From assembly GCF_000504305.1 (NCBI RefSeq), contig NZ_KI632512.1, forward strand, positions 342,388-406,387: a stretch of 64,000 nt of DNA, read 5' to 3'. The notes under the pieces were generated by a model. That model ran no database searches. It had not been told where the DNA came from and saw only the letters and a list, made by a program, of their open reading frames with translations. This DNA is from Nitratidesulfovibrio termitidis HI1. Its GTDB lineage: Bacteria > Desulfobacterota > Desulfovibrionia > Desulfovibrionales > Desulfovibrionaceae. Position numbers and translations under genes: made by a program. Positions 1 to 64,000 of the stretch are shown one piece after another. Position 1 is the stretch's first letter; every line of letters begins with the position of its first letter.

Positions 1-28
1 TCCCCCCGTTACCTTTCGATCAACGTTC

Positions 29-390
<362 letters not shown>

Positions 391-414
391 GAAAACGGAT
401 GTGCGGAGTCCGGC

Positions 415-1164
415 CTATTCGGCGGCCGGGGTTTCCACGCAGAAGTGTTCGCTCCAGTAGATGAGGCGCTGGCAGTTGGGGCAGCTGAGAATCTGGGTGC
501 CCTTCTGCAGCTCGATGTAGCTCTGCGGCGGGATGGAGATGTGGCAGCCGGAGCACACGCCCTTGTCCACGGGCACGATGACCGGGTTTTCCAGCCGCTG
601 GCGGATGAATTCGTAGCGGCTCAGCACGGGCGCGGGCACTTCCTTGCCGGCGGCGTTGCGCTGGGTTTCCAGGTCGGCCAGGCCCGCACCGGCTTCGGTC
701 AGGCGCGCTTCAAGGCTGGCCTTCTTGGCTTCCAGGTCGGCCTTGAGGACGGTGTAGCGCTCGTCCATTTCGGCCATGGCCTCGGTCTGGCGTTGCAGTT
801 CTTCGGCCAGGGCCAGCTTTTCTTCCTCGCGCGAGCGGTTCATCTTTTCCATGTTGTCCATTTCGCGCATCATGGCGTGGTATTCCTTGGTGTTACCCAC
901 GAGCATGAGCTTGGACTTGCTCTTCTTGATGCGCAGGGAATCGTCCTCGATCTCGGTGCCGAGGCGCTTTTCCTGGTCCTTCAGGTGCGTGAGCTTGTCG
1001 AGGAGGCGGTTGCGCTGTTCCTCGAGGGTGTCGAAGCGCTGTTGCAGCCCTTCCACTTCCTGCGGCGCGTTCTTCAGTTCCGCCTTGATGCCGTAGATGT
1101 GGTCGTCCACCTTCTGCAGGGCGACAAGCTGTTCGATCTGCTTGAGATACAGGCTCAACGTCAT
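415..1164 (-). CDS. Coiled-coil C4-type zinc-ribbon protein
   Basis: Protein of 249 aa. Residues about 30-170 are charged and heptad-like, predicting a long coiled-coil hairpin. The C-terminus carries two CxxC pairs (about C204/C207 and C228/C231) that would bind one zinc. This architecture is common in bacteria and is annotated as a C4-type zinc-ribbon or CT398-like protein, often suspected of nucleic-acid or flagellar/secretion roles, but its function is not settled. A strong AGGAGG lies just before the ATG. The stop is 18 nt downstream of, in transcription terms before, rnpB, and the NIF3 gene lies immediately upstream, so the two genes are probably co-transcribed. Confidence 0.85.
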   Translation of the reverse strand: MTLSLYLKQIEQLVALQKVDDHIYGIKAELKNAPQEVEGLQQRFDTLEEQRNRLLDKLTHLKDQEKRLGTEIEDDSLRIKKSKSKLMLVGNTKEYHAMMREMDNMEKMNRSREEEKLALAEELQRQTEAMAEMDERYTVLKADLEAKKASLEARLTEAGAGLADLETQRNAAGKEVPAPVLSRYEFIRQRLENPVIVPVDKGVCSGCHISIPPQSYIELQKGTQILSCPNCQRLIYWSEHFCVETPAAE

Positions 1165-1182
1165 ATCCTCCTGAAATGCGGG

Positions 1183-2217
1183 TTAGGCCGGATGTTCCGG
1201 AACGCGGCCGCCGTCCGTGCCCGTGGGGGGAACGGGCAGGTGCAGCCGCAGTGGATCGCTGGATGGCAGGAAATGCACGGGCAGGCCGGGCAGCGCGGTG
1301 CGCAGGCCGTTGGCGAAGCGGCGCATCATTTCCTCTTCAAGGGCAAAGTGCCCCACGTCGAGCAGGCAGCCACGGGCTTCCAGCGCGGTGTGGTACTTCA
1401 CGTCGCCGGTGACGAACACGTCGGCGCCACGGGCAAAGGCGGCATCGGCCAGCGAACTGCCGGAACCGGTGCAGTAGCCCACCCGCCCGACAATGTCGGG
1501 GGCGGGGCCGCTGACGTGGCAGTGGGCGCGTCCGGCAAGCTCGTGCAGACGCCGGACGAAGGCCGTAAATTCAAGCGGCTCGGGCAGGTCGCCCACCAGG
1601 CCGAAGCCGAATATCCGCGCGGGCTGCTCCGGCTCGGCGGGCAGGAAGGCAGGCACGGCACCTGCGGGAGCGCTGGAGACGATGGCCGCGCGGATGGCGG
1701 GCCACGCAGCGGCCTCGCAACTGAGCACGGCGGTGTTGCCCAGCACCCGGTACGCCAGCACGCCGGAAAGGTCTGCCCAGTGCGGCGGGGGCGTTGTTGC
1801 CGTCACGATGCACCGGGTTACCCGTTCCTGACGCAGCGTGGGTTCCAGCACTTCGGGCGCGGCCAGCGACAGTTCGCGGGCCAGCCATCCCACGGGGCCA
1901 TCGGGATTGGCGTCCAGCGAGGTGTGCGCGGCATACAGCCACGCCCCGCGCGTCAATACGGCAGCAGCCACGGCGTGGTGGTCGTCCAGCGTGTCCAGCG
2001 CGCGGGGCGCCATGACCAGCGGGTGATGGGACAGGATGACGTCGGCGCCAAGGTCAAGGGCGGCGGCGACGGCGGCGGGGGTGGGGTCCAGACAGACGGC
2101 GAGGGCCGTGGCCTCCGCGTCGTGCCCGGCCACCTGAATACCCGACCTGTCCCACTGGGCGGCGGATGCCGGAAGTGCCGTTTTTTCGATAACGCTAATT
2201 ATTTCAGAGCGTTTCAT
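1183..2217 (-). CDS. NIF3-like dinuclear metal-centre protein
   Basis: 344 aa, NIF3/YbgI/YqfO family, whose members form toroidal hexamers with a dinuclear metal site and are often annotated as GTP cyclohydrolase I type 2 homologues. Visible signatures are the N-terminal SHHPL motif (about residues 63-67) and the C-terminal GDVKYH and DVGHF...E segments that supply metal ligands. The middle (about residues 120-230) is the extra domain found in the longer NIF3 proteins. The start chosen is the ATG of MKRSEII, where family similarity begins; the frame is open further upstream but that part is not conserved-looking. It sits 18 nt upstream of the zinc-ribbon gene, a pairing seen in related genomes. 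Biochemical function is unresolved for the family. Confidence 0.88.
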   Translation of the reverse strand: MKRSEIISVIEKTALPASAAQWDRSGIQVAGHDAEATALAVCLDPTPAAVAAALDLGADVILSHHPLVMAPRALDTLDDHHAVAAAVLTRGAWLYAAHTSLDANPDGPVGWLARELSLAAPEVLEPTLRQERVTRCIVTATTPPPHWADLSGVLAYRVLGNTAVLSCEAAAWPAIRAAIVSSAPAGAVPAFLPAEPEQPARIFGFGLVGDLPEPLEFTAFVRRLHELAGRAHCHVSGPAPDIVGRVGYCTGSGSSLADAAFARGADVFVTGDVKYHTALEARGCLLDVGHFALEEEMMRRFANGLRTALPGLPVHFLPSSDPLRLHLPVPPTGTDGGRVPEHPA

Positions 2218-2407
2218 GCAAATTTCCCAAGCAAAGAGGGTGCTTCGCCGGATTTGCGCGGCGCAAGCACCCTCGAAGCGGCAAGGCGTGGTTCCGGAAT
2301 TGGTGCTGCTCCAATGTCCGCGTTCCTGTCCCGTTGCTCTGTTGCACGGCAGGGGGCACTGGCGGTGCCCGGTGCCGGGGCGGCGCAAGCGCCTGCCCGG
2401 GAAAATT

Positions 2408-2483
2408 TGGTGGGCCTAGCGTGACTCGAACACGCAACAAACCGGTTATGAGCCGGGGGCTCTGCCAATTGAGCTATAGGCCC
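2408..2483 (-). tRNA. tRNA with CAU anticodon (Met elongator or Ile2)
   Basis: A 76-nt cloverleaf with encoded CCA. The 7-bp acceptor stem is GGGCCTA/TAGGCCC, the D stem GCTC/GAGC and the T stem GCGTG/CACGC around TTCGAGT. The anticodon loop CTCATAA gives anticodon CAU. The anticodon stem has a C27/U43 mismatch. It lacks initiator features such as the three G-C pairs at the stem base. It may be elongator tRNA-Met or the tRNA-Ile2 whose CAU is modified to lysidine by TilS; the sequence alone does not let me decide. Confidence 0.93.
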
Positions 2484-2618
2484 GCACGTAACCGGAGCGG
2501 CCCGGCATCATGTCCGGAATGCTGACCGGTGAGCCGACTCTGATACGCCGGGGCGTGGCGGCTGTCAAGCAACCCGTGCCACACCCTGGCGACACCGCCA
2601 GCACCTGTCCGGTCGTCA

Positions 2619-3548
2619 TCACCCCGCCTTCCTGATTCCGCATTGTTCCTTGGCGTAGGCAATGGCCGAACGGGCCGCCTTGGCCCCTTCGCCCACGGCC
2701 ACGCCGATCTGCAGAAAACCGCCGGTGCAGTCACCCGCCGCGAAGATGCCGGGAATGTTGGTGCGCTGCTCGTCATCGGCCACCAGGAACACGCCCTTGC
2801 GTTCCACGCCCAGAGAGTAGGCGAAGTCGAGGGACGACGCCTCGCCCATGGCCACGAACAGGCCATCGGCAACCGCTTCCGTGCCGTCGGCGAATACCAC
2901 GCGCTCAAGGCCGTTGTCACCGGCCAGTCGCGTGATCTTGCGGGTATCGATGGCAATGCCCGCGTCGGCGAGGCGCTGTTCGAAGCCGGAATTGAGCACG
3001 GGGGCCTTGCCCTGGGTGCAGATGGACACGTGCGGGGTGTACTGGGTCAGCTCCAGGGCCTGATTGGCCGCGAAGATGCCCTCGCCCAGCACCAGCACCT
3101 GCTTGCCGCGAAAGAAGAACCCGTCGCAGCTCACGCAGTAGGAAACGCCCTTGCCCTCGTAGTCGGCAAGGTTGTCGATGCCGGGGCGCACGCGGGCAAC
3201 CCCGGTGGCCAGCACCACGGCGCAAGCGTCGTAGGCGCCCTTGTCGGTCTTGACGTGGAAGCCGCCCGCATCGCCATGGTGCACGGCCAGCACGCGTTCC
3301 TCGCGCAGTTGCGCGCCGAAGCGTTCGGCCTGCCTGCGGCCCCGCTCGATGAGGTCGCGCCCGGAGATGGTTTCGTCGAAGCCGAAGTAGTTGTCGATGT
3401 CGTAGTCGCCCGCCACCTTGGGAGCGCTGCCCAGCACCAGCGTGGGAATGCCCGCGCGGGCGGTGTAGATGGCGGCGGAAAGCCCGGCGGGGCCGGAGCC
3501 GATGATCACCAGCGGGGCATTGGCGGATGCGGACGTGGATTCGGACAT
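2619..3548 (-). CDS. Thioredoxin reductase-like FAD flavoprotein
   Basis: 309 aa, low-molecular-weight thioredoxin reductase fold. An N-terminal FAD-binding GSGPAG motif (about residues 17-22) is followed by a redox pair CVSC (C138, C141), a second nucleotide-binding segment and a C-terminal FAD motif AGDCTGG. It should move electrons from a reduced cofactor to a thioredoxin-type partner in the cytoplasm. The redox site is CVSC rather than the usual CATC. The pyridine-nucleotide motif reads GEGIFA instead of GGGDSA, and the HRRxxxR segment that grips the NADPH phosphate is not present. The cofactor may therefore be NADH or something else. No thioredoxin gene is adjacent. The start is the ATG of MSESTSA. 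Confidence 0.82.
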   Translation of the reverse strand: MSESTSASANAPLVIIGSGPAGLSAAIYTARAGIPTLVLGSAPKVAGDYDIDNYFGFDETISGRDLIERGRRQAERFGAQLREERVLAVHHGDAGGFHVKTDKGAYDACAVVLATGVARVRPGIDNLADYEGKGVSYCVSCDGFFFRGKQVLVLGEGIFAANQALELTQYTPHVSICTQGKAPVLNSGFEQRLADAGIAIDTRKITRLAGDNGLERVVFADGTEAVADGLFVAMGEASSLDFAYSLGVERKGVFLVADDEQRTNIPGIFAAGDCTGGFLQIGVAVGEGAKAARSAIAYAKEQCGIRKAG

Positions 3549-3690
3549 GGGCTTCTCCGTAAGGAAAGGCGCTGGCGGCGGGGCCGCGCGCCTGTTGCGT
3601 GTTTCCGGCTGGGCGCGCGGTACTGCGGGAGGGGGCCGCCCGCGCATGGCGCGCCGAACCAGAAAGTAGGCAGTCCGGAGTGGCTGGCAA

Positions 3691-3720
3691 GGGGGGGGAG
3701 GGATGCGGTGTGCCCCCCCC
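3691..3720 (-). terminator. G8/C8 inverted repeat, possible terminator of cheZ
   Basis: A run of eight G and a run of eight C are separated by 14 nt, just beyond the cheZ stop. They can form a very stable hairpin, but only TT follows, so intrinsic termination is plausible rather than certain. Confidence 0.45.
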
Positions 3721-3736
3721 TCTGCGGGCCGAAATT

Positions 3737-4483
3737 CTACAGGCCGAGCTGGGCCAGCAGGTCGTCCACGTTTTCCTGCGTGGCACCGCGCTGCGGTCCC
3801 TTCAGTTCGGAAACCACCTGGCGGGTTTCCGCCTCGATCTGCGAGATGTCCTTTTCCGGGGCTTCCTCGCGCGCGCGGATCAGCAGGCCGGTGGACAGGT
3901 AGAGCTCCACGACGGTGCTTTCGATGGTGCGCAGGGCCGCGATGATCTTCTTGATGCGCTGGCCGGTCAGATCCTGAAAGCCGAGGGTGGTCAGGATTTC
4001 CACAAGCCCCTCGCCCAGTTCGGCGTTGATCTGCACCATGCGCTCAAGGGCCCGCTCCACGCCCGCTCCGGCGCGCACGGCCTCGATCAGCACGGCCGCT
4101 TCCTTCTGGCGTTCGATCTGCACCTCGACCACGTCCATGATCGATTCGGTGGCCTCTTGCGTGGTGACCAGGATTTCGTCCAGTTGGCGCGAGGCTTCGT
4201 TGAACAGACGGTCGGCGTCTTCGCGCTCCACCGGCTGCACCCCTTCCGGGGCTTCCTGCGAGCCGGGCTTGGCGGCGGTGGATATCTCTCGGTAGATGGT
4301 TTGCAGGCCCCCGCGCATGTCGTCGCTGATGCGGCGGTAAAATTCGCTTTCCACCAGGGCTCGGGTGAGATTGGTGGTGAGTTCCCGCTCGATGGTGGCG
4401 GCAAGCACGTCGCGGATGTTGACGACGAGGTTGTTCGTCACGCGTTCCATCACGTTGTCGAGCAGTTCTTCCTGCGTGACCAT
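3737..4483 (-). CDS. cheZ: Protein phosphatase CheZ
   Basis: 248 aa. CheZ dephosphorylates CheY-P and so ends the chemotaxis signal. The family signature DLTGQ with following IKKI is present; by comparison with E. coli CheZ its Asp and Gln insert into the CheY active site. The extreme C-terminus VDDLLAQLGL matches the CheY-tethering peptide. The long helices expected of the four-helix-bundle dimer are evident from the heptad-rich middle. The ATG of MVTQEEL follows a GGAG. No other che gene is adjacent, though cheW and a chemoreceptor lie elsewhere in this window. Confidence 0.9.
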   Translation of the reverse strand: MVTQEELLDNVMERVTNNLVVNIRDVLAATIERELTTNLTRALVESEFYRRISDDMRGGLQTIYREISTAAKPGSQEAPEGVQPVEREDADRLFNEASRQLDEILVTTQEATESIMDVVEVQIERQKEAAVLIEAVRAGAGVERALERMVQINAELGEGLVEILTTLGFQDLTGQRIKKIIAALRTIESTVVELYLSTGLLIRAREEAPEKDISQIEAETRQVVSELKGPQRGATQENVDDLLAQLGL

Positions 4484-4726
4484 TGTGCGCTCCTGCTGTG
4501 GTGTGTGCGCCGTGCCGCGCGGCCTGCGCCTGCGTGGCACGTGGGGTCCGGCTTTGGTCCGTATCCGGCTTCGGAACCGGGCAGAATCTGGGACTCGACC
4601 AAGGGCCGGACGTCCGCATTGGCGAACCTAGCAGATAGTCAGCCGTCGGAAAAGCGGAAAACTGCGGAACAGGCAGCCTTACTTCACGTGCTGGCGCTGG
4701 GTGCCGAACGCGGGGGCCAACAGAAA

Positions 4727-4764
4727 GGCGGGGCATGCGCGGCAGGTTCCGCGCACGCCCCGCC
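4727..4764 (-). terminator. Rho-independent terminator after the ferredoxin-like gene
   Basis: Stem of 8 bp plus 7 bp with one A/C mismatch (GGCGGGGC and TGCGCGG arms) and a 6-nt loop. On the minus strand it is followed by TTTCTGTT. It lies about 155 nt past the stop of the NIL/4Fe-4S gene. The rest of this 436-nt gap, apart from the tandem repeat, shows no gene. Confidence 0.7.
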
Positions 4765-4804
4765 GGGGTGTGTCATTGCAAGGCGGCGATGGGTACGGCA
4801 GTGC

Positions 4805-4900
4805 CCGGTAACGTTTGTCCGGTAACATTTGTCCGGTAACATTTGTCCGGGCAACGCCTATACGGACAACACCTATACGGGCAACGTCTGTACGGGCAGG
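4805..4900. repeat. Degenerate 14-15-nt tandem repeat
   Basis: Three copies of CCGGTAACNTTTGT are followed by three drifting 15-nt copies of ACGGGCAACGCCTAT type. The array starts about 20 nt past the stop of the NIL/4Fe-4S gene, in the gap before cheZ. It is non-coding and resembles other short tandem arrays in this window. Confidence 0.85.
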
Positions 4901-4919
4901 GCCGCTGCCGCAGTGGCGG

Positions 4920-5363
4920 CTACAGGCCGCCGTTCTCCATTTCCACGTTCATGGCCCCCACGGGGCACACCCGCGTGCACAGGCCGCAGGCGGTGCAGCG
5001 GTCCTTGTCGAACACCACTACCCGTGCCTCGGTATCCATGGCCAGGGCCGAGGTGGGACAGATGGCGGTGCACATGCCACAGTGCATGCAGCTGTCCTCG
5101 TCGCGCGAGATGCGCTGCGAGGCGTCGGTGACGGTCACGTCCTGCTCGCGCAGATAGGCGATGCCCTTCAGGCAATTGTCTTCGCCCCCGGAAATCTCCA
5201 GGGTCAGATAGCCTTCCTTGCGCGGGGTGATCTGGGCCTTCACGATGTTGACGGTAAGGTCGTACCTGCGCACCAGGTCGCTCACGATGGGCTTGCCCGA
5301 GATTTCGGGCGGGAACGTGAGATGGATGTTCTTGCGGTAGGTCTTGGTCTGCTGTTCGGTCAT
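4920..5363 (-). CDS. NIL-domain 4Fe-4S ferredoxin-like protein
   Basis: 147 aa. Residues about 8-80 match the NIL domain, a small regulatory domain better known from methionine ABC transporter ATPases. The C-terminal half holds two 4Fe-4S clusters (CMHCGMC...CP and CTACGLC...CP), as in bacterial ferredoxins. NIL-ferredoxin fusions are common in anaerobes and methanogens and have been linked to sulfur assimilation and methionine metabolism, so an electron-transfer role is likely but the partner is unknown. The start is the ATG of MTEQQT; a second in-frame start seven codons upstream is possible. It sits 33 nt before cpoB's end on the same strand and may share its transcript. Confidence 0.82.
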   Translation of the reverse strand: MTEQQTKTYRKNIHLTFPPEISGKPIVSDLVRRYDLTVNIVKAQITPRKEGYLTLEISGGEDNCLKGIAYLREQDVTVTDASQRISRDEDSCMHCGMCTAICPTSALAMDTEARVVVFDKDRCTACGLCTRVCPVGAMNVEMENGGL

Positions 5364-5396
5364 GCTGTTTCCGGGCCGGAGCACCGGGTACTCGGA

Positions 5397-6398
5397 TTAT
5401 TTGTTCTCGCTCAGGAACTTCTTGGCGCGCTGTGCTTCGGGCGAATCGGGCAGCTTCTTGATCAGCTCGTCCAGGCGCACCTTGCCGGCGTCCTTCTTGC
5501 CGAGCTTGTAGAAGCAGATGCCCTGCTTGAGCAGCGACGAGGCGTACTTGGGGCTTTTGGGATACTTGGAGATGACCTGTTCGTACGCAAGCGCCGAGCG
5601 GGCATAGTCCTGCTGCTGGAAGTTGGCCTCACCCTGCCAGAACCACGCGTTGCTGGTCAGCTTGTGGTTCCCGAAGGTATCGGTGAAATCGGTGAATGCC
5701 TTCACGGAATCCTTGTAGCGCCGCTCGTTGAACGCCGTCATGCCCTGGTCGTACAGCGCCTGGGCCGTGTCCACGGCTGCTGCGGCAGGTTTGGCGGCGG
5801 GCGCGGGGGCCGCCTTGGCGGGTTCCGCGTTGGTCACGGCCATGGTGCCGCTTTGCGCCGGGGGCACCGTGACCGGCCCGGTGGGCTGGCTCGATGGCGC
5901 GACGACAAAGCCGTTCTCCTTGCCGGGGTTTACAAGCAGGACCGGGGCATTGGGGTCGCCCGCATGGGTCGTGCCGGTGGACGATACGGCGCCCGTGGCG
6001 CCTGCGGGCGCAGGGGCCGCCAGCACGCTGTCGATGTCGATGGCCAGTTGCGAGGCCATCTGCCGCAGGGCGATATCGTGGCGGTTCAACTGGTCGCGCA
6101 TCTGGGGCAGGTCGCGGCTCTGGTCGCCGGTGGCGTTCAGGCGCATCTGCATGTCGTCGATCTGGCCGCGCAGAGTGGCGATTTCCTGCCGGGTGGACTG
6201 AACCTGCGACCAGGTGTCCGCCTGGGCAGGCTGCACGCCGGAAAGCTGCGAGTTCAAGGTCTGGATCTGCTGGTCCTGGCGCATGACGCGCGCGTTCAGG
6301 GCGTCCACGTCTTCCTGGCGCACGCAGCCGACAAGGGCCACCAGCGCCGCCAGGGAGCACACGGGAAGGATGCGACGGTAAAGAATGCGGGTCTTCAT
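5397..6398 (-). CDS. cpoB: CpoB/YbgF-like periplasmic TPR lipoprotein
   Basis: 333 aa. The N-terminal signal ends in a lipobox (ALVGC, lipidated C25), unlike the soluble E. coli protein. Residues about 28-95 form a coiled coil (trimerisation region), about 110-210 are an Ala/Pro-rich linker and about 211-333 are tetratricopeptide repeats. The family coordinates the Tol-Pal system with peptidoglycan synthesis during division. No tol or pal gene is adjacent here, so the role is inferred from architecture only. lspA, the lipoprotein signal peptidase, lies just upstream on the same strand. Confidence 0.82.
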   Translation of the reverse strand: MKTRILYRRILPVCSLAALVALVGCVRQEDVDALNARVMRQDQQIQTLNSQLSGVQPAQADTWSQVQSTRQEIATLRGQIDDMQMRLNATGDQSRDLPQMRDQLNRHDIALRQMASQLAIDIDSVLAAPAPAGATGAVSSTGTTHAGDPNAPVLLVNPGKENGFVVAPSSQPTGPVTVPPAQSGTMAVTNAEPAKAAPAPAAKPAAAAVDTAQALYDQGMTAFNERRYKDSVKAFTDFTDTFGNHKLTSNAWFWQGEANFQQQDYARSALAYEQVISKYPKSPKYASSLLKQGICFYKLGKKDAGKVRLDELIKKLPDSPEAQRAKKFLSENK

Positions 6399-6503
6399 GG
6401 CTTTTGGTCCGCCTTTCGGTTCACTAATTGCTGGGCGTAAGGGTTCGGTGCCCGGGCCGGGTGCCGACCATGCGGCGCGGCAGGGGCGTGGGCCGGGCCT
6501 GCG

Positions 6504-6698
6504 TCACGGCTTGCGGGCGTGCCGCTGGCCGAAGACGAGGTAGGCAAGGCCGCCGAGCACGGGAAGGAATATCCCGGCCGCCATCCACAGGGCCTTTTCT
6601 GCCGGGCGGTCGAACTCGTGCTTGTAAGAATGCCAGATGCACCACAGGTTGGGCAAGATGGGAATGGCAAGCAGGGGGATGAGCAGGGCCATGTTCAT
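6504..6698 (-). CDS. Small membrane protein, PLDc_N-type
   Basis: 64 aa with two hydrophobic helices (about residues 3-23 and 38-58) separated by a short charged loop. The WCIWHSYKHEF stretch and spacing resemble the N-terminal membrane domain found on cardiolipin synthases (PLDc_N), here without the catalytic part. It starts 9 nt after lspA ends, so the two are probably co-transcribed. The function of stand-alone copies is unknown. Confidence 0.7.
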   Translation of the reverse strand: MNMALLIPLLAIPILPNLWCIWHSYKHEFDRPAEKALWMAAGIFLPVLGGLAYLVFGQRHARKP

Positions 6699-6707
6699 GC
6701 GGGTATC

Positions 6708-7205
6708 CTACCGGGCGTTCGAACGGTTGCGGGGTGCGGGCTGGCGGTACATGGCGATGAAGGCCAGGAACGCGCCCACGCAGATGGCGATGTCCGCCAC
6801 GTTGAAAGCGGGCCAGTGCCAGTCGCCCACGTAGAAATCCAGAAAGTCGATCACCGCGCGAAAGCGCACCCGGTCGATGAGGTTGCCGAGCGCGCCGCCG
6901 AGAATGCAGCCGAACCCGGTGAACAGCACCTTGTCGTCCTGCGCGGCGCGGGTAAGCGAAATGATGGCCCACACGGCAAGCACCGTGGCCACCAGGAACA
7001 GCCAGAACTGCCATTCGATGTCGGAACGGTTCAGAAAGCCGAAGGCCGCCCCCCGGTTGCGCACGTTGACCAGGTCGAAGAACCCGGTGACGACCGGCAC
7101 CGAATGCTGCTCCGGAATGGCCGTCACCGCCCACAGCTTGGTAAGCTGGTCCAGGCCGATGACGGCGGCGGCGATGGAGAAGACCATGACGAATCTGGGA
7201 CGCAT
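6708..7205 (-). CDS. lspA: Lipoprotein signal peptidase (signal peptidase II)
   Basis: 165 aa, four predicted membrane helices. An inner-membrane aspartyl protease, it cleaves prolipoproteins before the lipidated cysteine. The two catalytic aspartates lie in NLIDR and FNVADIAI, and the N-terminal D-QLTK motif is conserved. It follows ileS by about 120 nt, a conserved ileS-lspA order in many bacteria. Its substrates would include CpoB and the SurA-like lipoprotein encoded in this window. Confidence 0.96.
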
Positions 7206-7327
7206 GGGGCCTCTTGGGGCTTTGGGCGCATGCCCCGCCCGGCGGCGCGGTTAACACCGCCGGGTGGGGAGGATGAACGGACCAGTTGCCGCAGTTTCCG
7301 CTGTCGCAGCTGTCGCTGTTGTCGCCG

Positions 7328-10153
7328 TTACTCGGCGCCGCCGGTGCGCAGCACCGTGGTGCAGCGGGCGCAGGCGCCGGGGAAGTCGGGGTCGGCACCC
7401 AGTTCCTCGTGGTAGATCCAGCAGCGTTCGCACTTGGCGCCGGGGGCCTTGGCCACGCCGATGCGCAGGCCCTTGACTTCTTCGGAGGCAAAGGCGTCGT
7501 GCGGCGCGTCTTCCAGCGGGGCGATGTTCAGCTTGGAGACGATGAACACCGCGCGCAGGTCGGTGCCGGCGGCGCGCAGCAGGGTGGCCAGCTTGTGGTC
7601 GGCGTACAGGGTGACGTGGGTGTCCAGCGAATGGCCCACCGTGCCTGCCTTGCGTAGCGGCTCGATGGCCTTGGTCACCTCGGAACGCACGGCCAGCACC
7701 GCCTCCCACCGTTCGCTCTCGTCGGAGCTGACGTTGTACAGCGGCGTATCGGACCCGCGCAGGGCGAATACCGTGGGCACGGCGGGGCGCAGCGCCTCGG
7801 GGATGTGCCGGAACACTTCCTCCGCCGTGAAGCTGAGCACCGGGGCCATGTCGCGCACCAGCACCAGCAGGATGTGCAGGAGCGCCGTCTGGGCGGAGCG
7901 GCGTTCCGGGCTGTCCTTGGCCGAGGCGTACAGGCGGTCCTTCAGCACGTCGAGGTAGAAGGCGCTGAGGTCGGTCACGCACAGGTTGTGCAGGGTGTGG
8001 AACACCTTGTGGAATTCGAACTCGGAATACGCCTCCTGGATGCGGGCGTGGGCATCGGTCATGATGTCCAGGGCATAGCGGTCCAGCGGGTCCATGACCG
8101 AGAACGGCACGATTTCCTCGGGCGTCAGGTCGTCGATGTTGCCGAGCAGATAGCGGCAGGTGTTGCGGATGCGCCGGTAGGCGTCCACCAGTCGGCTGAG
8201 GATTTCATCCGAGATGCGGATGTCTTCGCGGTAATCGACGGAGGCCACCCACAGGCGCAGGATTTCCGCGCCGAACTTGTCGATGATCTCCTGCGGGGCG
8301 ACGACGTTGCCGATGGACTTGGACATCTTGCGGCCTTCACCGTCCACCACGTAGCCGTGGGTGAGCACGGCGCGGTAGGGCGGCACGCCGCGGGTGCCCA
8401 TGGAGGCCAGCAGGGAACTGTGGAACCAGCCGCGATGCTGGTCCGAGCCTTCCAGGTACAGGTCCGCCGGGAACGCGGTGTCGCCGCGCTGTTCCAGCAC
8501 GGCGGAGAAGCTGGTGCCCGAATCGAACCACACGTCCAGGATGTCGGTTTCCTTCTTCCAGTGGTTGCCGCCGCAGTGCGGGCAGGCCAGACCGGCGGGC
8601 ACGATGTCTTCCAGCGGCGTTTCGTACCAGTAGTCGCAGCCGGTGGGGTGCTTGGCGAAGCGCTCGGCAATGTCGCGCATCCAGGCGGCGTCGTTCCACG
8701 CTTCGCCGCAGCCTTCGCAGAGCAGGGCGATGATGGGCACGCCCCAGGTGCGCTGGCGCGAGATGCACCAGTCGGGGCGGAATTCGATCATGTTGTGGAT
8801 GCGTTCCTCGCCCCAGGCGGGAATCCAGCGCACGTCGTTGCGGATGGCCGACAGCGCGCGGGCGCGCAGGTCGTTCTTTTCCATGGCGATGAACCACTGG
8901 GTGGTGGCCCGGAAGATGACCGGCTTCTTGCAGCGCCAGCAGTGCGGGTAGCTGTGCGATATCTTGCGTTCAGCCAGCAGGTGGCCCACTTCGCGCAGCT
9001 TTTCGATGACCTTGGGGTTGGCCTCGAACACGTTCAGCCCGGCAAAGAAGGGCACGGAATCAAGGAAGCGGCCTTCGTCGTTCAGCGGCGACAGGATTTC
9101 CAGCCCGTAGCGCAGGCCGGTCTCGTAGTCCTCCCGGCCATGGCCGGGAGCGGTGTGCACGCAGCCGGTGCCGGAATCGAGCACCACGTAGTCGGCCAGC
9201 ACCACCGGCGAGGGGCGGTCGTAGAAGGGGTGCGCGGCGGCCAGGCCTTCCAGCTTGGCGCCGGGCACGGTGGCCACGATTTCGTAGCTTTCCCAGCCGA
9301 AGGTCTTGGCGCTGCTTTCCACCAGCGCGGCGGCCAGCACGTAGTGCGCGCCGTCGTGGCGGACCACGGCGTAGTCATGGTCGGGGTGCACGGCCACGGC
9401 CATGTTGTCGGGCAGGGTCCAGGGAGTGGTGGTCCAGATGACGATGTAGGCACTGGCAGCGTCCGCCGCGGACAGGCCCAGCACTTCTGCCGCCTTGGCG
9501 TCGCGCAGGGGAAAGCGCACGAAGACGGAGGGCGAGGTGTGATCGTAGTATTCCACCTCGGCCTCGGCCAGGGCGGTCTGGCACGAGCAGCACCAGTAGA
9601 TGGGCTTCTTGCTGCGCACCACGTTGCCCGCGGCCACGAAGTTGCCGAGCTCGCGTGCGGTGGCGGATTCGTAGGCCGGGTCCATGGTCATATAGGGCTT
9701 GTCCCAGGCGCCCAGCACGCCAAGCCGCCTGAATTCCTTGCGCTGGATGTCCAGGTACTTTTCCGCGTACTGGCGGCAGCGCTTGCGCACCACGTGGGCG
9801 GGCAGTTCCTTTTTCTTTTCGCCCAGTTCCTGTTCCACCTTGTGTTCGATGGGCAGGCCGTGACAGTCCCAGCCGGGCACGTAGCGGGCGGCGTAGCCCT
9901 GCATGTTGCGCGACTTGACCACCATGTCCTTCAGGATCTTGTTCAGCGCCGTCCCCAGATGAATGTGCCCGTTGGCGTAGGGGGGGCCGTCGTGCAGGAC
10001 GTACTGGCCCTTCTGGCCGGAGGCCTGCGCCATGGCGGCGTAGGCGTCGATGCCTTCCCAGAACTTGAGCATTTCCGGCTCGCGCTGGGTGAGGTTGGCC
10101 TTCATGGGAAATTTGGTGTCGGGCAGATGCAGGGTCTTCTTGTAGTCGCTCAT
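7328..10153 (-). CDS. ileS: Isoleucyl-tRNA synthetase
   Basis: 941 aa class I aminoacyl-tRNA synthetase. The HIGH-type motif occurs as GHIHLG near residue 65, KMSKS follows the editing domain, and a C-terminal zinc finger is formed by CERC and CARC. Length and domain order are those of the bacterial (type 1) enzyme. The start is the ATG of MSDYKKT, preceded by AGGAG. The 120-nt gap before lspA begins with degenerate repeats of GCTGTCGC type next to the ileS stop. Confidence 0.97.
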
Positions 10154-10463
10154 GGACGTGCTGCTCCTGGGAGGTGTCGGCATGCCGGAAGGTCCGGCCG
10201 GCGGCGCATGGCCGCGCCCGGCGGGGGTGACGGCGCGCGTGGCGCGCATCGCCGGGTGATGCAAAACGATGTAATTGGTTCAAGAAGGTGCGGAAGTCAA
10301 GCCGCGCGCGGCCCGCGTGGACATTGGGACGGCGGGCGCAGGGGAGCGGCGTGCGCGGGACGGGGGCATGGGATGGTTGCCGTAACCGGAGAAGAAAGCC
10401 TGGCGCTGTGGACGGAAGGGGAGCGAGATTCGCCTGACGGGAGAAATCTGAATGGGAGTGGCT

Positions 10464-10534
10464 GCCCGACGTATTTGCCCGACGTATTTGGCTGACGTAT
10501 TGGACCTGACGTATTGGACCTGACGTATTGGGCC
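10464..10534. repeat. 12-14-nt tandem repeat (TGACGTATT core)
   Basis: Five tandem copies built around CGACGTATTTG/TGACGTATTGG, in the 434-nt gap between ileS and the esterase gene, about 55 nt past the esterase stop. The rest of the gap shows no gene and no convincing promoter for ileS. Confidence 0.85.
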
Positions 10535-10587
10535 GGGCGCGTCAGAACGGGCGTGTCGCCTGACTGATCCGGCGTGTTGCGCCCCCG

Positions 10588-11253
10588 TTACTTTCCGTTG
10601 GTCCCCGCCCTGCCGATCATGTCCAGCACGTACGGCAGGGCCTCGCGGGCCATGCGCTCCGCCCCGGCTGCGTTGGGGTGCAGGCCGTCCCACAGTGTCA
10701 GTTCCGGCATGCCCCAGATGCCGTCCAGCACGTAGGGCCACAGGGGCACGCCGAACCGCGCGGCCAGGCGTGGAAACAGGGCGTCATATGCTTCGGCGTA
10801 GTCCGGATCGTCCGCGAATTCGGCCTTGAACCCGGCCAGCAGGGCGGGCACGCGCCGTTCGGCCAGCAGGGCAAGAATGGCGGCCAGATTTTCTTCCATG
10901 TCCTCGGGGTCCAGCCCCATGAATCCGTCATTGGCCCCCAGTTCGACGATGGCGAAGCAGCGCGCAGGAAGTGTCTCGTCGTTTTTGGTGGTGTGGGGTG
11001 CGGCGTCGGCTTTGGCATCAGCGTTGCCGAAGCCGGGGGTGCGGGTCAGCCATGCGCGCAGGCGGCGCAGGCCGCCCGCCGTGGTGTCGCCCGATAGCCC
11101 AAGGTTGATTACCGTTCCGTCGATGGCGGGCGCGCAGGGGCCACCCGCGCGCAGCAGCCGTTCCAGCGCGGCGGGAAAGGCGGCGTCCGGCTCCAGGCCG
11201 TAGCCTTCGGTCAGGCTGTCGCCAAGGGCAAGGATGGTAAGGGGCTGGGGCAT
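10588..11253 (-). CDS. SGNH/GDSL esterase, TesA-like
   Basis: 221 aa. Block I GDSLT with the nucleophile Ser lies at residues 11-15, GAND gives the oxyanion-hole Asn, and DGLHP gives the catalytic Asp/His near the C-terminus. This is the layout of arylesterase/lysophospholipase TesA. There is no signal peptide from the chosen start (MPQPLTI), so it may be cytoplasmic, unlike E. coli TesA. Residues about 80-100 are a polar insertion not needed by the fold. It follows the hypC gene on the same strand but is separated by a strong hairpin, so it is probably its own unit. Confidence 0.85.
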   Translation of the reverse strand: MPQPLTILALGDSLTEGYGLEPDAAFPAALERLLRAGGPCAPAIDGTVINLGLSGDTTAGGLRRLRAWLTRTPGFGNADAKADAAPHTTKNDETLPARCFAIVELGANDGFMGLDPEDMEENLAAILALLAERRVPALLAGFKAEFADDPDYAEAYDALFPRLAARFGVPLWPYVLDGIWGMPELTLWDGLHPNAAGAERMAREALPYVLDMIGRAGTNGK

Positions 11254-11310
11254 GGTGGCCTCCGGGGCGTCCCTGCCTGAGGGAAGGGGAACTGGCCGGG
11301 AAAAGGGAAG

Positions 11311-11346
11311 GGGGAAGAACGTGCGCCGGGCGCGGCGTTCTTCCCC
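11311..11346 (-). terminator. Hairpin terminator downstream of hypC
   Basis: A perfect 11-bp stem (GGGGAAGAACG / CGTTCTTCCCC) with a 14-nt loop. On the minus strand it is followed by a pyrimidine tract CTTCCCTTTTCCC. It would close the hydrogenase maturation transcript before the esterase gene. Confidence 0.65.
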
Positions 11347-11396
11347 GTAATTTGGTGTGGCCCGGACCGGGGCGCGAATTGCGAAGCCCGGAATTC

Positions 11397-11648
11397 CTAG
11401 AACCCGGCGGGCTGGCCTTCCATGGCCTCGGACATTTCGCGCAGCAGCCGCAGGGTTTCCTCCGCCTCGGCCTTGTCCAGCACGCGCAGGGCGAACCCGG
11501 CGTGCACGATGACATATTCGCCAATGGCGGGGCGTTCGGGCAGCAGCATGGCCGAGACGCTGAGGTAGGTTTCGCTCTTGCCCACACGACACTTGGCCAT
11601 GCCGGCTTCATTGATTTCCACGATCTCGGCGGGAATGGCGAGGCACAT
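11397..11648 (-). CDS. hypC: HypC/HupF hydrogenase assembly chaperone
   Basis: 83 aa. It begins MCLAIP; in HypC the N-terminal Cys (after Met removal) binds the Fe(CN)2CO unit and the large-subunit precursor. HypC with HypD assembles the [NiFe] cofactor. It lies 49 nt after the maturation protease gene at the end of the hydrogenase cluster. The other hyp genes are not in this window. Confidence 0.92.
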   Translation of the reverse strand: MCLAIPAEIVEINEAGMAKCRVGKSETYLSVSAMLLPERPAIGEYVIVHAGFALRVLDKAEAEETLRLLREMSEAMEGQPAGF

Positions 11649-11697
11649 CGGGTCTGCTCCGTCGGGTTGGTCAGCCTGACTGGTTCAGGCGGATTGT

Positions 11698-12198
11698 TCA
11701 GGCCGTGGCGATTGCCGGGGTGCAGTCGCCGCCCGCGCGGCGTACCTCGGCGACCACGGCGTCGCACAGCAGGGGCAGGCGCTGGCCCGCCACGGGGGAA
11801 AGTTCGGTGCCCAGCGACTGGTAGTCGTGCGGCTCCATGCCGATGATCACCGCCTCTGGCCGTTTGCCCACCAGTTCGCAGAAGATCAGGGTATCCACGA
11901 GGTCGGTCTGGTGCATGGAGTCGTTGAAGCCGAGGCTCTTGCGCAGGTCTTCGCCGGTCAGGCGGTAGATGGCGCCGGGTTCGTCCCCCGCGAGCACGGC
12001 GTCCACCACGATCAGGTGGTCGCACTCCATGATGGCGTCCATGAGCCGCATGCCAAGGGTGCCGCCGTCCATGACGGAGACGTTGTCGCTGAAGGCATGG
12101 GCCTTTTGCAGCGCCTCCACGGCGCGCACGCCGATGCCTTCGTCGGTGTACAGGATGTTGCCCACGCCAAGGACGAGGATGTTGGGGCGATTGCTCAT
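11698..12198 (-). CDS. Hydrogenase maturation protease for HynA
   Basis: 166 aa HyaD/HybD/HupD-family endopeptidase. It removes the C-terminal peptide of the hydrogenase large subunit after nickel insertion. The GVGNILYTDEG loop supplies the first Ni ligand (Glu/Asp), the VVDAVLA segment the second Asp, and GMEPHDYQ the His. It lies downstream of hynA, so HynA is its likely substrate, while a paralogue follows hysA. Similar genes in Desulfovibrio have been called hynC or hupD. The start at MSNRPN has no strong Shine-Dalgarno. Confidence 0.88.
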   Translation of the reverse strand: MSNRPNILVLGVGNILYTDEGIGVRAVEALQKAHAFSDNVSVMDGGTLGMRLMDAIMECDHLIVVDAVLAGDEPGAIYRLTGEDLRKSLGFNDSMHQTDLVDTLIFCELVGKRPEAVIIGMEPHDYQSLGTELSPVAGQRLPLLCDAVVAEVRRAGGDCTPAIATA

Positions 12199-12450
12199 GT
12201 GGGGTGTACTATAGGGTTGGAAAAGGCCCGGCGCAAGGCCGTACACTCGATCCGGCGGCGATGCGCCGGTTTGTGAGGTTGCGCTGGCTATCCGCGTGGG
12301 CGCTGATCCGGTTGGTAGAAGACGAAAACCGCTTGTGTCCGGCGCGGGCACGCCGCGCAGCCTCGCGGTTTTCGGGGCCGTGGGGGGGCAGACCTGGCGC
12401 AGTCAGGGCCGCGGTCGTGCAGGTTCCGCCGATAGTCCGCCGATAGTCCG

Positions 12451-12523
12451 AGGGCCCGGCACAAGGCCGGGCCCTTCGGTCATTACATTGTTCCGAGTCC
12501 CGTCTGCCGGGGCAGACGGGACT
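12451..12523 (-). terminator. Two consecutive hairpins after hynA
   Basis: The first hairpin, 10 nt past the hynA stop, has a perfect 13-bp stem (AGTCCCGTCTGCC arm, 2-nt gap). The second has a perfect 10-bp stem (AGGGCCCGGC arm). Neither has a long T tract. They may attenuate transcription into the protease/hypC genes or stabilise the hynBA mRNA 3' end. The remainder of this 334-nt gap up to the protease start holds no gene. Confidence 0.6.
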
Positions 12524-12532
12524 GCGGACTGC

Positions 12533-14236
12533 TTACAGGATGCGGAACTTGTGCACTTCGTTGGTGTGCCCGTCGATGACGTGCACGCCGCAGGCGATGC
12601 ACGGGTCGAACGAGTGCACCGTGCGCAGGATTTCCACCGGGCGCTTGGCATCGGCCACCGGGGTGCCGATGAGCGATTCTTCGACCGGGGCCATCTTGTT
12701 CTTGCCGCAACGGGGGCCAAGGCTCCAGGTGGAAGGCACGACCAGCTGGAAGTTGCCGATCTTGCCGTCCTCGATGCGGATCCAGTGCGACAGGCCGCCG
12801 CGCGGCGCGGTGACGAAGCCCACGCCTTCGGCCTGCTTGGGCATTTCCCACGGAGCGCAGATGACGTTGTCGCCCTTGGCGATGTTGTCCTTGTACTCCT
12901 GCAGCATCACGCCCACGTATTCGGCGATGACCGCGGTTTCGATGCCGCGCGCAGCCGTACGGCCCAGGGTGGAGAACAGGGCTTCGGGGCCCACGCCCAG
13001 CTTGGCCAGCACGGCATCGGTCACGGCCTTCACCTTGGGATGCCCCTGCGAGTAGGCCACCAGCACCTGGGCCAGCGGACCGGTTTCCATGGGCTCGCCC
13101 ATGTAGCGGGGGGCCTTCATCCACGAGTAGCGGTCGTCGCCGTGCAGGTCGGTGTACTTGGGCTGGGTCTGGCCCTTCCACGGATGGCGGGCTTCCGCGC
13201 CTTCGTACCAGCTGTGGCGCACGTGTTCTTCGATCTGCATCTTGTCGAACGGCTTCACGTTCTTGAAGTCGCGCTTGAAGACCACGCCCGGCTTGAAGTA
13301 CCGGCTGTTCAGGTCGTACTCGTCCTTCGGGAATTCGCCGAAGGTGAGGAAGTTGGTGGTGCCGCCATACTGCGACCAGTCCTTGTAGGCCGCGGCAACC
13401 ACCAGCAGGTCGGGGATGTACACTTCATCCACGAACGCCTTGGTTTCCTTCCACAGCGCTTCGAATTCGGCGATGCGCTTGGGAGTCAGGGCGTCGTAGC
13501 AGGTCACGCCGCCCACCACGGTGAACTGGGTGTGCGGGTTCTTGGCGCCGAAAACGGCCATGGCGCGCGCGGCCTTCACCTGCAGGCGCAGGGCCTCCAG
13601 GTAGTGGGCGGTGGCGATGAGGTTGGTTTCCGGGTCCAGGTAGTAGGCGGGGTGGCCGCCCAGGAAGTAGGCGTTGGTGAACGGGCCGAGCTGCCCGCTG
13701 TCCACGAAGGTCTTCAGCTTGTCCTGCACCGCCTTCAGGTCCGCCGCCGTGGTCTTGCGGGGCGAGATGGACGAGGCGACCTTGGCGGCCTTGGCCGGGT
13801 CGGCCTTCAGCGCGGCGGTCACGTCCACGAAGTCCAGGGCGTGCAGATGATAGAAGTGCACGATGTGGTCGTGCAGGTACTGCGCGCCCAGCACCAGGTT
13901 GCGGATGTAGGTGGCGTTCTTGGGAATGTGCACGCCCACGGCGTTGTCCACGCAGCGGGTGGAGGCCAGCGCGTGGGTATAGGTGCACACGCCGCAGGTG
14001 CGCTGGGTGAAGTGCTGGGCGTCGCGGGGGTCGCGGCCCTTCAGGATGATTTCAAGGCCCCGGAACAGCGTGGAACTGCTGTAGGCGTTCTTGACCTTGC
14101 CGTTCTCCACTTCCACCTCGATGCGCAGGTGGCCTTCGATGCGGGTAACGGGGTCGACGACAATGGGACCGCTATAGGAGCTCTTGGGCGTGACGGGGAT
14201 GCCGCCCGGAGCATTCTGGGCTCTGCAGCCGCTCAT
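12533..14236 (-). CDS. hynA: Periplasmic [NiFe] hydrogenase large subunit
   Basis: 567 aa. Catalytic subunit carrying the Ni-Fe(CN)2CO site and oxidising or producing H2 in the periplasm. The N-terminal Ni ligands lie in RTCGVC and the C-terminal pair in DPCIACGVH. Cleavage after that His would release the last 15 residues. It has no signal peptide and would be carried across with the Tat signal of HynB. The N-terminus is MSGC, the same first four residues as HysA of the neighbouring [NiFeSe] enzyme. It starts 57 nt after hynB ends, and the sequence is close to the D. vulgaris Miyazaki F enzyme as I remember it. Confidence 0.97.
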   Translation of the reverse strand: MSGCRAQNAPGGIPVTPKSSYSGPIVVDPVTRIEGHLRIEVEVENGKVKNAYSSSTLFRGLEIILKGRDPRDAQHFTQRTCGVCTYTHALASTRCVDNAVGVHIPKNATYIRNLVLGAQYLHDHIVHFYHLHALDFVDVTAALKADPAKAAKVASSISPRKTTAADLKAVQDKLKTFVDSGQLGPFTNAYFLGGHPAYYLDPETNLIATAHYLEALRLQVKAARAMAVFGAKNPHTQFTVVGGVTCYDALTPKRIAEFEALWKETKAFVDEVYIPDLLVVAAAYKDWSQYGGTTNFLTFGEFPKDEYDLNSRYFKPGVVFKRDFKNVKPFDKMQIEEHVRHSWYEGAEARHPWKGQTQPKYTDLHGDDRYSWMKAPRYMGEPMETGPLAQVLVAYSQGHPKVKAVTDAVLAKLGVGPEALFSTLGRTAARGIETAVIAEYVGVMLQEYKDNIAKGDNVICAPWEMPKQAEGVGFVTAPRGGLSHWIRIEDGKIGNFQLVVPSTWSLGPRCGKNKMAPVEESLIGTPVADAKRPVEILRTVHSFDPCIACGVHVIDGHTNEVHKFRIL

Positions 14237-14293
14237 GGTTTCCTCCTTGGCTGTTGCCTATGGGGTGTTGGGTGACCTTGCGCGTGCGCGTGA

Positions 14294-15247
14294 TCAGTTC
14301 TGGTAGAACGGGGTCATGGCGTCCCAGAAATCGGGTTCGCTGCACCCGATGCAGGGGTGCCCCGCGTCCACGGGCCAGTTGGTCTGGTTGAACTTGATCT
14401 TCGGGCAGTTGTTCATGGTCACCGGACCCTTGCAGCCCAGCTCGTAGAGGCACCAGCCCTTGCGGGCTTCTTCCGATTCGAACGACGGGGCGAATTCGCC
14501 CGCGTCGAAGTGCGGCAGGCGGGGGCACTGTTCGTGCACGGTCTGGCCGAAGAACATGGTGGGCCGGTTCAGGCTGTCCAGTTCGGGCACGGCCTTGTTC
14601 TTCAGGTAGTACACGATGGTGCCGACCAGGTTGTACGGGTTCGGCGGGCAGCCGGAGATGTTGATGGCGTTGACGCCGAGGTGCTTCAGCGCATCGTTGA
14701 CGCCCTTGGCCCCGGTGGGGTTGGGCTTGGCCGCCTGCACGCCGCCGAAGGTGGCGCAGGTGCCGTACGAGATGACGGCCTGGGCCTTGGGCAGGATGCG
14801 GCTGCAGATATCCAGCATGGTGTGGTTGGCCACCTTGCCGTAGATGCCGTTGGCAGCCGTGGGAATGCCGCCTTCCACCACGGCGATGAAGCCGTGCGGG
14901 CTGTTGACGGCCTGTTCCAGGGCGGCTTCTGCCGCTTCGCCCGCGGCGGCCATGATGGTTTCATGGTAGTCGAGGGACAGCGTGTCCAGAATCAGGGTGT
15001 CGATGTAGGGTTCGAACGCGCGCAGCACCGATTCGGAACAGCCGGTGCATTCGGCGTTGTGCAGGTAGACCACGGACGGACGCCGGGGACCCATGAGCGC
15101 GCGGGCAACTTCCGGCGCGAACGCGGGGCCCATGCCCATGGTCACGGCGATGGCCGTACAGAACTTGAGGAAGTCGCGTCGAGACACGCCGCGTTCCGCA
15201 AGCCTTTCCTCCACGCCCTCCTTGCCGAGACCGATCGAGATTTTCAT
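14294..15247 (-). CDS. hynB: Periplasmic [NiFe] hydrogenase small subunit
   Basis: 317 aa. It has a Tat signal (SRRDFLKF at residues 22-29, hydrophobic stretch, processing near ARA at about residue 50). The mature part begins with the CTGC motif binding the proximal cluster. The C-terminal Cys/His residues ([28 protein letters not shown]) bind the distal 4Fe-4S and medial 3Fe-4S clusters. It passes electrons to type I cytochrome c3 in sulfate reducers. The start at MKISIG follows a strong AGGAGG. A 673-nt leader/intergenic region upstream carries regulatory repeats. Confidence 0.97.
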
Positions 15248-15410
15248 CCCTGCCTCCTTCGGCACGGCGTATCACCGTGCCTGCCCGCCGCCAGCGGCGC
15301 GGCGGGGTAAGGGTCGTACTGGTGCGAAAGGCCCCCCGGATGCGGGCGCTTCTGCGTGCATCCGTTTCCCGCGGCGACCTGTCCGCACGTTTGGCGGGAA
15401 CGTACAACAC

Positions 15411-15429
15411 ATTGAAACGTTATTCCAAT
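15411..15429. promoter_or_regulatory. Weak inverted repeat in the hynBA leader
   Basis: ATTGAAACGTTATTCCAAT is an imperfect palindrome (ATTG.AA arms), about 165 nt upstream of hynB in an AT-rich patch. It could be an operator or chance. Confidence 0.25.
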
Positions 15430-15620
15430 TGAAAATGCCGATGCGGCACACATTTCTGCATCGCGGAAGGGAATGGATGCGTACAATGCCAAGCGTGGAG
15501 CGGCTGGATGTGTGTTGCGGTCATGCAGTGAGGGAGAGGATTGCTGTCGCGGTATATTGTTTGTGCGTTCAACTTTTAGTGATGAATGCAGTTATGGGGT
15601 GTGTCGTTGCAATATAAAAG

Positions 15621-15651
15621 ACGTGTCACGTTTTTATAAAACGTGGCACGT
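15621..15651. promoter_or_regulatory. Twin 11-bp palindromes, candidate hynBA operator
   Basis: ACGTGTCACGT and ACGTGGCACGT, each of form ACGTG-N-CACGT, start exactly 20 bp apart. They flank TTTTATAAA, which could be a -10 region for minus-strand transcription towards hynB, about 370 nt away. The spacing of two helical turns suggests cooperative binding by a dimeric regulator. The second copy also reads as TGGCACG-N4-TTGT, a sigma-54-like element on the plus strand, but no plus-strand gene follows. Confidence 0.5.
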
Positions 15652-15818
15652 TAATTGTTGTAATTTGAAAAACGTATGCGCGTGTTCAGGCAAGCCGTGC
15701 GTTCCGCGCCCCGTGAGAGGGCGGCGGCGTCTTCACCAAGGGTGGAGCCCCCCAGCCCCCTCAGTCCAGACCCGACCTCGACCCGCGTCTGGCCAGCCTG
15801 TCCCTGTCTGCCCTGTTT

Positions 15819-15877
15819 GGCCGAGCCTGGCCGAGTCTGGCCGAGTCTGGCCGATTCTGGCCGGGTCTGGCCGGTCT
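15819..15877. repeat. 10-nt tandem repeat (GGCCGAGTCT)
   Basis: About 5.5 copies with exact 10-nt period and one or two changes per copy, starting about 45 nt past the stop of the hysA-linked protease gene. It is non-coding. Confidence 0.85.
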
Positions 15878-15920
15878 TTTCCGAACCGGTCGATCCCATG
15901 CGCGGGCCAGCCCGGTGGTA

Positions 15921-16400
15921 TCAGCCTGCCTGTTCCATTTCCGCGATGATGGTGCGGATTTCTTCGCGCGCCACCTCCACAAAACGCGGAAAGGCGGCCT
16001 GCACCGGCTCGGAAAGACCGATGTTCCAGTTCAGGAAGTCGTGTGGCTCCATGCCGACGACCTGCATGCGCGGGCGCGGACCGCGCAGTTCGGCCATCTT
16101 CAGCGAGTCGATGAGATCCACGTCGTGGATGGACAGACGCTGCTTTTCGTTCTGGACAAGGTCGTCTTCCGACAGCCGGTAGACGGTGCCGGGGGTGCCC
16201 TTGGCATGTACGATGTCCAGCACCAGCAGGCGGTCGTACCCCTCGAACAGGTAGAAGATGTCCTGGGTGAAGGTGCCGCCGTCCATCAGGGTGACGTTCT
16301 GCGGCCAGGTTTCCTTCATCAGTTCTTCCACGGCAAAGACGCCGACGCCATCGTCGGTGAGCAGGGTATTGCCGATGCCGAGTACGAGCAACTTCTGCAT
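15921..16400 (-). CDS. hysD: Hydrogenase maturation protease for HysA
   Basis: 159 aa, paralogue of the protease after hynA. It has the GIGNTLLTDDG loop, the LDIVHA segment and the GMEPHDF motif, which provide the nickel-sensing Asp/His ligands of the HybD family. Its position directly downstream of hysA suggests it removes the last 15 residues of the selenocysteine-containing large subunit. The cleavage context would be DP-Sec-LGCAVH. The start is the ATG of MQKLLVLG. The symbol follows use in D. vulgaris and is inferred from position. Confidence 0.85.
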   Translation of the reverse strand: MQKLLVLGIGNTLLTDDGVGVFAVEELMKETWPQNVTLMDGGTFTQDIFYLFEGYDRLLVLDIVHAKGTPGTVYRLSEDDLVQNEKQRLSIHDVDLIDSLKMAELRGPRPRMQVVGMEPHDFLNWNIGLSEPVQAAFPRFVEVAREEIRTIIAEMEQAG

Positions 16401-16448
16401 GTGGGCTCCATGATTTCCGGTACGTAGGCGAAAAGTGTGCGTTCCGTC

Positions 16449-16540
16449 CGCCGCCGGACGCCGCCGGACGCCGCCCGGACGTCACCCGGACGTCACCCGG
16501 ACGTCACCCGGACATGGCGGACATGGCGGACATGGCGAAT
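16449..16540. repeat. Mixed 9-, 10- and 11-nt tandem repeats
   Basis: Two copies of GCCGCCGGAC, three of GTCACCCGGAC and three of ATGGCGGAC lie in succession, all sharing a CGGAC core. They fall in the 346-nt gap between hysA and its protease gene. Apart from this array and the hysA terminator the gap shows nothing. Confidence 0.85.
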
Positions 16541-16687
16541 GGGGCGGGGGTGGCGGGCGCAGCCGTCACGGCCACGGATGCCGCTTGCCTGTATCTGCCC
16601 GGTCCCCCCCTTGGGTGGACCTACCCTAGGGCGGCCCTGCGCGCCGCGCAAGCGCCCTCCAGACGGATTGCACGAAACGGAACGTCA

Positions 16688-16726
16688 GGAGGGGACCAGC
16701 CCGGCCCCGCCGGTCTGGCCCCCTCC
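16688..16726 (-). terminator. Hairpin terminator after hysA
   Basis: GGAGGGG and CCAG arms pair with CTGG and CCCCTCC (one unpaired base each side), about 20 nt past the true hysA stop. On the minus strand it is followed by TGACGTTCCGTTTCG. It may separate hysBA from the protease gene. Confidence 0.6.
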
Positions 16727-16746
16727 ACTGGTTCGGTATGCGGCGT

Positions 16747-18279
16747 CTACTTCACTTCGACGACGGAAACCTTGCCGGATTCAGCGTGCAGCACGTGCAC
16801 GGCGCAGCCCAGTCACGGGTCGAAGGCGCGGATCACCCGCGCCACGTTCACCGGGTTGCTGATGTCCGGCACAGGGGTGCCGACCAGCGCGCGTTCCACC
16901 GGGCCAAGTTGGCCGCTGTCGTCGCGCGGGTTGCAGTTCCAGAGCGTGGCGGACACGATCTGGTAGTTGTCGATCTTCTGGTCCTTGATGTTGATGTAGT
17001 GGACCAGCGAGCCGCGCGGTGCCTCGGTGAAGCCCACGCCCTCGGAACTGGCGGGAATTTCGGCGGCGGCAAAGGTTTCCTCGCCGGCCTTCACTTCCTT
17101 CAGCCAGCGTTCGATGGCGGAGAGCATGTAGTAGGTTTCCTCGGCGCGGGCCACGTGGCGGCCCATGACCGAGAAGGCGGCGTCGTCGCCAAGGTCGCGG
17201 AAGCGCTTGGCGTTCAGCTTGAACAGGTCCTTCAGCAGCTTCTGGCCCACGGGCGACAGTTCCGGGTTGGTGATCCACATGCGGGCCACCGGGCCGGACT
17301 CGACGGCCTTGCCGTTGTAACGGGGGGCCTTGACGAAGCTGTACGCCCCGGCCTTGTTGGGGGCGGGCACCGTCTTGCCTTCCGAGAAGTGCAGGCCGGT
17401 GGTGGCGTCGTCGAACCAGGAGTACTTGACGTATTCCTTGATCAGCTTGGGGTCGAAGGGCTGGTCCTTGCCGTCGATGTACACGCCGCGCTTCAGGTGC
17501 AGCTCGGTCATGGCGTCGTTGAGCGGGAAGGCGCCGAACGAGATGCAGTTCTTGTAGCCGTGGCCGAACTTGAACAGGTCCTTGTAGGCCGCGCCCACGG
17601 TGTAGGCCACGGGCACGTATTTCTTTTCGACGAATTCGCGCACCTTCTTGAAGCGGGCGGCGTATTCGACAAGGGCTTCCTTGGTGGGAATCTGGGTGGT
17701 GCCGCCCACGACCTGGCCCTGCACGTGGGGCATGCGCCCGCCGAACATGGCGACCATTTCGTGGCAGATGCGGCGCACTTCAAGCGCTTCCAGGTACTGG
17801 TCCACCGCGGCGGCGTTGATGTCCTTGGGCAGGCGCAGGTCGGGCTTGGCGAAGCGCGGCACGAAGGGCGCGCTGTCCGGCCCCTGCACGAAGTCCAGGG
17901 CGGCCAAGTGGTAGAAGTGCAGGATGTGCGATTGCAGGTAGTTGGCGCCGAAGGTCAGGTTGCGGGTAAGGCGGCCGTTGGTGGGCACCTTGACCTTGAA
18001 GGCGTTGTCCAGCGCCATGCACGATGCGGTGGAGTGGGCCGTGGGGCACACGCCGCAGATGCGCTGCACGATCTGCGAGGCGTCGCGCGGGTCGCGCCCG
18101 CGCAGGATGGTTTCGAAGCCGCGATACATGCCGCCGGACAGGCGGGCGTCGACCACCACGCCGTTCTCGACGGTGACTTCGGCCTTCAGGTGGCCTTCGA
18201 TTCTGCTTACCGGGTCGATGGCGATGGTCGCCTTGCCGGTGGCCCCGGCAGGAGCGGCCTTGGGTGTACAGCCGGACAT
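16747..18279 (-). CDS. hysA: [NiFeSe] hydrogenase large subunit (UGA = selenocysteine)
   Basis: 510 residues including one Sec. The frame meets an in-frame TGA (16813-16815) and continues for 22 codons to a TAG, giving RAFDP-Sec-LGCAVHVLHAE and then a tail ending VVEVK. This restores the DPxxxCxxH motif that binds Ni, with Sec in place of the first Cys. RICGVC near residue 75 supplies the other ligands. The last 15 residues after the His should be cleaved. The N-terminus MSGC has no signal peptide; the D. vulgaris homologue is reported to be lipid-modified there. AAGGAGG precedes the ATG. A caller that stops at TGA would truncate the protein and lose the active site. Confidence 0.96.
16785..16801 (-). 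promoter_or_regulatory. Putative SECIS hairpin of hysA
   Basis: Beginning 11 nt after the UGA on the mRNA, CGUGCA-CGUGC-UGCACG forms a 6-bp stem with a 5-nt loop containing GU. Bacterial SECIS elements (SelB-binding) lie at this distance within the coding region, as in E. coli fdhF. Confidence 0.7.
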
Positions 18280-18308
18280 GGTTTCCTCCTTGATGTATGG
18301 CGCCGGGG

Positions 18309-19262
18309 CTAGGCCGAGTAGAAGGGAGACTTGCCGTCGGGGAAGTCGGGTTCGACGCAGCCGATGCACACCGCGTTGGAGACGCACCAGTTCACGCCGC
18401 CGTTCCACTTGCGCTCGAAGCTGTCGCACATGGACATGGGGCCCTTGCAACCGATGTCGTAGCGGCAGCCTTCCTTCTGGGTGAAGGTTTCGCTCATCTT
18501 TCCGGCGTCGTAGAAGTCAAGGTAGGGACAGTTTTCATGGACGTTGCGGCCATAGAAGGGGGTGGGGCGGCCGTCGGCGTCCAGCAGCTTGACCACGTCG
18601 GCAAGACCGTCGGCCAGGCCCTTGGCCTTGATGGCGTTCAGCGCCACCACCACGGTGCCCACGATCCAGTCGGGATGGGGCGGGCAGCCGGGAATGTTCA
18701 CCACCGGGGTGGCGATGCCGTTTTCCTTGAAGAATGCGGATACCGACTTGGCGCCGGTTTCGCTGCCCTGCGCGGCGGGAATGCCGCCGTAGGCGGCGCA
18801 GGTGCCCACGGCCAGCACGGCGGCGGCGTTGGCGGCAACGCTCTTCATGGCGTCAGCCATGGAGATTTCCTTGTGGTGCGCTTCGCCGATGATGCAGTAC
18901 TTGCCGTCGGCCCCGGTGGGCACCGCGCCTTCGACCACCACGAAGTACTTGCCCTTGTACTGTTCCGCGATCTTCATCATGTGTTCCATGGCGGGCTCGC
19001 CTTCCCACGCCATGACGGTGGGGTGGAACTCCAGGCTGATGACCTTCAGCAGCACGTCGGCGATGGTCGGGTGCACCGAGTTCAGCAGCGACACCGAACA
19101 ACCGGTGCAGCCCTGGCCCTGCAGCCAGAGCACCGGGGGCCGTTCGCCGTTCAGCGAACCGGAAATGGCTTCACAGACGGCGGGGTGGAACATCTGGGAT
19201 ATCCCGAACCCTGCAACCGTACCTGTGCACAATTTGACGAAATCACGCCTGTTGAGACTCAT
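18309..19262 (-). CDS. hysB: [NiFeSe] hydrogenase small subunit
   Basis: 317 aa. It has a Tat-type N-terminus (NRRDFVKL, then a hydrophobic run). GQGCTGCS binds the proximal 4Fe-4S cluster. The C-terminal CPYLDFYD, CRYDIGCKGP and CIGCVEPDF motifs bind the other clusters. The second, medial cluster should be 4Fe-4S, since a Cys occupies the place of the Pro seen in standard [NiFe] enzymes (WCVSNAVCIGC against [12 protein letters not shown] in HynB). It precedes hysA by 29 nt in one operon. The start at MSLNRRD follows AGGAGG-CAGGG. Confidence 0.96.
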   Translation of the reverse strand: MSLNRRDFVKLCTGTVAGFGISQMFHPAVCEAISGSLNGERPPVLWLQGQGCTGCSVSLLNSVHPTIADVLLKVISLEFHPTVMAWEGEPAMEHMMKIAEQYKGKYFVVVEGAVPTGADGKYCIIGEAHHKEISMADAMKSVAANAAAVLAVGTCAAYGGIPAAQGSETGAKSVSAFFKENGIATPVVNIPGCPPHPDWIVGTVVVALNAIKAKGLADGLADVVKLLDADGRPTPFYGRNVHENCPYLDFYDAGKMSETFTQKEGCRYDIGCKGPMSMCDSFERKWNGGVNWCVSNAVCIGCVEPDFPDGKSPFYSA

Positions 19263-19418
19263 CCCTGCCTCCTTGGTTGCGGCGTTGCATAGACCGTAGC
19301 GGCTATTTTCCCGCGATAGCCCCGTATTCTTCCAATGATGAATAGCTTTCACCCCGCGCAAGGGTCAATGTGATGTCGATGGAAGGGGTGGGTTTTGATA
19401 GAAAAAAGTGATTCTTCG

Positions 19419-19454
19419 AGCCATGTTGCGACGATTGAGTGGTCAAACATGGCT
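19419..19454 (-). promoter_or_regulatory. Inverted repeat in hysBA leader
   Basis: A perfect 9-bp inverted repeat (AGCCATGTT / AACATGGCT) with an 18-nt spacer, starting about 15 nt downstream of the predicted -10 box. It would form a hairpin near the 5' end of the hysBA mRNA or serve as an operator. Confidence 0.5.
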
Positions 19455-19469
19455 GATAGTGTGAAGAAA

Positions 19470-19497
19470 ATTATAAAAGTGCTATTGCTTTTGGCAA
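19470..19497 (-). promoter_or_regulatory. Sigma-70-type promoter of hysBA
   Basis: TTGCCA, a 16-nt spacer and a perfect TATAAT point towards hysB, about 210 nt upstream of its start in a locally AT-rich stretch. This is the best promoter match in the window. Confidence 0.72.
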
Positions 19498-19652
19498 TGT
19501 GCTACGCATAGTTCGGGGTGAGAGCATGCTTTTCTACCCGTGGCCATTGGAGATTTGTCTGAAATGGCCGCAATGGGGAAGGACAGCTGTTGTGCAGGAG
19601 CAGGGTGAAATGCTTGGGCAAGCATTGATGCGGGAAACAGCGGACACGAGAA

Positions 19653-19680
19653 AACGCCCCGGCCTTGCGGTCGGGGCGTT
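19653..19680 (-). terminator. Rho-independent terminator of cimA
   Basis: A 9-bp stem (AACGCCCCG / CGGGGCGTT); on the minus strand it is followed by TTTTCTCG. It ends cimA/lysC transcription before the hys promoter. A near-identical stem follows adk. Confidence 0.85.
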
Positions 19681-19760
19681 GCTGGTGGTGACGCTGTTGC
19701 GGGGGCGGCGGGGCGGGTGCCCCGGTCGCTTGCTTGGTCGCGTGCGGACGTTGTTCATCG

Positions 19761-19907
19761 TCCGAACCCGCCCTGCGGGCGTGCTCGACTTTACTCTCCG
19801 TCCGAACCCGCGCGCCGGGCGTGCTCGACTTTACTCTCCGTCCGCACCCGCCCTGCGGGCGTGTTCGACTCTACTCTCCGTCCGAGCCCGCCCTGCGGGC
19901 GTGCTCG
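19761..19907. repeat. 40-nt tandem repeat overlapping the cimA 3' end
   Basis: About 3.7 copies of a 40-nt unit with few differences. Each contains CCCGCCCTGCGGGCG, which can form a small hairpin. The first complete and partial units (minus-strand sense) encode the last residues and stop of cimA; the rest is non-coding. There are no unique spacers, so it is not CRISPR. Confidence 0.92.
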
Positions 19908-21493
19908 TCCTTGTACAACTTGTAGGTGACGGAGTCGGCCAGGGCCTGCCAGCTTGCCTCTATGATGTTGAACGACACGCCCACGGTCACCCAGCGGCTG
20001 TCGGAATCGCCCGACTCGATGAGCACCCGCACGGTGGAAGCCGTGCCGCCGCCGGTTTCCGCGCCGGTCAGCACGCGCACCTTGAAGTCCAGCAGGCGCA
20101 TTTCCTTCAGGCGCGGGTAGAAGCCCAGCAGGGCCTTGCGCAGGGCGTTGTCCAGCGCGTTCACCGGGCCGCGCCCGGTGGCGGCGGTGTGTTCGGTCAC
20201 CCCTTCCACGTCCACCATCACCGAGACTTCGGAAACAGGCTCGCCTTCGCTGTCGTGCTTGGTTTCCAGCACCCGGAACTGCAACAGCCGGAAGAACTCG
20301 CGCACGCCGCGCCGGGCCAGCTTGCGCAGGATCAGCAGTTCCACCGATGCCTCGGCGGCGGCGTAGTCGTAGCCCAGGCTGGCCTTCTTCTTCAGTTCGG
20401 TCAGCAGGCCCTTGACCACCGGCTCGTCCTTGTCCAGGTGAAAGCCGAAGCGCCGCGCCAGCGAGACGATGTTGCTGCGCCCGGCCAGTTCGGTGATCAG
20501 GATGCGTTGGCGGTTGCCCACCACGTCGGGGCTGATGTGCTCGTACAGCGACGACTTGCGGTTCACCGCGCTGACGTGCACCCCGCCCTTGTGGGCAAAG
20601 GCGGAACGGCCCACGTACGGCTGACGGCTGAACGGCGGAATGTTGGCCACTTCCGAGACGTAGGCGGCCACCGCCGTGAGCTGCTGCAACCGGCCTTCGG
20701 GTAGGCAGGCGTACTCCCCGCCGAACTTCAGTTCCAGCGTGGGGATGATGGAGCACAGGTTGGCGTTGCCGCAGCGTTCGCCCACCCCGTTGATGGTGCC
20801 CTGAATCTGCGCGGCACCAGCCTGCACCGCCGCGATGGAGTTGGCCACGGCCAGTTCGCAGTCGTTGTGGGCGTGGATGCCCACGGCTGCGCCGGGCAGG
20901 GCCTCGCGCACCTCGGCCACGATGCGCGCCACCTCGTGCGGCAGGGTGCCGCCGTTGGTGTCGCACAGCACCAGCACGTCGGCGCCCGCCTCGTGGGCGC
21001 GGCGCAGCGCGCTCCGCGCGTAGTCGGCGTTGTGCCTGTACCCGTCGAAGAAGTGCTCCGCGTCAAAGTACACCTCGGCCAGCTTTCCTTTCAGGAAGGC
21101 CACCGAGTCGCCGATGATCTCCAGGTTGCGCGTGGCGTCCAGGCGCAAGGCCTCCGCCGCGTGCACCTCGCACGACTTGCCGAAGATGGAGGCCACCCGC
21201 GCCCCGGATTCCACGATGGCGCGCAGGTTGGGATCGCTGTCCGCCGTGAAGTTGGGGTGATGCGTGCTGCCGAAGGCACTGATCACCGCATGCTTCAGAT
21301 GATAGCTGGCGATCTCCTTGAAGAACGCCACGTCCACGGGGTTCGACCCCGGCCATCCGCCCTCGATGCGGTCTATGCCAAGCTCTTCCAGCTTGAGGGC
21401 GATCTTCAGCTTGTCGGCCGCGGTAAGGTTGATGTCCTCGGACTGCGAGCCATCGCGCAGGGTGGTATCGTACAGTTGTATGCGCCGGGTCAT
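19871..21493 (-). CDS. cimA: (R)-citramalate synthase
   Basis: 540 aa, HMGL/LeuA family. It condenses acetyl-CoA and pyruvate to citramalate, the threonine-independent entry to isoleucine synthesis. DTTLRDG with the divalent-metal Asp opens the TIM barrel, and HAHND carries metal-binding His. The C-terminal third is the LeuA-type allosteric dimer domain. Family type (CimA rather than LeuA) is called from the SQSEDINLT N-terminus and total length. The last dozen residues (EHARRAGSDGE) are encoded by the 40-nt tandem repeat and are unlikely to be part of the ancestral protein. It begins 9 nt after lysC. Confidence 0.9.
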   Translation of the reverse strand: MTRRIQLYDTTLRDGSQSEDINLTAADKLKIALKLEELGIDRIEGGWPGSNPVDVAFFKEIASYHLKHAVISAFGSTHHPNFTADSDPNLRAIVESGARVASIFGKSCEVHAAEALRLDATRNLEIIGDSVAFLKGKLAEVYFDAEHFFDGYRHNADYARSALRRAHEAGADVLVLCDTNGGTLPHEVARIVAEVREALPGAAVGIHAHNDCELAVANSIAAVQAGAAQIQGTINGVGERCGNANLCSIIPTLELKFGGEYACLPEGRLQQLTAVAAYVSEVANIPPFSRQPYVGRSAFAHKGGVHVSAVNRKSSLYEHISPDVVGNRQRILITELAGRSNIVSLARRFGFHLDKDEPVVKGLLTELKKKASLGYDYAAAEASVELLILRKLARRGVREFFRLLQFRVLETKHDSEGEPVSEVSVMVDVEGVTEHTAATGRGPVNALDNALRKALLGFYPRLKEMRLLDFKVRVLTGAETGGGTASTVRVLIESGDSDSRWVTVGVSFNIIEASWQALADSVTYKLYKDEHARRAGSDGE

Positions 21494-21502
21494 GACCGCC
21501 GC

Positions 21503-22732
21503 CTACGCGTTGCCGAGGTCGTGATTCAGGCCGAAGGCGTCGTGCAGGGTGCGCACGGCGAGTTCGGTGTACTTTTCCTCGATGAGGCAGGTAATCTTGA
21601 TTTCCGAGGTGCTGATCATCAGGATGTTGATGTTCTCCGCATGCAGCGCCGCAAAGGCCTTGGCCGCCACGCCCGAATGGTTGCGCATGCCCACGCCGAT
21701 GGCGGAAACCTTGGCCACCTGGGTGTCGTGCAGCACTTCCTGCGCGCCGGTCCGGGCCCGGATTTCCTCCATCAGCGTCAGGGTTTTCTTGAGGTCCCTG
21801 CGGGGCACGGTGAAGGTCATGTCCGTCACGCCGTCGCGGCTGGGGTTCTGGACGATCATATCAACAAGAATGCCCTGCTGCGAGAGCGGGCCGAAGATGG
21901 CGGCGGAAACGCCCGGCCTGTCGGGCACGCTGCGCAGGGTCACCCGCGCCTGATCCTTGTCGTAGGCTATGCCGGAAACGAGTACGGCTTCCATCTCGCA
22001 ATCCTCCTGGGTGACCATGGTACCCGGGGTGTCGGTGAATGTAGAACGCACGTGGACGGGCACCTTGTACTTCTTGGCAAATTCCACGGACCTGATCTGC
22101 AGCACTTTCGCGCCCATGCTGGCCATTTCCAGCATCTCGTCGTACGAGACGCGGTCCAGCTTGCGGGCGGTGGAGCACAGGTTGGGGTCGGTGGTGTAGA
22201 CGCCGTCCACGTCGGTGTAGATTTCGCATTCCACGGAGCCGAGCGCTGCGGCCAGCGCCACGGCGCTGGTGTCGGACCCGCCGCGCCCCAGCGTGGTGAC
22301 GCGCCCTTCGGGTGTCATGCCCTGGAACCCGGCCACCACGATGACATCGTGAGTTTCCAGTTCCTTGCGCAGGCGCGAGGCGTCGATGTCCATGATTCGC
22401 GCCCGCCCGAAGGCGTCGCTGGTGGTAATGGGCACCTGAAACCCGGTCATGGAGCGGGCCTTGATGCCGGAATCCTTGAGCAGCATGGAGAAAAGCGCGA
22501 TGGAAACCTGTTCGCCGGTGGCGATGAGGGCGTCCACTTCTGCCGGGTCCGGGTCCGTGGACCACTCATCGGCCAGGGCCAGCAGGCGGTTGGTTTCGCC
22601 CGAGCGGGCGGAAAGCACCACCACCGGCTTGTAGCCGTCGCGCAGCGCCCGCCGCACCTTCTCGCGCACCTGCTTCATGCACTCGAGGTTGGCGACGGAC
22701 GTGCCGCCGAACTTCTGCACCAGAATACGCAT
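21503..22732 (-). CDS. lysC: Aspartate kinase
   Basis: 409 aa. It phosphorylates aspartate at the entry to lysine, threonine and methionine synthesis. KFGGTSV at the N-terminus binds ATP, and GRGGSDTSA is the aspartokinase signature. The C-terminus has two ACT domains typical of feedback-inhibited enzymes. It forms a tight pair with cimA (9-nt gap). An in-frame internal start for a separate beta subunit, as in some bacteria, was not assessed. Confidence 0.95.
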   Translation of the reverse strand: MRILVQKFGGTSVANLECMKQVREKVRRALRDGYKPVVVLSARSGETNRLLALADEWSTDPDPAEVDALIATGEQVSIALFSMLLKDSGIKARSMTGFQVPITTSDAFGRARIMDIDASRLRKELETHDVIVVAGFQGMTPEGRVTTLGRGGSDTSAVALAAALGSVECEIYTDVDGVYTTDPNLCSTARKLDRVSYDEMLEMASMGAKVLQIRSVEFAKKYKVPVHVRSTFTDTPGTMVTQEDCEMEAVLVSGIAYDKDQARVTLRSVPDRPGVSAAIFGPLSQQGILVDMIVQNPSRDGVTDMTFTVPRRDLKKTLTLMEEIRARTGAQEVLHDTQVAKVSAIGVGMRNHSGVAAKAFAALHAENINILMISTSEIKITCLIEEKYTELAVRTLHDAFGLNHDLGNA

Positions 22733-22837
22733 ACCGCTTCCTTATCGTGCGTTGTGTCGAGCGTTGTGCCCGGTGTTGTGCCCGTGCTGTGCCCGTGCTG
22801 TGGATGTCGTGCGCCGGGCCGGGGCCCGGCAGCGTTG

Positions 22838-23548
22838 CTACGTGTTCTCTTGGTCGTTGCGGGCGGCGGGGGCCTGCGTGGCCGTGACCACCGCCCCGTC
22901 CGGCGCCCCGTCCGGCGCTCTGTCGGGCGCCGTATCGGGTGTCGTAACGGTCGCCGTAACGGTCGCCGTTTCCGGCATCACGAGGTCCGCGACCTCGCAC
23001 GCCGTCGCAGCCAGTACGCGGCATGCCGCCTCTCCCCGGGCAATGGCCGTGATGAGCCTGCCGTGCGTGGCCGGAAGCCAGGTGAGCTCCAGCCTGTCGG
23101 GGGGCAGCACGTCGGCCGGAAGGCGCTCTGCCCATTCGACGATGACCAGCGCCCGCCGAGGGCCTTCCGTTTCCAGAAGGTCCAGCAGGGCGTCGTCCGC
23201 CACCGCCAGGGCGGCGCCGGGCGCCTGTTCCAGCCGGTAGAGGTCGTAATGGGCCGTTTCCGGCCGGGTGGGGTACATGTTGCAAATATTGAAGCTGGGG
23301 CTGCTGACCTCGGCATCGTTGCCGCCGGGCAGCGCCTCCACCAGGCCGCGCACGAGGGTGGTCTTGCCCTCGCCAAGCCCGCCGGACAGCAGCAGGGTGC
23401 GCGCGCCGGGCTGGCTGGCAAAGGCCAGCGCCAGGGCGCGCCCCAGGCGCAAGGTGTCGCCGGGGCCGGGCAGCCGCAGGGTCAGGGCCGTGTCATGCCC
23501 GACTGGTCTGAGGGGCCGGGCGGGCCGGACGGAATTCGCTGGGGCCAT
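22838..23548 (-). CDS. tsaE: TsaE, tRNA t6A37 synthesis ATPase subunit
   Basis: 236 aa. Walker A GGLGEGKTT (about residues 56-64), then SSPSFN and the YDLYRLE segment and VIVEWAERLP, all typical of TsaE/YjeE. It is an ATPase needed with TsaBD for N6-threonylcarbamoyladenosine at position 37. The usual length is about 150-160 aa. Here about 50 C-terminal residues (TATVTATVTTPDTAPDRAP type) come from a short-period DNA repeat and look like a disordered tail. It lies 11 nt after the CBS gene; the 105-nt gap before lysC has further degenerate repeats (GTTGTGCCCGTGCTGTGCCC). Confidence 0.85.
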   Translation of the reverse strand: MAPANSVRPARPLRPVGHDTALTLRLPGPGDTLRLGRALALAFASQPGARTLLLSGGLGEGKTTLVRGLVEALPGGNDAEVSSPSFNICNMYPTRPETAHYDLYRLEQAPGAALAVADDALLDLLETEGPRRALVIVEWAERLPADVLPPDRLELTWLPATHGRLITAIARGEAACRVLAATACEVADLVMPETATVTATVTTPDTAPDRAPDGAPDGAVVTATQAPAARNDQENT

Positions 23549-23559
23549 GCGCCCGACGG

Positions 23560-24012
23560 CTACGCCCCCGCAAGGGTGCGCAGCACGTCCTCCTTGCCGA
23601 TGACGCCCACCAGCTTGCCCGCGTCAACCACGGGCAGGGTGTGGTACTTGGAGTCCACCATCAGGCTGGCCACTTCGTCGATGGGCGTCTGCGGCCCCAC
23701 GGTGACCGGGGCCGGCGTCATGGCCTGGCCCACGTTGGTGGCGGAGATCTTGCGCATCTCCTCGTCCAGGTCGCTCATGGAACGCAGGGGAATGAAGCCG
23801 TCAAGCACGGTGAACAGGGTCGGCAGGTTCAGCTTCTTGTGCTGGGCGATGAGGTCGCTCTGGCAGATGACGCCGACAAGGACACCCTTTTCGTTCACCA
23901 CGGGCAGGCCGTTGAACTTGCGCTGGATCATGATGCGGGCCGCTTCGGCAATGCCGGTTTCCGGGGTGACGGTGACGGGGGCGGCAGTCATGATGTCTTT
24001 GGCTAGCAGCAT
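23560..24012 (-). CDS. Two-CBS-domain protein
   Basis: 150 aa made of two CBS modules (about residues 8-60 and 90-145), each beginning with an IMTAAPVTV or MTPAPVTV segment. Paired CBS domains bind adenine nucleotides such as AMP, ATP or NAD and act as sensors. No effector domain is attached. It overlaps the end of nnrDE by 10 nt, which suggests translational coupling and perhaps a link to NAD(P) state. Confidence 0.85.
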   Translation of the reverse strand: MLLAKDIMTAAPVTVTPETGIAEAARIMIQRKFNGLPVVNEKGVLVGVICQSDLIAQHKKLNLPTLFTVLDGFIPLRSMSDLDEEMRKISATNVGQAMTPAPVTVGPQTPIDEVASLMVDSKYHTLPVVDAGKLVGVIGKEDVLRTLAGA

Positions 24013-25655
24013 GGCAGGTGCTCCTTTCGCGCGCGGGGGATGGCGTCGGCGATTTCGCTCGGGGTGTTGCCCCGTGCGGGGTAGTCGTGCAGCAGCAGTT
24101 GTCCGGCCTTGGCATGCAGATACGCGGCAAGGCAGGCGGCCACCTCGGTCGGCGCGCCCTGCGCCAGCAGGGCGCCGGCAAGGCCGGAAAGCACGTCGCC
24201 CGAACCGGCGACGGCAAGCGTGGGTGCGGCAAGGGGAATGATGGTGATGGGCCGGTCGCGCCGGGTGACGAGGCTGCCCGCGCCCTTGAGCACGAGCACC
24301 CCCGCGCAGCGCGCCGCGAAGGCCCGTGCCGTGGCCGCCCTGCCGCGTTGCACGTCCGCCGTGGTAAGGCCCGCAAGACGGGCCATTTCGCCGGGGTGGG
24401 GGGTAACAATATCTGTTTCACGCACCAAATCAAGAGAAACAAGGCCTTCCGCCAGCGGGAACAGGCCGTCGGCGTCGATGACGGCAGGGGGCCTGCCGGG
24501 CAGCGCCAGCAGGGCGGACAGCACCTCGGCTGCCTCGGGCGAGCGGCCCATGCCGGGGCCGATCACCAGCGCGTTGCAACGCGCCGCAAGTGCCAGCAGG
24601 CCGGGCAGGGCGGCGGGGTCCCAGGCGCGGCGTTCGCCAAGGGGCAGGGTCATCACGTCTGGGGTGGCGGCCTTGACCTCTGCGGCAAGGCCGCCGGGGC
24701 AGGCCACGGTGACCAGGCCCGCGCCGCCGCGCAACGCGCCCAGCCCGGCCAGCAGCGGCGCGCCGGTAAGCCCTTCCGAGCCGCCCACCACCAGCACGTG
24801 CCCGGCGGTGCCCTTGTGCATGCAGGGCGTGGGCGCGGGCAGGGCGGCCAGGCAGGTGTCGTCCAGCATGCGGTACGAGGCGGGATGGCGTGTGCGCACC
24901 GCATGGGGAATGCCGATGGGACGCACATGCAGGCGGCCCGTGTAGGGAGCTGCCTCCGGCAGGATCAGGCCGGGCTTTGCCGCTTCGAAGGTGACGGTGG
25001 CATGGGCGCGTACGGCGTCTGGCCGGGGGCGGCCCGTCAGCCCCCCGAGGCCGGAGGGAATGTCCAGCGCCAGTACGAAAGCCCGTTCGGCAAGCTCGTT
25101 GATGGCGGCCACCAGCCCCGCTTCCCGTTCACGGAGCGCCCCGCTGAAGCCGGTGCCGAGCAGACCGTCTACCACCACGCGGGGCGTCAGCCAGCGCGGG
25201 TCGGGCAGGCTGCGCGGCCATGCCCCGGCAGGGCGAAAGGGCACGCCGCAGCGTTTGGCAAGGCGTACGTGATAGCCCGCCGCGCCGCGATAGCCGCCCA
25301 GCGGGCGGGTGTGCAGCACCAGCACCTCGGCCCCTGCATCGTGCAGGTGGCGGGCCAGGGCTGCCGCATCGCCGCCGTTGTTGCCGCCGCCCATGAACAG
25401 CAGCACCCGCAGGCCGGTGAAGGAGAAGGAGGAAGAGGAAGGGCATGATGCCCTGTGCGTAGCGGTGGGCGTGACGGACGCGGTCAGTTCCGCGCGCAGC
25501 ACGTGGAGCGCCTCGCGGCTGGCGTTCTCCATCAGGATTTCTTCGCGCAGGCCGTAGTCGGCGCTGGCGGCGCGGTCCCACGTGGCCATTTCCTCCGGGG
25601 CGGGCAGGTCAACGTACGGCAGATGCCAGCGGGCGGCGTTGTCGGTGGGGGTCAT
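24003..25655 (-). CDS. nnrDE: Bifunctional NAD(P)H-hydrate epimerase/dehydratase
   Basis: 550 aa fusion that repairs damaged NAD(P)H hydrates. The N-terminal epimerase (NnrE/YjeF_N) shows GGGNNGGD at about residue 91. The C-terminal ADP-dependent dehydratase (NnrD, ribokinase-like) shows GGSEGLTGA, DADGLFPL, PHPGEMARL and GSGDVLSG. The order matches E. coli YjeF (Nnr). A CAGGAG precedes the ATG. The short stretch about residues 55-80 is an extra Ser/Phe-rich insertion. Confidence 0.93.
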   Translation of the reverse strand: MTPTDNAARWHLPYVDLPAPEEMATWDRAASADYGLREEILMENASREALHVLRAELTASVTPTATHRASCPSSSSFSFTGLRVLLFMGGGNNGGDAAALARHLHDAGAEVLVLHTRPLGGYRGAAGYHVRLAKRCGVPFRPAGAWPRSLPDPRWLTPRVVVDGLLGTGFSGALREREAGLVAAINELAERAFVLALDIPSGLGGLTGRPRPDAVRAHATVTFEAAKPGLILPEAAPYTGRLHVRPIGIPHAVRTRHPASYRMLDDTCLAALPAPTPCMHKGTAGHVLVVGGSEGLTGAPLLAGLGALRGGAGLVTVACPGGLAAEVKAATPDVMTLPLGERRAWDPAALPGLLALAARCNALVIGPGMGRSPEAAEVLSALLALPGRPPAVIDADGLFPLAEGLVSLDLVRETDIVTPHPGEMARLAGLTTADVQRGRAATARAFAARCAGVLVLKGAGSLVTRRDRPITIIPLAAPTLAVAGSGDVLSGLAGALLAQGAPTEVAACLAAYLHAKAGQLLLHDYPARGNTPSEIADAIPRARKEHLPCC

Positions 25656-25762
25656 GGAAGGCTCCTGTGCTGCATGGGATGGATGCCGTCAGCCCCTTTG
25701 GGGAGTGGGAGGTGGGGCTTGCCCCTTGTAAGGTCCTTCGATGTCGCTTGTGGCCCGTGTGT

Positions 25763-26134
25763 TCAGCGCTCCAGCACCACCACGGCGGCGGCGGTGTCTC
25801 GGCCATGGGTAAGCGAAACGTGGGCGGCGGTGGCGCCCAACTCGGCGCAACGTGCGGCGGCCTTGCCGTGCAGCACCAGTTGAGGCTGGCCGGTGGGCAG
25901 GGGGCGCACCTCGATGTCGCGCGGGCCGATGCCCTGCGAAAAGCCGGTGCCCAGCGCCTTTACGGCGGCCTCCTTGGCGGCGAAGCGCGCAGCCAGAAAG
26001 GCCACGGGGGCGGCGGGCAGGCAGGCCAGTTCCGCCGGGTGCAGCACGCGCGCGGCAAAGCGCTGGCCGTGGCGTTCCCAGGCCCTGGCGATGCGCGAAA
26101 GTTCCGCGATGTCGATGCCGAGGCCCACGATCAT
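25763..26134 (-). CDS. acpS: Holo-[acyl-carrier-protein] synthase
   Basis: 123 aa. It transfers 4'-phosphopantetheine from CoA to ACP. GIDIAEL at the N-terminus supplies the Mg-binding Asp and [14 protein letters not shown] the Glu/Lys signature. It lies between pdxJ and nnrDE on the same strand; pdxJ-acpS-nnr is a widespread conserved order. Confidence 0.95.
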
Positions 26135-26290
26135 GCGCTACCTCTGGTGTGTGCGGGCTGGTGCATCATAACTATATGGCCGGGGTTGGGTGCGAGATTT
26201 GCCCCAGTTGGGGCGGGGAGCATGCCAGACGCGGTTTCGATGCAGGACTTGTGTTCGGCGGCGCGGAGAATCCTGTCCCGGAAGGGGCAC

Positions 26291-27016
26291 CTACGCAGGA
26301 AAGCGGGCAATGATGGCCGCCATGTCGGCCACGGCGCGCTCGAAACCGGTGAACACCGCGCGGGCAACGATGGAATGGCCGATGGAAAATTCGCTGACGC
26401 CCGGCACGTCCGCGAACTCGTAGATATTGTCGTAGTTCAGGCCGTGCCCCAGATTCACGCCAAGGCCCAACGACCGGGCGAGACCGATGGCCCGCACGAT
26501 CTTGTCGCGCTCGGCCCGTTGGGCGGCGCGGTCGGGGGCGTCGGCGAAGTGGCCGGTGTGCAGTTCGATGTACGGGCAGCCGATGGCGGCGGCGGCGCGC
26601 ACCTGCGCCTCGTCCGCCTCTATGAACAGGCTGGACAGGATGCCCCGGGCGTGGATGGGGGCCAGGTAGTCCTTCAGGAATGCTTCGCGCCCGGCCACGG
26701 CAAGGCCGCCTTCGGTGGTCAGTTCCTCGCGCTTTTCGGGCACCAGGCAGACCATGTGCGGCTGGCGGGCAAGGGCGATGCCCTGCATCTCTTCCGTCGC
26801 GGCCATTTCCAGGTGCAGGCGGGTCTTCAGGGTGCGGGCCATCAACTCCACGTCATGGTCCTGGATGTGGCGGCGGTCTTCGCGCAGATGCACGATGATG
26901 CCGCGCGCGCCCGCCAGTTCCGCTAGGTGGGCGGCGGTGAGCGGGTCCGGCTCCTTGCCCTGGCGCTGCTGGCGCAGGGTGGCGACGTGGTCCACGTTGA
27001 CGACGAGAACAGGCAT
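26291..27016 (-). CDS. pdxJ: Pyridoxine 5'-phosphate synthase
   Basis: 241 aa TIM-barrel enzyme that makes pyridoxine 5'-phosphate from 1-deoxyxylulose-5-phosphate and aminoacetone phosphate. [11 protein letters not shown] at the N-terminus and HLREDRRHI are family signatures, and ELHTG and NLGHGLN are phosphate-loop segments. The ATG of MPVLVVN has AAGGAG upstream; a start seven codons earlier is less likely. It heads the pdxJ-acpS-nnrDE-CBS-tsaE run. Confidence 0.95.
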
Positions 27017-27027
27017 GGTGGCTCCTT

Positions 27028-27061
27028 GTGTGAACATACCGAATGTGCGGGATTTTCACAC
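27028..27061. promoter_or_regulatory. Inverted repeat upstream of pdxJ
   Basis: GTGTGAA and TTCACAC, 20 nt apart, lie in the 5' region of pdxJ. It could be a CRP/FNR-family-like operator with an unusually long spacer, or chance. Confidence 0.3.
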
Positions 27062-27416
27062 CCTGGCGGGCGTGAAGTCAAGGGTGGGTTGGCGGGATAC
27101 GCCATGGGGCAACGCTGGCCGGGCCGGGCAGCGGGCAAGGAAGGGCAGGGCGAGGCCGGGCAGGTCCGCGTGCGTTTTCGCCTTGCCGGGGCGTCGGGAA
27201 GAGAGCGTCACTGGCCTCTCCGTTGACGAATGGCGGGGCAGCGATGTAGGGCAGGGTGCGCGTGGTTTGTATATACGGCATATATGGCATATACGGTATG
27301 CCTGCGAAGAACGACGACGGCCCCGTCCCTTCGGTCGTCTCTGGTAGCCTCTGGCCGTCTCCGCGCACATTCCCCGAACATCCGCAATATCCCGCACGAA
27401 ACATAACGAGGATCGC
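27062..27416. other. Divergent intergenic region pdxJ/ugd
   Basis: No gene is seen. The part next to ugd holds an alternating TATATACGGCATATATGG stretch (about 27269-27300), the only AT-rich patch and a plausible place for the ugd promoter. ACGAGGA lies before the ugd start. Confidence 0.5.
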
Positions 27417-28754
27417 ATGAACGTCTGCATCGTCGGCACCGGCTACGTTGGTCTGGTCAGTGCCGCCTGCTTTGCCGAGATGGGCAACAACGTCTGCTGC
27501 GTGGACGTGAACCCCGACGTGGTGAAAACCCTGACCGTCGGCAAGGTGCACATCTACGAACCCGGCCTTGAGGAATTGGTGCGCCGCAACCACGCGGAAG
27601 GCCGCCTGGTTTTCACCACCAGCCTGGAACAGGGCCTTGAGCGCGCCCAGTTCGTGTTCATCACCGTGGGCACCCCCTCGCGCGATGACGGGTCGTGCGA
27701 CCTGTCGTACGTGGACCAGGTGGCCCGCGAGATAGGCCGCCTGATGCATCGCCCGCTCATCGTGGTGGACAAGTCCACCGTGCCGGTGGGCACCGCCGAC
27801 CGGGTGCGCGGGCTGATCCGTGAAGAACTGGCGGCGCGCGGCGCGGACATCGCCTTCGACGTGGTGTCCAACCCCGAATTCCTCAAGGAAGGCGACGCGG
27901 TGAACGACTTCATGAAGCCCGACCGCGTGGTGGTGGGCACGGAAGACGAGCGCTCCGCCGAATATCTGCGCCAGTTGTACGCGCCCTTTGCCCGCAGCCG
28001 CGACAAGCTCATCGTCATGGGCACCCGTAGCGCGGAAATGACCAAGTACGCCGCCAACTGCATGCTGGCCACCAAGATTTCGTTCATCAACGAAATCGCG
28101 GGGATCTGCGAAAAGGTGGGGGCCGACGTGCGCGAGGTGCGCATCGGCATCGGCTCGGACCAGCGCATCGGCTACCATTTCATCTACCCCGGCGTGGGCT
28201 ATGGCGGCTCGTGTTTTCCCAAGGACGTCAAGGCGTTGATCCACACCGCGCGTGAGGCCGGGGCCGTGCCCCAGCTGCTGGACGCCGTGGAAGACGTCAA
28301 CGCCCGCCAGAAGGTGTCCATGGCCCGGCGCGTGCGCGACTACTTCGCGCCGCAGGGCGGGGTTGCGGGCAAGACGCTGGCCCTGTGGGGCCTGGCCTTC
28401 AAGGCCAACACCGACGACATGCGCGAGGCGGCGGCCCTGTCCATCATCAAGGACCTGACCGCTCACGGCATGCGCGTGCGGGCCTTCGACCCGGTGGCGT
28501 CGGAGAACGCGGCGAAGCTCATCGGCGACAACCCGCTGGTGGAGATCGTGAACAGCCAGTACGAGGCCTGCCGGGGCGCCCAGGCGCTGCTGGTGGTCAC
28601 CGAATGGAACCAGTTCCGCAATCCCGACTTCGAGCAGGTGAAAGAACTGCTGACCGCGCCGGTGCTGTTCGACGGGCGCAACCTGTATTCGCCGTCGTTC
28701 ATGGGCGAGCAGGGCTTTGCCTACTTCTGCGTGGGCCGGGCCGCCAGCCTGTAG
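27417..28754 (+). CDS. ugd: UDP-glucose 6-dehydrogenase
   Basis: 445 aa. It oxidises UDP-glucose to UDP-glucuronate with two NAD+, feeding surface polysaccharide synthesis. The N-terminal Rossmann motif is GTGYVGL, the catalytic Cys lies in YGGSCFPKD (about residue 265), and the conserved STVPVGT and NPEFLKEG segments are present. It is monocistronic between a divergent gap and a strong terminator. UDP-glucuronate epimerases or transferases are not in the window. Confidence 0.95.
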   Translation: MNVCIVGTGYVGLVSAACFAEMGNNVCCVDVNPDVVKTLTVGKVHIYEPGLEELVRRNHAEGRLVFTTSLEQGLERAQFVFITVGTPSRDDGSCDLSYVDQVAREIGRLMHRPLIVVDKSTVPVGTADRVRGLIREELAARGADIAFDVVSNPEFLKEGDAVNDFMKPDRVVVGTEDERSAEYLRQLYAPFARSRDKLIVMGTRSAEMTKYAANCMLATKISFINEIAGICEKVGADVREVRIGIGSDQRIGYHFIYPGVGYGGSCFPKDVKALIHTAREAGAVPQLLDAVEDVNARQKVSMARRVRDYFAPQGGVAGKTLALWGLAFKANTDDMREAAALSIIKDLTAHGMRVRAFDPVASENAAKLIGDNPLVEIVNSQYEACRGAQALLVVTEWNQFRNPDFEQVKELLTAPVLFDGRNLYSPSFMGEQGFAYFCVGRAASL

Positions 28755-28778
28755 CCGGACGGCATGAAGAACGACAGG

Positions 28779-28810
28779 CCCCCGTCGGAGTTTCCGGCGG
28801 GGGTCTTTGT
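28779..28810 (+). terminator. Rho-independent terminator of ugd
   Basis: A 10-bp stem (CCCCCGTCGG / CCGGCGGGGG, one G-T wobble), 5-nt loop, then TCTTTGT, 25 nt past the ugd stop. Confidence 0.88.
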
Positions 28811-29011
28811 ATTGAAAGGAGGAGCCAGCGCTACGCGTGGCGGCAAGCACTGCCCGGCTGACGGGCGCAGAAGGTGCGGTGTGCCTGGTTGGCCTGATTC
28901 GGCACGGACGGGCACCCGGGTCAGGTTGGCTGTCCGATCCATCATTGCCTGCTCGCTCCGGCCCGCCAGTCTGTCCCCACCCGCGTTGTGCCCATGCTGG
29001 CCGCACCATGC

Positions 29012-29051
29012 GGAAAGGGCCGCACCCCATGATGAGGGTGCGGCCCTTTCC
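29012..29051 (-). terminator. 16-bp perfect hairpin between ugd and small gene
   Basis: GGAAAGGGCCGCACCC pairs perfectly with its downstream complement across an 8-nt loop. It lies 60 nt past the stop of the small minus-strand gene and may terminate it. There is no clear T tract. The rest of this 357-nt gap has no gene. Confidence 0.6.
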
Positions 29052-29111
29052 ACTTGGCCGCCGCCTGTTGTCGGTGGCGGAGTGTGCCTGAACGGCGTCT
29101 GGGAATGTCTC

Positions 29112-29336
29112 CTAGGGGCGCCGGTCCAGGCTGCGTCTACAGGATCGCAGTTGCAGTTCCTGCAGGATCAGCCGTTCGTACTCCACGGAGTGTTGCGGCT
29201 GCACGTTGAAGTCTTCTTCCAGAAACTTTTCGAGGAACTGGGTCTCCTCCCAGAAGTCGAGCAACTCCTCGTCACCGAGAGCCTTGATTTGCAGGGCGAG
29301 GGGCAGGTCGTCGGGGAAGGGGAACATATGCGCCAT
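29112..29336 (-). CDS. Small acidic protein, unknown function
   Basis: 74 aa, not recognised. It is acidic and Leu/Glu-rich in the first two thirds (ALGDEELLDFWEE, FLEEDF), predicting helices, and ends with a basic tail. The ATG of MAHMFPF is favoured because GGAGGA lies 9 nt upstream; an ATG three codons earlier directly abuts that site. It is transcribed away from cheW, with a hairpin after its stop. It has no signal peptide or membrane segment. The good ribosome site and codon pattern support a real gene, but conservation cannot be judged here. Confidence 0.6.
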   Translation of the reverse strand: MAHMFPFPDDLPLALQIKALGDEELLDFWEETQFLEKFLEEDFNVQPQHSVEYERLILQELQLRSCRRSLDRRP

Positions 29337-29790
29337 CGGCAGCATTCCTCCGCATCGGTGGACGTTGTTGTGCCGGGGCGGTCGCCGGGCCGGCCGCCTG
29401 CCTCTCTCGGACGTCTCTGGTCACTCGTGCCTTCGCCCACGCGGCCCGATGGCATCATCGTTTCCGCATAATCATGCCGGGCGCGGCCACCACGGGGCGG
29501 TCCACGCTTGTCGGGTTCCTGATGCCCGCATGTGCGCAGATGGCGCACGACCGGCGCGAGGTACGCGCAGGTTTTGCGGGGCAACGGACTGGTTGGGCTG
29601 TACAGGTGCCTTTTACGCCACGGCGGCATGATTATCAAGTCCCATGGCCGCAATGCAGCCCCCTGAAAGGAAGATGGCGCGGGGGTGTCACTTGCCTTGA
29701 AAGGTGATTCCGCATAGGGTTGTGCGAGCGGTCGCGGCGTTCGTCGCCCGGACTGCCGCAACTGTCGCTACCCGCACCAAGGAGCTGGTC
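29337..29790. other. Divergent intergenic region before cheW
   Basis: About 450 nt without a supported gene. It should hold the promoters of the small gene and cheW. I see no convincing -35/-10 pair and no sigma-54 or sigma-28 box. Confidence 0.5.
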
Positions 29791-30267
29791 ATGGATGCAA
29801 CGCAGAAGAAGCAGGATGATGAACTGCTGCAACTCGTAACGTTCAGCATCGGCGACGAGGAATTCGGGGTGGACATCCTGAAGGTGCAGGAAATCATCCG
29901 CACCATGGAGATCACCAAGGTTCCCCGCGCGCCGGAGTTCGTCGAGGGCGTCATCAACCTGCGCGGCAAGGTCATTCCCATCATCGACCTGCGTCGCAGA
30001 TTCGGTCTCGACTCCAAGAGCCACGACAAGCATACCCGCATCATCGTCATCGAGATCAACAACATGATCGTCGGGTTCGTGGTGGACTCCGTTTCGGAAG
30101 TGCTGCGCATTCCTGCGAGCACGGTCGAGCCGCCGCCACCGGTGGTCGCAGGGCTGGAGTCGGAGTACATCAGCGGCGTGGGCAAGTTGCAGGACCGTCT
30201 GTTGATCCTGCTGGACCTCGACAAGCTGCTGTCCAACGACGACATGAGCATTCTGGGCCACATCTAG
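29791..30267 (+). CDS. cheW: Chemotaxis coupling protein CheW
   Basis: 158 aa. It couples chemoreceptors to CheA. The full-length CheW fold shows LVTFSIGDEEFGVDI, the VINLRGKVIPIIDLR core (conserved NLRG receptor-contact motif), VVDSVSEVL and a final ILLDLDKLL strand. AAGGAG precedes the ATG of MDATQKK. It is a single gene with its own terminator; no cheA is adjacent. Confidence 0.95.
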   Translation: MDATQKKQDDELLQLVTFSIGDEEFGVDILKVQEIIRTMEITKVPRAPEFVEGVINLRGKVIPIIDLRRRFGLDSKSHDKHTRIIVIEINNMIVGFVVDSVSEVLRIPASTVEPPPPVVAGLESEYISGVGKLQDRLLILLDLDKLLSNDDMSILGHI

Positions 30268-30288
30268 GCATTTTCCTTGTTCTCGCAC

Positions 30289-30318
30289 ACGCCCCGGCGG
30301 CTTCGGCCTCCGGGGCGT
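30289..30318 (+). terminator. Hairpin terminator of cheW
   Basis: A 9-bp stem ACGCCCCGG / CCGGGGCGT with a 12-nt loop, 21 nt past the stop, followed only by TG. Confidence 0.65.
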
Positions 30319-30368
30319 TGCGCATTGGGGGCTGGCTGTCCGGGCAAGGCCATGGCCGGGCAGGAGCC

Positions 30369-30421
30369 AGCCATGGCGCAGCATGGCCGACATGGACCGA
30401 GCCATTGCGCAGCATGGCCGA
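30369..30421. repeat. 22-nt direct repeat upstream of mfd
   Basis: AGCCATGGCGCAGCATGGCC with a following GA recurs 31 nt later with one change (GG to TG). It lies between the cheW terminator and mfd. A further GCAAAAGG/CCTTTTGC hairpin near 30508-30535 lies about 80 nt before the mfd start. No gene is seen in this 340-nt gap. Confidence 0.75.
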
Positions 30422-30611
30422 ACCGGATAATGTCCCGCCCTGCGCACGGCACGCGCCGCGCGCAGCACACGACAACCACGCCGTCTTCCCCCGTGCCCGC
30501 GCCGCGTCGCAAAAGGGGCGAAGCGGCCTTTTGCCGTTCACCTGCGCACCCGCCCGCGCCCCTCGTCTGACGGGCGTGCCGGGCATCGCGGCGCAGGGGC
30601 ACGGAGGCACC

Positions 30612-33600
30612 GTGAATTTCGAGCAATTGACCTCCCGGCTGGCAGCGTCCGGCCTTGCCGTACCAACACCCGGTGGCCCCCATTCCGGCGGGTCGCACGC
30701 CGTGACCGAAGCCATGCGGATAGAGGTGGCCCGCAGCGGCATGGGCGGGGCCGCCCGCCTGGCCCTGGCCCTGATGCGCGCCGGGCGCGACGTGGTCATG
30801 GTGGTGCGCGACGCCGCCGAACTGGCCGAGGCCCGTGCCCTGACCACGCTGTTCTCGCCCGAGCTTTCCGGTACGGACCCGGCGGTAACCCAGGCCCGCT
30901 GGGACGCGCAGTGGATCGTCTTTCCGCAGCACCCCGCAGGCACGCGCGGCCGCGGGTCTTGGGCCGCGCGCATGGCCAGCCTGTACGCCCTGAGCCGCCG
31001 CGAGCACCCGCGCGGGGTCATCATTTCCGTGGACAACCTGCTGCCCAAGCTGCCGCCGGTGGATATCTTCGAGCATCACGAACTGCGGCTGGCCCGTGGC
31101 GAGGACATGTCGCCCGAACTGGTGCTGGACCAGGCCATCGACTGGGGGTTCGAGCGCGCCCAGATGGTCAGCCGCCCCGGCGAGGCGGCCCGGCGCGGCG
31201 ACATCCTGGACATCTTTCCCCCCGGCTACGAAAAGCCGTTGCGCCTGGAATTCTTCGGCGACACGCTGGAAGACATCCGGCTGTTCGACGCCACCAGCCA
31301 GCGTTCGCTGGCCAGCCTGGACGAATTCCGCCTGCTGCCCGTGGCGCCCGTGGTGGGGTGTCGCGAATACCGCGAGGCCGCCGTGCGCCGCTGGAAGCAA
31401 CTGCGCAAGGACGGCGTCATCGACGGCGAGCAGGCTGCCGCCCTGGCCCGCATGGCCGAGGGCGAGGTTACCGGCCTGCTGCCCGGGGCCTGGTACGAGA
31501 ACGCCACCTGGATGGAAGACTGGCTGCCGCGCGATGCCGTGTGGCTGCTGCCCGACCGGGCCGACCTGTCCACCGCGCTGGAGGCCGCCCACAGCAATTG
31601 GGAAGCCCTGCTGGATCGCCAGTACGACGAACACCGCCTGCGCCAGCCGCGCACCCTCGTGCTGCGCGACGCGGACGAGGCGGAAGCCGCCTGGCGCGGC
31701 CGGTCCGTGGCCCATTTCGAGCGGCTGGTCATGGGTGTGGAGCGCACCGGCGTGGACCTGCCGGAACGGCGGCTGCACGCCTTCCGCGACCTGTTCACCG
31801 CGACGTCGGCGTCCGCCATTCCGGTGGACGAGGACCGCCCCTGGCAGCGGCTGGTGACGGCCCTGCGCCAGTGGACCTCGGAACGGCGCCAGGTGGTGCT
31901 CTGCTTCGCCAGCGACCGCAGCCGCCGCAAGTTCCTGAAGCTGGCGGAACAGGACGGCGTGCGTCCGGCCCTGCGCTATTCCCCGGCGGACAAGGGCCTG
32001 TATGCGCTGGTGGCGCCGTTCCGCGCGGGCATCGACCTTGCCTGGGACAACGTGCTGGTCATTGGCGAGGACGTGCTGCAACCCAAGGCCGACCGCCAGC
32101 CCCGCGTACCCACCGGGGCCTTCCTGGGGCTGGACAAGTACGACGATCTTTCGCCCGGCGACCTTCTGGTGCACCGCGACTATGGCGTGGGGCGCTTTGG
32201 CGGGCTGCACCGCATGGACCTTGGCGGGGTGGCCAACGATTTTTTGCTGCTGGAATATGCGGGCGAGGACCGGCTGTATCTGCCTGTGGACCGGCTGTCG
32301 CTCATCCAGCGCTTCAAGGGCAGCGGCGACGATGCCGCGCCCTCGCTGGACAAGCTGGGCGGTTCCGGCTGGCGGGCCAGCAAGGACAAGGCCCGCAAGG
32401 CCATCGAGAAGATCGCCGCCGACCTCGTCCAGATGTACGCCTACCGCAAGGTGGCCAAGGGCTACCGCTACGGTCCGCTGGGAGAACTGTACCGCGAGTT
32501 CGAGGCGTCCTTCGGGTTCGAGGAAACCCCGGACCAGGCGCGGGCCATCCAGGACGTGCTGGACGACATGGAAAAGCCGGAACCCATGGACCGCCTTGTG
32601 TGCGGCGACGTGGGCTTCGGCAAGACAGAGGTGGCCCTGCGCGCCGCCTTCCGTGCCGCCGCCGAAGGCCGTCAGGTGGCCCTGCTGTGCCCCACCACCG
32701 TGCTGGCGGAACAGCACTACCAGACCTTCCGCAGCCGTCTGGCCGGGTTTCCGGTCAACGTGGGCATGCTGAGCCGCTTCGTCTCGCGCCAGAAGCAGAA
32801 GGAAGTGCTGCAATCCGCCGCGCGCGGGCAGATCGACATTCTCATCGGCACTCACCGCCTGCTCTCCGACGACGTGCAACTGCCCAACCTGGGCCTGCTG
32901 GTGCTGGACGAGGAGCAGCGCTTCGGCGTGCGCCACAAGGAAAAGCTGAAGAAGTTCCGCAAGAACGTGGACGCCCTGACCCTGACGGCCACGCCCATTC
33001 CGCGCACCTTGCAGCTGTCCATGTCGGGCATCCGCGAACTGTCGGTCATCGAGACCGCGCCGCCGGAACGCAAGCCCGTGGCCACCGCGCTCATCGAGCG
33101 CGACCAGAACGCCCTGCGCCAGATCCTGGAGCGAGAGATCGCCCGCGAAGGGCAGGTGTTCTGGGTGCACAACCGTGTGCAGGGGCTGGAGCGGGTTGCG
33201 GAATTCGTGCGAGGGCTGGTGCCCACGGCGCGGGTGGGCATGGCCCACGGCCAGATGGGCGAGCGTGAACTTGAAGACACCATGCACAAGTTCTGGCACG
33301 GCGAACTCGATGTCCTGGTGTGCACGGCCATCGTGGAATCGGGCCTCGATTTTCCGCGGGCCAACACCCTCATCGTGGACCAGGCCCAGATGTTCGGACT
33401 GGGGCAGCTGTACCAGCTGCGCGGCCGGGTGGGCCGCTCCGACCGGCAGGCCTATGCCGTGTTCGTGGTGTCCGATGCCGAACGCCTGCCCGAACAGGCC
33501 CGCCAGCGCATGCGCATCATCCTTGAACTGGACTACCTGGGCGCGGGGTTCCAGGTGGCCATGGAAGACCTGCGGCTGCGCGGCGCCGGGAACATCCTGG

Positions 33601-34199
33601 GCGAGGTGCAGTCCGGCCACATGACCCGCCTGGGCCTCGACCTGTATCTGGAGATGCTGGAAGAGGAAGTGGCCCGGCTGAAGGGCGACCCCCCGCGCGA
33701 ATCGGTGGAGCCGGAACTGAATATCGGGCTTGCCGCCCACATTCCCGAAACGTACATTGGCGACGCCCGCGAACGGCTGAAGTTCTACAAGGCCCTGTCG
33801 TCCGCGCCGGATGCCGCCACCTTGCAGGACGTGGAAATGGAACTGCGCGACCGGTTCGGCCCCTGCCCGCCGGAACTGCGCAACTTTTTGGCCGTGCTGG
33901 TGCTGAAGCGGTTTCTGGCGACCCTGCAGGTGGTGCGGGCCGACATCCACCCCGAGCGGCTGCGGCTGGTCTGGGACGAACGCCAGACCGCCATCGCGCC
34001 GGAACGACTGGTGGCGTGGGTGGCGGCCCGGCAGGGCAGGGCGCGGCTGGTGCCCCCGGCCACGCTGGATGTACGCCTGGAGGCCGTGCCCGGTTCCGCC
34101 GCCGAGGCGGAAGGCGACCTTGGCGCGCGGTTGGACACCATCCGGACAGAACTGGCGGGATTGGCCGCCGTGTCTGCCCCGGGGCCTGACGTCCGATAG
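30612..34199 (+). CDS. mfd: Transcription-repair coupling factor
   Basis: 1195 aa. Mfd removes RNA polymerase stalled at lesions and recruits UvrA. From the N-terminus: a UvrB-like region, a CarD-like RNA-polymerase-interaction domain (LSPGDLLVHRDYGVGRF, about residue 513), the helicase core with Walker A GDVGFGKTE (about 663) and DEEQ box (about 766), a TRG motif region and a C-terminal UvrA-inhibiting domain. The chosen start is a GTG preceded by ACGGAGG; the frame is open another 98 codons upstream, but that stretch crosses the repeats and looks non-coding. The next gene is 96 nt downstream. Confidence 0.95.
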   Translation: MNFEQLTSRLAASGLAVPTPGGPHSGGSHAVTEAMRIEVARSGMGGAARLALALMRAGRDVVMVVRDAAELAEARALTTLFSPELSGTDPAVTQARWDAQWIVFPQHPAGTRGRGSWAARMASLYALSRREHPRGVIISVDNLLPKLPPVDIFEHHELRLARGEDMSPELVLDQAIDWGFERAQMVSRPGEAARRGDILDIFPPGYEKPLRLEFFGDTLEDIRLFDATSQRSLASLDEFRLLPVAPVVGCREYREAAVRRWKQLRKDGVIDGEQAAALARMAEGEVTGLLPGAWYENATWMEDWLPRDAVWLLPDRADLSTALEAAHSNWEALLDRQYDEHRLRQPRTLVLRDADEAEAAWRGRSVAHFERLVMGVERTGVDLPERRLHAFRDLFTATSASAIPVDEDRPWQRLVTALRQWTSERRQVVLCFASDRSRRKFLKLAEQDGVRPALRYSPADKGLYALVAPFRAGIDLAWDNVLVIGEDVLQPKADRQPRVPTGAFLGLDKYDDLSPGDLLVHRDYGVGRFGGLHRMDLGGVANDFLLLEYAGEDRLYLPVDRLSLIQRFKGSGDDAAPSLDKLGGSGWRASKDKARKAIEKIAADLVQMYAYRKVAKGYRYGPLGELYREFEASFGFEETPDQARAIQDVLDDMEKPEPMDRLVCGDVGFGKTEVALRAAFRAAAEGRQVALLCPTTVLAEQHYQTFRSRLAGFPVNVGMLSRFVSRQKQKEVLQSAARGQIDILIGTHRLLSDDVQLPNLGLLVLDEEQRFGVRHKEKLKKFRKNVDALTLTATPIPRTLQLSMSGIRELSVIETAPPERKPVATALIERDQNALRQILEREIAREGQVFWVHNRVQGLERVAEFVRGLVPTARVGMAHGQMGERELEDTMHKFWHGELDVLVCTAIVESGLDFPRANTLIVDQAQMFGLGQLYQLRGRVGRSDRQAYAVFVVSDAERLPEQARQRMRIILELDYLGAGFQVAMEDLRLRGAGNILGEVQSGHMTRLGLDLYLEMLEEEVARLKGDPPRESVEPELNIGLAAHIPETYIGDARERLKFYKALSSAPDAATLQDVEMELRDRFGPCPPELRNFLAVLVLKRFLATLQVVRADIHPERLRLVWDERQTAIAPERLVAWVAARQGRARLVPPATLDVRLEAVPGSAAEAEGDLGARLDTIRTELAGLAAVSAPGPDVR

Positions 34200-34224
34200 A
34201 TCTGGCATATCTGCCAGATATGGC
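34200..34224 (+). other. Overlapping palindromes after mfd
   Basis: Directly after the mfd TAG, ATCTGGCA-tatc-TGCCAGAT and the overlapping CATATCTG-c-CAGATATG form two mutually exclusive 8-bp stems. It may mark the mRNA end; no T tract follows. Confidence 0.45.
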
Positions 34225-34295
34225 AGGCCTGGCGGGCCTGAGCCGTCCATATCCAGTTTCTGCCCGCGTACCGCAACCGGAGAACAGACCCGCCC

Positions 34296-35582
34296 ATGGT
34301 TCCTTCACCGTTCCCGTCCTTTCGCCTGACATCTCCGTCTTTCCACATGACGTTACCGTCTTGCCGCCTGACGTCGCGCTTTCGATCGGGCTGTCGCCCA
34401 TTCCGTGGCGCGCGGACCGTTCTTGCGCTGCTGTGCGCGGTGCTGCTGGCCCTGCCGTTATCCGGCTGTGGCGAAGCCCCCCTGCCCGAAGGCGTGGTGG
34501 CCACGGTCAACGAACGGCCCGTCATGCTGCGCACGCTGGAAGCGGTGCACGACATGAGCAGCATGAGCTGGTCCGGGCACGCCCCTTCGGTGGAGCAGTT
34601 GCAGGCCCAGTACGGCGCGGTGCTGTCCGACCTCATCGTGCAGGAACTGGTGGCGCAGGCGCTGGCGCGGGAGAACATCGCGGTCACCGACGGGGAAGTT
34701 GCCGAGGCTGAGGCGGAGGTGCGCGCAGACTATCCTGCGGGCGAATTCGAAAAGTCGCTGGTCGAGGAATACATAGACCTGGACCTGTGGCGCTCGCGCC
34801 TGCGCGCCCGCATCGCCATGCAGAAGTTCATGCGCCTCATCCTGCGGCCCACCATCAGCATTCCCCTTGAAGAGGTGGAGGCCTACTACGCGGACCATCG
34901 GCAGGATTACCGGCTGCCGCGCCGGGTGCAGTTCCTGGTGGTGGCCGGGCCGGACAAGGCCGCCGTGGACAAGGCCCGGTCCCTGTCGCTGGGCGGGGCG
35001 AAGCCCGCCGACGTGGAAGCCTCCCAGCCTTCGGTGACCGTGCGCGAGGTGAAAATGCGTCGCGACCGCCTGCCCGCCCTGTGGAGCAAGGAACTGGCGG
35101 GGCTGGCGCCCCGGCAGGCCTCCGCGGTGAAGCAGGGCGAATGGGGCTACCAGTCGTTTCTGCTGATGGGCGAAATACCCGAGAAGCAACTGGAGCTTTC
35201 CCACGCCTACCCGCTGGTGGAGCGGGTGCTGCTGGAACGCAAGATGGACGAGGCCTACGCCCGCTGGATGGATGCGGAACTGCGCACCGCGCGGATCAGG
35301 GTGTCGGCCCATCTGCTGCCCGAAGCGCGCGGCGCCGGAAAGGGCGCGGGGGCACAGGGCGACAATGCCACCGGCATGCCGGGCGGGCAGAGCCAGCCCG
35401 GGCAGGAGTCTTCCGCCCCGGGCGCACAGGCGATGCAGCCGCAAGCGATTCTGGATGAGGGCGAACCCGTGGATGGGGCCGCGCCGGGGTCGGAACTGGA
35501 TGTGCCGTCCCCAGCCGAAGACGGCAACACAACGCGGGCGGTGCCGGCAAACGGCACGCAACGCAAGACAAAGTCGAAATAG
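34296..35582 (+). CDS. SurA-like periplasmic chaperone lipoprotein
   Basis: 428 aa. An unusually long N-terminus (about 40 residues) precedes a hydrophobic signal and lipobox ALPLSGC, so the mature protein is a lipoprotein. VVATVNERPV and following helices match the SurA N-terminal (chaperone) domain. A degenerate parvulin-like region follows (about residues 190-310), and the C-terminal 90 residues are a Gly/Ala/Pro-rich tail. It probably assists outer-membrane protein folding. The leader is encoded by a short-period DNA repeat (CGTCTTTCC/CGTCTTGCC type), so the real start may be later; the ATG with GGAG upstream is kept. It is followed by a second SurA-like gene. Confidence 0.78.
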   Translation: MVPSPFPSFRLTSPSFHMTLPSCRLTSRFRSGCRPFRGARTVLALLCAVLLALPLSGCGEAPLPEGVVATVNERPVMLRTLEAVHDMSSMSWSGHAPSVEQLQAQYGAVLSDLIVQELVAQALARENIAVTDGEVAEAEAEVRADYPAGEFEKSLVEEYIDLDLWRSRLRARIAMQKFMRLILRPTISIPLEEVEAYYADHRQDYRLPRRVQFLVVAGPDKAAVDKARSLSLGGAKPADVEASQPSVTVREVKMRRDRLPALWSKELAGLAPRQASAVKQGEWGYQSFLLMGEIPEKQLELSHAYPLVERVLLERKMDEAYARWMDAELRTARIRVSAHLLPEARGAGKGAGAQGDNATGMPGGQSQPGQESSAPGAQAMQPQAILDEGEPVDGAAPGSELDVPSPAEDGNTTRAVPANGTQRKTKSK

Positions 35583-35597
35583 TACGAATTGTTGCAG

Positions 35598-35627
35598 TTG
35601 ATTGCATAAACGGGAAAAAGGTATTAC
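35598..35627 (+). promoter_or_regulatory. Possible sigma-70 promoter before second SurA-like gene
   Basis: TTGATT, 18 nt, TATTAC in an AT-rich patch about 250 nt upstream of the TTG start. Moderate match only. The rest of the 295-nt gap shows no gene. Confidence 0.35.
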
Positions 35628-35877
35628 ATGCCGGGCGTGCCATGGTCGAACCGGTTGTACAGGCCCATGTCGGCCATTTGCGACCGGCGACATCGGGCCA
35701 CCTGGGCGGCGCTGACAGAATCTGCCTGGCTCGATTGGCCCGATTGAACGGGCCCGGCTGCATCAGGCTGTCTGCATTCGCATGCTGCAACGGTTGCCCG
35801 TCCGCCTTGGCGGTCCCATGGCAACCCCGTGCCGGTGACGATACCGGTCGTCTCCAACCACCAAACAGGAGTGCCCC

Positions 35878-36840
35878 TTGCGTTCGTTGCTCCGCACCCT
35901 CCGCCTTGCCGCCCCCGTCTTTTTCCTCTGCCTCGCCTGCCTGGCCGCCGTGGCTGTCGTGGCGCCCCGGGCCGAACAGATCAACAAGATCGCTGCCGTG
36001 GTCAACGGCGAAATGATAACGCTCTTCGACGTGCAGGCCCAGGCCACCCCCGAATTGATGCGCCTTGGCCTTGACCGCAACAACCCCGCCCAGCAGGAGG
36101 CGGTGCGCAAGGTGCATTTGCAGGTGCTCGATTCCATGATCTCCGACATCCTGATGAACCAGGAGGCGGAGCGCTGGAAGATCACCGTGCAGGACAGTGA
36201 AGTGGACAACGAACTGCGCAAGTTCGTGCAGCGCAGCCAGCTTTCGCAGCAGGAATTCGAGCGCCAGCTGACGCAGCAGGGCCTGTCCATGGACGTCATG
36301 CGTGACCGCGTGCGCAAGGGCATTCTGCGACACAGGCTGCTCACGCTGATGATCGCCCGCAAGATCGTGATCACCCAGGAAGACGTCAAGAAGTACTACG
36401 AGGCGCACAAGTCGCAGTTCGTCACGGACCGCATGGTGAGCCTCGGCCTGATCATCTTCGCCCCCACCGCCGACGCCGAGGCCCTGGCCGACAGGGTGCG
36501 CACCGGCCAGACCACCTTCGAGCAACTGGCCGCCACCGATTCCATCGGCCCCAACCCCGGCTCCGGCGGCAACATCGGCACCCTGAAGTGGACCGACCTT
36601 GCCCCGGCCTGGAAGGAAGCCCTGGACGGCCTGAAGGCGGGCGAGACGAGCAAGGTCATACTGGTGGAGGGCCGCAAGGCCATGCTGAAGCTGGTGACGG
36701 TGACCACGGGCCGTTCGCAGTCGGTGGAGGAAGCCACCCCCGAGATCGAGAACATCCTGCGCGAACCCAAGCTGCAGGAGCGCTTCACCGAGTACACCAA
36801 GCAACTGCACGACAAGGCCGTCATCGACATTCGCATCTAG
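35878..36840 (+). CDS. SurA-type peptidyl-prolyl isomerase
   Basis: 320 aa. A Sec signal peptide (hydrophobic LAAPVFFLCLACLAAVAVVA) is followed by a SurA N-terminal chaperone domain (KIAAVVNGEMIT) and one parvulin/PpiC domain (about residues 185-285, ending GRKAMLKLVTV). It is a periplasmic folding factor for outer-membrane proteins. It has one parvulin domain, as opposed to two in E. coli SurA. The start codon is TTG with AGGAG 6 nt upstream, and no better ATG precedes the signal peptide. It lies between the lipoprotein paralogue and rodZ. Confidence 0.85.
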   Translation: MRSLLRTLRLAAPVFFLCLACLAAVAVVAPRAEQINKIAAVVNGEMITLFDVQAQATPELMRLGLDRNNPAQQEAVRKVHLQVLDSMISDILMNQEAERWKITVQDSEVDNELRKFVQRSQLSQQEFERQLTQQGLSMDVMRDRVRKGILRHRLLTLMIARKIVITQEDVKKYYEAHKSQFVTDRMVSLGLIIFAPTADAEALADRVRTGQTTFEQLAATDSIGPNPGSGGNIGTLKWTDLAPAWKEALDGLKAGETSKVILVEGRKAMLKLVTVTTGRSQSVEEATPEIENILREPKLQERFTEYTKQLHDKAVIDIRI

Positions 36841-36848
36841 ATTCCGCT

Positions 36849-36884
36849 GCGTCCCGACCGGTGCGTGCGGCCCGGTCGGGACGC
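36849..36884 (+). terminator. 13-bp hairpin after SurA-type gene
   Basis: GCGTCCCGACCGG pairs perfectly with CCGGTCGGGACGC across a 10-nt loop, 8 nt past the stop. There is no T run; it may be a partial terminator before rodZ. Confidence 0.6.
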
Positions 36885-36917
36885 ATTGCCGCAGGTTGAC
36901 CCAGCCAAGGAGAGGAG

Positions 36918-37964
36918 ATGGCACTCAAGGAACTCGGCATCGCCCTGCGCGAGGCTCGCGAGGCGAAAGGCCTCGACATCGACGACGTGGCGATCCGGAT
37001 CAAGGTTTCCGCCCGCGTGCTGCGCGCCATAGAGGATGGCGATCAGGACCAGTTGCCGCACTCGGTGTACGCGCGGGGCTTCATCAAGTCCTATGCGTCG
37101 CTGCTGGGCGTGGACAACGATCTGGTCATGAGCGCCGTGGACGAGGCCTATCCTTTCGAGGTGCCAGAGGATCTGCTGCAGGAAACCGCGATTGCCCAGC
37201 CCCAGGCGCGCGGGCGCACCGGCCTTTCGCCGGTGGTGCTGGCGCTGGTCCTGCTGGTGCTGCTGGCGGCCCTTGGCGGGGGCTGGTACTACCGCCAGCA
37301 GGCCGCCCGCGAAGCGGACCTGCCCAAGGTGGCCCAGCCTGCCCAGGCCCCCCAGCCCGTGCAGCCTTCGGTGGCCGAGCCTGCCCCGGCGCAGGACGCG
37401 GAGCCCGCGCCCGATGCCGCCCCGGCTTCCAATGCCACCAATGCCACGGTGTCCGCTAACGGAACCTCGTCTGTAACGGTTCCCGCAACGCAGCCCGCGC
37501 GCAATGCCACGGCTCCGGCGGCGTCTTCCGCCGTGCCCGCATCCGCACCTGCCGCTCAGGCCGCTGCAGCGGCTGCGACGCAGTCCGTGGCCCAGGCGGT
37601 CGCTCCGGCCACGCCCGCAGCGCCTGCCGCTGCCTCGGGCGGACCTCAGGGCGGCGTGTTCGACAGCGAGGCAGCCGCCACGGGCGGCGCCGACACCGAC
37701 GGCTCCATGCTGGCGGGCGGCACCCACCGTATCGTGGTCATTGCCCTGGCCGACTGCTGGGTGCATTCCAGCGCGGACGATTCCGACGTGCGTCAGTTTT
37801 CGCTGCACAAGGGGCAGACTTTTGCGCTGACCTTTTCCAAGCGCCTCACGCTCAAGCTCGGCAACGCGGGCGGGGTGCGCATTCGCTACAACGGGCAGGA
37901 ACAGCCCGCGCCCGGCGAGTCGGGCCAGGTGCGCACGTTGGTGTTTCCGCCGCAGGCGCAGTAG
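36918..37964 (+). CDS. rodZ: RodZ-like cytoskeletal/HTH membrane protein
   Basis: 348 aa. A cytoplasmic HTH domain (about residues 1-75; LREAREAKGLDIDD and ARGFIKSYA) binds MreB in homologues. One membrane helix follows (about 95-115, VVLALVLLVLLAALGG), then a long Ala/Pro-rich periplasmic linker and a C-terminal beta domain (DUF4115, about 265-348). RodZ organises rod-shape cell-wall synthesis. AAGGAGAGGAG lies directly before the ATG. Other rod or mre genes are not in the window. Confidence 0.85.
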   Translation: MALKELGIALREAREAKGLDIDDVAIRIKVSARVLRAIEDGDQDQLPHSVYARGFIKSYASLLGVDNDLVMSAVDEAYPFEVPEDLLQETAIAQPQARGRTGLSPVVLALVLLVLLAALGGGWYYRQQAAREADLPKVAQPAQAPQPVQPSVAEPAPAQDAEPAPDAAPASNATNATVSANGTSSVTVPATQPARNATAPAASSAVPASAPAAQAAAAAATQSVAQAVAPATPAAPAAASGGPQGGVFDSEAAATGGADTDGSMLAGGTHRIVVIALADCWVHSSADDSDVRQFSLHKGQTFALTFSKRLTLKLGNAGGVRIRYNGQEQPAPGESGQVRTLVFPPQAQ

Positions 37965-38036
37965 GGATTGCGGCCCTGATAGCCAGTCAGTCGCTGAGCA
38001 CGCCGTTGTAACAACGCCCGCAAGGGCAGGGCAGTC

Positions 38037-39485
38037 ATGGAGTTTTCGGAACAGGTGCTGATCGTCCGCACCGGACGGTTCAGGGAGGCGGACCTTTGGG
38101 TCCGCTTCCTGTCTCCGACGCGCGGCCTGCTCACCGCCTTTGCCTTCGGTGGCTGCCGCAGCCGCAAGCGGTTCTGCGGCTGTCTCGACCTGTTCAACCG
38201 GTCGCTCATGCGGATCAAGTCCACCCGGGGCGGGCAGTACCTGTCCATTCAGGAAGGCACCCTGCTGCGCGGGCCGGACCGCCTGCGCCGCGACTGGCCG
38301 CGCTTTGGCGCGGCGGTGAACTGCCTGAAATTTCTCGAGGCCCTGGGGTGCGGCCCGGAAGGCGCGGCGGCCACCCATCAGCTGGTCGAGGACGTGCTGG
38401 AACTGCTGGAAGGCGGCGGCCCCGTGCCCGACATGCTGCCGGTGCTGTTCCGGCTGCGCCTGGCGGCAGAGCAGGGCTATGCCCCGCGTCTGGACAGTTG
38501 CGCCACCTGCGGCGCGGATCTGACCCATGTGGCGGGTGCGGCCTTTCTGGTGCAGGAGGGCGCGGCCCAGTGCGACGCCTGTGCGCCGTTACCGGGGCCG
38601 CGCGTTCGGGTGGAACGCGAAGCGCTTGACGTGTTGCGCTTTGTGCAGGAGAATTCGCCGCTTCTGTGGCCGGGCGTGCTGCCCCCGGCACCGGGGATGG
38701 GCGATGCGATGCCGGAGCAGGGGCCTTTCCCCTCCGCGCCGCACGCGTCCCGGTCAGAAGGCAATGAATCAGGCCTGGGCGCACCCGGACCCGATATGCC
38801 CGGTGCGTATGGGGGGGAACACGATCTGCCCCCGCCGGACATGAGCCCCCGTGCCGATTCCGCTCGCAACGGCTTTGCTGGCGGGGCGTCACCCCGATTC
38901 ATGGACGGGCGATTCATGGACGGACGTTTCTCGGGCAGCCTGTCGGGCCTCGCCTTTGGCGACGGTGGGCACGGTTCGCTGGATGATTGCCTGTGCCGCT
39001 TGCCGGACAGCGTTCTGGCGGACGATAGCGCGCTGCCGGACAGTGCCCGGACAGGCGGGGCTGCCCCTGCACCGCAGCCGCCTCGAGAGATGCAGCGCCC
39101 CCTGTGGAACGGCAGTGCGGTGTTCGAGAGCGATCCGTTCGGGCCGGTGCTTGGCAGCGAAGACATGGGCAGCGCGGGCTCGGGTAGTGATGGCTGGGCC
39201 GGTGGCCCCGTGGCACGGCAGCAGGAAATTTCGGGGGCAGGGCGCGGTGCTGATGCCTCGGTGCCGCAGCGTCTTTCCGCGTCGGCAGTGTTGGTGACAG
39301 GCGATGTCGCCCGTCAGGCGAGTCCGCCCAATGTGGCTGACAGCCACGACGTGGTCGGCACGCTGAACCCGGCGGACACAAGGAACAGGGCCGCCGTGCG
39401 GCGGCAGTGCACCCGCGCGGTGGAAGGCTTCATACAGTTTCACATCGGCCTTGCGTGGGACAGCGGGCGGTTCCGCCGCCTGTAG
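38037..39485 (+). CDS. recO: RecO recombination mediator with a large insertion
   Basis: 482 aa, about twice the usual 240-250. Residues 1-80 are the OB-fold ([13 protein letters not shown]...LDLF), followed by the helical region and a zinc finger (CATC and CDAC, about residues 155-183). A stretch of about 235 residues (about 215-450) rich in Gly, Ala, Ser, Asp and Pro then separates these from the conserved C-terminal helix ([17 protein letters not shown]). The insertion includes a duplicated [11 protein letters not shown] and looks disordered. The frame stays open throughout, so it is not a frameshift. RecO loads RecA with RecR. It is followed by glyQ. Confidence 0.85.
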
Positions 39486-39583
39486 CGCAGGGCCGCATGC
39501 CGGGCCAATCAGGCCTAACCGGCCAAGCGGTCCGGCCACCAACGGCAACAGTCAGGTCAAGTCAGGATAATCAGGGGTACAGC

Positions 39584-40456
39584 ATGCATTTTCAGGACGT
39601 CATCCTCACCTTGCAGAATTTCTGGGCCAAGCGGGGCTGCGTGATCATGCAGCCCATCGACGTGGAATGCGGGGCCGGTACCTTCAACCCCTCGACCTTC
39701 CTGCGCGTCATCGGGCCGGAGCCGTGGAACGTGGCCTACGTGGAGCCTTCGCGCCGTCCCACCGACGGCCGCTACGGCGAAAACCCCAACCGGCTCCAGC
39801 ACTACTTTCAGTTTCAGGTCATCCTGAAGCCCTCGCCCGACAACGTGCAGGACATCTATCTGGACAGCCTGCGCGCCCTCGGCATCGACCCGGCGGCCCA
39901 CGACATCCGTTTCGTGGAAGACGACTGGGAATCGCCCACCCTGGGCGCCTGGGGCCTTGGCTGGGAAGTATGGCTGAACGGGATGGAAGTGACCCAGTTC
40001 ACCTATTTCCAGCAGGTTGGTGGCATAGACCTTGCCCCCACCAGCGTGGAAATCACCTACGGGCTTGAACGGCTGTGCATGTACCTGCAGGGCAAGGAAT
40101 CGGTCTACGACCTTTCGTGGAACGACCGGGTGACCTACGGGAACATCTACCACCAGAACGAGGTGGAACAGTCGAAGTACAACTTCGAGGCCAGCAACCC
40201 CAAGATGCTGCTGGACCAGTTCAACGCCTGCGAGGCCGAGTGCAAGCGGCTGTGCGAAGAAGGGCTGCTGTGGCCTGCCTACGACTACTGCCTGAAGTGC
40301 TCGCACACCTTCAACCTGCTTGACGCGCGCGGGGCCATCTCCATCACCGAACGCACCGGCTACATCGGCCGTGTGCGCGCCCTGGCTTCCGCCGTGGCGC
40401 GGCTGTACGCCGCCCAGCGCGAGGAACTCGGGTATCCCATGTTGGCCGCCAGCTAG
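39584..40456 (+). CDS. glyQ: Glycyl-tRNA synthetase alpha subunit
   Basis: 290 aa catalytic subunit of the bacterial tetrameric (alpha2beta2) enzyme. Conserved segments include [31 protein letters not shown] and the class II motif region around GLERLCMY. The start is the ATG of MHFQDVI. It is separated by 27 nt from glyS, as in most two-subunit organisms. Confidence 0.97.
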
Positions 40457-40483
40457 CCCGGAACAAGAAGGAAGGACGTGAGC

Positions 40484-42601
40484 ATGTCGCAATTCGTGCT
40501 TGAAATAGGTTTCGAGGAACTGCCCTCCCGCTTCCTGCCCGGACTGGAGCGGGAACTGGTGGAACGCTTCGCCCGTGCGCTGGACGACGACGGCGTGGAG
40601 CATGAGTCCATCCGGGTGCTGACCACCCCCCGCCGCGCCGCCGTGCTCATCGAGGGCATCAACCCCGTGCAGCGCGAGGCGGAAGAAGTGGTGCCCGGCC
40701 CGCCCGTGCGCGTGGCCTTTGATGCGGAAGGCAAGCCCACCAAGGCGGCGGAAGGCTTTGCCCGCACCCAGGGCGTGGACATGGCCGACATTTTCACCCT
40801 GTCCACGGACAAGGGCGAATACATCGCCGTGCGCAAGCGTACCGGCGGGGCCAATGCGGCGGACCTCATTGCCACCGCCTGCCCGGCCATCGTGGCCGCG
40901 CTGCCGTTCCCCAAGCGCATGCGTTGGGGCAGCGGCGACTTCACCTTCGGTCGCCCGCTGCGCTGGCTGCTGGCCCTGTTTGACGACGCGGTGGTGCCCT
41001 TCGAGGTGGGCAACGTGGTTTCCGGCGGGGTCACCTGGGGCCATCGCATCCACGGGGCCGGACCGCTGGTGGTGAAATCCGCCGATGACTACCTGAACGT
41101 GGTCATCGAAAAGGGCGGCGTCACGCCCGACCCGGCGGAACGCCGCGCCATGATCCTTGCGGGCGGCAACGCCGCCGCAGAGGCGGCTGGCGGGCGCATT
41201 CTGTGGAAGGAAAGCCTGCTGGACGAAGTGCAGGGCCTTGCCGAGCACCCGGTGCCGCTGCTGGGCGACATCGATCCTTCTTTTCTCGAACTGCCGCGCG
41301 AAGTGCTGCTGACCAGCATGGAAAGCCACCAGAAGAGCTTTGGCGTGGAAGGGCCGGACGGCGCGCTGCTGCCGCACTTCCTGACCGTGCTGAACCTCAC
41401 CCCGCTGGATACCGCGCTGGTCAAGAAGGGCTGGGAACGCGTGCTGCGCGCCCGGCTGGAGGATGGCCGCTTCTTCTGGAAGACCGACCTTGCCTCCAGC
41501 TTCGACGCCTGGCTGGCCGAACTGGACAACGTGATCTTTCTGGGGCCGTTGGGTTCCATGGGCGACAAGACCCGCCGCCTGGAAAAGCTGTGCGCCTGGC
41601 TGGCGGCCTGTGTGGTCGAGGGCGGCGGCGTTGCCGACGAGCCGGCCTGCGCCCGCGCCGGTCGCCTGTCCAAGGCCGACCTGGTATCCGAGATGGTGGG
41701 CGAATTCGACACCCTGCAAGGCATCATGGGCGGCATCTACGCCCGCCGCATGGGCGAGCCGGAAACCGTGGCCGCCGCCCTGGCCGAGCAGTACCTGCCC
41801 GCCGGGCCGGACAGCCCGGTGCCCGCAACGCTGGCCGGTGCGCTGCTGTCCATTGCCGACAAGGCGGACACCATGGCCGGGTGTTTCGGCCTGGGCATGA
41901 TTCCCACCGGCGCGGCGGACCCGTATGCCCTGCGCCGCTGCGCTCTTGGCATTGCCCGCATCGTGCTGGAGCACGGCCTGCGCATCGACGTGCGCGAACT
42001 GTTCAGCACGGCGCTTGCGCTGTACGGCGAGCGCGCGTGGAAGCTGGCCCCGGCGGACGCACTTGTGAAGCTGGAAGAATTCTTCATGGCCCGGCTCAAG
42101 AACCACTTCATGGCCGCCGGGCATGAAACCCTGCTGGTGGAAGCGGCCCTGGCCGCCGACACGCCCGAGGGCGCGGGCATCGACGTGCGCGCCGCCGGGG
42201 CGCGTCTGGCCGCCCTGTCCGACTTCAGCCGCCGCGAGGACTTTGCCAGCGCGGTGCTGACCTTCAAGCGCGCGGCCAACATCATCCGCAAGCAGGGGCA
42301 AGAGGGCGGCGCCGTGCTCGACGGCGCGTACAGCCACGCCTTGCTGGCCGAGGACGCGGAAAAGGCCCTGGCCGCCCGGCTGGAAGAAGTGGCCCCGCGC
42401 TTCGACGCCCTGTGGGCGGCGGACGATTTTGCCAGCCTGTTCGGCTTGCTGGGTGAGCTGCGCCCGGCGGTGGATGCCTTCTTCGACGGCGTGATGGTCA
42501 TGTGCGACGATGCAACCGTGCGCGCCAACCGCCTGAACCTGCTCAAGGCGCTGACGTTGCGGCTGGGCCGCCTGGCCGACTTCGGCGCGTTGCAGATGTA
42601 G
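40484..42601 (+). CDS. glyS: Glycyl-tRNA synthetase beta subunit
   Basis: 705 aa. It starts with FVLEIGFEELPS, the family N-terminus. An HD-like region lies in the middle and a C-terminal anticodon-binding/DALR-like domain at the end. It binds tRNA-Gly and completes the enzyme with GlyQ. The ATG seven nt after AAGGA is preferred over an in-frame GTG two codons earlier. Length matches the family. Confidence 0.96.
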   Translation: MSQFVLEIGFEELPSRFLPGLERELVERFARALDDDGVEHESIRVLTTPRRAAVLIEGINPVQREAEEVVPGPPVRVAFDAEGKPTKAAEGFARTQGVDMADIFTLSTDKGEYIAVRKRTGGANAADLIATACPAIVAALPFPKRMRWGSGDFTFGRPLRWLLALFDDAVVPFEVGNVVSGGVTWGHRIHGAGPLVVKSADDYLNVVIEKGGVTPDPAERRAMILAGGNAAAEAAGGRILWKESLLDEVQGLAEHPVPLLGDIDPSFLELPREVLLTSMESHQKSFGVEGPDGALLPHFLTVLNLTPLDTALVKKGWERVLRARLEDGRFFWKTDLASSFDAWLAELDNVIFLGPLGSMGDKTRRLEKLCAWLAACVVEGGGVADEPACARAGRLSKADLVSEMVGEFDTLQGIMGGIYARRMGEPETVAAALAEQYLPAGPDSPVPATLAGALLSIADKADTMAGCFGLGMIPTGAADPYALRRCALGIARIVLEHGLRIDVRELFSTALALYGERAWKLAPADALVKLEEFFMARLKNHFMAAGHETLLVEAALAADTPEGAGIDVRAAGARLAALSDFSRREDFASAVLTFKRAANIIRKQGQEGGAVLDGAYSHALLAEDAEKALAARLEEVAPRFDALWAADDFASLFGLLGELRPAVDAFFDGVMVMCDDATVRANRLNLLKALTLRLGRLADFGALQM

Positions 42602-42636
42602 TTTGCCCCCCGGTGACTGTGAGCACAGGGGACGTT

Positions 42637-42663
42637 GGGGGCCGAGCGGATGTTCCGGCCCCC
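42637..42663 (+). terminator. Hairpin after glyS
   Basis: An 8-bp stem GGGGGCCG / CGGCCCCC with an 11-nt loop, 36 nt past the stop. No T tract. Confidence 0.5.
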
Positions 42664-42730
42664 GAATCCGCGTGCTGGCTCCGAAATCCACCGGAATTCG
42701 GCCAATGGCGCGGAATGCGGCGGCACGGGG

Positions 42731-42759
42731 TTGACAAGCCCCTGCCATGCGGGTATTGA
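42731..42759 (+). promoter_or_regulatory. Promoter of rpsT
   Basis: TTGACA, 17 nt, TATTGA, about 70 nt before the rpsT start. A good sigma-70 match. Confidence 0.65.
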
Positions 42760-42827
42760 CTGGTTCCCCGTGTTCCAGCCCAGAAATTAACTGAACATAT
42801 ATTGCGAAGCCATTCGGAGGAGTTACC

Positions 42828-43091
42828 TTGGCTAACCACAAGTCTGCCATCAAGCGGCACAAGCAGAGCCTGAAGCGCGCCGCGCGTAACCGCGCCGCCA
42901 AGACCAGAATCAAGAACGTGGTGAAGGCCGTGCGTGCCGCCGTCCTGCAGAAGGACAAGGACACCGCCGCCCAGGCCCTGACCGCCGCCATGTCGGTGCT
43001 CGACAAGGCCGCCGGCAAGGGCGTCATCCACTGGAAAAAGGCGGCCCGCAAGATTTCCCGCCTGACCAAGGCCGTGGGCTCCGTCGAGTAG
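42828..43091 (+). CDS. rpsT: 30S ribosomal protein S20
   Basis: 87 aa, basic, helical. It begins (M)[17 protein letters not shown], the S20 signature, and binds 16S rRNA early in assembly. The start codon is TTG with GGAGGAG 5 nt upstream; E. coli rpsT also uses UUG, where it takes part in autoregulation. It has its own promoter and a strong terminator. Confidence 0.97.
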
Positions 43092-43114
43092 TCCCGCCTT
43101 TTCATTGCGCGTTG

Positions 43115-43142
43115 GCCCGCCGGATTCGTCCGGCGGGCTTTT
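43115..43142 (+). terminator. Rho-independent terminator of rpsT
   Basis: A perfect 10-bp stem GCCCGCCGGA / TCCGGCGGGC with TTCG tetraloop and TTTT, 23 nt past the stop. The remaining 230 nt before trkA holds no gene. Confidence 0.93.
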
Positions 43143-43372
43143 CGCGTTTTCCGCGCGCTGCCCATGTCCTTCCTCATACCTGTTGGGGGGCGTTGCCTTG
43201 GCAGCGCATGCGGCGTTTCCGTGTCGTGCCCCCCATGCCGATGCCCCGTGTTTTGCGGGTCTGCGCGCCGTTTTGCATTTCAGGCCTGCCTCTGGTATGC
43301 CAGCGCGGCGCGCATTCCTGATGCACCGCGCGCTCTGCACCGGTACCGCCAATGCCCATACGGGGGAACGTG

Positions 43373-44770
43373 ATGGCCTTTTTCCGGCGTCAGCCGCAGT
43401 CCGAACAGCTTAAAATAGTCATCATCGGCGCGGGCGAGGTGGGGTTTCACATTGCCGGGCGATTGTCGCGCGAAAACAAGCAGGTGGTCGTCATTGACCA
43501 GAACCCCGACGCCCTGCGCCGCGTGACGGACGCCATGGACGTGCAGGCCGTGCCGGGGTCCGGTTCCAGCCCTTCGGTATTGTCCGAGGCGGGCGCGGAC
43601 GAGGCGGACATCATTCTGGCCGTCACCGACAGTGACGAGACCAACATCATCGCCTGCCTGTTCGCCAATGCCATCGCACCCGACGCGGTGAAGCTGGCGC
43701 GCATCCGCAACGAGGAATACACCCTCTATCACGACGCCCTGCGCGGCGATGCCTTGCGCATCAGCATGCTCATCAACCCGGAAGTCGAGGTGGTGCGCAC
43801 CATCGACCGCATACTCAGCGTGCCCGGCGCGGTGGAGTACGGCGAATTCGCGGACGGGCGCATCAAGATGGCGGGCATCCGCGTGGAAGAAGGCCCTCTT
43901 GTCGGCCAGAAGCTGATGCGCTTTCGCGAGATCGTGGGCGAGGGGGCCATCATGGTGGCCGCCATCGTGCGCGACGACCGCCTGATCATCCCCACCGGGG
44001 CCGACATCATCCGGCAGGGCGACATCGTCTACTTCGTGTACGACGAAGGTACGCGTCCGGCCCTGCTGGCCTCCCTCGCTCGAGAGGAGCGCATCATCCG
44101 CCACGTGCTCATCGTGGGCGGGGGCAACATCGGCCTGCGTCTGGCCCGGGTGTTCGAGCGCAAGGGGTACCACACCAAACTGGTGGACCGCGACGCCGCG
44201 CGCTGCGCCCAGTTGGCCGAACAGCTGGATACCACCCTCGTGCTGCATGGAGACGGCACCGACCAGGCCCTGCTGCGCGAAGAGAACGTGGCGGGCATGG
44301 ACGTGGTGGTGGCCGTTACCGGCGACGAGGAAACCAACATCCTTTCCTGCCTGCTGGCCAAGTCCATGGGTGCGGCGCAGACCGTGACCCGGGTGAACAA
44401 GGCCGAATACCAGCCGCTGGTGCGGGCCATAGGCATCGAACACTCCGTCAGCCCGCGCCTTTCGGCGGTGAACAGCATTCTGCACTTCGTGCGGCAGGGC
44501 AAGGTGCTGTCGTCCATTTCCGTGCGGGGTGACGAGGCGGAGGCGATGGAGGCCGTGGCCCAGGAACATTCGGCCATCGTGGGCAAGCCGGTGAGCCAGC
44601 TGGACTTTCCGTCCGGCGCGCTGCTGCTGGCGGTGCTGCGCGGTGACGACGTGTTCATCCCGCGCGGCGATACGGTCATCCAGCCGCAGGACCGCATCAT
44701 CATCCTGTCCACCCGGCAGGCGGTGAGCAGGGTAGAGCAGGCCCTGATGGTCTCGCTGAAGAGCTTCTGA
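43373..44770 (+). CDS. trkA: Trk K+ uptake regulator TrkA
   Basis: 465 aa. A cytoplasmic ring-forming subunit that gates TrkH in response to nucleotides. It has two RCK_N Rossmann domains (GAGEVGFHIA at about residue 20 and GGGNIGLRLA at about 248), each followed by an RCK_C domain. The ATG of MAFFRRQ after GGGGGAA is preferred over one seven codons earlier with no ribosome site. It is two nt from trkH and certainly co-transcribed. Confidence 0.95.
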   Translation: MAFFRRQPQSEQLKIVIIGAGEVGFHIAGRLSRENKQVVVIDQNPDALRRVTDAMDVQAVPGSGSSPSVLSEAGADEADIILAVTDSDETNIIACLFANAIAPDAVKLARIRNEEYTLYHDALRGDALRISMLINPEVEVVRTIDRILSVPGAVEYGEFADGRIKMAGIRVEEGPLVGQKLMRFREIVGEGAIMVAAIVRDDRLIIPTGADIIRQGDIVYFVYDEGTRPALLASLAREERIIRHVLIVGGGNIGLRLARVFERKGYHTKLVDRDAARCAQLAEQLDTTLVLHGDGTDQALLREENVAGMDVVVAVTGDEETNILSCLLAKSMGAAQTVTRVNKAEYQPLVRAIGIEHSVSPRLSAVNSILHFVRQGKVLSSISVRGDEAEAMEAVAQEHSAIVGKPVSQLDFPSGALLLAVLRGDDVFIPRGDTVIQPQDRIIILSTRQAVSRVEQALMVSLKSF

Positions 44771-44772
44771 GC

Positions 44773-46218
<1,446 letters not shown>

Positions 46219-46232
46219 ACGGCTCGTGCCGC

Positions 46233-46252
46233 ATGTGTCGCATGCGACACAT
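46233..46252. other. 20-bp perfect palindrome after trkH
   Basis: ATGTGTCGCATGCGACACAT, 14 nt past the trkH stop in the convergent gap with adk. No loop and no T tract, so more like a protein-binding site or transcript-end mark than a terminator. Confidence 0.6.
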
Positions 46253-46294
46253 CAAATATGCCCCGCCCGCTGCTACGGGTGGGACGGCGAACAG

Positions 46295-46324
46295 CAAAAA
46301 CGCCCCGACCTTGCGGTCGGGGCG
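46295..46324 (-). terminator. Rho-independent terminator of adk
   Basis: A 10-bp stem CGCCCCGACC / GGTCGGGGCG with a 4-nt loop; the minus strand continues TTTTTG. Near-identical to the cimA terminator. Confidence 0.93.
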
Positions 46325-46353
46325 CCGTGCATTCTGGCTTGGAGGAACCCGGC

Positions 46354-47025
46354 TTAGGCAAGCTGCTTCAGCAGAGTGTCCTTGATGGAGTCGATGGAGC
46401 CTTCGCCATCGAGCTCGATGTACCTGGTCACGCCCTTGGCGGCGAGATCCTTGTAGAAGTAGGCGGCGGCCAGGGTGCCGTCCACGGTGTTGTAGTAGAT
46501 GTCGTGGCGCTTGCCGATGGCGCCTTCATCCTGGTCGTCGGCACGGGCGGACAGGCTGCCGCCACACACCCGGCACTCGTCGCCGTTGGGCTTGATGGCG
46601 TCGATGAAGATGTTGTTCGGGTGGTTGTTGTCGTTCTTGCAGAGGCGGCGGCCCATGATGCGGTTCTTGGCCACTTCGCGGGGCAGCAGGATTTCGATGA
46701 CGTAATCCAGCTTCAGACCTTCGGCCTGAAGGGCGTCCCACAGCTTCTGGGCCTGCACCATGTTGCGGGGAAAGCCGTCGAGCAGCCAGCCGTTGGGGCC
46801 GGCGCCCTTCAGGGTTTCCAGCACCATGGGGATGGTGATGTCGTCGGGCACGAGGTCGCCGCGGTCGATGTATTCCTTGGCCTTCTTGCCGAGTTCGGTG
46901 CCGCCGCCGATGTGCTGGCGGAAGATGGCGCCCGATTCGATGTGGGCCAGATCGTACTTCTTCTTGACGAGCGCCCCCTGGGTGCCCTTGCCGCTACCAT
47001 TGGGACCGAAGATGAGGATATTCAC
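46354..47025 (-). CDS. adk: Adenylate kinase with metal-binding LID
   Basis: 223 aa. It interconverts ATP + AMP and 2 ADP. The P-loop is GPNGSGKGT, and LLDGFPRN is the AMP-binding/DGFPR motif. The LID carries C-x5-H-x15-C-x2-C, a Cys3His metal site; the Desulfovibrio gigas enzyme is known for such a zinc (or cobalt/iron) site. The start is a GTG (read VNILIFG) with AGGAGG 5-6 nt upstream; an ATG nine codons earlier lacks a ribosome site. It has its own promoter and terminator. Confidence 0.94.
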   Translation of the reverse strand: MNILIFGPNGSGKGTQGALVKKKYDLAHIESGAIFRQHIGGGTELGKKAKEYIDRGDLVPDDITIPMVLETLKGAGPNGWLLDGFPRNMVQAQKLWDALQAEGLKLDYVIEILLPREVAKNRIMGRRLCKNDNNHPNNIFIDAIKPNGDECRVCGGSLSARADDQDEGAIGKRHDIYYNTVDGTLAAAYFYKDLAAKGVTRYIELDGEGSIDSIKDTLLKQLA

Positions 47026-47055
47026 CCCGAACCTCCTTGTAATAATTTTCACGAG

Positions 47056-47085
47056 TGATTACCGCGAAGGCCGCCCCTCTGTCAA
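47056..47085 (-). promoter_or_regulatory. Promoter of adk
   Basis: TTGACA, 17-18 nt, GTAATC/TAATCA on the minus strand, about 30-60 nt before the GTG start. Confidence 0.55.
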
Positions 47086-47327
47086 TCAATGCCCCTGAAA
47101 GCTCGTGAGAAATGTCCGAAATGCGGGGAGATTGCACGGGCGGCAAATGGGCGGAACGATCATGCGGAGTTGGCGGTCCGGGCGGTGGAGCGGGGCGGGA
47201 TGCGACCATCGGGGCTGACAGGTCGCGGCGCAGGCCGGGGAGCAGGCAGGGTCGTCCCCTTCCGGCGCGGAATCATCCCGGTGGAAGTTGGGCCATGGAG
47301 GGGGGAACCCGGATGCGGGAAGTGCGG
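47086..47327. other. Intergenic region between tilS end and adk promoter
   Basis: About 240 nt with no supported gene, hairpin or repeat. Confidence 0.5.
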
Positions 47328-48620
47328 TCAGACCTGTTCCGGCACGGAGGCGGACGCATGAAATTCGATGCCTCCTGCGCCTTCCTTGCAACGGTCGCCG
47401 GTGTCGGACATGGGAAGTACCCGCGCAGCCTTGCCGCCGGGAAATTGCACCCAGGCTCCGCCATGTCCGGCGTGCCATGCCGCATCAAGATCCATCAGGC
47501 TGGCGGCCAGCGGCTGGCCGGGGCCAAGCCTGTCCAGCATGCGCTTGTACAGGCGCAGGCGTGCCGCGCGGTGCAGGCCGCACAGGGTGCGGGCAGGCAG
47601 AAGGATGCGTTGCGGCGGGTCGGCGGCCGCAGTGGACGGCGCACCGGCACGGGGCGCACCGCACGTCGCGACGGGCTGGGCGGGAGCATGAGCAGGGCGA
47701 TTGCCCTCCGCGGGGCCTGCCTGCGCATGGTCCAGGTGGCAGGTCCAGTAGTCCGCATCGCAGCGGGCCAGTTCCCACAGCGAGCGGACGGCCTCGCCCA
47801 GGGCCGGGTTTTCCGCGCGCAGCAGGGGCAGCACCTGGTGGCGCAGCCGGTTGCGGCGATAGGCCGGGTCGGCGTTGGACGGGTCGCGCACGGGCTGCAC
47901 GCCAAGGTCGGCCAGAAAGGCGTCGATGTCGCAGCGTTCCGTTGTCAGCAGGGGCCGCAGGATGCGCCGTGACGGGTCAAGGGCGGCCATGCCTCCCAGG
48001 CCGGGCCAACCGGTGCCGCGCACCAGCCGCAGCAGCACGTCCTCGCACAGGTCGTCGGCCTGATGGGCGGTGCAGATCCAGTCCGCGCCGGTGCGCTGGC
48101 GCTCTGCTTCGAAAAAGGCGTAGCGGGCGCGCCGTCCGGCGTCTTCCAGGCCGCAGCGTTCCCGCGCCGCACATCCGGCCACGTCCGCCCGCTTCGCGTT
48201 GCAGGGCACGCCCAGACGGCGGCACAGCGCGGACACGGCGCGGGCTTCGTCCGCGGATTCCGGGCGCAGCCCATGGTCCAGCACGGCGGCATGCAGGCGC
48301 AGTCCCAGCCGGGGCGCCAGCCAGCGCAGGACCAGCAGCAGGCACAGCGAGTCGGCCCCGCCGGAAACACCCACCACCAGCGAAAGGCCGGGCGCGGGGG
48401 ATACCTGCGCATCCGCAGTCCCGGCCATCCGCGCGGGTGCGGGAACGCCACCGTCAGGCCTTGTCCCGCGCAGCAGTTCCCCGGTCAGAAAATCCCCCAC
48501 GCGCAGGCAAAAGCGCGCCGCAGGCGGCGGCAGATCCTGCAGGCGCAGGGGGAGCCGTTCCGGCAGCAGCGGGTGCGCCGCGAGGGCAGGGGGGGCTTGC
48601 GGGGTAGCGGTATGGGGCAT
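47328..48620 (-). CDS. tilS: tRNA(Ile)-lysidine synthase
   Basis: 430 aa. It modifies C34 of tRNA-Ile2 (CAU) to lysidine so it reads AUA. The PP-loop SGGADS is at about residue 86, and the N-terminal N-type ATP-pyrophosphatase fold with HHQADD-like (AHQADDLCED) and GTGWPGL segments is clear. The C-terminal RNA-binding part is shorter and less conserved. About 75 N-terminal residues before the PP-loop are longer than usual, so the start (ATG of MPHTATP) is uncertain. It is the last gene of the sirC-ccsA-hemA run. Confidence 0.88.
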   Translation of the reverse strand: MPHTATPQAPPALAAHPLLPERLPLRLQDLPPPAARFCLRVGDFLTGELLRGTRPDGGVPAPARMAGTADAQVSPAPGLSLVVGVSGGADSLCLLLVLRWLAPRLGLRLHAAVLDHGLRPESADEARAVSALCRRLGVPCNAKRADVAGCAARERCGLEDAGRRARYAFFEAERQRTGADWICTAHQADDLCEDVLLRLVRGTGWPGLGGMAALDPSRRILRPLLTTERCDIDAFLADLGVQPVRDPSNADPAYRRNRLRHQVLPLLRAENPALGEAVRSLWELARCDADYWTCHLDHAQAGPAEGNRPAHAPAQPVATCGAPRAGAPSTAAADPPQRILLPARTLCGLHRAARLRLYKRMLDRLGPGQPLAASLMDLDAAWHAGHGGAWVQFPGGKAARVLPMSDTGDRCKEGAGGIEFHASASVPEQV

Positions 48621-48751
48621 GGCAGGCCTGCGGACGAAAGGGAAAGGCCCGGCGGAAGGGCCGGGGCGGGGAGACCGGATAGGTATCGGGAGTGGCTGCG
48701 CGGAGGGCGTGCCGCGTCGCGGGCAGGCGAGGGCGCGCCACCGCTCCGGCA

Positions 48752-49087
48752 CTACACCGCTATGCCCAGGTCCGCCAGCAGACCGTCCAGATAGTCGATC
48801 ATGTGCGCCCGCAGTTCGGGCGAGGCGTAGGCGATGCACTCGCAGCGCAGCATGCCCCGCGCCCGCACCAGCAGTTCCATGCGCAGGGCGTCGTCGTCGG
48901 CTTCCAGCGCCAGGCAGAACGGGCCGCAGCGTTCACTGTGGGCCACCTGCACGGGCGTAAGATGCTGCTGCGGCACGGGCAGCCAGTACAGGCCGTCCAT
49001 GCCCGCGCCAAGGTCCATTTCGTGCAGCCGCGCGCGTACTGCGGCGATGTCGGCTGAGGTCAGGTCGTCGATGCGGTAGGTGCGCAT
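48752..49087 (-). CDS. Hypothetical protein between hemA and tilS
   Basis: 111 aa, not recognised. It starts MRTYRIDDLTSADI, is slightly acidic, and has no signal peptide or membrane helix. Five Cys/Trp-containing spots (ERCGPFC, RCECIAY) do not form a standard zinc or FeS motif. It lies 8 nt after hemA and so is very likely co-transcribed and real. Confidence 0.7.
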   Translation of the reverse strand: MRTYRIDDLTSADIAAVRARLHEMDLGAGMDGLYWLPVPQQHLTPVQVAHSERCGPFCLALEADDDALRMELLVRARGMLRCECIAYASPELRAHMIDYLDGLLADLGIAV

Positions 49088-49095
49088 GGGGTCTC

Positions 49096-50424
49096 TTATG
49101 CGTCGTCGTGTTGCTGCGGGTGCTTGCGGTCGCTGTGGGCGTCTTCGGGCACGTCGTCGCCGTCCAGGTTGAACATGCGGCGGGTGATGTCGATGTACCG
49201 GGTTCCGGCTTCTTCCTCGTCGAAGCGGCGCTTCAGGAAGGTGATGGGCTCGTGGTTCACCTTCTTGACGATGGCGCACAGCATGGCCTGCAAGGCTTCG
49301 CGGGTGGCGTCGTCCACCGGGCCAAGGCGTTTCAGGGTGCGGGCCAGTTCGTCCTGGGCAATGCGTTCGCTGCGTCGCAACAGGTCCACGATGGTGGGTT
49401 GCAGGTCCAGCGACTTCAGCCATTTGGCGAAGTTGCCCGCTTCCTCCTCCACGATGGAGCGGGCCTTGGCCGCCTCGTCGCGGCGTTGCGCCATGTTTTC
49501 CTCGACCACCTCTTTCAGGTCGTCGATGTCGTACAGGTAGACGTTGTCCAGGTTGTTGACGTCGGGGTCGATGTCGCGCGGCACGGCGATGTCGATGAAG
49601 AACATGGGCCGGTTCTTGCGGCGCTTCAATACGTCCTTGATGTCCCGCGCCCGGATGATCGGCTCGTGCGCGCCGGTGGAACTGATGATGATGTCCGCCT
49701 CGGCCAGCCGCACGAACAGGTCCTGGAACAGCACCGCCTCGCCCTTGAACTGTTTGGCCAGTTGCAGGCCGCGTTCGAAGGTGCGGTTGGCCACCATGAT
49801 CTCGCGGATGCCGGAATTGAGCAGGTGGGTGGCCGCCAGTTCCGCCATTTCGCCCGCGCCGATCAGCATGGCCTTGTACTGCGACATCTCGCCGAAGATG
49901 CGCTTGGCCAGTTCCACCGCCGCGTAGCTGATGGACACGGCGCTGGAGGCCACGGCGGTTTCGGTGCGTACCCGCTTGGCTACGGAAAAGGCCTTGTGCA
50001 GCAGGCGGTTCAGCACCACGCGGGTGGCGTTGCGGCCCACGGCCTTGCGGTAGGCGTCCTTGAGCTGGCCGAGGATCTGCGGTTCGCCCACCACCATGGA
50101 ATCGAGGCTGGAGGCCACGCTGAACAGGTGGCGCACCGCGTCGATGCCCTTGTGCACGTAAACGAAGGGCTCCAGGTCGCCGCGCTGCTGGCCGCGTGCG
50201 GCGGCCCAGCAGTCCAGAACACGCTCGGGCACGCCGGAACCGTTGCCCACGGCCATGATTTCCACGCGGTTGCAGGTGGACAGGATGACCACTTCGGAAA
50301 TGTCGTCACCGGTGGGCACCACCCCCTGTTCAAGGACGGTACAGTCGGTGAGGGCGAACCGTTCACGCACTTCAACGCTGGCGGTGCGGTGGTTGAGGCC
50401 GATGAGATAGATTTCCTGATCCAT
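49096..50424 (-). CDS. hemA: Glutamyl-tRNA reductase
   Basis: 442 aa. It reduces glutamyl-tRNA to glutamate-1-semialdehyde, the first step of C5-pathway tetrapyrrole synthesis. GLNHRTA is at residues 9-15, the catalytic Cys is in STCNRVE (about residue 50), and the NADPH-binding GAGEMAEL segment and a C-terminal dimerisation helix are present. The start is MDQEIYL. It lies downstream of ccsA- and sirC-like genes, matching the siroheme-based heme route of sulfate reducers. Confidence 0.95.
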   Translation of the reverse strand: MDQEIYLIGLNHRTASVEVRERFALTDCTVLEQGVVPTGDDISEVVILSTCNRVEIMAVGNGSGVPERVLDCWAAARGQQRGDLEPFVYVHKGIDAVRHLFSVASSLDSMVVGEPQILGQLKDAYRKAVGRNATRVVLNRLLHKAFSVAKRVRTETAVASSAVSISYAAVELAKRIFGEMSQYKAMLIGAGEMAELAATHLLNSGIREIMVANRTFERGLQLAKQFKGEAVLFQDLFVRLAEADIIISSTGAHEPIIRARDIKDVLKRRKNRPMFFIDIAVPRDIDPDVNNLDNVYLYDIDDLKEVVEENMAQRRDEAAKARSIVEEEAGNFAKWLKSLDLQPTIVDLLRRSERIAQDELARTLKRLGPVDDATREALQAMLCAIVKKVNHEPITFLKRRFDEEEAGTRYIDITRRMFNLDGDDVPEDAHSDRKHPQQHDDA

Positions 50425-50523
50425 GTGATCTCTGTGCTTCGCGGGGCGCGTCTTGTGGTCCGCTGGGTTGGCGGCGTGCGCCGCCTGCTCCGGGTTGCGG
50501 GTCATGGTTCCTGCGGGGTGCGG

Positions 50524-51351
50524 CTATTGCGGGTTGAAGCTGTGGTGCGTGGTCATCAGGAAGTTGACCCCCAGCAGCGAGAACACGCATACCGCGAAGA
50601 TCCAGATGGCCATGACGGCGGTCTTGCGGCCCCGCCAGCCCAGCGCCAGCCGCTGGTGGAACAGCACGGCGAACATGCACCACACCACCAGCGAGACGAT
50701 TTCCTTGGGGTCCCACGACAGCATCTTGCCCCAGGCTATGCGCGCCCACACGAACCCGGAAACCATGCCCAGCGTGAACAGCGGAAAGCCCGCCATCACC
50801 GCGAGGTGGTTCACCCTGTCGAAGGCGGAAAGCGCGGGCAGGTCGCGGTCGAAGCCGGAAAGGCGCGTCTTGTGCTTCAGCTTGCGGTCCATGTACAGGA
50901 ACAGCAGCCCGGCCCCGAAGGCCATGGTCATCAGGCTGAAGCTGAGAAACAGCGTGCCGATGTGCAGGCCAAAGAACAGGCCGGACATGGCGGGCGGCAG
51001 CTTGCTCTGCACGTCGGCCAGCATGAACGACGAAACGTAGAACACCAGCGCCACCGGCGAGGCGGTAAGCCCCAGGAATTCCAGGCGCAGGCGCCACCAG
51101 ACAAAGAAATAGATCAGCAGCAGGCTCCACGAGAGCATGCGGAAATAGTAGGCCTTTTCCAGTATCTGCCAGGTCTGCCCCTGCATGGACAACCCCAGCA
51201 TGACGGTGTGCAGGGCAAAGCCCGCCAGCGTCAGCCATTGCGAAAGGCGCTTCAGCCTGTCGCGCCGGGCCAGCAGGCCCACGGCGATGCATACCGTGCC
51301 CAGCACGTAGAGCATGATGATGGCGATGGAAAGCAGCTCAAGCGAGCTCAT
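50524..51351 (-). CDS. CcsA/HemX-like cytochrome c assembly membrane protein
   Basis: 275 aa with about eight membrane helices. The tryptophan-rich WGKMLSWDPKE segment (about residues 218-228) is the heme-handling signature of the CcmC/CcsA/HemX family. It may deliver heme for cytochrome c maturation or tune HemA levels, as proposed for HemX in Bacillus. It overlaps the sirC-like gene by 14 nt and precedes hemA by about 100 nt, so it is translationally coupled. Confidence 0.85.
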   Translation of the reverse strand: MSSLELLSIAIIMLYVLGTVCIAVGLLARRDRLKRLSQWLTLAGFALHTVMLGLSMQGQTWQILEKAYYFRMLSWSLLLIYFFVWWRLRLEFLGLTASPVALVFYVSSFMLADVQSKLPPAMSGLFFGLHIGTLFLSFSLMTMAFGAGLLFLYMDRKLKHKTRLSGFDRDLPALSAFDRVNHLAVMAGFPLFTLGMVSGFVWARIAWGKMLSWDPKEIVSLVVWCMFAVLFHQRLALGWRGRKTAVMAIWIFAVCVFSLLGVNFLMTTHHSFNPQ

Positions 51352-52024
51352 GCAGCAACTCCACGATGCGCGGATGCAGTTCCGCGGGCAGCAGTTCGGT
51401 CAGGATGCGTTCGGCCCCGGCGCGGTCGCGCGCGGCCAGTGCGTCGATGAGCGGCGATTCCACGATGGCGCGGAACAGCGCCGTATTCTGCCCTGTCTCT
51501 TGCCCAAGCGCAAGGACGAGCGGCCGCAGGCGGCCCAGCAGTACGGTAATGCCGTCGTACCGTGCGCCGAACCACTGTTGCAGGTCCATGCGGATGCGCC
51601 GGGTAAGGGCCGGGCTGTGCCCCCCGGTGGAAAGGGCCACCGTCAGGTCGCCGCAGGCGAAGTGGGCGGGCACGATGAACGCGCCCGTGTCCGGTGCATC
51701 GGCCACGTTGCAGGGCACGTTGCGCTGGCGGCAGGCATCGGCCACGGCGGCGTTGACGGCGCGGCTGCCGGTGGCCGCGAAGGCCAGGGCGCAGCCGTCC
51801 ACGTCGGCGGGGGCAAAGGGCCGCGCCTCGAAACGCACGGCGGGGTGGGCCAGCAGGGGGGCCAGTTCCGGGTCGTTCGGCGCTTCCGGGTTGGCGTCCA
51901 GCACCAGCACGCGGGCCGGGCCGCAATCCAGCAGCGACGCCAGCTTGCGGCGTCCCACGCCCCCCGCGCCCACCACCAGGCAGGCACGTCCGTGCAGGTC
52001 GAGAAGCAGGGGATAATAACGCAT
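51338..52024 (-). CDS. Precorrin-2 dehydrogenase (siroheme synthase N-domain)
   Basis: 228 aa, CysG N-terminal/Met8p family. It oxidises precorrin-2 to sirohydrochlorin with NAD+ and may add iron. VGAGGVGRRK is the Rossmann loop. FAATGS, the GAFIVPA segment and STGGHSPAL are family blocks. There is no uroporphyrinogen methyltransferase domain. Siroheme is both the sulfite-reductase cofactor and the heme precursor in sulfate reducers. The start is the ATG of MRYYPLL. It is the first gene of the operon, and overlaps ccsA. Confidence 0.9.
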   Translation of the reverse strand: MRYYPLLLDLHGRACLVVGAGGVGRRKLASLLDCGPARVLVLDANPEAPNDPELAPLLAHPAVRFEARPFAPADVDGCALAFAATGSRAVNAAVADACRQRNVPCNVADAPDTGAFIVPAHFACGDLTVALSTGGHSPALTRRIRMDLQQWFGARYDGITVLLGRLRPLVLALGQETGQNTALFRAIVESPLIDALAARDRAGAERILTELLPAELHPRIVELLHELA

Positions 52025-52260
52025 TGGGGTCGTATACACGAGGGGCGGGCAAAGTAAAACCGGTCCGGCGCGCAAGCGGCGAAGCGGGCGAGAGGGGGGG
52101 CAACCCGGCGGCGACCCGGGACTGCGTAGGCACCCGCGCAACAGGCCGCAGTCCGGCCCTTGCCTTGCCGCCACGCGCCACTTGGGCTAGTCTGCCCGGA
52201 AAGCCCCGTGATGCCCAATTCCCGCAACGACGCCAACCCCTTGCCGCCATCGCCCACACC

Positions 52261-53574
52261 ATGAGCAAGCACCTTGTCATCCAGTTGGCCCGCTTCGGCG
52301 ACCTTGTGCAGACCAAGCGTCTGGTGTTGTCGCTGCTGCATGGCGTCGCGCACGACGAGGATGCCGTCTCGCACGAGGCGTATTCGGCCCCGGAGGTCCA
52401 TCTGGCGGTAGACGCCTCGCTGGTCGAACTGGCCCGGCTGGTCTATCCCGGCGTCACCGTGCACGGGGTGCGCGCCCACGGCGGGACGCCCCAGGCCGAC
52501 GTTCTGGCGCACAACGCCCGCGTCTTCGCCTCCCTGGCGGCGGAACGCTTCGACACCATCTACAATCTGAACAATTCCGGGCTGAACATGGCCCTTGCCG
52601 CGCTGTTTCCGCCCGATGCGGTGCGCGGCTATCGCAGTCTGAACGGCCAGCCCCTGCGCGACCGCTGGATGCGCATGGCCTTCCGTTGGGTGGCGCACCG
52701 CCGCCTGTCCCCCGTGAACCTGGTGGACTTCTGGGCGGCGCTGGCCCCCCGGCCCATCGCCCCGGCGCGGGTGAACCCCATCGCCCTGCGGGGCGGACGG
52801 GGCATCGGCGTGGTGCTGGCCGGGCGCATGTCGCGCCGGTCGCTGCCCCCCGATGCGCTGGCGGCCTGCCTGCGGGCCGTGTTCGAGGGACTGGGCGGGC
52901 CGCGGGTGACCTTTTTCGGCACCAGGGCCGAGCGTCCGTTGCTGCGCAAGGTGCTGGACTATCTGCCCGCATCCGTGGCCGGAAACTACGACGACCTCGT
53001 GGGGCGCACCGGCTGGGCGGACCTTGCCGACGCGCTGGTGGGGCTGGATACGCTGCTCACCCCAGATACCGGCACCATGCATCTTGCCGCGCACCTTGGC
53101 GTGCCGGTGCAGGGCTTCTTTCTGTCATCGGCGTGGTGCCACGAAACGGGGCCTTACGGCCCCGGCCACCGGGTGTGGCAAGCCACCCTGGACTGCCTGC
53201 CCTGCCTGGAGGCGCGGCCTTGTCCCATCGGGGTGCAATGCCTGGATGCCTTCCGCTCGCGCGAGTTCCTGTCCTTTCTGTCCGGACGTCCCGGCGACCG
53301 TCACCCGCCCGGCATGCTGGGCATGGTCTCCACCCTCGACGACGTGGGCTCCACCTGGCTGACCGTGTTCGGCGAAGACCCGTCCGCGTTGCGCCGGGTG
53401 GAGTTGCGGGCGCTGGTGGGCGAGTACCTTGGCCTGTTCACGGGCGAGGAACTGGCGGACCATGACCTGGCCCGCCTGCTGTACCACGAGGCGGACTGGA
53501 TGCTGCCCGGCCCGGAGGGCGCGGCATTCACCGCGTTCGACCCGTTCGCGGATGAACCGCTGCGTGGTGCATGA
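52261..53574 (+). CDS. Glycosyltransferase family 9 (heptosyltransferase-like)
   Basis: 437 aa. The N-terminus LVIQLARFGDLVQTKRL and the C-terminal TPDTGTMHLAAHLGVP motif are diagnostic for GT9 enzymes such as ADP-heptose:LPS heptosyltransferases. It is cytoplasmic, probably adding a sugar to LPS core or another surface glycan. The ATG of MSKHLVI is at the start of the similarity; the upstream frame is open but spurious. The ribosome site is weak. It is divergent from sirC, with a 236-nt shared gap, and followed by a second glycosyltransferase. Confidence 0.88.
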   Translation: MSKHLVIQLARFGDLVQTKRLVLSLLHGVAHDEDAVSHEAYSAPEVHLAVDASLVELARLVYPGVTVHGVRAHGGTPQADVLAHNARVFASLAAERFDTIYNLNNSGLNMALAALFPPDAVRGYRSLNGQPLRDRWMRMAFRWVAHRRLSPVNLVDFWAALAPRPIAPARVNPIALRGGRGIGVVLAGRMSRRSLPPDALAACLRAVFEGLGGPRVTFFGTRAERPLLRKVLDYLPASVAGNYDDLVGRTGWADLADALVGLDTLLTPDTGTMHLAAHLGVPVQGFFLSSAWCHETGPYGPGHRVWQATLDCLPCLEARPCPIGVQCLDAFRSREFLSFLSGRPGDRHPPGMLGMVSTLDDVGSTWLTVFGEDPSALRRVELRALVGEYLGLFTGEELADHDLARLLYHEADWMLPGPEGAAFTAFDPFADEPLRGA

Positions 53575-53604
53575 AAGGGTGCGCGGTTGGTTGGCGGTTG
53601 AATG

Positions 53605-53621
53605 TTAAAGCTCGACTTTAA
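53605..53621. promoter_or_regulatory. Short inverted repeat before the CgeB-like gene
   Basis: TTAAAG-ctcga-CTTTAA, nested in AGCTC...GAGCT arms, in the AT-rich gap between the two glycosyltransferase genes. Possible operator. Confidence 0.3.
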
Positions 53622-53702
53622 GTCTTGCAGAGCTAAACCTGCCTTGCTTCCCTGAAATTTCCGCCCTTACGCTCCGCCGGGGTACCGGCACGAGGTTTGC
53701 GC

Positions 53703-55040
53703 ATGACCCAGTCTTTCGACGTTTCCCAATCCTCTGCGTCTGCCGTGTCCGGCGCATCTGCCATACCGGGCAGCAGCACGCCCCGCCTGCGCGTGCTGGT
53801 GGTGCTGCCCATGTACGGCGGCTCCCTGCCCATCGGACGCTACTGCGTGGATGCCCTGCGCGACCTGGGCCACGTGGTGGAAACCTTCGAGGCCCCGTCG
53901 TTCCTCGGGGCGTTCACGGCGCTGAAGGATCTGAAGGTGACGGCGGACCGGCTGGAGTTTCTGGAAAACTCGTTCCTGCAGGTGGTGTCGCAGGCGGTGC
54001 TGGCCAAGGTGGAAACCTTCGCGCCGGACCTTGTGCTGTGCCTGGCCCAGGCTCCCCTGAATCATCAGGCCCTCAAGCGCTTGCGGCGCGACAACGTGGC
54101 CACGGCCATGTGGTTCGTGGAAGACCACCGGGTGTTCACCTACTGGCGGGCCTTTGCGCCGTTCTACGACGTGTTCGCGGTGATCCAGCGCGCGCCCCTG
54201 CTGGACGAACTGGCCGCCATGGGCGTGCGCGACGCGCTGTACCTGCCCATGGCCGCGCTGCCGTCCTTTCACAGATCACTTGAACTTTCGCCGGTGGACC
54301 AGCGCCGCTACGGGGCCGACGTGGCCTTTCTGGGCGCGGGCTATCCCAACCGACGCGTGGCCTTTCGCCAACTGGTGCATCTGGACTTCAAGATATGGGG
54401 CACGGAATGGGATGGCGAACCCCTGCTGGCGCGGCATGTGCAACAGGGCGGGGCGCGGGTGTCCGCCGAGGATTCGGTGAAGATCTACAACGCCAGCCGC
54501 ATCAACCTGAACCTGCATTCCAGCATCCAGTCGCGCACCCTGGTCACCGGCGGCGACTTCGTGAACCCGCGCACCTTCGAACTGGCCAGCATCGGGGCCT
54601 TCCAACTGGTGGACCGGCGCACCCTGATGGACGAACTGTTCGCCGAGGATGAACTGGCCACCTTCGATTCCATGGACGGGCTGCAGGCGGCCATCGCCCA
54701 TTACCTGGCCCACCCGGAAGAACGGCAGGCCATGGCGGCCCGCGCCCGGGCAAAGGTACTGGCGCAGCATACCTACCAGCACCGCATGCGCACGCTGCTG
54801 GAATTCATCGCCCAGCGCCGCCCCGGCTGGCCCACCCCGCGCGCCGCCGATGCGGGGCTGCCCGCCGATCTGCCCGAGGACATGCGCCGCGACCTTGCCA
54901 CGCTGCTGGACCGGCTGGGCCTGCCCGCCGACGCCGCCTTTGCGGACGTGATTACCGCCTTGCGCCAGCACAGCGGCCAGTTGACCCCGCTGGAAACGTC
55001 CTTGCTGTTTCTGGATGAATGGCGCAGGCAGTACGCCTGA
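53703..55040 (+). CDS. CgeB-like glycosyltransferase
   Basis: 445 aa. Two Rossmann-like halves: an N-terminal DUF3880-like part (LVVLPMYGGSLPIGRYC, WFVEDHRVFTYW) and a C-terminal glycosyltransferase-1 type part (FLGAGYPNRRVAF, NLHSSIQSRT, NPRTFELASIGAF). This is the layout of CgeB/spore-maturation-like glycosyltransferases, which in Gram-negatives often modify flagellin or surface glycans. The ATG of MTQSFDV with GAGG upstream is preferred over a TTG two codons earlier. It is on the same strand as the GT9 gene, 128 nt downstream. Confidence 0.82.
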   Translation: MTQSFDVSQSSASAVSGASAIPGSSTPRLRVLVVLPMYGGSLPIGRYCVDALRDLGHVVETFEAPSFLGAFTALKDLKVTADRLEFLENSFLQVVSQAVLAKVETFAPDLVLCLAQAPLNHQALKRLRRDNVATAMWFVEDHRVFTYWRAFAPFYDVFAVIQRAPLLDELAAMGVRDALYLPMAALPSFHRSLELSPVDQRRYGADVAFLGAGYPNRRVAFRQLVHLDFKIWGTEWDGEPLLARHVQQGGARVSAEDSVKIYNASRINLNLHSSIQSRTLVTGGDFVNPRTFELASIGAFQLVDRRTLMDELFAEDELATFDSMDGLQAAIAHYLAHPEERQAMAARARAKVLAQHTYQHRMRTLLEFIAQRRPGWPTPRAADAGLPADLPEDMRRDLATLLDRLGLPADAAFADVITALRQHSGQLTPLETSLLFLDEWRRQYA

Positions 55041-55200
55041 TACGCGGGCGTCCCGCAGTATGGCATGATCGGTTGCGTCGGGGGGATTTCTGCCGATGGA
55101 TCGCCCGCGCGGCGACACCAGGAATGGACGCTTCCTGTGCCCAACGCGGCCACGTTGCGTAAGCGTGGCGTGGCTCTTGCCAACGTTTACAGGATGGACT

Positions 55201-56076
55201 ATGCGCCGTGGCATGAGCGTCCGCACAATCCACCATGCCCCGCCAGCCCCGCGCCCCTCTCGTGTCCGGTGTAGTCTTCGCGTGCTGCACGCCGCATGCG
55301 CCGTGGCAGCCTGCACGGCGCTTCTGGCGTTTTCCGTGCGTCCGGTGCTGGCTGGTGGTCCCTCGCCGCAAACGCTGGTGGCCGTGTCCGACGAATGGGC
55401 GCCGCGCATCATGTCCGGGCCGGACGGTTCCGCCGATGGCATCTGCCCCATGGTGTTGCGTCAGGTGGCCGAGGATCTGGGGCTGGACGTGGATTTCGGC
55501 TTCATGCCCAAGCCACGCCGCCAGGCGGCCTTCCGCAGGGGCGAGATCAACGTGGTGCCGTGCGCGTCGCCCGTGTGGGAAGGCGTGCTTTCCGACGTGG
55601 CCGTGTATTCCGAGCCGTTCATGATGTCGACGGAGATGGTGCTGGTTTCCGCGGGTACCACAGGCGTGTTCCGCTCCGTACGCGATTTTGCCGGGCTGCG
55701 TTTTGGGACCATTGGCGGGTACGTCTACCACGATGGTTTCGATGAAGCCTTCGAGTCCGGGATGCTGCGCCGCGAGGACGCCTACACCGTGACCCAGAAC
55801 CTGCAAAAACTGCGGGCCGGGCGCATCGACGCCATGATCGTGGACGATTACGAGGCCGCCTACTGGATGCACAGGGCGGGCTGGTCGGAGACCGATTTCC
55901 GCGTGGCCTACGTGTTCGCCGACCCCGCGCCCATCACGTTGATGCTGCATGCCTCGTTGCGCGACTTTCTGCCCCGGGTCAACGCCTCGCTGGCCCGCAT
56001 GCGCGCCAACGGCACCCTGCGCGCCCTGTTCGCGGAATACGGGCCGCAGAAGCTGGCCGCGCACCTGACCCGCTGA
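55201..56076 (+). CDS. Periplasmic solute-binding protein, family 3 type
   Basis: 291 aa. A Sec signal (hydrophobic AACAVAACTALLAFSV, processing near VLAGG at about residue 50) is preceded by a long basic n-region. The mature part has the SBP_bac_3 two-lobe pattern: VAVSDEWAPRIM, DGICPMVLRQVAEDLG, FRRGEINVVP, DFAGLRFGTIGGY, LRAGRIDAMIVDD. No ABC transporter genes are adjacent, so it may be an orphan sensor or feed a transporter elsewhere; a chemoreceptor lies nearby. An ATG five codons later is an alternative start. Confidence 0.82.
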   Translation: MRRGMSVRTIHHAPPAPRPSRVRCSLRVLHAACAVAACTALLAFSVRPVLAGGPSPQTLVAVSDEWAPRIMSGPDGSADGICPMVLRQVAEDLGLDVDFGFMPKPRRQAAFRRGEINVVPCASPVWEGVLSDVAVYSEPFMMSTEMVLVSAGTTGVFRSVRDFAGLRFGTIGGYVYHDGFDEAFESGMLRREDAYTVTQNLQKLRAGRIDAMIVDDYEAAYWMHRAGWSETDFRVAYVFADPAPITLMLHASLRDFLPRVNASLARMRANGTLRALFAEYGPQKLAAHLTR

Positions 56077-56173
56077 CGCTTGCGGGGGCCAGCCGCGTGC
56101 CCGCCCCCGGCCCCTTCCATCTCTCCGGCGGGCCATCCGGATCCGCGTCCACTCCTTCGTCAAGGAACCTGCC

Positions 56174-56380
56174 ATGAAAGTTTACCGCTACCTGACCGGC
56201 CCCGACGATTCCGCCTTCTGCCACCGCGTCACCGAGGCCCTGAACAAGGGCTGGCAGTTGCACGGCGGCCCCACGCTGACCTATGACGCCGAGCGCAAGC
56301 AGGTGATCGCCGGGCAGGCCGTCGTCAAGGACGTGGAAGGCAAGGACTACGTGCCGGGCATGGACCTTTCCGCCCAGTAA
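56174..56380 (+). CDS. DUF1737 small protein
   Basis: 68 aa. Residues 1-45 (YRYLTGPDDSAFCHRV, LNKGWQLHGGP) match the DUF1737 family, small proteins of unknown role also seen fused to or near many enzymes. No signal peptide. AAGGAA precedes the ATG. It is convergent with the chemoreceptor gene; a small hairpin in the 25-nt gap may terminate both. Confidence 0.82.
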   Translation: MKVYRYLTGPDDSAFCHRVTEALNKGWQLHGGPTLTYDAERKQVIAGQAVVKDVEGKDYVPGMDLSAQ

Positions 56381-56405
56381 CGCCAGCAGCCTGCGGGCGT
56401 CGGCA

Positions 56406-58181
56406 TCAGCCCTGCTGCATCTCGCCGACCAGGCGTTGCAGTTCGCGGGCCTGGTCGGCCAGGTCCCCGATGGCTCGCGCCGCGTGCACCATGGCCTCGG
56501 CCATGGACGACGAGATGCGGTCCACCTCCTTGATGGCGTGGTCTATCTCGTCGTTTTCCGCCGTCTCGCGCTCCACGGCCGCCGCAATGCTGCTTACCTG
56601 CGCCGCCGTTTCCTCGATGAGCCCCACGATTTCGCGCAGCGTCTCGCCCGACCGTTGCGCCGCCTGCGTCGAATCGTTGATGGCGCCCACCGCGTTGTCC
56701 ACGTTCTGCACGTTCTTGCGCGTTCCTTCCTGAATGTTGCCGATGGCCTCGCCCACCTGCCTGGTGGCGGCCATGGTCTTTTCCGCCAGCTTGCGCACCT
56801 CGTCCGCCACCACGGCAAAGCCCCGACCGGCGTCGCCCGCCCGGGCCGCCTCGATGGCGGCGTTGAGCGCCAGCAGGTTGGTCTGGTCGGCAATGTCCGA
56901 GATGACGTTCATGATCTGGCCGATGCCTTCCGCCTGTTCCCCCAGCACGGCCATGTCCGTCTTCAGGCTCAGCGCCTGGTCCTGCGCAAGGCCGATGCCG
57001 CGCACCACGTCGCCGACCACGGTGGCGCCCTCCAGCGCCTTTGCGCGCGCATTGTCGGCGGTGTGCGAGGCGTTGGTGGCGCTGTGGGCCACATCGGCTA
57101 TGGTCTCGCTCATCTCGCCGATGGCGGTCGCGGTGCGCGCCACGCTGTCGAGCTGGGACGAGGCGCCGCTGGAGGTGTGGTCGATGCGGCGCGTCAGTTC
57201 CTCCGACGCCCTGGATACGTTGGCCACCACCGTTTCGATGCGTGAAGCCGCCAGCATCATGCCCTTGCGGGTGGCGACCTCCGCTTCGCGGCGGACGTTT
57301 TCCGCTTCTTCCGTGGCCAGCCGCGCCCGGTGGGCTTCTTCCGTGGCCAGGCGCTGTTTCTCCTCTGCCCCGGAAATCAGCCCCCGAAGGCTGACGACCA
57401 TGCGGCGCAAGGCTTCGGCAAGCATGCCCACCTCGTCCGCGCCGTGCACGTCCAGCTCTCGGTCAAGGCTGCCTTCACTCACCGCCCTGGCGTAGTCCAC
57501 GGCCCGGTGCAGGGGCCGGGTGAGCATGAGCGTGATGCCCACGCCCAGCAGCATGGCCAGCACGGGCCCCCCCAGCATGCCCGCCACGATGGCGGTCTTG
57601 TGCCGCGCGGCGCTTTGCATCTCTTGCCGGTAGAGTTCCGCAGATTCCTTGACCCCCTGGTCCGTCAGGGCATCCAGGGCGGCGAACGTGGCGTCGTGCA
57701 CCTTGCGCAGGTCGGTGGTGCGCGCCAGTATTTCCATCAGGCCCAGGATGTCGCTCTTGTCCTTTTCCCACTCGCGGATGAGGTCGAGCAGGGCGTCGTT
57801 GCCCTTGCGGCCTGCGTCGAGCTGCGTGCGGAATTCCGCGAACAGGGCGTTCTCGCTCTCCGAGCGGGGCAGTGCCGCGTACTTCTCCATGGCTTCCGCT
57901 ATGGCCGTGCGCGACTGCTCTATGGCCGCGTATTGCTGCCGCGAGAAATCCGGAGAAATGCCGGGAACCAGCAGGCTGCGTTGGGCAATGACGACCTCGC
58001 GGATTTCCTCCGCGATGCGCAGAAGGTGCGGAAAGCCCGGCATGCGGCGGGCCACGATGCTTTCAAGCGAATGGCTGGCGCTGTTGATGCCAAGGTAGCC
58101 GATGACGCCCACCCCGAGCGTTATGGCGGCGACGATCAGAAAAGCCCCAGCGATCTTGGTGCCGATGCGCGAAATGCCCAT
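56406..58181 (-). CDS. Methyl-accepting chemotaxis protein
   Basis: 591 aa. TM1 spans about residues 9-31, the periplasmic four-helix-bundle sensor about 32-190, TM2 about 192-215 ([22 protein letters not shown]), the HAMP domain about 216-270, then the long cytoplasmic coiled coil with the conserved tip ([15 protein letters not shown]). It relays ligand signals via CheW/CheA. It has no CheR-docking C-terminal pentapeptide. It is followed upstream in transcription terms by a separate secreted Cache protein on the same strand. The ligand is unknown. Confidence 0.95.
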
Positions 58182-58252
58182 GCCTCCCCCTGCGGAAAAC
58201 CGACGCCCGCTCGCGGCGGGCGTCGGTGGTCATGCGGACACGGGGTCCGGAT

Positions 58253-58711
58253 TTACTGATATGCCCCGCACCCCACCAGCAGGTCGTCCACGCGTTCCAT
58301 GTACATGGATTTCGGTTCGATGAGCTTGGTCTGGGGGTTGGCGAACTTGTAGTCCTGCCAGAACGAGGCCTTGGTTTTTCCCAGTTCCACGCGCTCCTTG
58401 ACGAAGTACTTGCCGTCGGGGTCGCGCAGTTCCATCAGGTTCTTGCCCACCTGCTTGGCGTTGGCGCCATGGGCAAGGCACTTGCCCTGCATGTCGTAGA
58501 CGACCACGTACAGGTCGCGATCGACAAACATGCCCTGGGGGTTGCTGATTTCCGCAAAGGCCTTGTCGCGCCCGTTGGCCTTGAGGTACGTCACGGCCTT
58601 TTTGACCATGGCCACGGCTTCATCCTTGCTGCCCTTGGACTGGGCGCTGGCCAGCGGGCACAGGGCCGCCACGAGCAACAGGGCCAGTGCCGCGCGCAGT
58701 GCGTATTTCAT
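58253..58711 (-). CDS. Secreted single-Cache-domain protein
   Basis: 152 aa. A signal peptide is cleaved near ASAQ (residue 24). The rest is a single Cache-type (sCache_2-like) sensor domain: EAVAMVKKAVTYLKANGRDKAF, DLYVVVYDMQGKCLAHG and GKYFVKERVELGK. Such domains are usually part of a chemoreceptor, but here the protein is free and periplasmic. AAAGGAG precedes the ATG. It lies 72 nt upstream of the chemoreceptor gene on the same strand, so the two may be co-transcribed and the Cache protein may present a ligand to it. Confidence 0.83.
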   Translation of the reverse strand: MKYALRAALALLLVAALCPLASAQSKGSKDEAVAMVKKAVTYLKANGRDKAFAEISNPQGMFVDRDLYVVVYDMQGKCLAHGANAKQVGKNLMELRDPDGKYFVKERVELGKTKASFWQDYKFANPQTKLIEPKSMYMERVDDLLVGCGAYQ

Positions 58712-58942
58712 GGGGTCTCCTTTGGCGGGCCATGCCGCGCCTGATGGATATGGATGCAGACCATGATAGCTTGGGGGATACGCGCGGGGCATGATTACTT
58801 GGCGCAGGGGCAAGGCCAGGGGCAGGGGAGCAAGGGGGGCGAAGCTGGAAAGGGACAAGGCCGACGGCGGCGACACGCCACGCCACGCCACGATATGACT
58901 CGACGGGGCAGGGCAGGCGGACGGACGGGATCGGATACGCAA

Positions 58943-58977
58943 AACCGGCCAGAGGACCGCAGTCCGTCTGGCCGGTT
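58943..58977 (-). terminator. Rho-independent terminator of the split-Soret gene
   Basis: A perfect 11-bp stem AACCGGCCAGA / TCTGGCCGGTT, 13-nt loop; the minus strand continues TTG CGT after four T. Fifty nt past the stop. The rest of this 317-nt gap has only purine-rich GGGGCAAGGCCAGGGGC-type repeats. Confidence 0.88.
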
Positions 58978-59028
58978 GCCGCCGTCATGCCGGCAGGCAT
59001 TGCGCGGCATCGCGGGTGGCGGTGGTCG

Positions 59029-59874
59029 TCAGGGATGATTCTTGAACTTGTCCGCCGTATGCGGGCTGCCGGAGTGGCAGGGGGTACAGTCCATCTTGCC
59101 CTTGAGCAGGGGCGACTGCTTGCCGGGGTTGTGGCATTCGCCGCAGTAGGTGACCGAAGCCGGGTCGCCGTGGGCCACGGCAAAGGCGCCCGCCTGCTTG
59201 GCGTTCATGATGGCGATGGCCTTGGTGGCCACGTCGGCGGTGATGCGCGCGCAACGTTCGCCGCGCTCCTTGCTCTTTTCCGCAAAGCCGGATGCCTGGC
59301 ACCACCGGCCCACGGACACGTGGCACAGCGGCGAATGGCTCACGCTGGTGGGCAGCGCGCCAGCCACGCCCTTGAAGGCCGCACCCGGATCATGCATGGG
59401 GAAGGCGGTCTGCTCGTACCAGCGGAACAGTTCCGCCACCATGGGGTCGCGTTCCTTGCGTCCCCAGAACAGCGCAAAGGCGCTGGCCGCGCCCAGCAGC
59501 GCGCCGCAGATGGTGCCCCAGTCGGAAATGCCGCTCTTGCCCACCTCCAGCATCGTGAAGGGAAACTGGTTGTACGGCGCGCCGTGCTGTTCGCCCATCA
59601 TGCCCACGATGGCGTAAAACACCCCGTAGCCGCAGCCGTACCCCTGGTGCCAGTAGCCGTCGTAGGCCACGGGCGCGCAGATCTTGGCGTCCAGCATGTG
59701 GGGCTTCCACGAGAAGGGGGCGTCCTTCTGGGCAAAGTGCCCGCTGGCGGCGCCAGCGGCCGCCGCTGCATTTTGGGTTGCCGCGCCCGACAGCAGGCCG
59801 CCAGCAAGGCAGCCCGTTGCGCATCCCAGTACCCCCAGGGTCTTCAAGGCTGATCTTCTGTTCATCCGTTCCAT
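59029..59874 (-). CDS. Split-Soret-type diheme cytochrome c
   Basis: 281 aa. An N-terminal twin-arginine-like signal (MNRRSALKTLG, then ATGCLAGGLLSG) leads to a C-GCAxxG-C-C-type body with GYGCGYGVFYA, CGALLGAA and CHVSVGRWC. Two c-type heme sites CGECH and CTPCH lie in the last 60 residues. This matches the dimeric split-Soret cytochrome of Desulfovibrio, where hemes of two subunits stack; its physiological partner is uncertain, with nitrate or sulfate respiration suggested. GGAGGA lies before the first ATG (MERMNRRS). It is monocistronic with its own terminator and an upstream inverted repeat. Confidence 0.88.
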   Translation of the reverse strand: MERMNRRSALKTLGVLGCATGCLAGGLLSGAATQNAAAAAGAASGHFAQKDAPFSWKPHMLDAKICAPVAYDGYWHQGYGCGYGVFYAIVGMMGEQHGAPYNQFPFTMLEVGKSGISDWGTICGALLGAASAFALFWGRKERDPMVAELFRWYEQTAFPMHDPGAAFKGVAGALPTSVSHSPLCHVSVGRWCQASGFAEKSKERGERCARITADVATKAIAIMNAKQAGAFAVAHGDPASVTYCGECHNPGKQSPLLKGKMDCTPCHSGSPHTADKFKNHP

Positions 59875-59940
59875 GCTGTTCCTCCGATGAAATAAGAGCG
59901 ACCACTCGCGCTCGATAGTGGATGCGTATCAGCAAGAAGT

Positions 59941-59976
59941 GTTCCATGCTTGTTCTGTTTTGAAACAATGTGGAAC
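59941..59976. promoter_or_regulatory. Nested inverted repeat upstream of split-Soret gene
   Basis: GTTCCA-tgc-TTGTT, 9 nt, AACAA-tg-TGGAAC: two nested perfect arms in the AT-rich promoter region, 67 nt before the start. A candidate operator. The rest of the 364-nt gap holds only the argB terminator. Confidence 0.45.
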
Positions 59977-60103
59977 TGCGCCATGTTGCGCGAAACGGAA
60001 GAGGGAAGGGGGTGCAAAGTCGGCTTTTCGTCTGCCAACCTGGTGTATCGGGCTGCCAACCGGACATTGCAGGGCCTGCCTGTGTCGGTGCAGACAACGA
60101 AAG

Positions 60104-60129
60104 TGGCCGGAAGGGGGTCCTTCCGGCCA
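60104..60129 (-). terminator. Rho-independent terminator of argB
   Basis: A perfect 11-bp stem TGGCCGGAAGG / CCTTCCGGCCA with a 4-nt loop; the minus strand continues CTTTCGTTGTC. About 110 nt past the argB stop. Confidence 0.8.
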
Positions 60130-60238
60130 TGATGGGTGACAATTTCAGGTGGCGGTGGGCTGTCCGCAGGACGGAACAACCCAGGGGGGCAGGCCCGGGC
60201 GGGCAGGGGAATCTGCCTGCGGCTGTTTCCGGATTGTC

Positions 60239-61201
60239 CTACCGGCGGCAGCCGCAGCTCACGGCGGCGCGCATGCCGCGCTCGCCCACTATTTCGGTGC
60301 TGATGCCCTTGTCGGTGAACAATTCCAGCAGGATGCAGTTCTCCACCCGGCCATCCACGATCATGGCCTTTTCCACGCCTTCCTCCAGCGCTTCCAGGCA
60401 GCATTTCACCTTGGGGATCATGCCGCCGGTCAGGGTGCCGTCGGTGAACAGTTCCACGGCTTCGCGGGTGGTCAGCGAGCGGATCAGTTCCTTCTGCTTG
60501 TCCAGGATGCCCGCCACGTCGGTGAGCAGCAGCAGGCGCTTGGCGCGCAGCGCCGCCGCAACGGCCCCGGCCACGGCATCGGCGTTGATGTTGTACGTCT
60601 CGCCGTTTTCGTCCACGCCCACGGGCGCGATGACCGGCACGAAGTTGTCGCGTTCCAGCGAGCGGAGCAGGGTGGTTTCCACCCGCATCACCTCGCCCAC
60701 CTTGCCAAGGTCGATGATTTCCGGCGCGTGGTTGCCGCCGTTGACGATCATCTCCATCTTGCGGGCGCGGATGAGCTGGCCGTCCTTGCCGGAAAGGCCC
60801 ACGGCCTTCACCCCGCTGAGGTTCAGCAGGTTCACGATTTCCTTGTTGACCTTGCCCACCAGCACCATTTCCACCACGTCCATGGTGGCGTCGTCGGTGA
60901 CGCGCAGCCCCTCGCGGAACTGCGACTGGATGTGCAGCTGCTCCAGCATGCGGCCGATCTGCGGGCCGCCGCCGTGCACCACCACCGGGTTGATGCCTAC
61001 CTGCTTCAAGAGGGCGATGTTGAGGGCGAAGGCCTTTTTCAGGGCCTCGTCCTTCATGGCGTGGCCGCCGTACTTGATGACCACGGTCTGCCCGTGGAAC
61101 TGGCGCATGTAGGGCAGGCACTCGATGAGCACCTTGGACTGGAGCTTGGCGTAGGCGGCGGGGTCTGCGCAGCAGGACGCGGCCTGTTCGGTCTGGCTCA
61201 T
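60239..61201 (-). CDS. argB: Acetylglutamate kinase
   Basis: 320 aa amino-acid-kinase fold. It phosphorylates N-acetylglutamate in arginine synthesis. [10 protein letters not shown] near residue 40, [10 protein letters not shown] (about 71-80) and TGGMIPKV near the end are family motifs. The N-terminal 30 residues form the extra helix seen in arginine-inhibited hexameric enzymes. The start is the ATG of MSQTEQA. It follows hslU by 96 nt. Confidence 0.95.
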
Positions 61202-61297
61202 GGCACTCTCTGCGGGCGGTGCGCTACGGCGAGGTAGCGGCTGGGGTTCTTGCAACAGGGGCTGTTTCCAAAACAGGATTTTCGTTGGAGTCGGAGA

Positions 61298-62752
61298 CTA
61301 CAGGATGTAGCGGCTCAGATCCTTGTTGGCGCGTACGTCGGCCAGATGCGCGCGCACGTAGTCGCTGTCCACGGTCACCCGGTCGCCGGAACGGTCGGGC
61401 GCCTCGAACGAAAGGTCGGCCAGGATTTTTTCCAGGATGGTGTACAGCCGCCGCGCCCCGATGTTTTCGGTCTGGGCGTTGGTTTCTTCGGCAAAGGCGG
61501 CGATTTCGCGCAGGGCGTCTTCGGTGAATTCGATGTGCACGCCCTCCGTGTGCAGCAGGGCGGTGTACTGCCGGGTCAGCGCGTTGTGCGGTTCGGTGAG
61601 GATGCGCAGAAAGTCGTCCCGGCCAAGGGCGGACAGTTCCGCCCGCAGGGGAAAGCGCCCCTGCAGTTCCGGAATCAGGTCCGAGGGCTTGCTGAAATGG
61701 AATGCCCCGGCGGCGATGAACAGGATGTGGTCGGTGCGCACCATGCCGTACTTGGTGTTGACCACGCTGCCTTCCACGATGGGCAGCAGGTCGCGCTGCA
61801 CCCCTTCGCGCGAGACGTCGGAGCTTTTCTGGGTGGTGCCGCTGGCGATCTTGTCGATTTCGTCGATGAAGATGATGCCGGTCTGCTCCACCCGCTCGCG
61901 GGCCAGGTCCGACACGCGGTCGTGGTCGATGAGCCGGTCGGCTTCTTCCTGCGTCAGCAGGTTGAAGGCGTCGCGCACCTTCATGCGGCGGCGCTTGCGG
62001 CGCGAGGGAAAGACCTTGCTGAACATGTCGCGCACCTGCGAACCCACGTCTTCCAGCCCTGGCATGGACAGCACGCCCACCTGCGGCCCGCCGGATTCCT
62101 CCACCTCCATGTCCACCTCGCGGTCGTCCAGCTTGCCGCCGTGCCACAGGGTGCGCAGCTTTTCGCGCGTGGAGGAGCGGCTGTCCGGGGTAGAGCCGGT
62201 GCCCGTGGGGGGGGATGCGTGGGGGGCATCGGCTTGCGCCGGGGGCTGGGGGATGGCCTGCCCGGAGACAAGATCGAAGGTCAGGCCGCCCATGCCTTGT
62301 GCAGACTGACCGGACTGTGAAGCGGGCTGGGGCGCGCCGCCGGGCAGCAGCAGGTCCAGCAGGCGTTCTTCCGCGCGGGCCTCGGCCTTCACGCGGACCT
62401 TCTCGTTTTCCTCGGCCCGCACCAGGGCGATGCCGATTTCCATCAGGTCGCGCACCATGGATTCCACGTCGCGGCCCACGTAGCCCACCTCGGTGAACTT
62501 GGTGGCCTCCACCTTGATGAACGGCGATGCGGAAAGCTTGGCCAGCCGCCGGGCGATCTCGGTCTTGCCGACGCCGGTGGGGCCCATCATGATGATGTTC
62601 TTGGGGGCTATCTCGTCGCGCAGGGCCGGGTCCAGTTGCTGGCGACGCCAGCGGTTGCGCATGGCCACGGCCACCATGCGCTTGGCGGCGTTCTGGCCCA
62701 CGATGTATTTGTCCAGTTCCGAAACGATTTCACGGGGGGTGAGGTTGCTCAT
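61298..62752 (-). CDS. hslU: HslU (ClpY) unfoldase of the HslUV protease
   Basis: 484 aa AAA+ ATPase that unfolds substrates for HslV. Walker [10 protein letters not shown] is at about residue 57, GYVGRD is the pore-loop motif, Walker B lies in IIFIDEIDK, and the C-terminal DLSRYIL tail is the segment that docks in HslV. The I-domain holds an extra 50-60 residue Gln/Pro/Ser/Gly-rich segment (about 150-210). hslV is not adjacent, unlike in many bacteria. The start is MSNLTPRE; the frame upstream is open but non-coding. Confidence 0.95.
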
Positions 62753-62912
62753 GATGGATATGCGCGAAGGCGGGTTGTTCGTTCTGACGGAAGACCGCCG
62801 CGCCCTGCGGTGATGGAAGGCGTGGGCGTGGGCGCGGTGCGGGGCACGATACCAGCGCGGACGGCGAAAGCCAACGCCCGGAAAGGGGGCGGCGGTGGGC
62901 CGGGCGTGCCGG

Positions 62913-62940
62913 GCCGGAAACGGAAGGGCCGGAAACGGAA
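62913..62940. repeat. 15-nt direct repeat
   Basis: GCCGGAAACGGAAGG occurs twice head to tail in the 248-nt gap between hslU and the DegP-like gene. Confidence 0.7.
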
Positions 62941-62970
62941 GGGGAGGGGGCGCGTGCGCGCCTCCTCCCC
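62941..62970 (-). terminator. Hairpin terminator of the DegP-like gene
   Basis: GGGGAGG-aGGCGCG and CGCGCC-CCTCCCC arms pair around a small loop; on the minus strand TTCCGTTTCC follows. Thirty nt past the stop. Confidence 0.65.
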
Positions 62971-63000
62971 GTTCTTGCGATCGTGTGCGCGCGGTGCGCG

Positions 63001-64000
63001 CTATTCCAGGGGCACGGTGCGGAAGAAGGTCTGGCCGCGGCGCATCAATTGCAGCATCACCGCGCCGCGCTTCTTGCCGTCCTGCTCGATGACCTTGGTG
63101 AGGTCGGCGGGGGTGTTCACCGGCTTCAGGTTGGCCAGCAGGATGATGTCGCCAGCGCGGATGTCCGCTTCTGCCGCGGGCTTGCCGCCCTCGACGGAAA
63201 CCACCAGCAGGCCGCGCGCGTCTTCCAGTTTCAGATTGCGGGCGTCTTCCGCGCTTACGGGGCGTACGCTCATGCCAAGGCTGGCCGATGCCTGTTCCTT
63301 GCCGCCCTTTTCGGGGGCGGCATCGCCGCGCTGGGCGGTCAGGTGTTCCGCCGTGCGTTCGCCAAGGGTCAGGTTGACGGTCTTGGTCTGGCCGTTGCGC
63401 CACAGGGTCAGCCTGGTGGTATCGCCGGGTTTCAACGCGGCGATGCGGCGCAGCAGTTGGCTGGAACCGGGCACGTCGTCGCCGTCAACCTTCAGCACGA
63501 TATCCCCGGCCTTCAACCCCGCCTTGTCGGCCGGTTCGCCGGGCATGACGGAGCCCACCAGCGCGCCGCGCGGCTCGCCAAGCCCCAGGGCGCGGGCCGT
63601 GGCCTCGTCAACGTCCTGGATGGTCACGCCGATCCAGCCGCGCCGCACCTTGCCCTCGGCGCGCAACTGGGCGATGACCCGCTCGGCCATGCTGCTGGGA
63701 ATGGCGAAGCCGATGCCCTGGCCGGAGGCGACGATGGCGGTGTTGATGCCGATGACCTGGCCGTCCATGTTCAGCAGCGGGCCGCCGCTGTTGCCGGGGT
63801 TGATGGAGGCGTCGGTCTGCAGGAAGTTGTCGAACGGGCCGGAGCGGATGTCGCGCCCCTTGGCGCTCAGGATGCCCGCGGTCACCGAATGGTCGAGGCC
63901 GAAGGGGTTGCCGATGGCCAGCAGCCATTCGCCCACTTCCAGTTTGTCGGAATCACCGAAGCGCAGCACCGGCAGCGAGTTGCCCGCGTTGATCTTCAGC
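63001..64000 (-). CDS. DegP/HtrA-family serine protease (3' part)
   Basis: Partial: the C-terminal 333 residues are present and the 5' end lies beyond the window. Periplasmic protease-chaperone for misfolded envelope proteins. The catalytic Ser is in GNSGGP, with [14 protein letters not shown] and [10 protein letters not shown] of the trypsin fold. Two PDZ domains follow (about the last 220 residues). The His and first Asp of the triad should lie outside the window. It ends the window next to hslU, another protein-quality gene. Confidence 0.93.

Follow-up and report, generated by a model that had tools for sequence, protein, structure and literature searches.

Sulfate reducers choose among [FeFe], [NiFe] and [NiFeSe] hydrogenases according to the metals available, and how they do so is relevant to hydrogen cycling, corrosion and enzymes for biohydrogen. 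The stretch of 64,000 nucleotides analysed here (the window) carries hynBA and hysBA (Table 1), and upstream of hynBA it holds two copies of an 11-bp palindrome. We were interested in what these palindromes form and in which regulator would read them. Our answer is that the twin palindromes most likely form a single operator for NikR, the nickel-responsive regulator, with each palindrome supplying one half-site; NikR binding, dependence on nickel and the sign of control are predictions from sequence comparison. An operator at hynBA, together with related sites at hysBA and at [FeFe] maturation genes, offers one candidate regulator that can be tested for all three hydrogenases.

Table 1. Genes and putative regulatory features of the hynBA-hysBA region (window coordinates)
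Feature	Position	Strand	Basis
hynA, hydrogenase large subunit	12533..14236	-	Best models below their cut-offs
hynB, [NiFe] hydrogenase small subunit	14294..15247	-	TIGR00391 above cut-off
Promoter-like TTTATA-18-TATATT (uncertain)	15611..15640	-	Consensus scan; shared-offset test did not confirm
First 11-bp palindrome (half-site 1 and flanks)	15621..15631	.	Exact-motif searches
Candidate NikR box, 27-bp operator, GTGCCAC-N13-GTGACAC (hynB strand)	15623..15649	-	Match to published box; best matrix score in window; dyad in 7 of 7 readable genus genomes
Second 11-bp palindrome (half-site 2 and flanks)	15641..15651	.	Exact-motif searches
Hydrogenase maturation protease, NiFeSe type, next gene upstream	15921..16400	-	NF045519 above cut-off
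hysA, [NiFeSe] hydrogenase large subunit	16750..18279 (end is that of the translated stretch)	-	DPULGCAVHVLH, in-frame TGA read as U (selenocysteine)
hysB, [NiFeSe] hydrogenase small subunit	18309..19262	-	NF045520 above cut-off; start taken at ATG of MSLNRRDF
Half-site pair before hysB, GTAGCAC-N13-ATAGCAC (hysB strand, direct repeat)	19479..19505	-	Second-best matrix score in window; 6 of 6 genus genomes

Twin palindromes upstream of hynB

The palindromes, ACGTGTCACGT (15621-15631) and ACGTGGCACGT (15641-15651) on the plus strand, enclose a central TTTTATAAA, and their starts lie exactly 20 bp apart, as the first-pass annotation of this DNA had it. The 4,257,954-bp genome has no other exact ACGTGNCACGT site; the reversed-pattern control gave three. 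Near-copies of the single 11-bp motif are not enriched in the window, with 16 matches at up to two mismatches against 35.2 expected from shuffles; the unusual feature is the pairing of the palindromes and not the single near-copies. The inner bases of the pair read GTGTCAC-N13-GTGGCAC on the plus strand (15623-15649), spanning 27 bp located 376-402 bp upstream of the hynB ATG (15247). The site is intergenic, between this start and the end of the maturation protease gene (15921), with both genes on the minus strand. A short tandem repeat of GGCCGAGTCT-like units, at 15820-15880, lies just beyond the protease gene and is absent from the aligned rows of congeners.

A conserved 27-bp dyad

HynB is encoded in all eight genus genomes compared, at 98-100% identity, and the site could be read in seven of them (the exception is L103). 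In each of the seven a dyad of 27 bp is present at -401 to -410 relative to the hynB start, with the arms GTGCCAC/GTGACAC in the genome of the window, GTGCTAC/GTAGCAC in four congeners, GTGACAC/GTGTCAC in one, and GTGCCAC/ATGGCAC, with one mismatch to the pattern, in another. The arms agree fully as inverted repeats in five genomes and with one mismatch in two, and they change together; 9 of 14 arm positions are invariant, compared with 3 of 13 in the spacer. Conservation in close relatives, on which the first-pass annotation had let its proposal depend, is found for this dyad. The same annotation had treated the two 11-bp palindromes as the unit, and this we reject: what the congeners have retained is the 27-bp dyad, the 11-mers as an exact pair being confined, among the seven readable genomes, to the genome of the window, and the GTGCTAC/GTAGCAC arms are not self-palindromic. 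Because the arms vary while the dyad is conserved, the exact twin 11-mers are best read as a conserved 27-bp operator at its most symmetric. With the 420-bp region upstream of hynB as query, BLAST gave no match at E 0.1 among 46 loci other than the eight hynB regions of the genus.

Co-varying arms also suit an RNA stem, and a terminator-like stem of 15 pairs can be drawn on the plus strand (15620-15652), with four such sites in the region against 1.0 expected. It is nevertheless very unlikely that the inverted repeat acts as an RNA hairpin, be it a terminator or a leader element, instead of a protein-binding site in the DNA. The plus strand has no annotated gene ending there, the flanking genes being both on the minus strand, and no Rfam family matched positions 14800-16400 to an E value of 1. 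Furthermore, the arms keep the letters of the NikR half-site, and the sites before hysB, hydG and the nuoA-like gene described below are direct repeats, from which no stem is possible.

Resemblance to known NikR operators

The NikR box of delta-proteobacteria is given in PMC545781 as GTGTTAC-[N13/14]-GTAACAC, located before nickel transporters and one [FeFe] hydrogenase operon, that of a periplasmic enzyme; its arms occur in either inverted orientation, and direct repeats are absent from the NikR table of that paper. Compared with this box, GTGTCAC in the window has one difference and GTGGCAC two, and the GTGCTAC and GTAGCAC arms of the four congeners have one each. The gap of 13 bp in the window agrees with the published gap of 13 or 14 bp (centres 20-21 bp apart). 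The two operators share the GTRNYAC half-site, the 13-bp gap, the inverted arms and their occurrence in sulfate-reducing delta-proteobacteria. They differ in that the arms here are GTGNCAC, each half being self-palindromic, and in that the target is a [NiFe] hydrogenase, whereas the D. vulgaris NikR sites listed in PMC545781 are those of nikMQO and nikK only, with none at hyn.

The H. pylori operator, with TRTTA and TAWTA 15 nt apart (PMC5385501), has the same TRNYA core (its half-sites are of the form TRWYA) and a 20-nt distance between half-site centres, and is taken to bind one tetramer on two half-operators two helical turns apart. The operator described here differs by the outer G and C of its half-site and by its GC-rich arms, and the H. 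pylori targets are other genes, hydA not being confirmed among them in that study. The E. coli operator GTATGA-N16-TCATAC, which is bound by Ni(II)-NikR (PMC7055735), is likewise palindromic with two half-sites, but its arms are of another sequence and not self-palindromic, and its target is nikABCDE.

A NikR with the nickel ligands is encoded in the same genome. Its single gene (one NikR_C match, above the cut-off for NF003381) specifies a protein that matches 2bj1 at E 2.1e-45 and the E. coli-type 1q5v at 1.3e-29, and its His79, His90, His92 and Cys98 align with the E. coli nickel ligands His76, His87, His89 and Cys95. The nikM/CbiM gene of this genome has GTGGCACGTTGACGCTCCGTGTGGCAT at -108, with one mismatch and a score of 10.4 in the matrix described below (1 of 60 shuffles as good). 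Within the family, a NikR match is present in 50 of 59 genomes. The three hynB loci that come from genomes lacking one score 2.6, 1.2 and 2.9, two of these genomes being incomplete (89% and 67%) and one region only 295 bp long, and these low scores slightly favour the NikR reading.

The scoring matrix was derived from eight arm pairs taken from Table 4 of PMC545781, with a single entry for three D. psychrophila sites that are identical. Across the window the twin pair scores best (17.4; next 10.2), and this score is reached in 1 of 60 dinucleotide shuffles of the 500-bp upstream region. Taken alone, the site is notable but not overwhelming; it is more than chance because it is conserved in relatives. 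A chance pair without function would suit that one shuffle and the lack of enrichment of single near-copies, but we give this reading almost no credence, as the dyad is present in all seven readable genus genomes despite a variable spacer and recurs outside the genus.

Other Desulfovibrio operators printed in PMC545781 were compared with the site. The arms of the Fur and Zur operators (GATAATGATnATCATTATC; ATGCAACnnnGTTGCAT) are absent from it, and the first-pass view that the motif is neither Fur nor HcpR agrees with the consensus printed there, which does not fit. For ModE, whose operator is cgGTCACg-[N14]-cGTGACCg in the same source, the spacing is wrong, GTCAC and GTGGC being 12 bp apart here and not 16. 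In addition, four of the seven congeners have GTGCTAC/GTAGCAC arms without GTCAC. The annotation had likewise not recognised the motif as Rex.

Control of a Ni-Fe hydrogenase by NikR is not a new idea, having been predicted previously according to PMC2667541 (its reference 47). Our literature search recognised no paper describing a NikR site before hynBA or hysBA, and the consulted parts of PMC5317091 and PMC10102598 contain nothing on hyn or hys. The operator is of the known delta-proteobacterial NikR kind, at a target absent from the published lists consulted.

Sites beyond the genus

We scanned hynB regions outside the genus with the same matrix, using score thresholds of 11, 13 and 14. From 54 loci, the 8 genus loci, the second hynB copies of the genus (L119 and L120) and L027 (97 bp upstream) were removed, leaving 43, two of them copies from one genome; the last 500 bp upstream were scanned, some regions being shorter. 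Scores of at least 13 were obtained in 11 of the 43 regions, compared with a mean of 1.7 for 300 permuted matrices, none of which reached 11, and the other 32 regions lack a strong site. The 11 regions were found with gaps of 13/14; thirteen other gap pairs yielded 0-4. Lowering the threshold to 11 gave 14 regions (permuted mean 6.7; 12 of 300 matrices reach 14), and raising it to 14 gave 10 (permuted mean 1.9; 7 of 300 reach 10). Among 45 nikM regions, 7 scored at least 13 (mean 1.3, reached by 2 of 299 permuted matrices) with the remaining 38 below, and 11 scored at least 11 (permuted mean 4.4; 14 of 300 reach this number).

Named HynB loci were scanned over 560 bp, with positions counted from the start of the match, including matches that start after residue 1. 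Scores of at least 13 occurred in 14 of these 78, which were drawn from the best 80 of 588. Among the 14 are Nitratidesulfovibrio liaohensis, N. oxamicus and Desulfovibrio sp. A2, which have the same sites as three of the genus genomes; another five loci, one of them from a Humidesulfovibrio, have the site at -93. The second hynB of the genome of the window (L119) has a candidate site, GTAACACGTTATCCTATTTTGTATCCC, about 500 bp upstream (score 14.5; 0 of 60 shuffles), and the second hynB of a congener (L120) has a weak one at the equivalent place (7.3; 6 of 60 shuffles).

Related half-site pairs in the genus

The first-pass annotation had proposed that the palindromes could explain how hynBA is switched relative to hysBA. 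Upstream of hysB, 217 bp from its ATG (19262), lies a pair of half-sites in another arrangement, and some 20 bp beyond it there is a third, weaker half-site (direct repeats within 19459-19505). We obtained eight hysB regions, six of them from the genus, and the pair is GTARCAC-N13/14-ATARCAC in all six, with R identical in both arms of each genome. Outside the genus, L245 has a similar score and L244 has no site. Since hysBA also carries a conserved pair of half-sites similar to those at hynBA, one regulator may control both operons, acting on inverted arms at hynBA and on direct repeats at hysBA.

Across the eight genus genomes, GTRNYAC-N13-GTRNYAC has 21 exact matches. Their number is uninformative because the reversed pattern has 31 forward matches, and the genus-wide argument rests on where the sites are placed: six at hynB, eight at a nuoA-like gene, five at TM1266 and two within long ORFs. 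At TM1266, which is above its NCBIfam cut-off, hydG is next in the stretch for four of the five sites, while the fifth (L005) belongs to a second, partial copy in the genome of the window; neither the HydG fragment nor the NuoA-like protein reaches its cut-off. A direct repeat GTRRCAC-N13-GTRRCAC precedes the nuoA-like gene in all eight genomes (L007 1501-1527; L219, L221, L222, L224, L225, L227 and L247), seven of them with TTGACA in the middle. Counting both genes, TTGACA is found mid-site in 12 of 13 cases, the first listing of site contexts having held only those with TTGACA; resembling a -35 element, it would suit repression at these genes. Half-sites occur before TM1266 and hydG in L004 and L005 (G000:C1:157964 and 341730), and L005, about 650 bp outside the left end of the window, holds the partial second copy of the promoter and the TM1266 gene.

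Less expected are the direct repeats found at hysBA, TM1266-hydG and the nuoA-like operon, and these may be sites of another regulator. One could imagine a hydrogenase-dedicated regulator, responding to H2, selenium or redox state, that reads GTRNYAC 20 bp apart at hynBA, hysBA, TM1266-hydG and the nuoA-like operon and leaves only nikM to NikR. The genus targets are indeed mostly hydrogen-metabolism genes, direct repeats are missing from the NikR table of PMC545781, and the nikM site of the genome itself is weaker; this genome (G000) and G010 combine strong hynB sites with nikM scores of 10.4 and 10.9. Such a regulator is nonetheless unlikely. Although the matrix was built from NikR sites and nothing else, it singles out hynB regions at the spacing typical of NikR. 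The published NikR sites include one at a hydrogenase, and their arms are found in two orientations (PMC545781). Several genomes, moreover, have sites at both hynB and nikM, with G038, G051 and G013 scoring above 13 at each.

Returning to NikR, we tentatively suggest a wider role, for which the odds are rather against than for: beyond nickel uptake, hydrogen metabolism in this genus might be governed by NikR or by a factor with the same half-site specificity. The GTRNYAC half-sites, spaced by 20 bp, would then act in inverted orientation at [NiFe] hynBA and in direct orientation at [NiFeSe] hysBA, at the [FeFe]-maturation operon TM1266-hydG and at the nuoA-like operon. How the arms are arranged would set the response, and nickel supply would thereby decide which hydrogenase is made.

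Possible mode of control at hynBA

Under nickel-replete conditions, the NikR tetramer would load Ni(II), and each of its two DNA-binding dimers could then dock on one GTRNYAC half-site, two helical turns apart on the same face of the DNA. The near-palindromic half-sites would suit the two-fold symmetry of each dimer. Bound NikR would be expected to change transcription of hynBA, and of the selenium or nickel response that the first-pass annotation had entertained, nickel is the likely signal.

The same annotation had seen a cooperative operator over a -10 box. An operator of two half-sites with two-turn spacing is very probably present; the central TATAAA occurs in only two of the seven readable genus genomes and so is not a conserved -10 box. 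A promoter-like TTTATA-18-TATATT does overlap the operator and is the sole such match near the site (1 found against 0.4 in shuffles). A shared -10 position downstream of 18 hynB boxes was not detected, the best offset, 6, giving 2.16 compared with 2.51 for the control facing away from the gene.

Repression, with RNA polymerase hindered, appears the more likely sign of control, activation being a less likely but serious alternative. Repression is favoured because NikR is classically a repressor, the promoter-like match overlaps the site and the related sites cover TTGACA; it is disfavoured because HynAB needs nickel, nickel reportedly raised HynAB in D. vulgaris and a shared -10 position was not detected. 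A rise of HynAB with nickel does not suit simple repression.

Because the leader between the site and hynB is long in the genus and its last 200 bp are highly conserved, a second promoter nearer the gene is possible. Within a highly conserved block of the leader, at 15411-15429, lies a second inverted repeat, ATTGGAATAACGTTTCAAT on the hynB strand. Its pattern, ATTGRAAN5TTYCAAT, has one site per genome in all eight genus genomes, at hynB, and may mark the core promoter or another operator.
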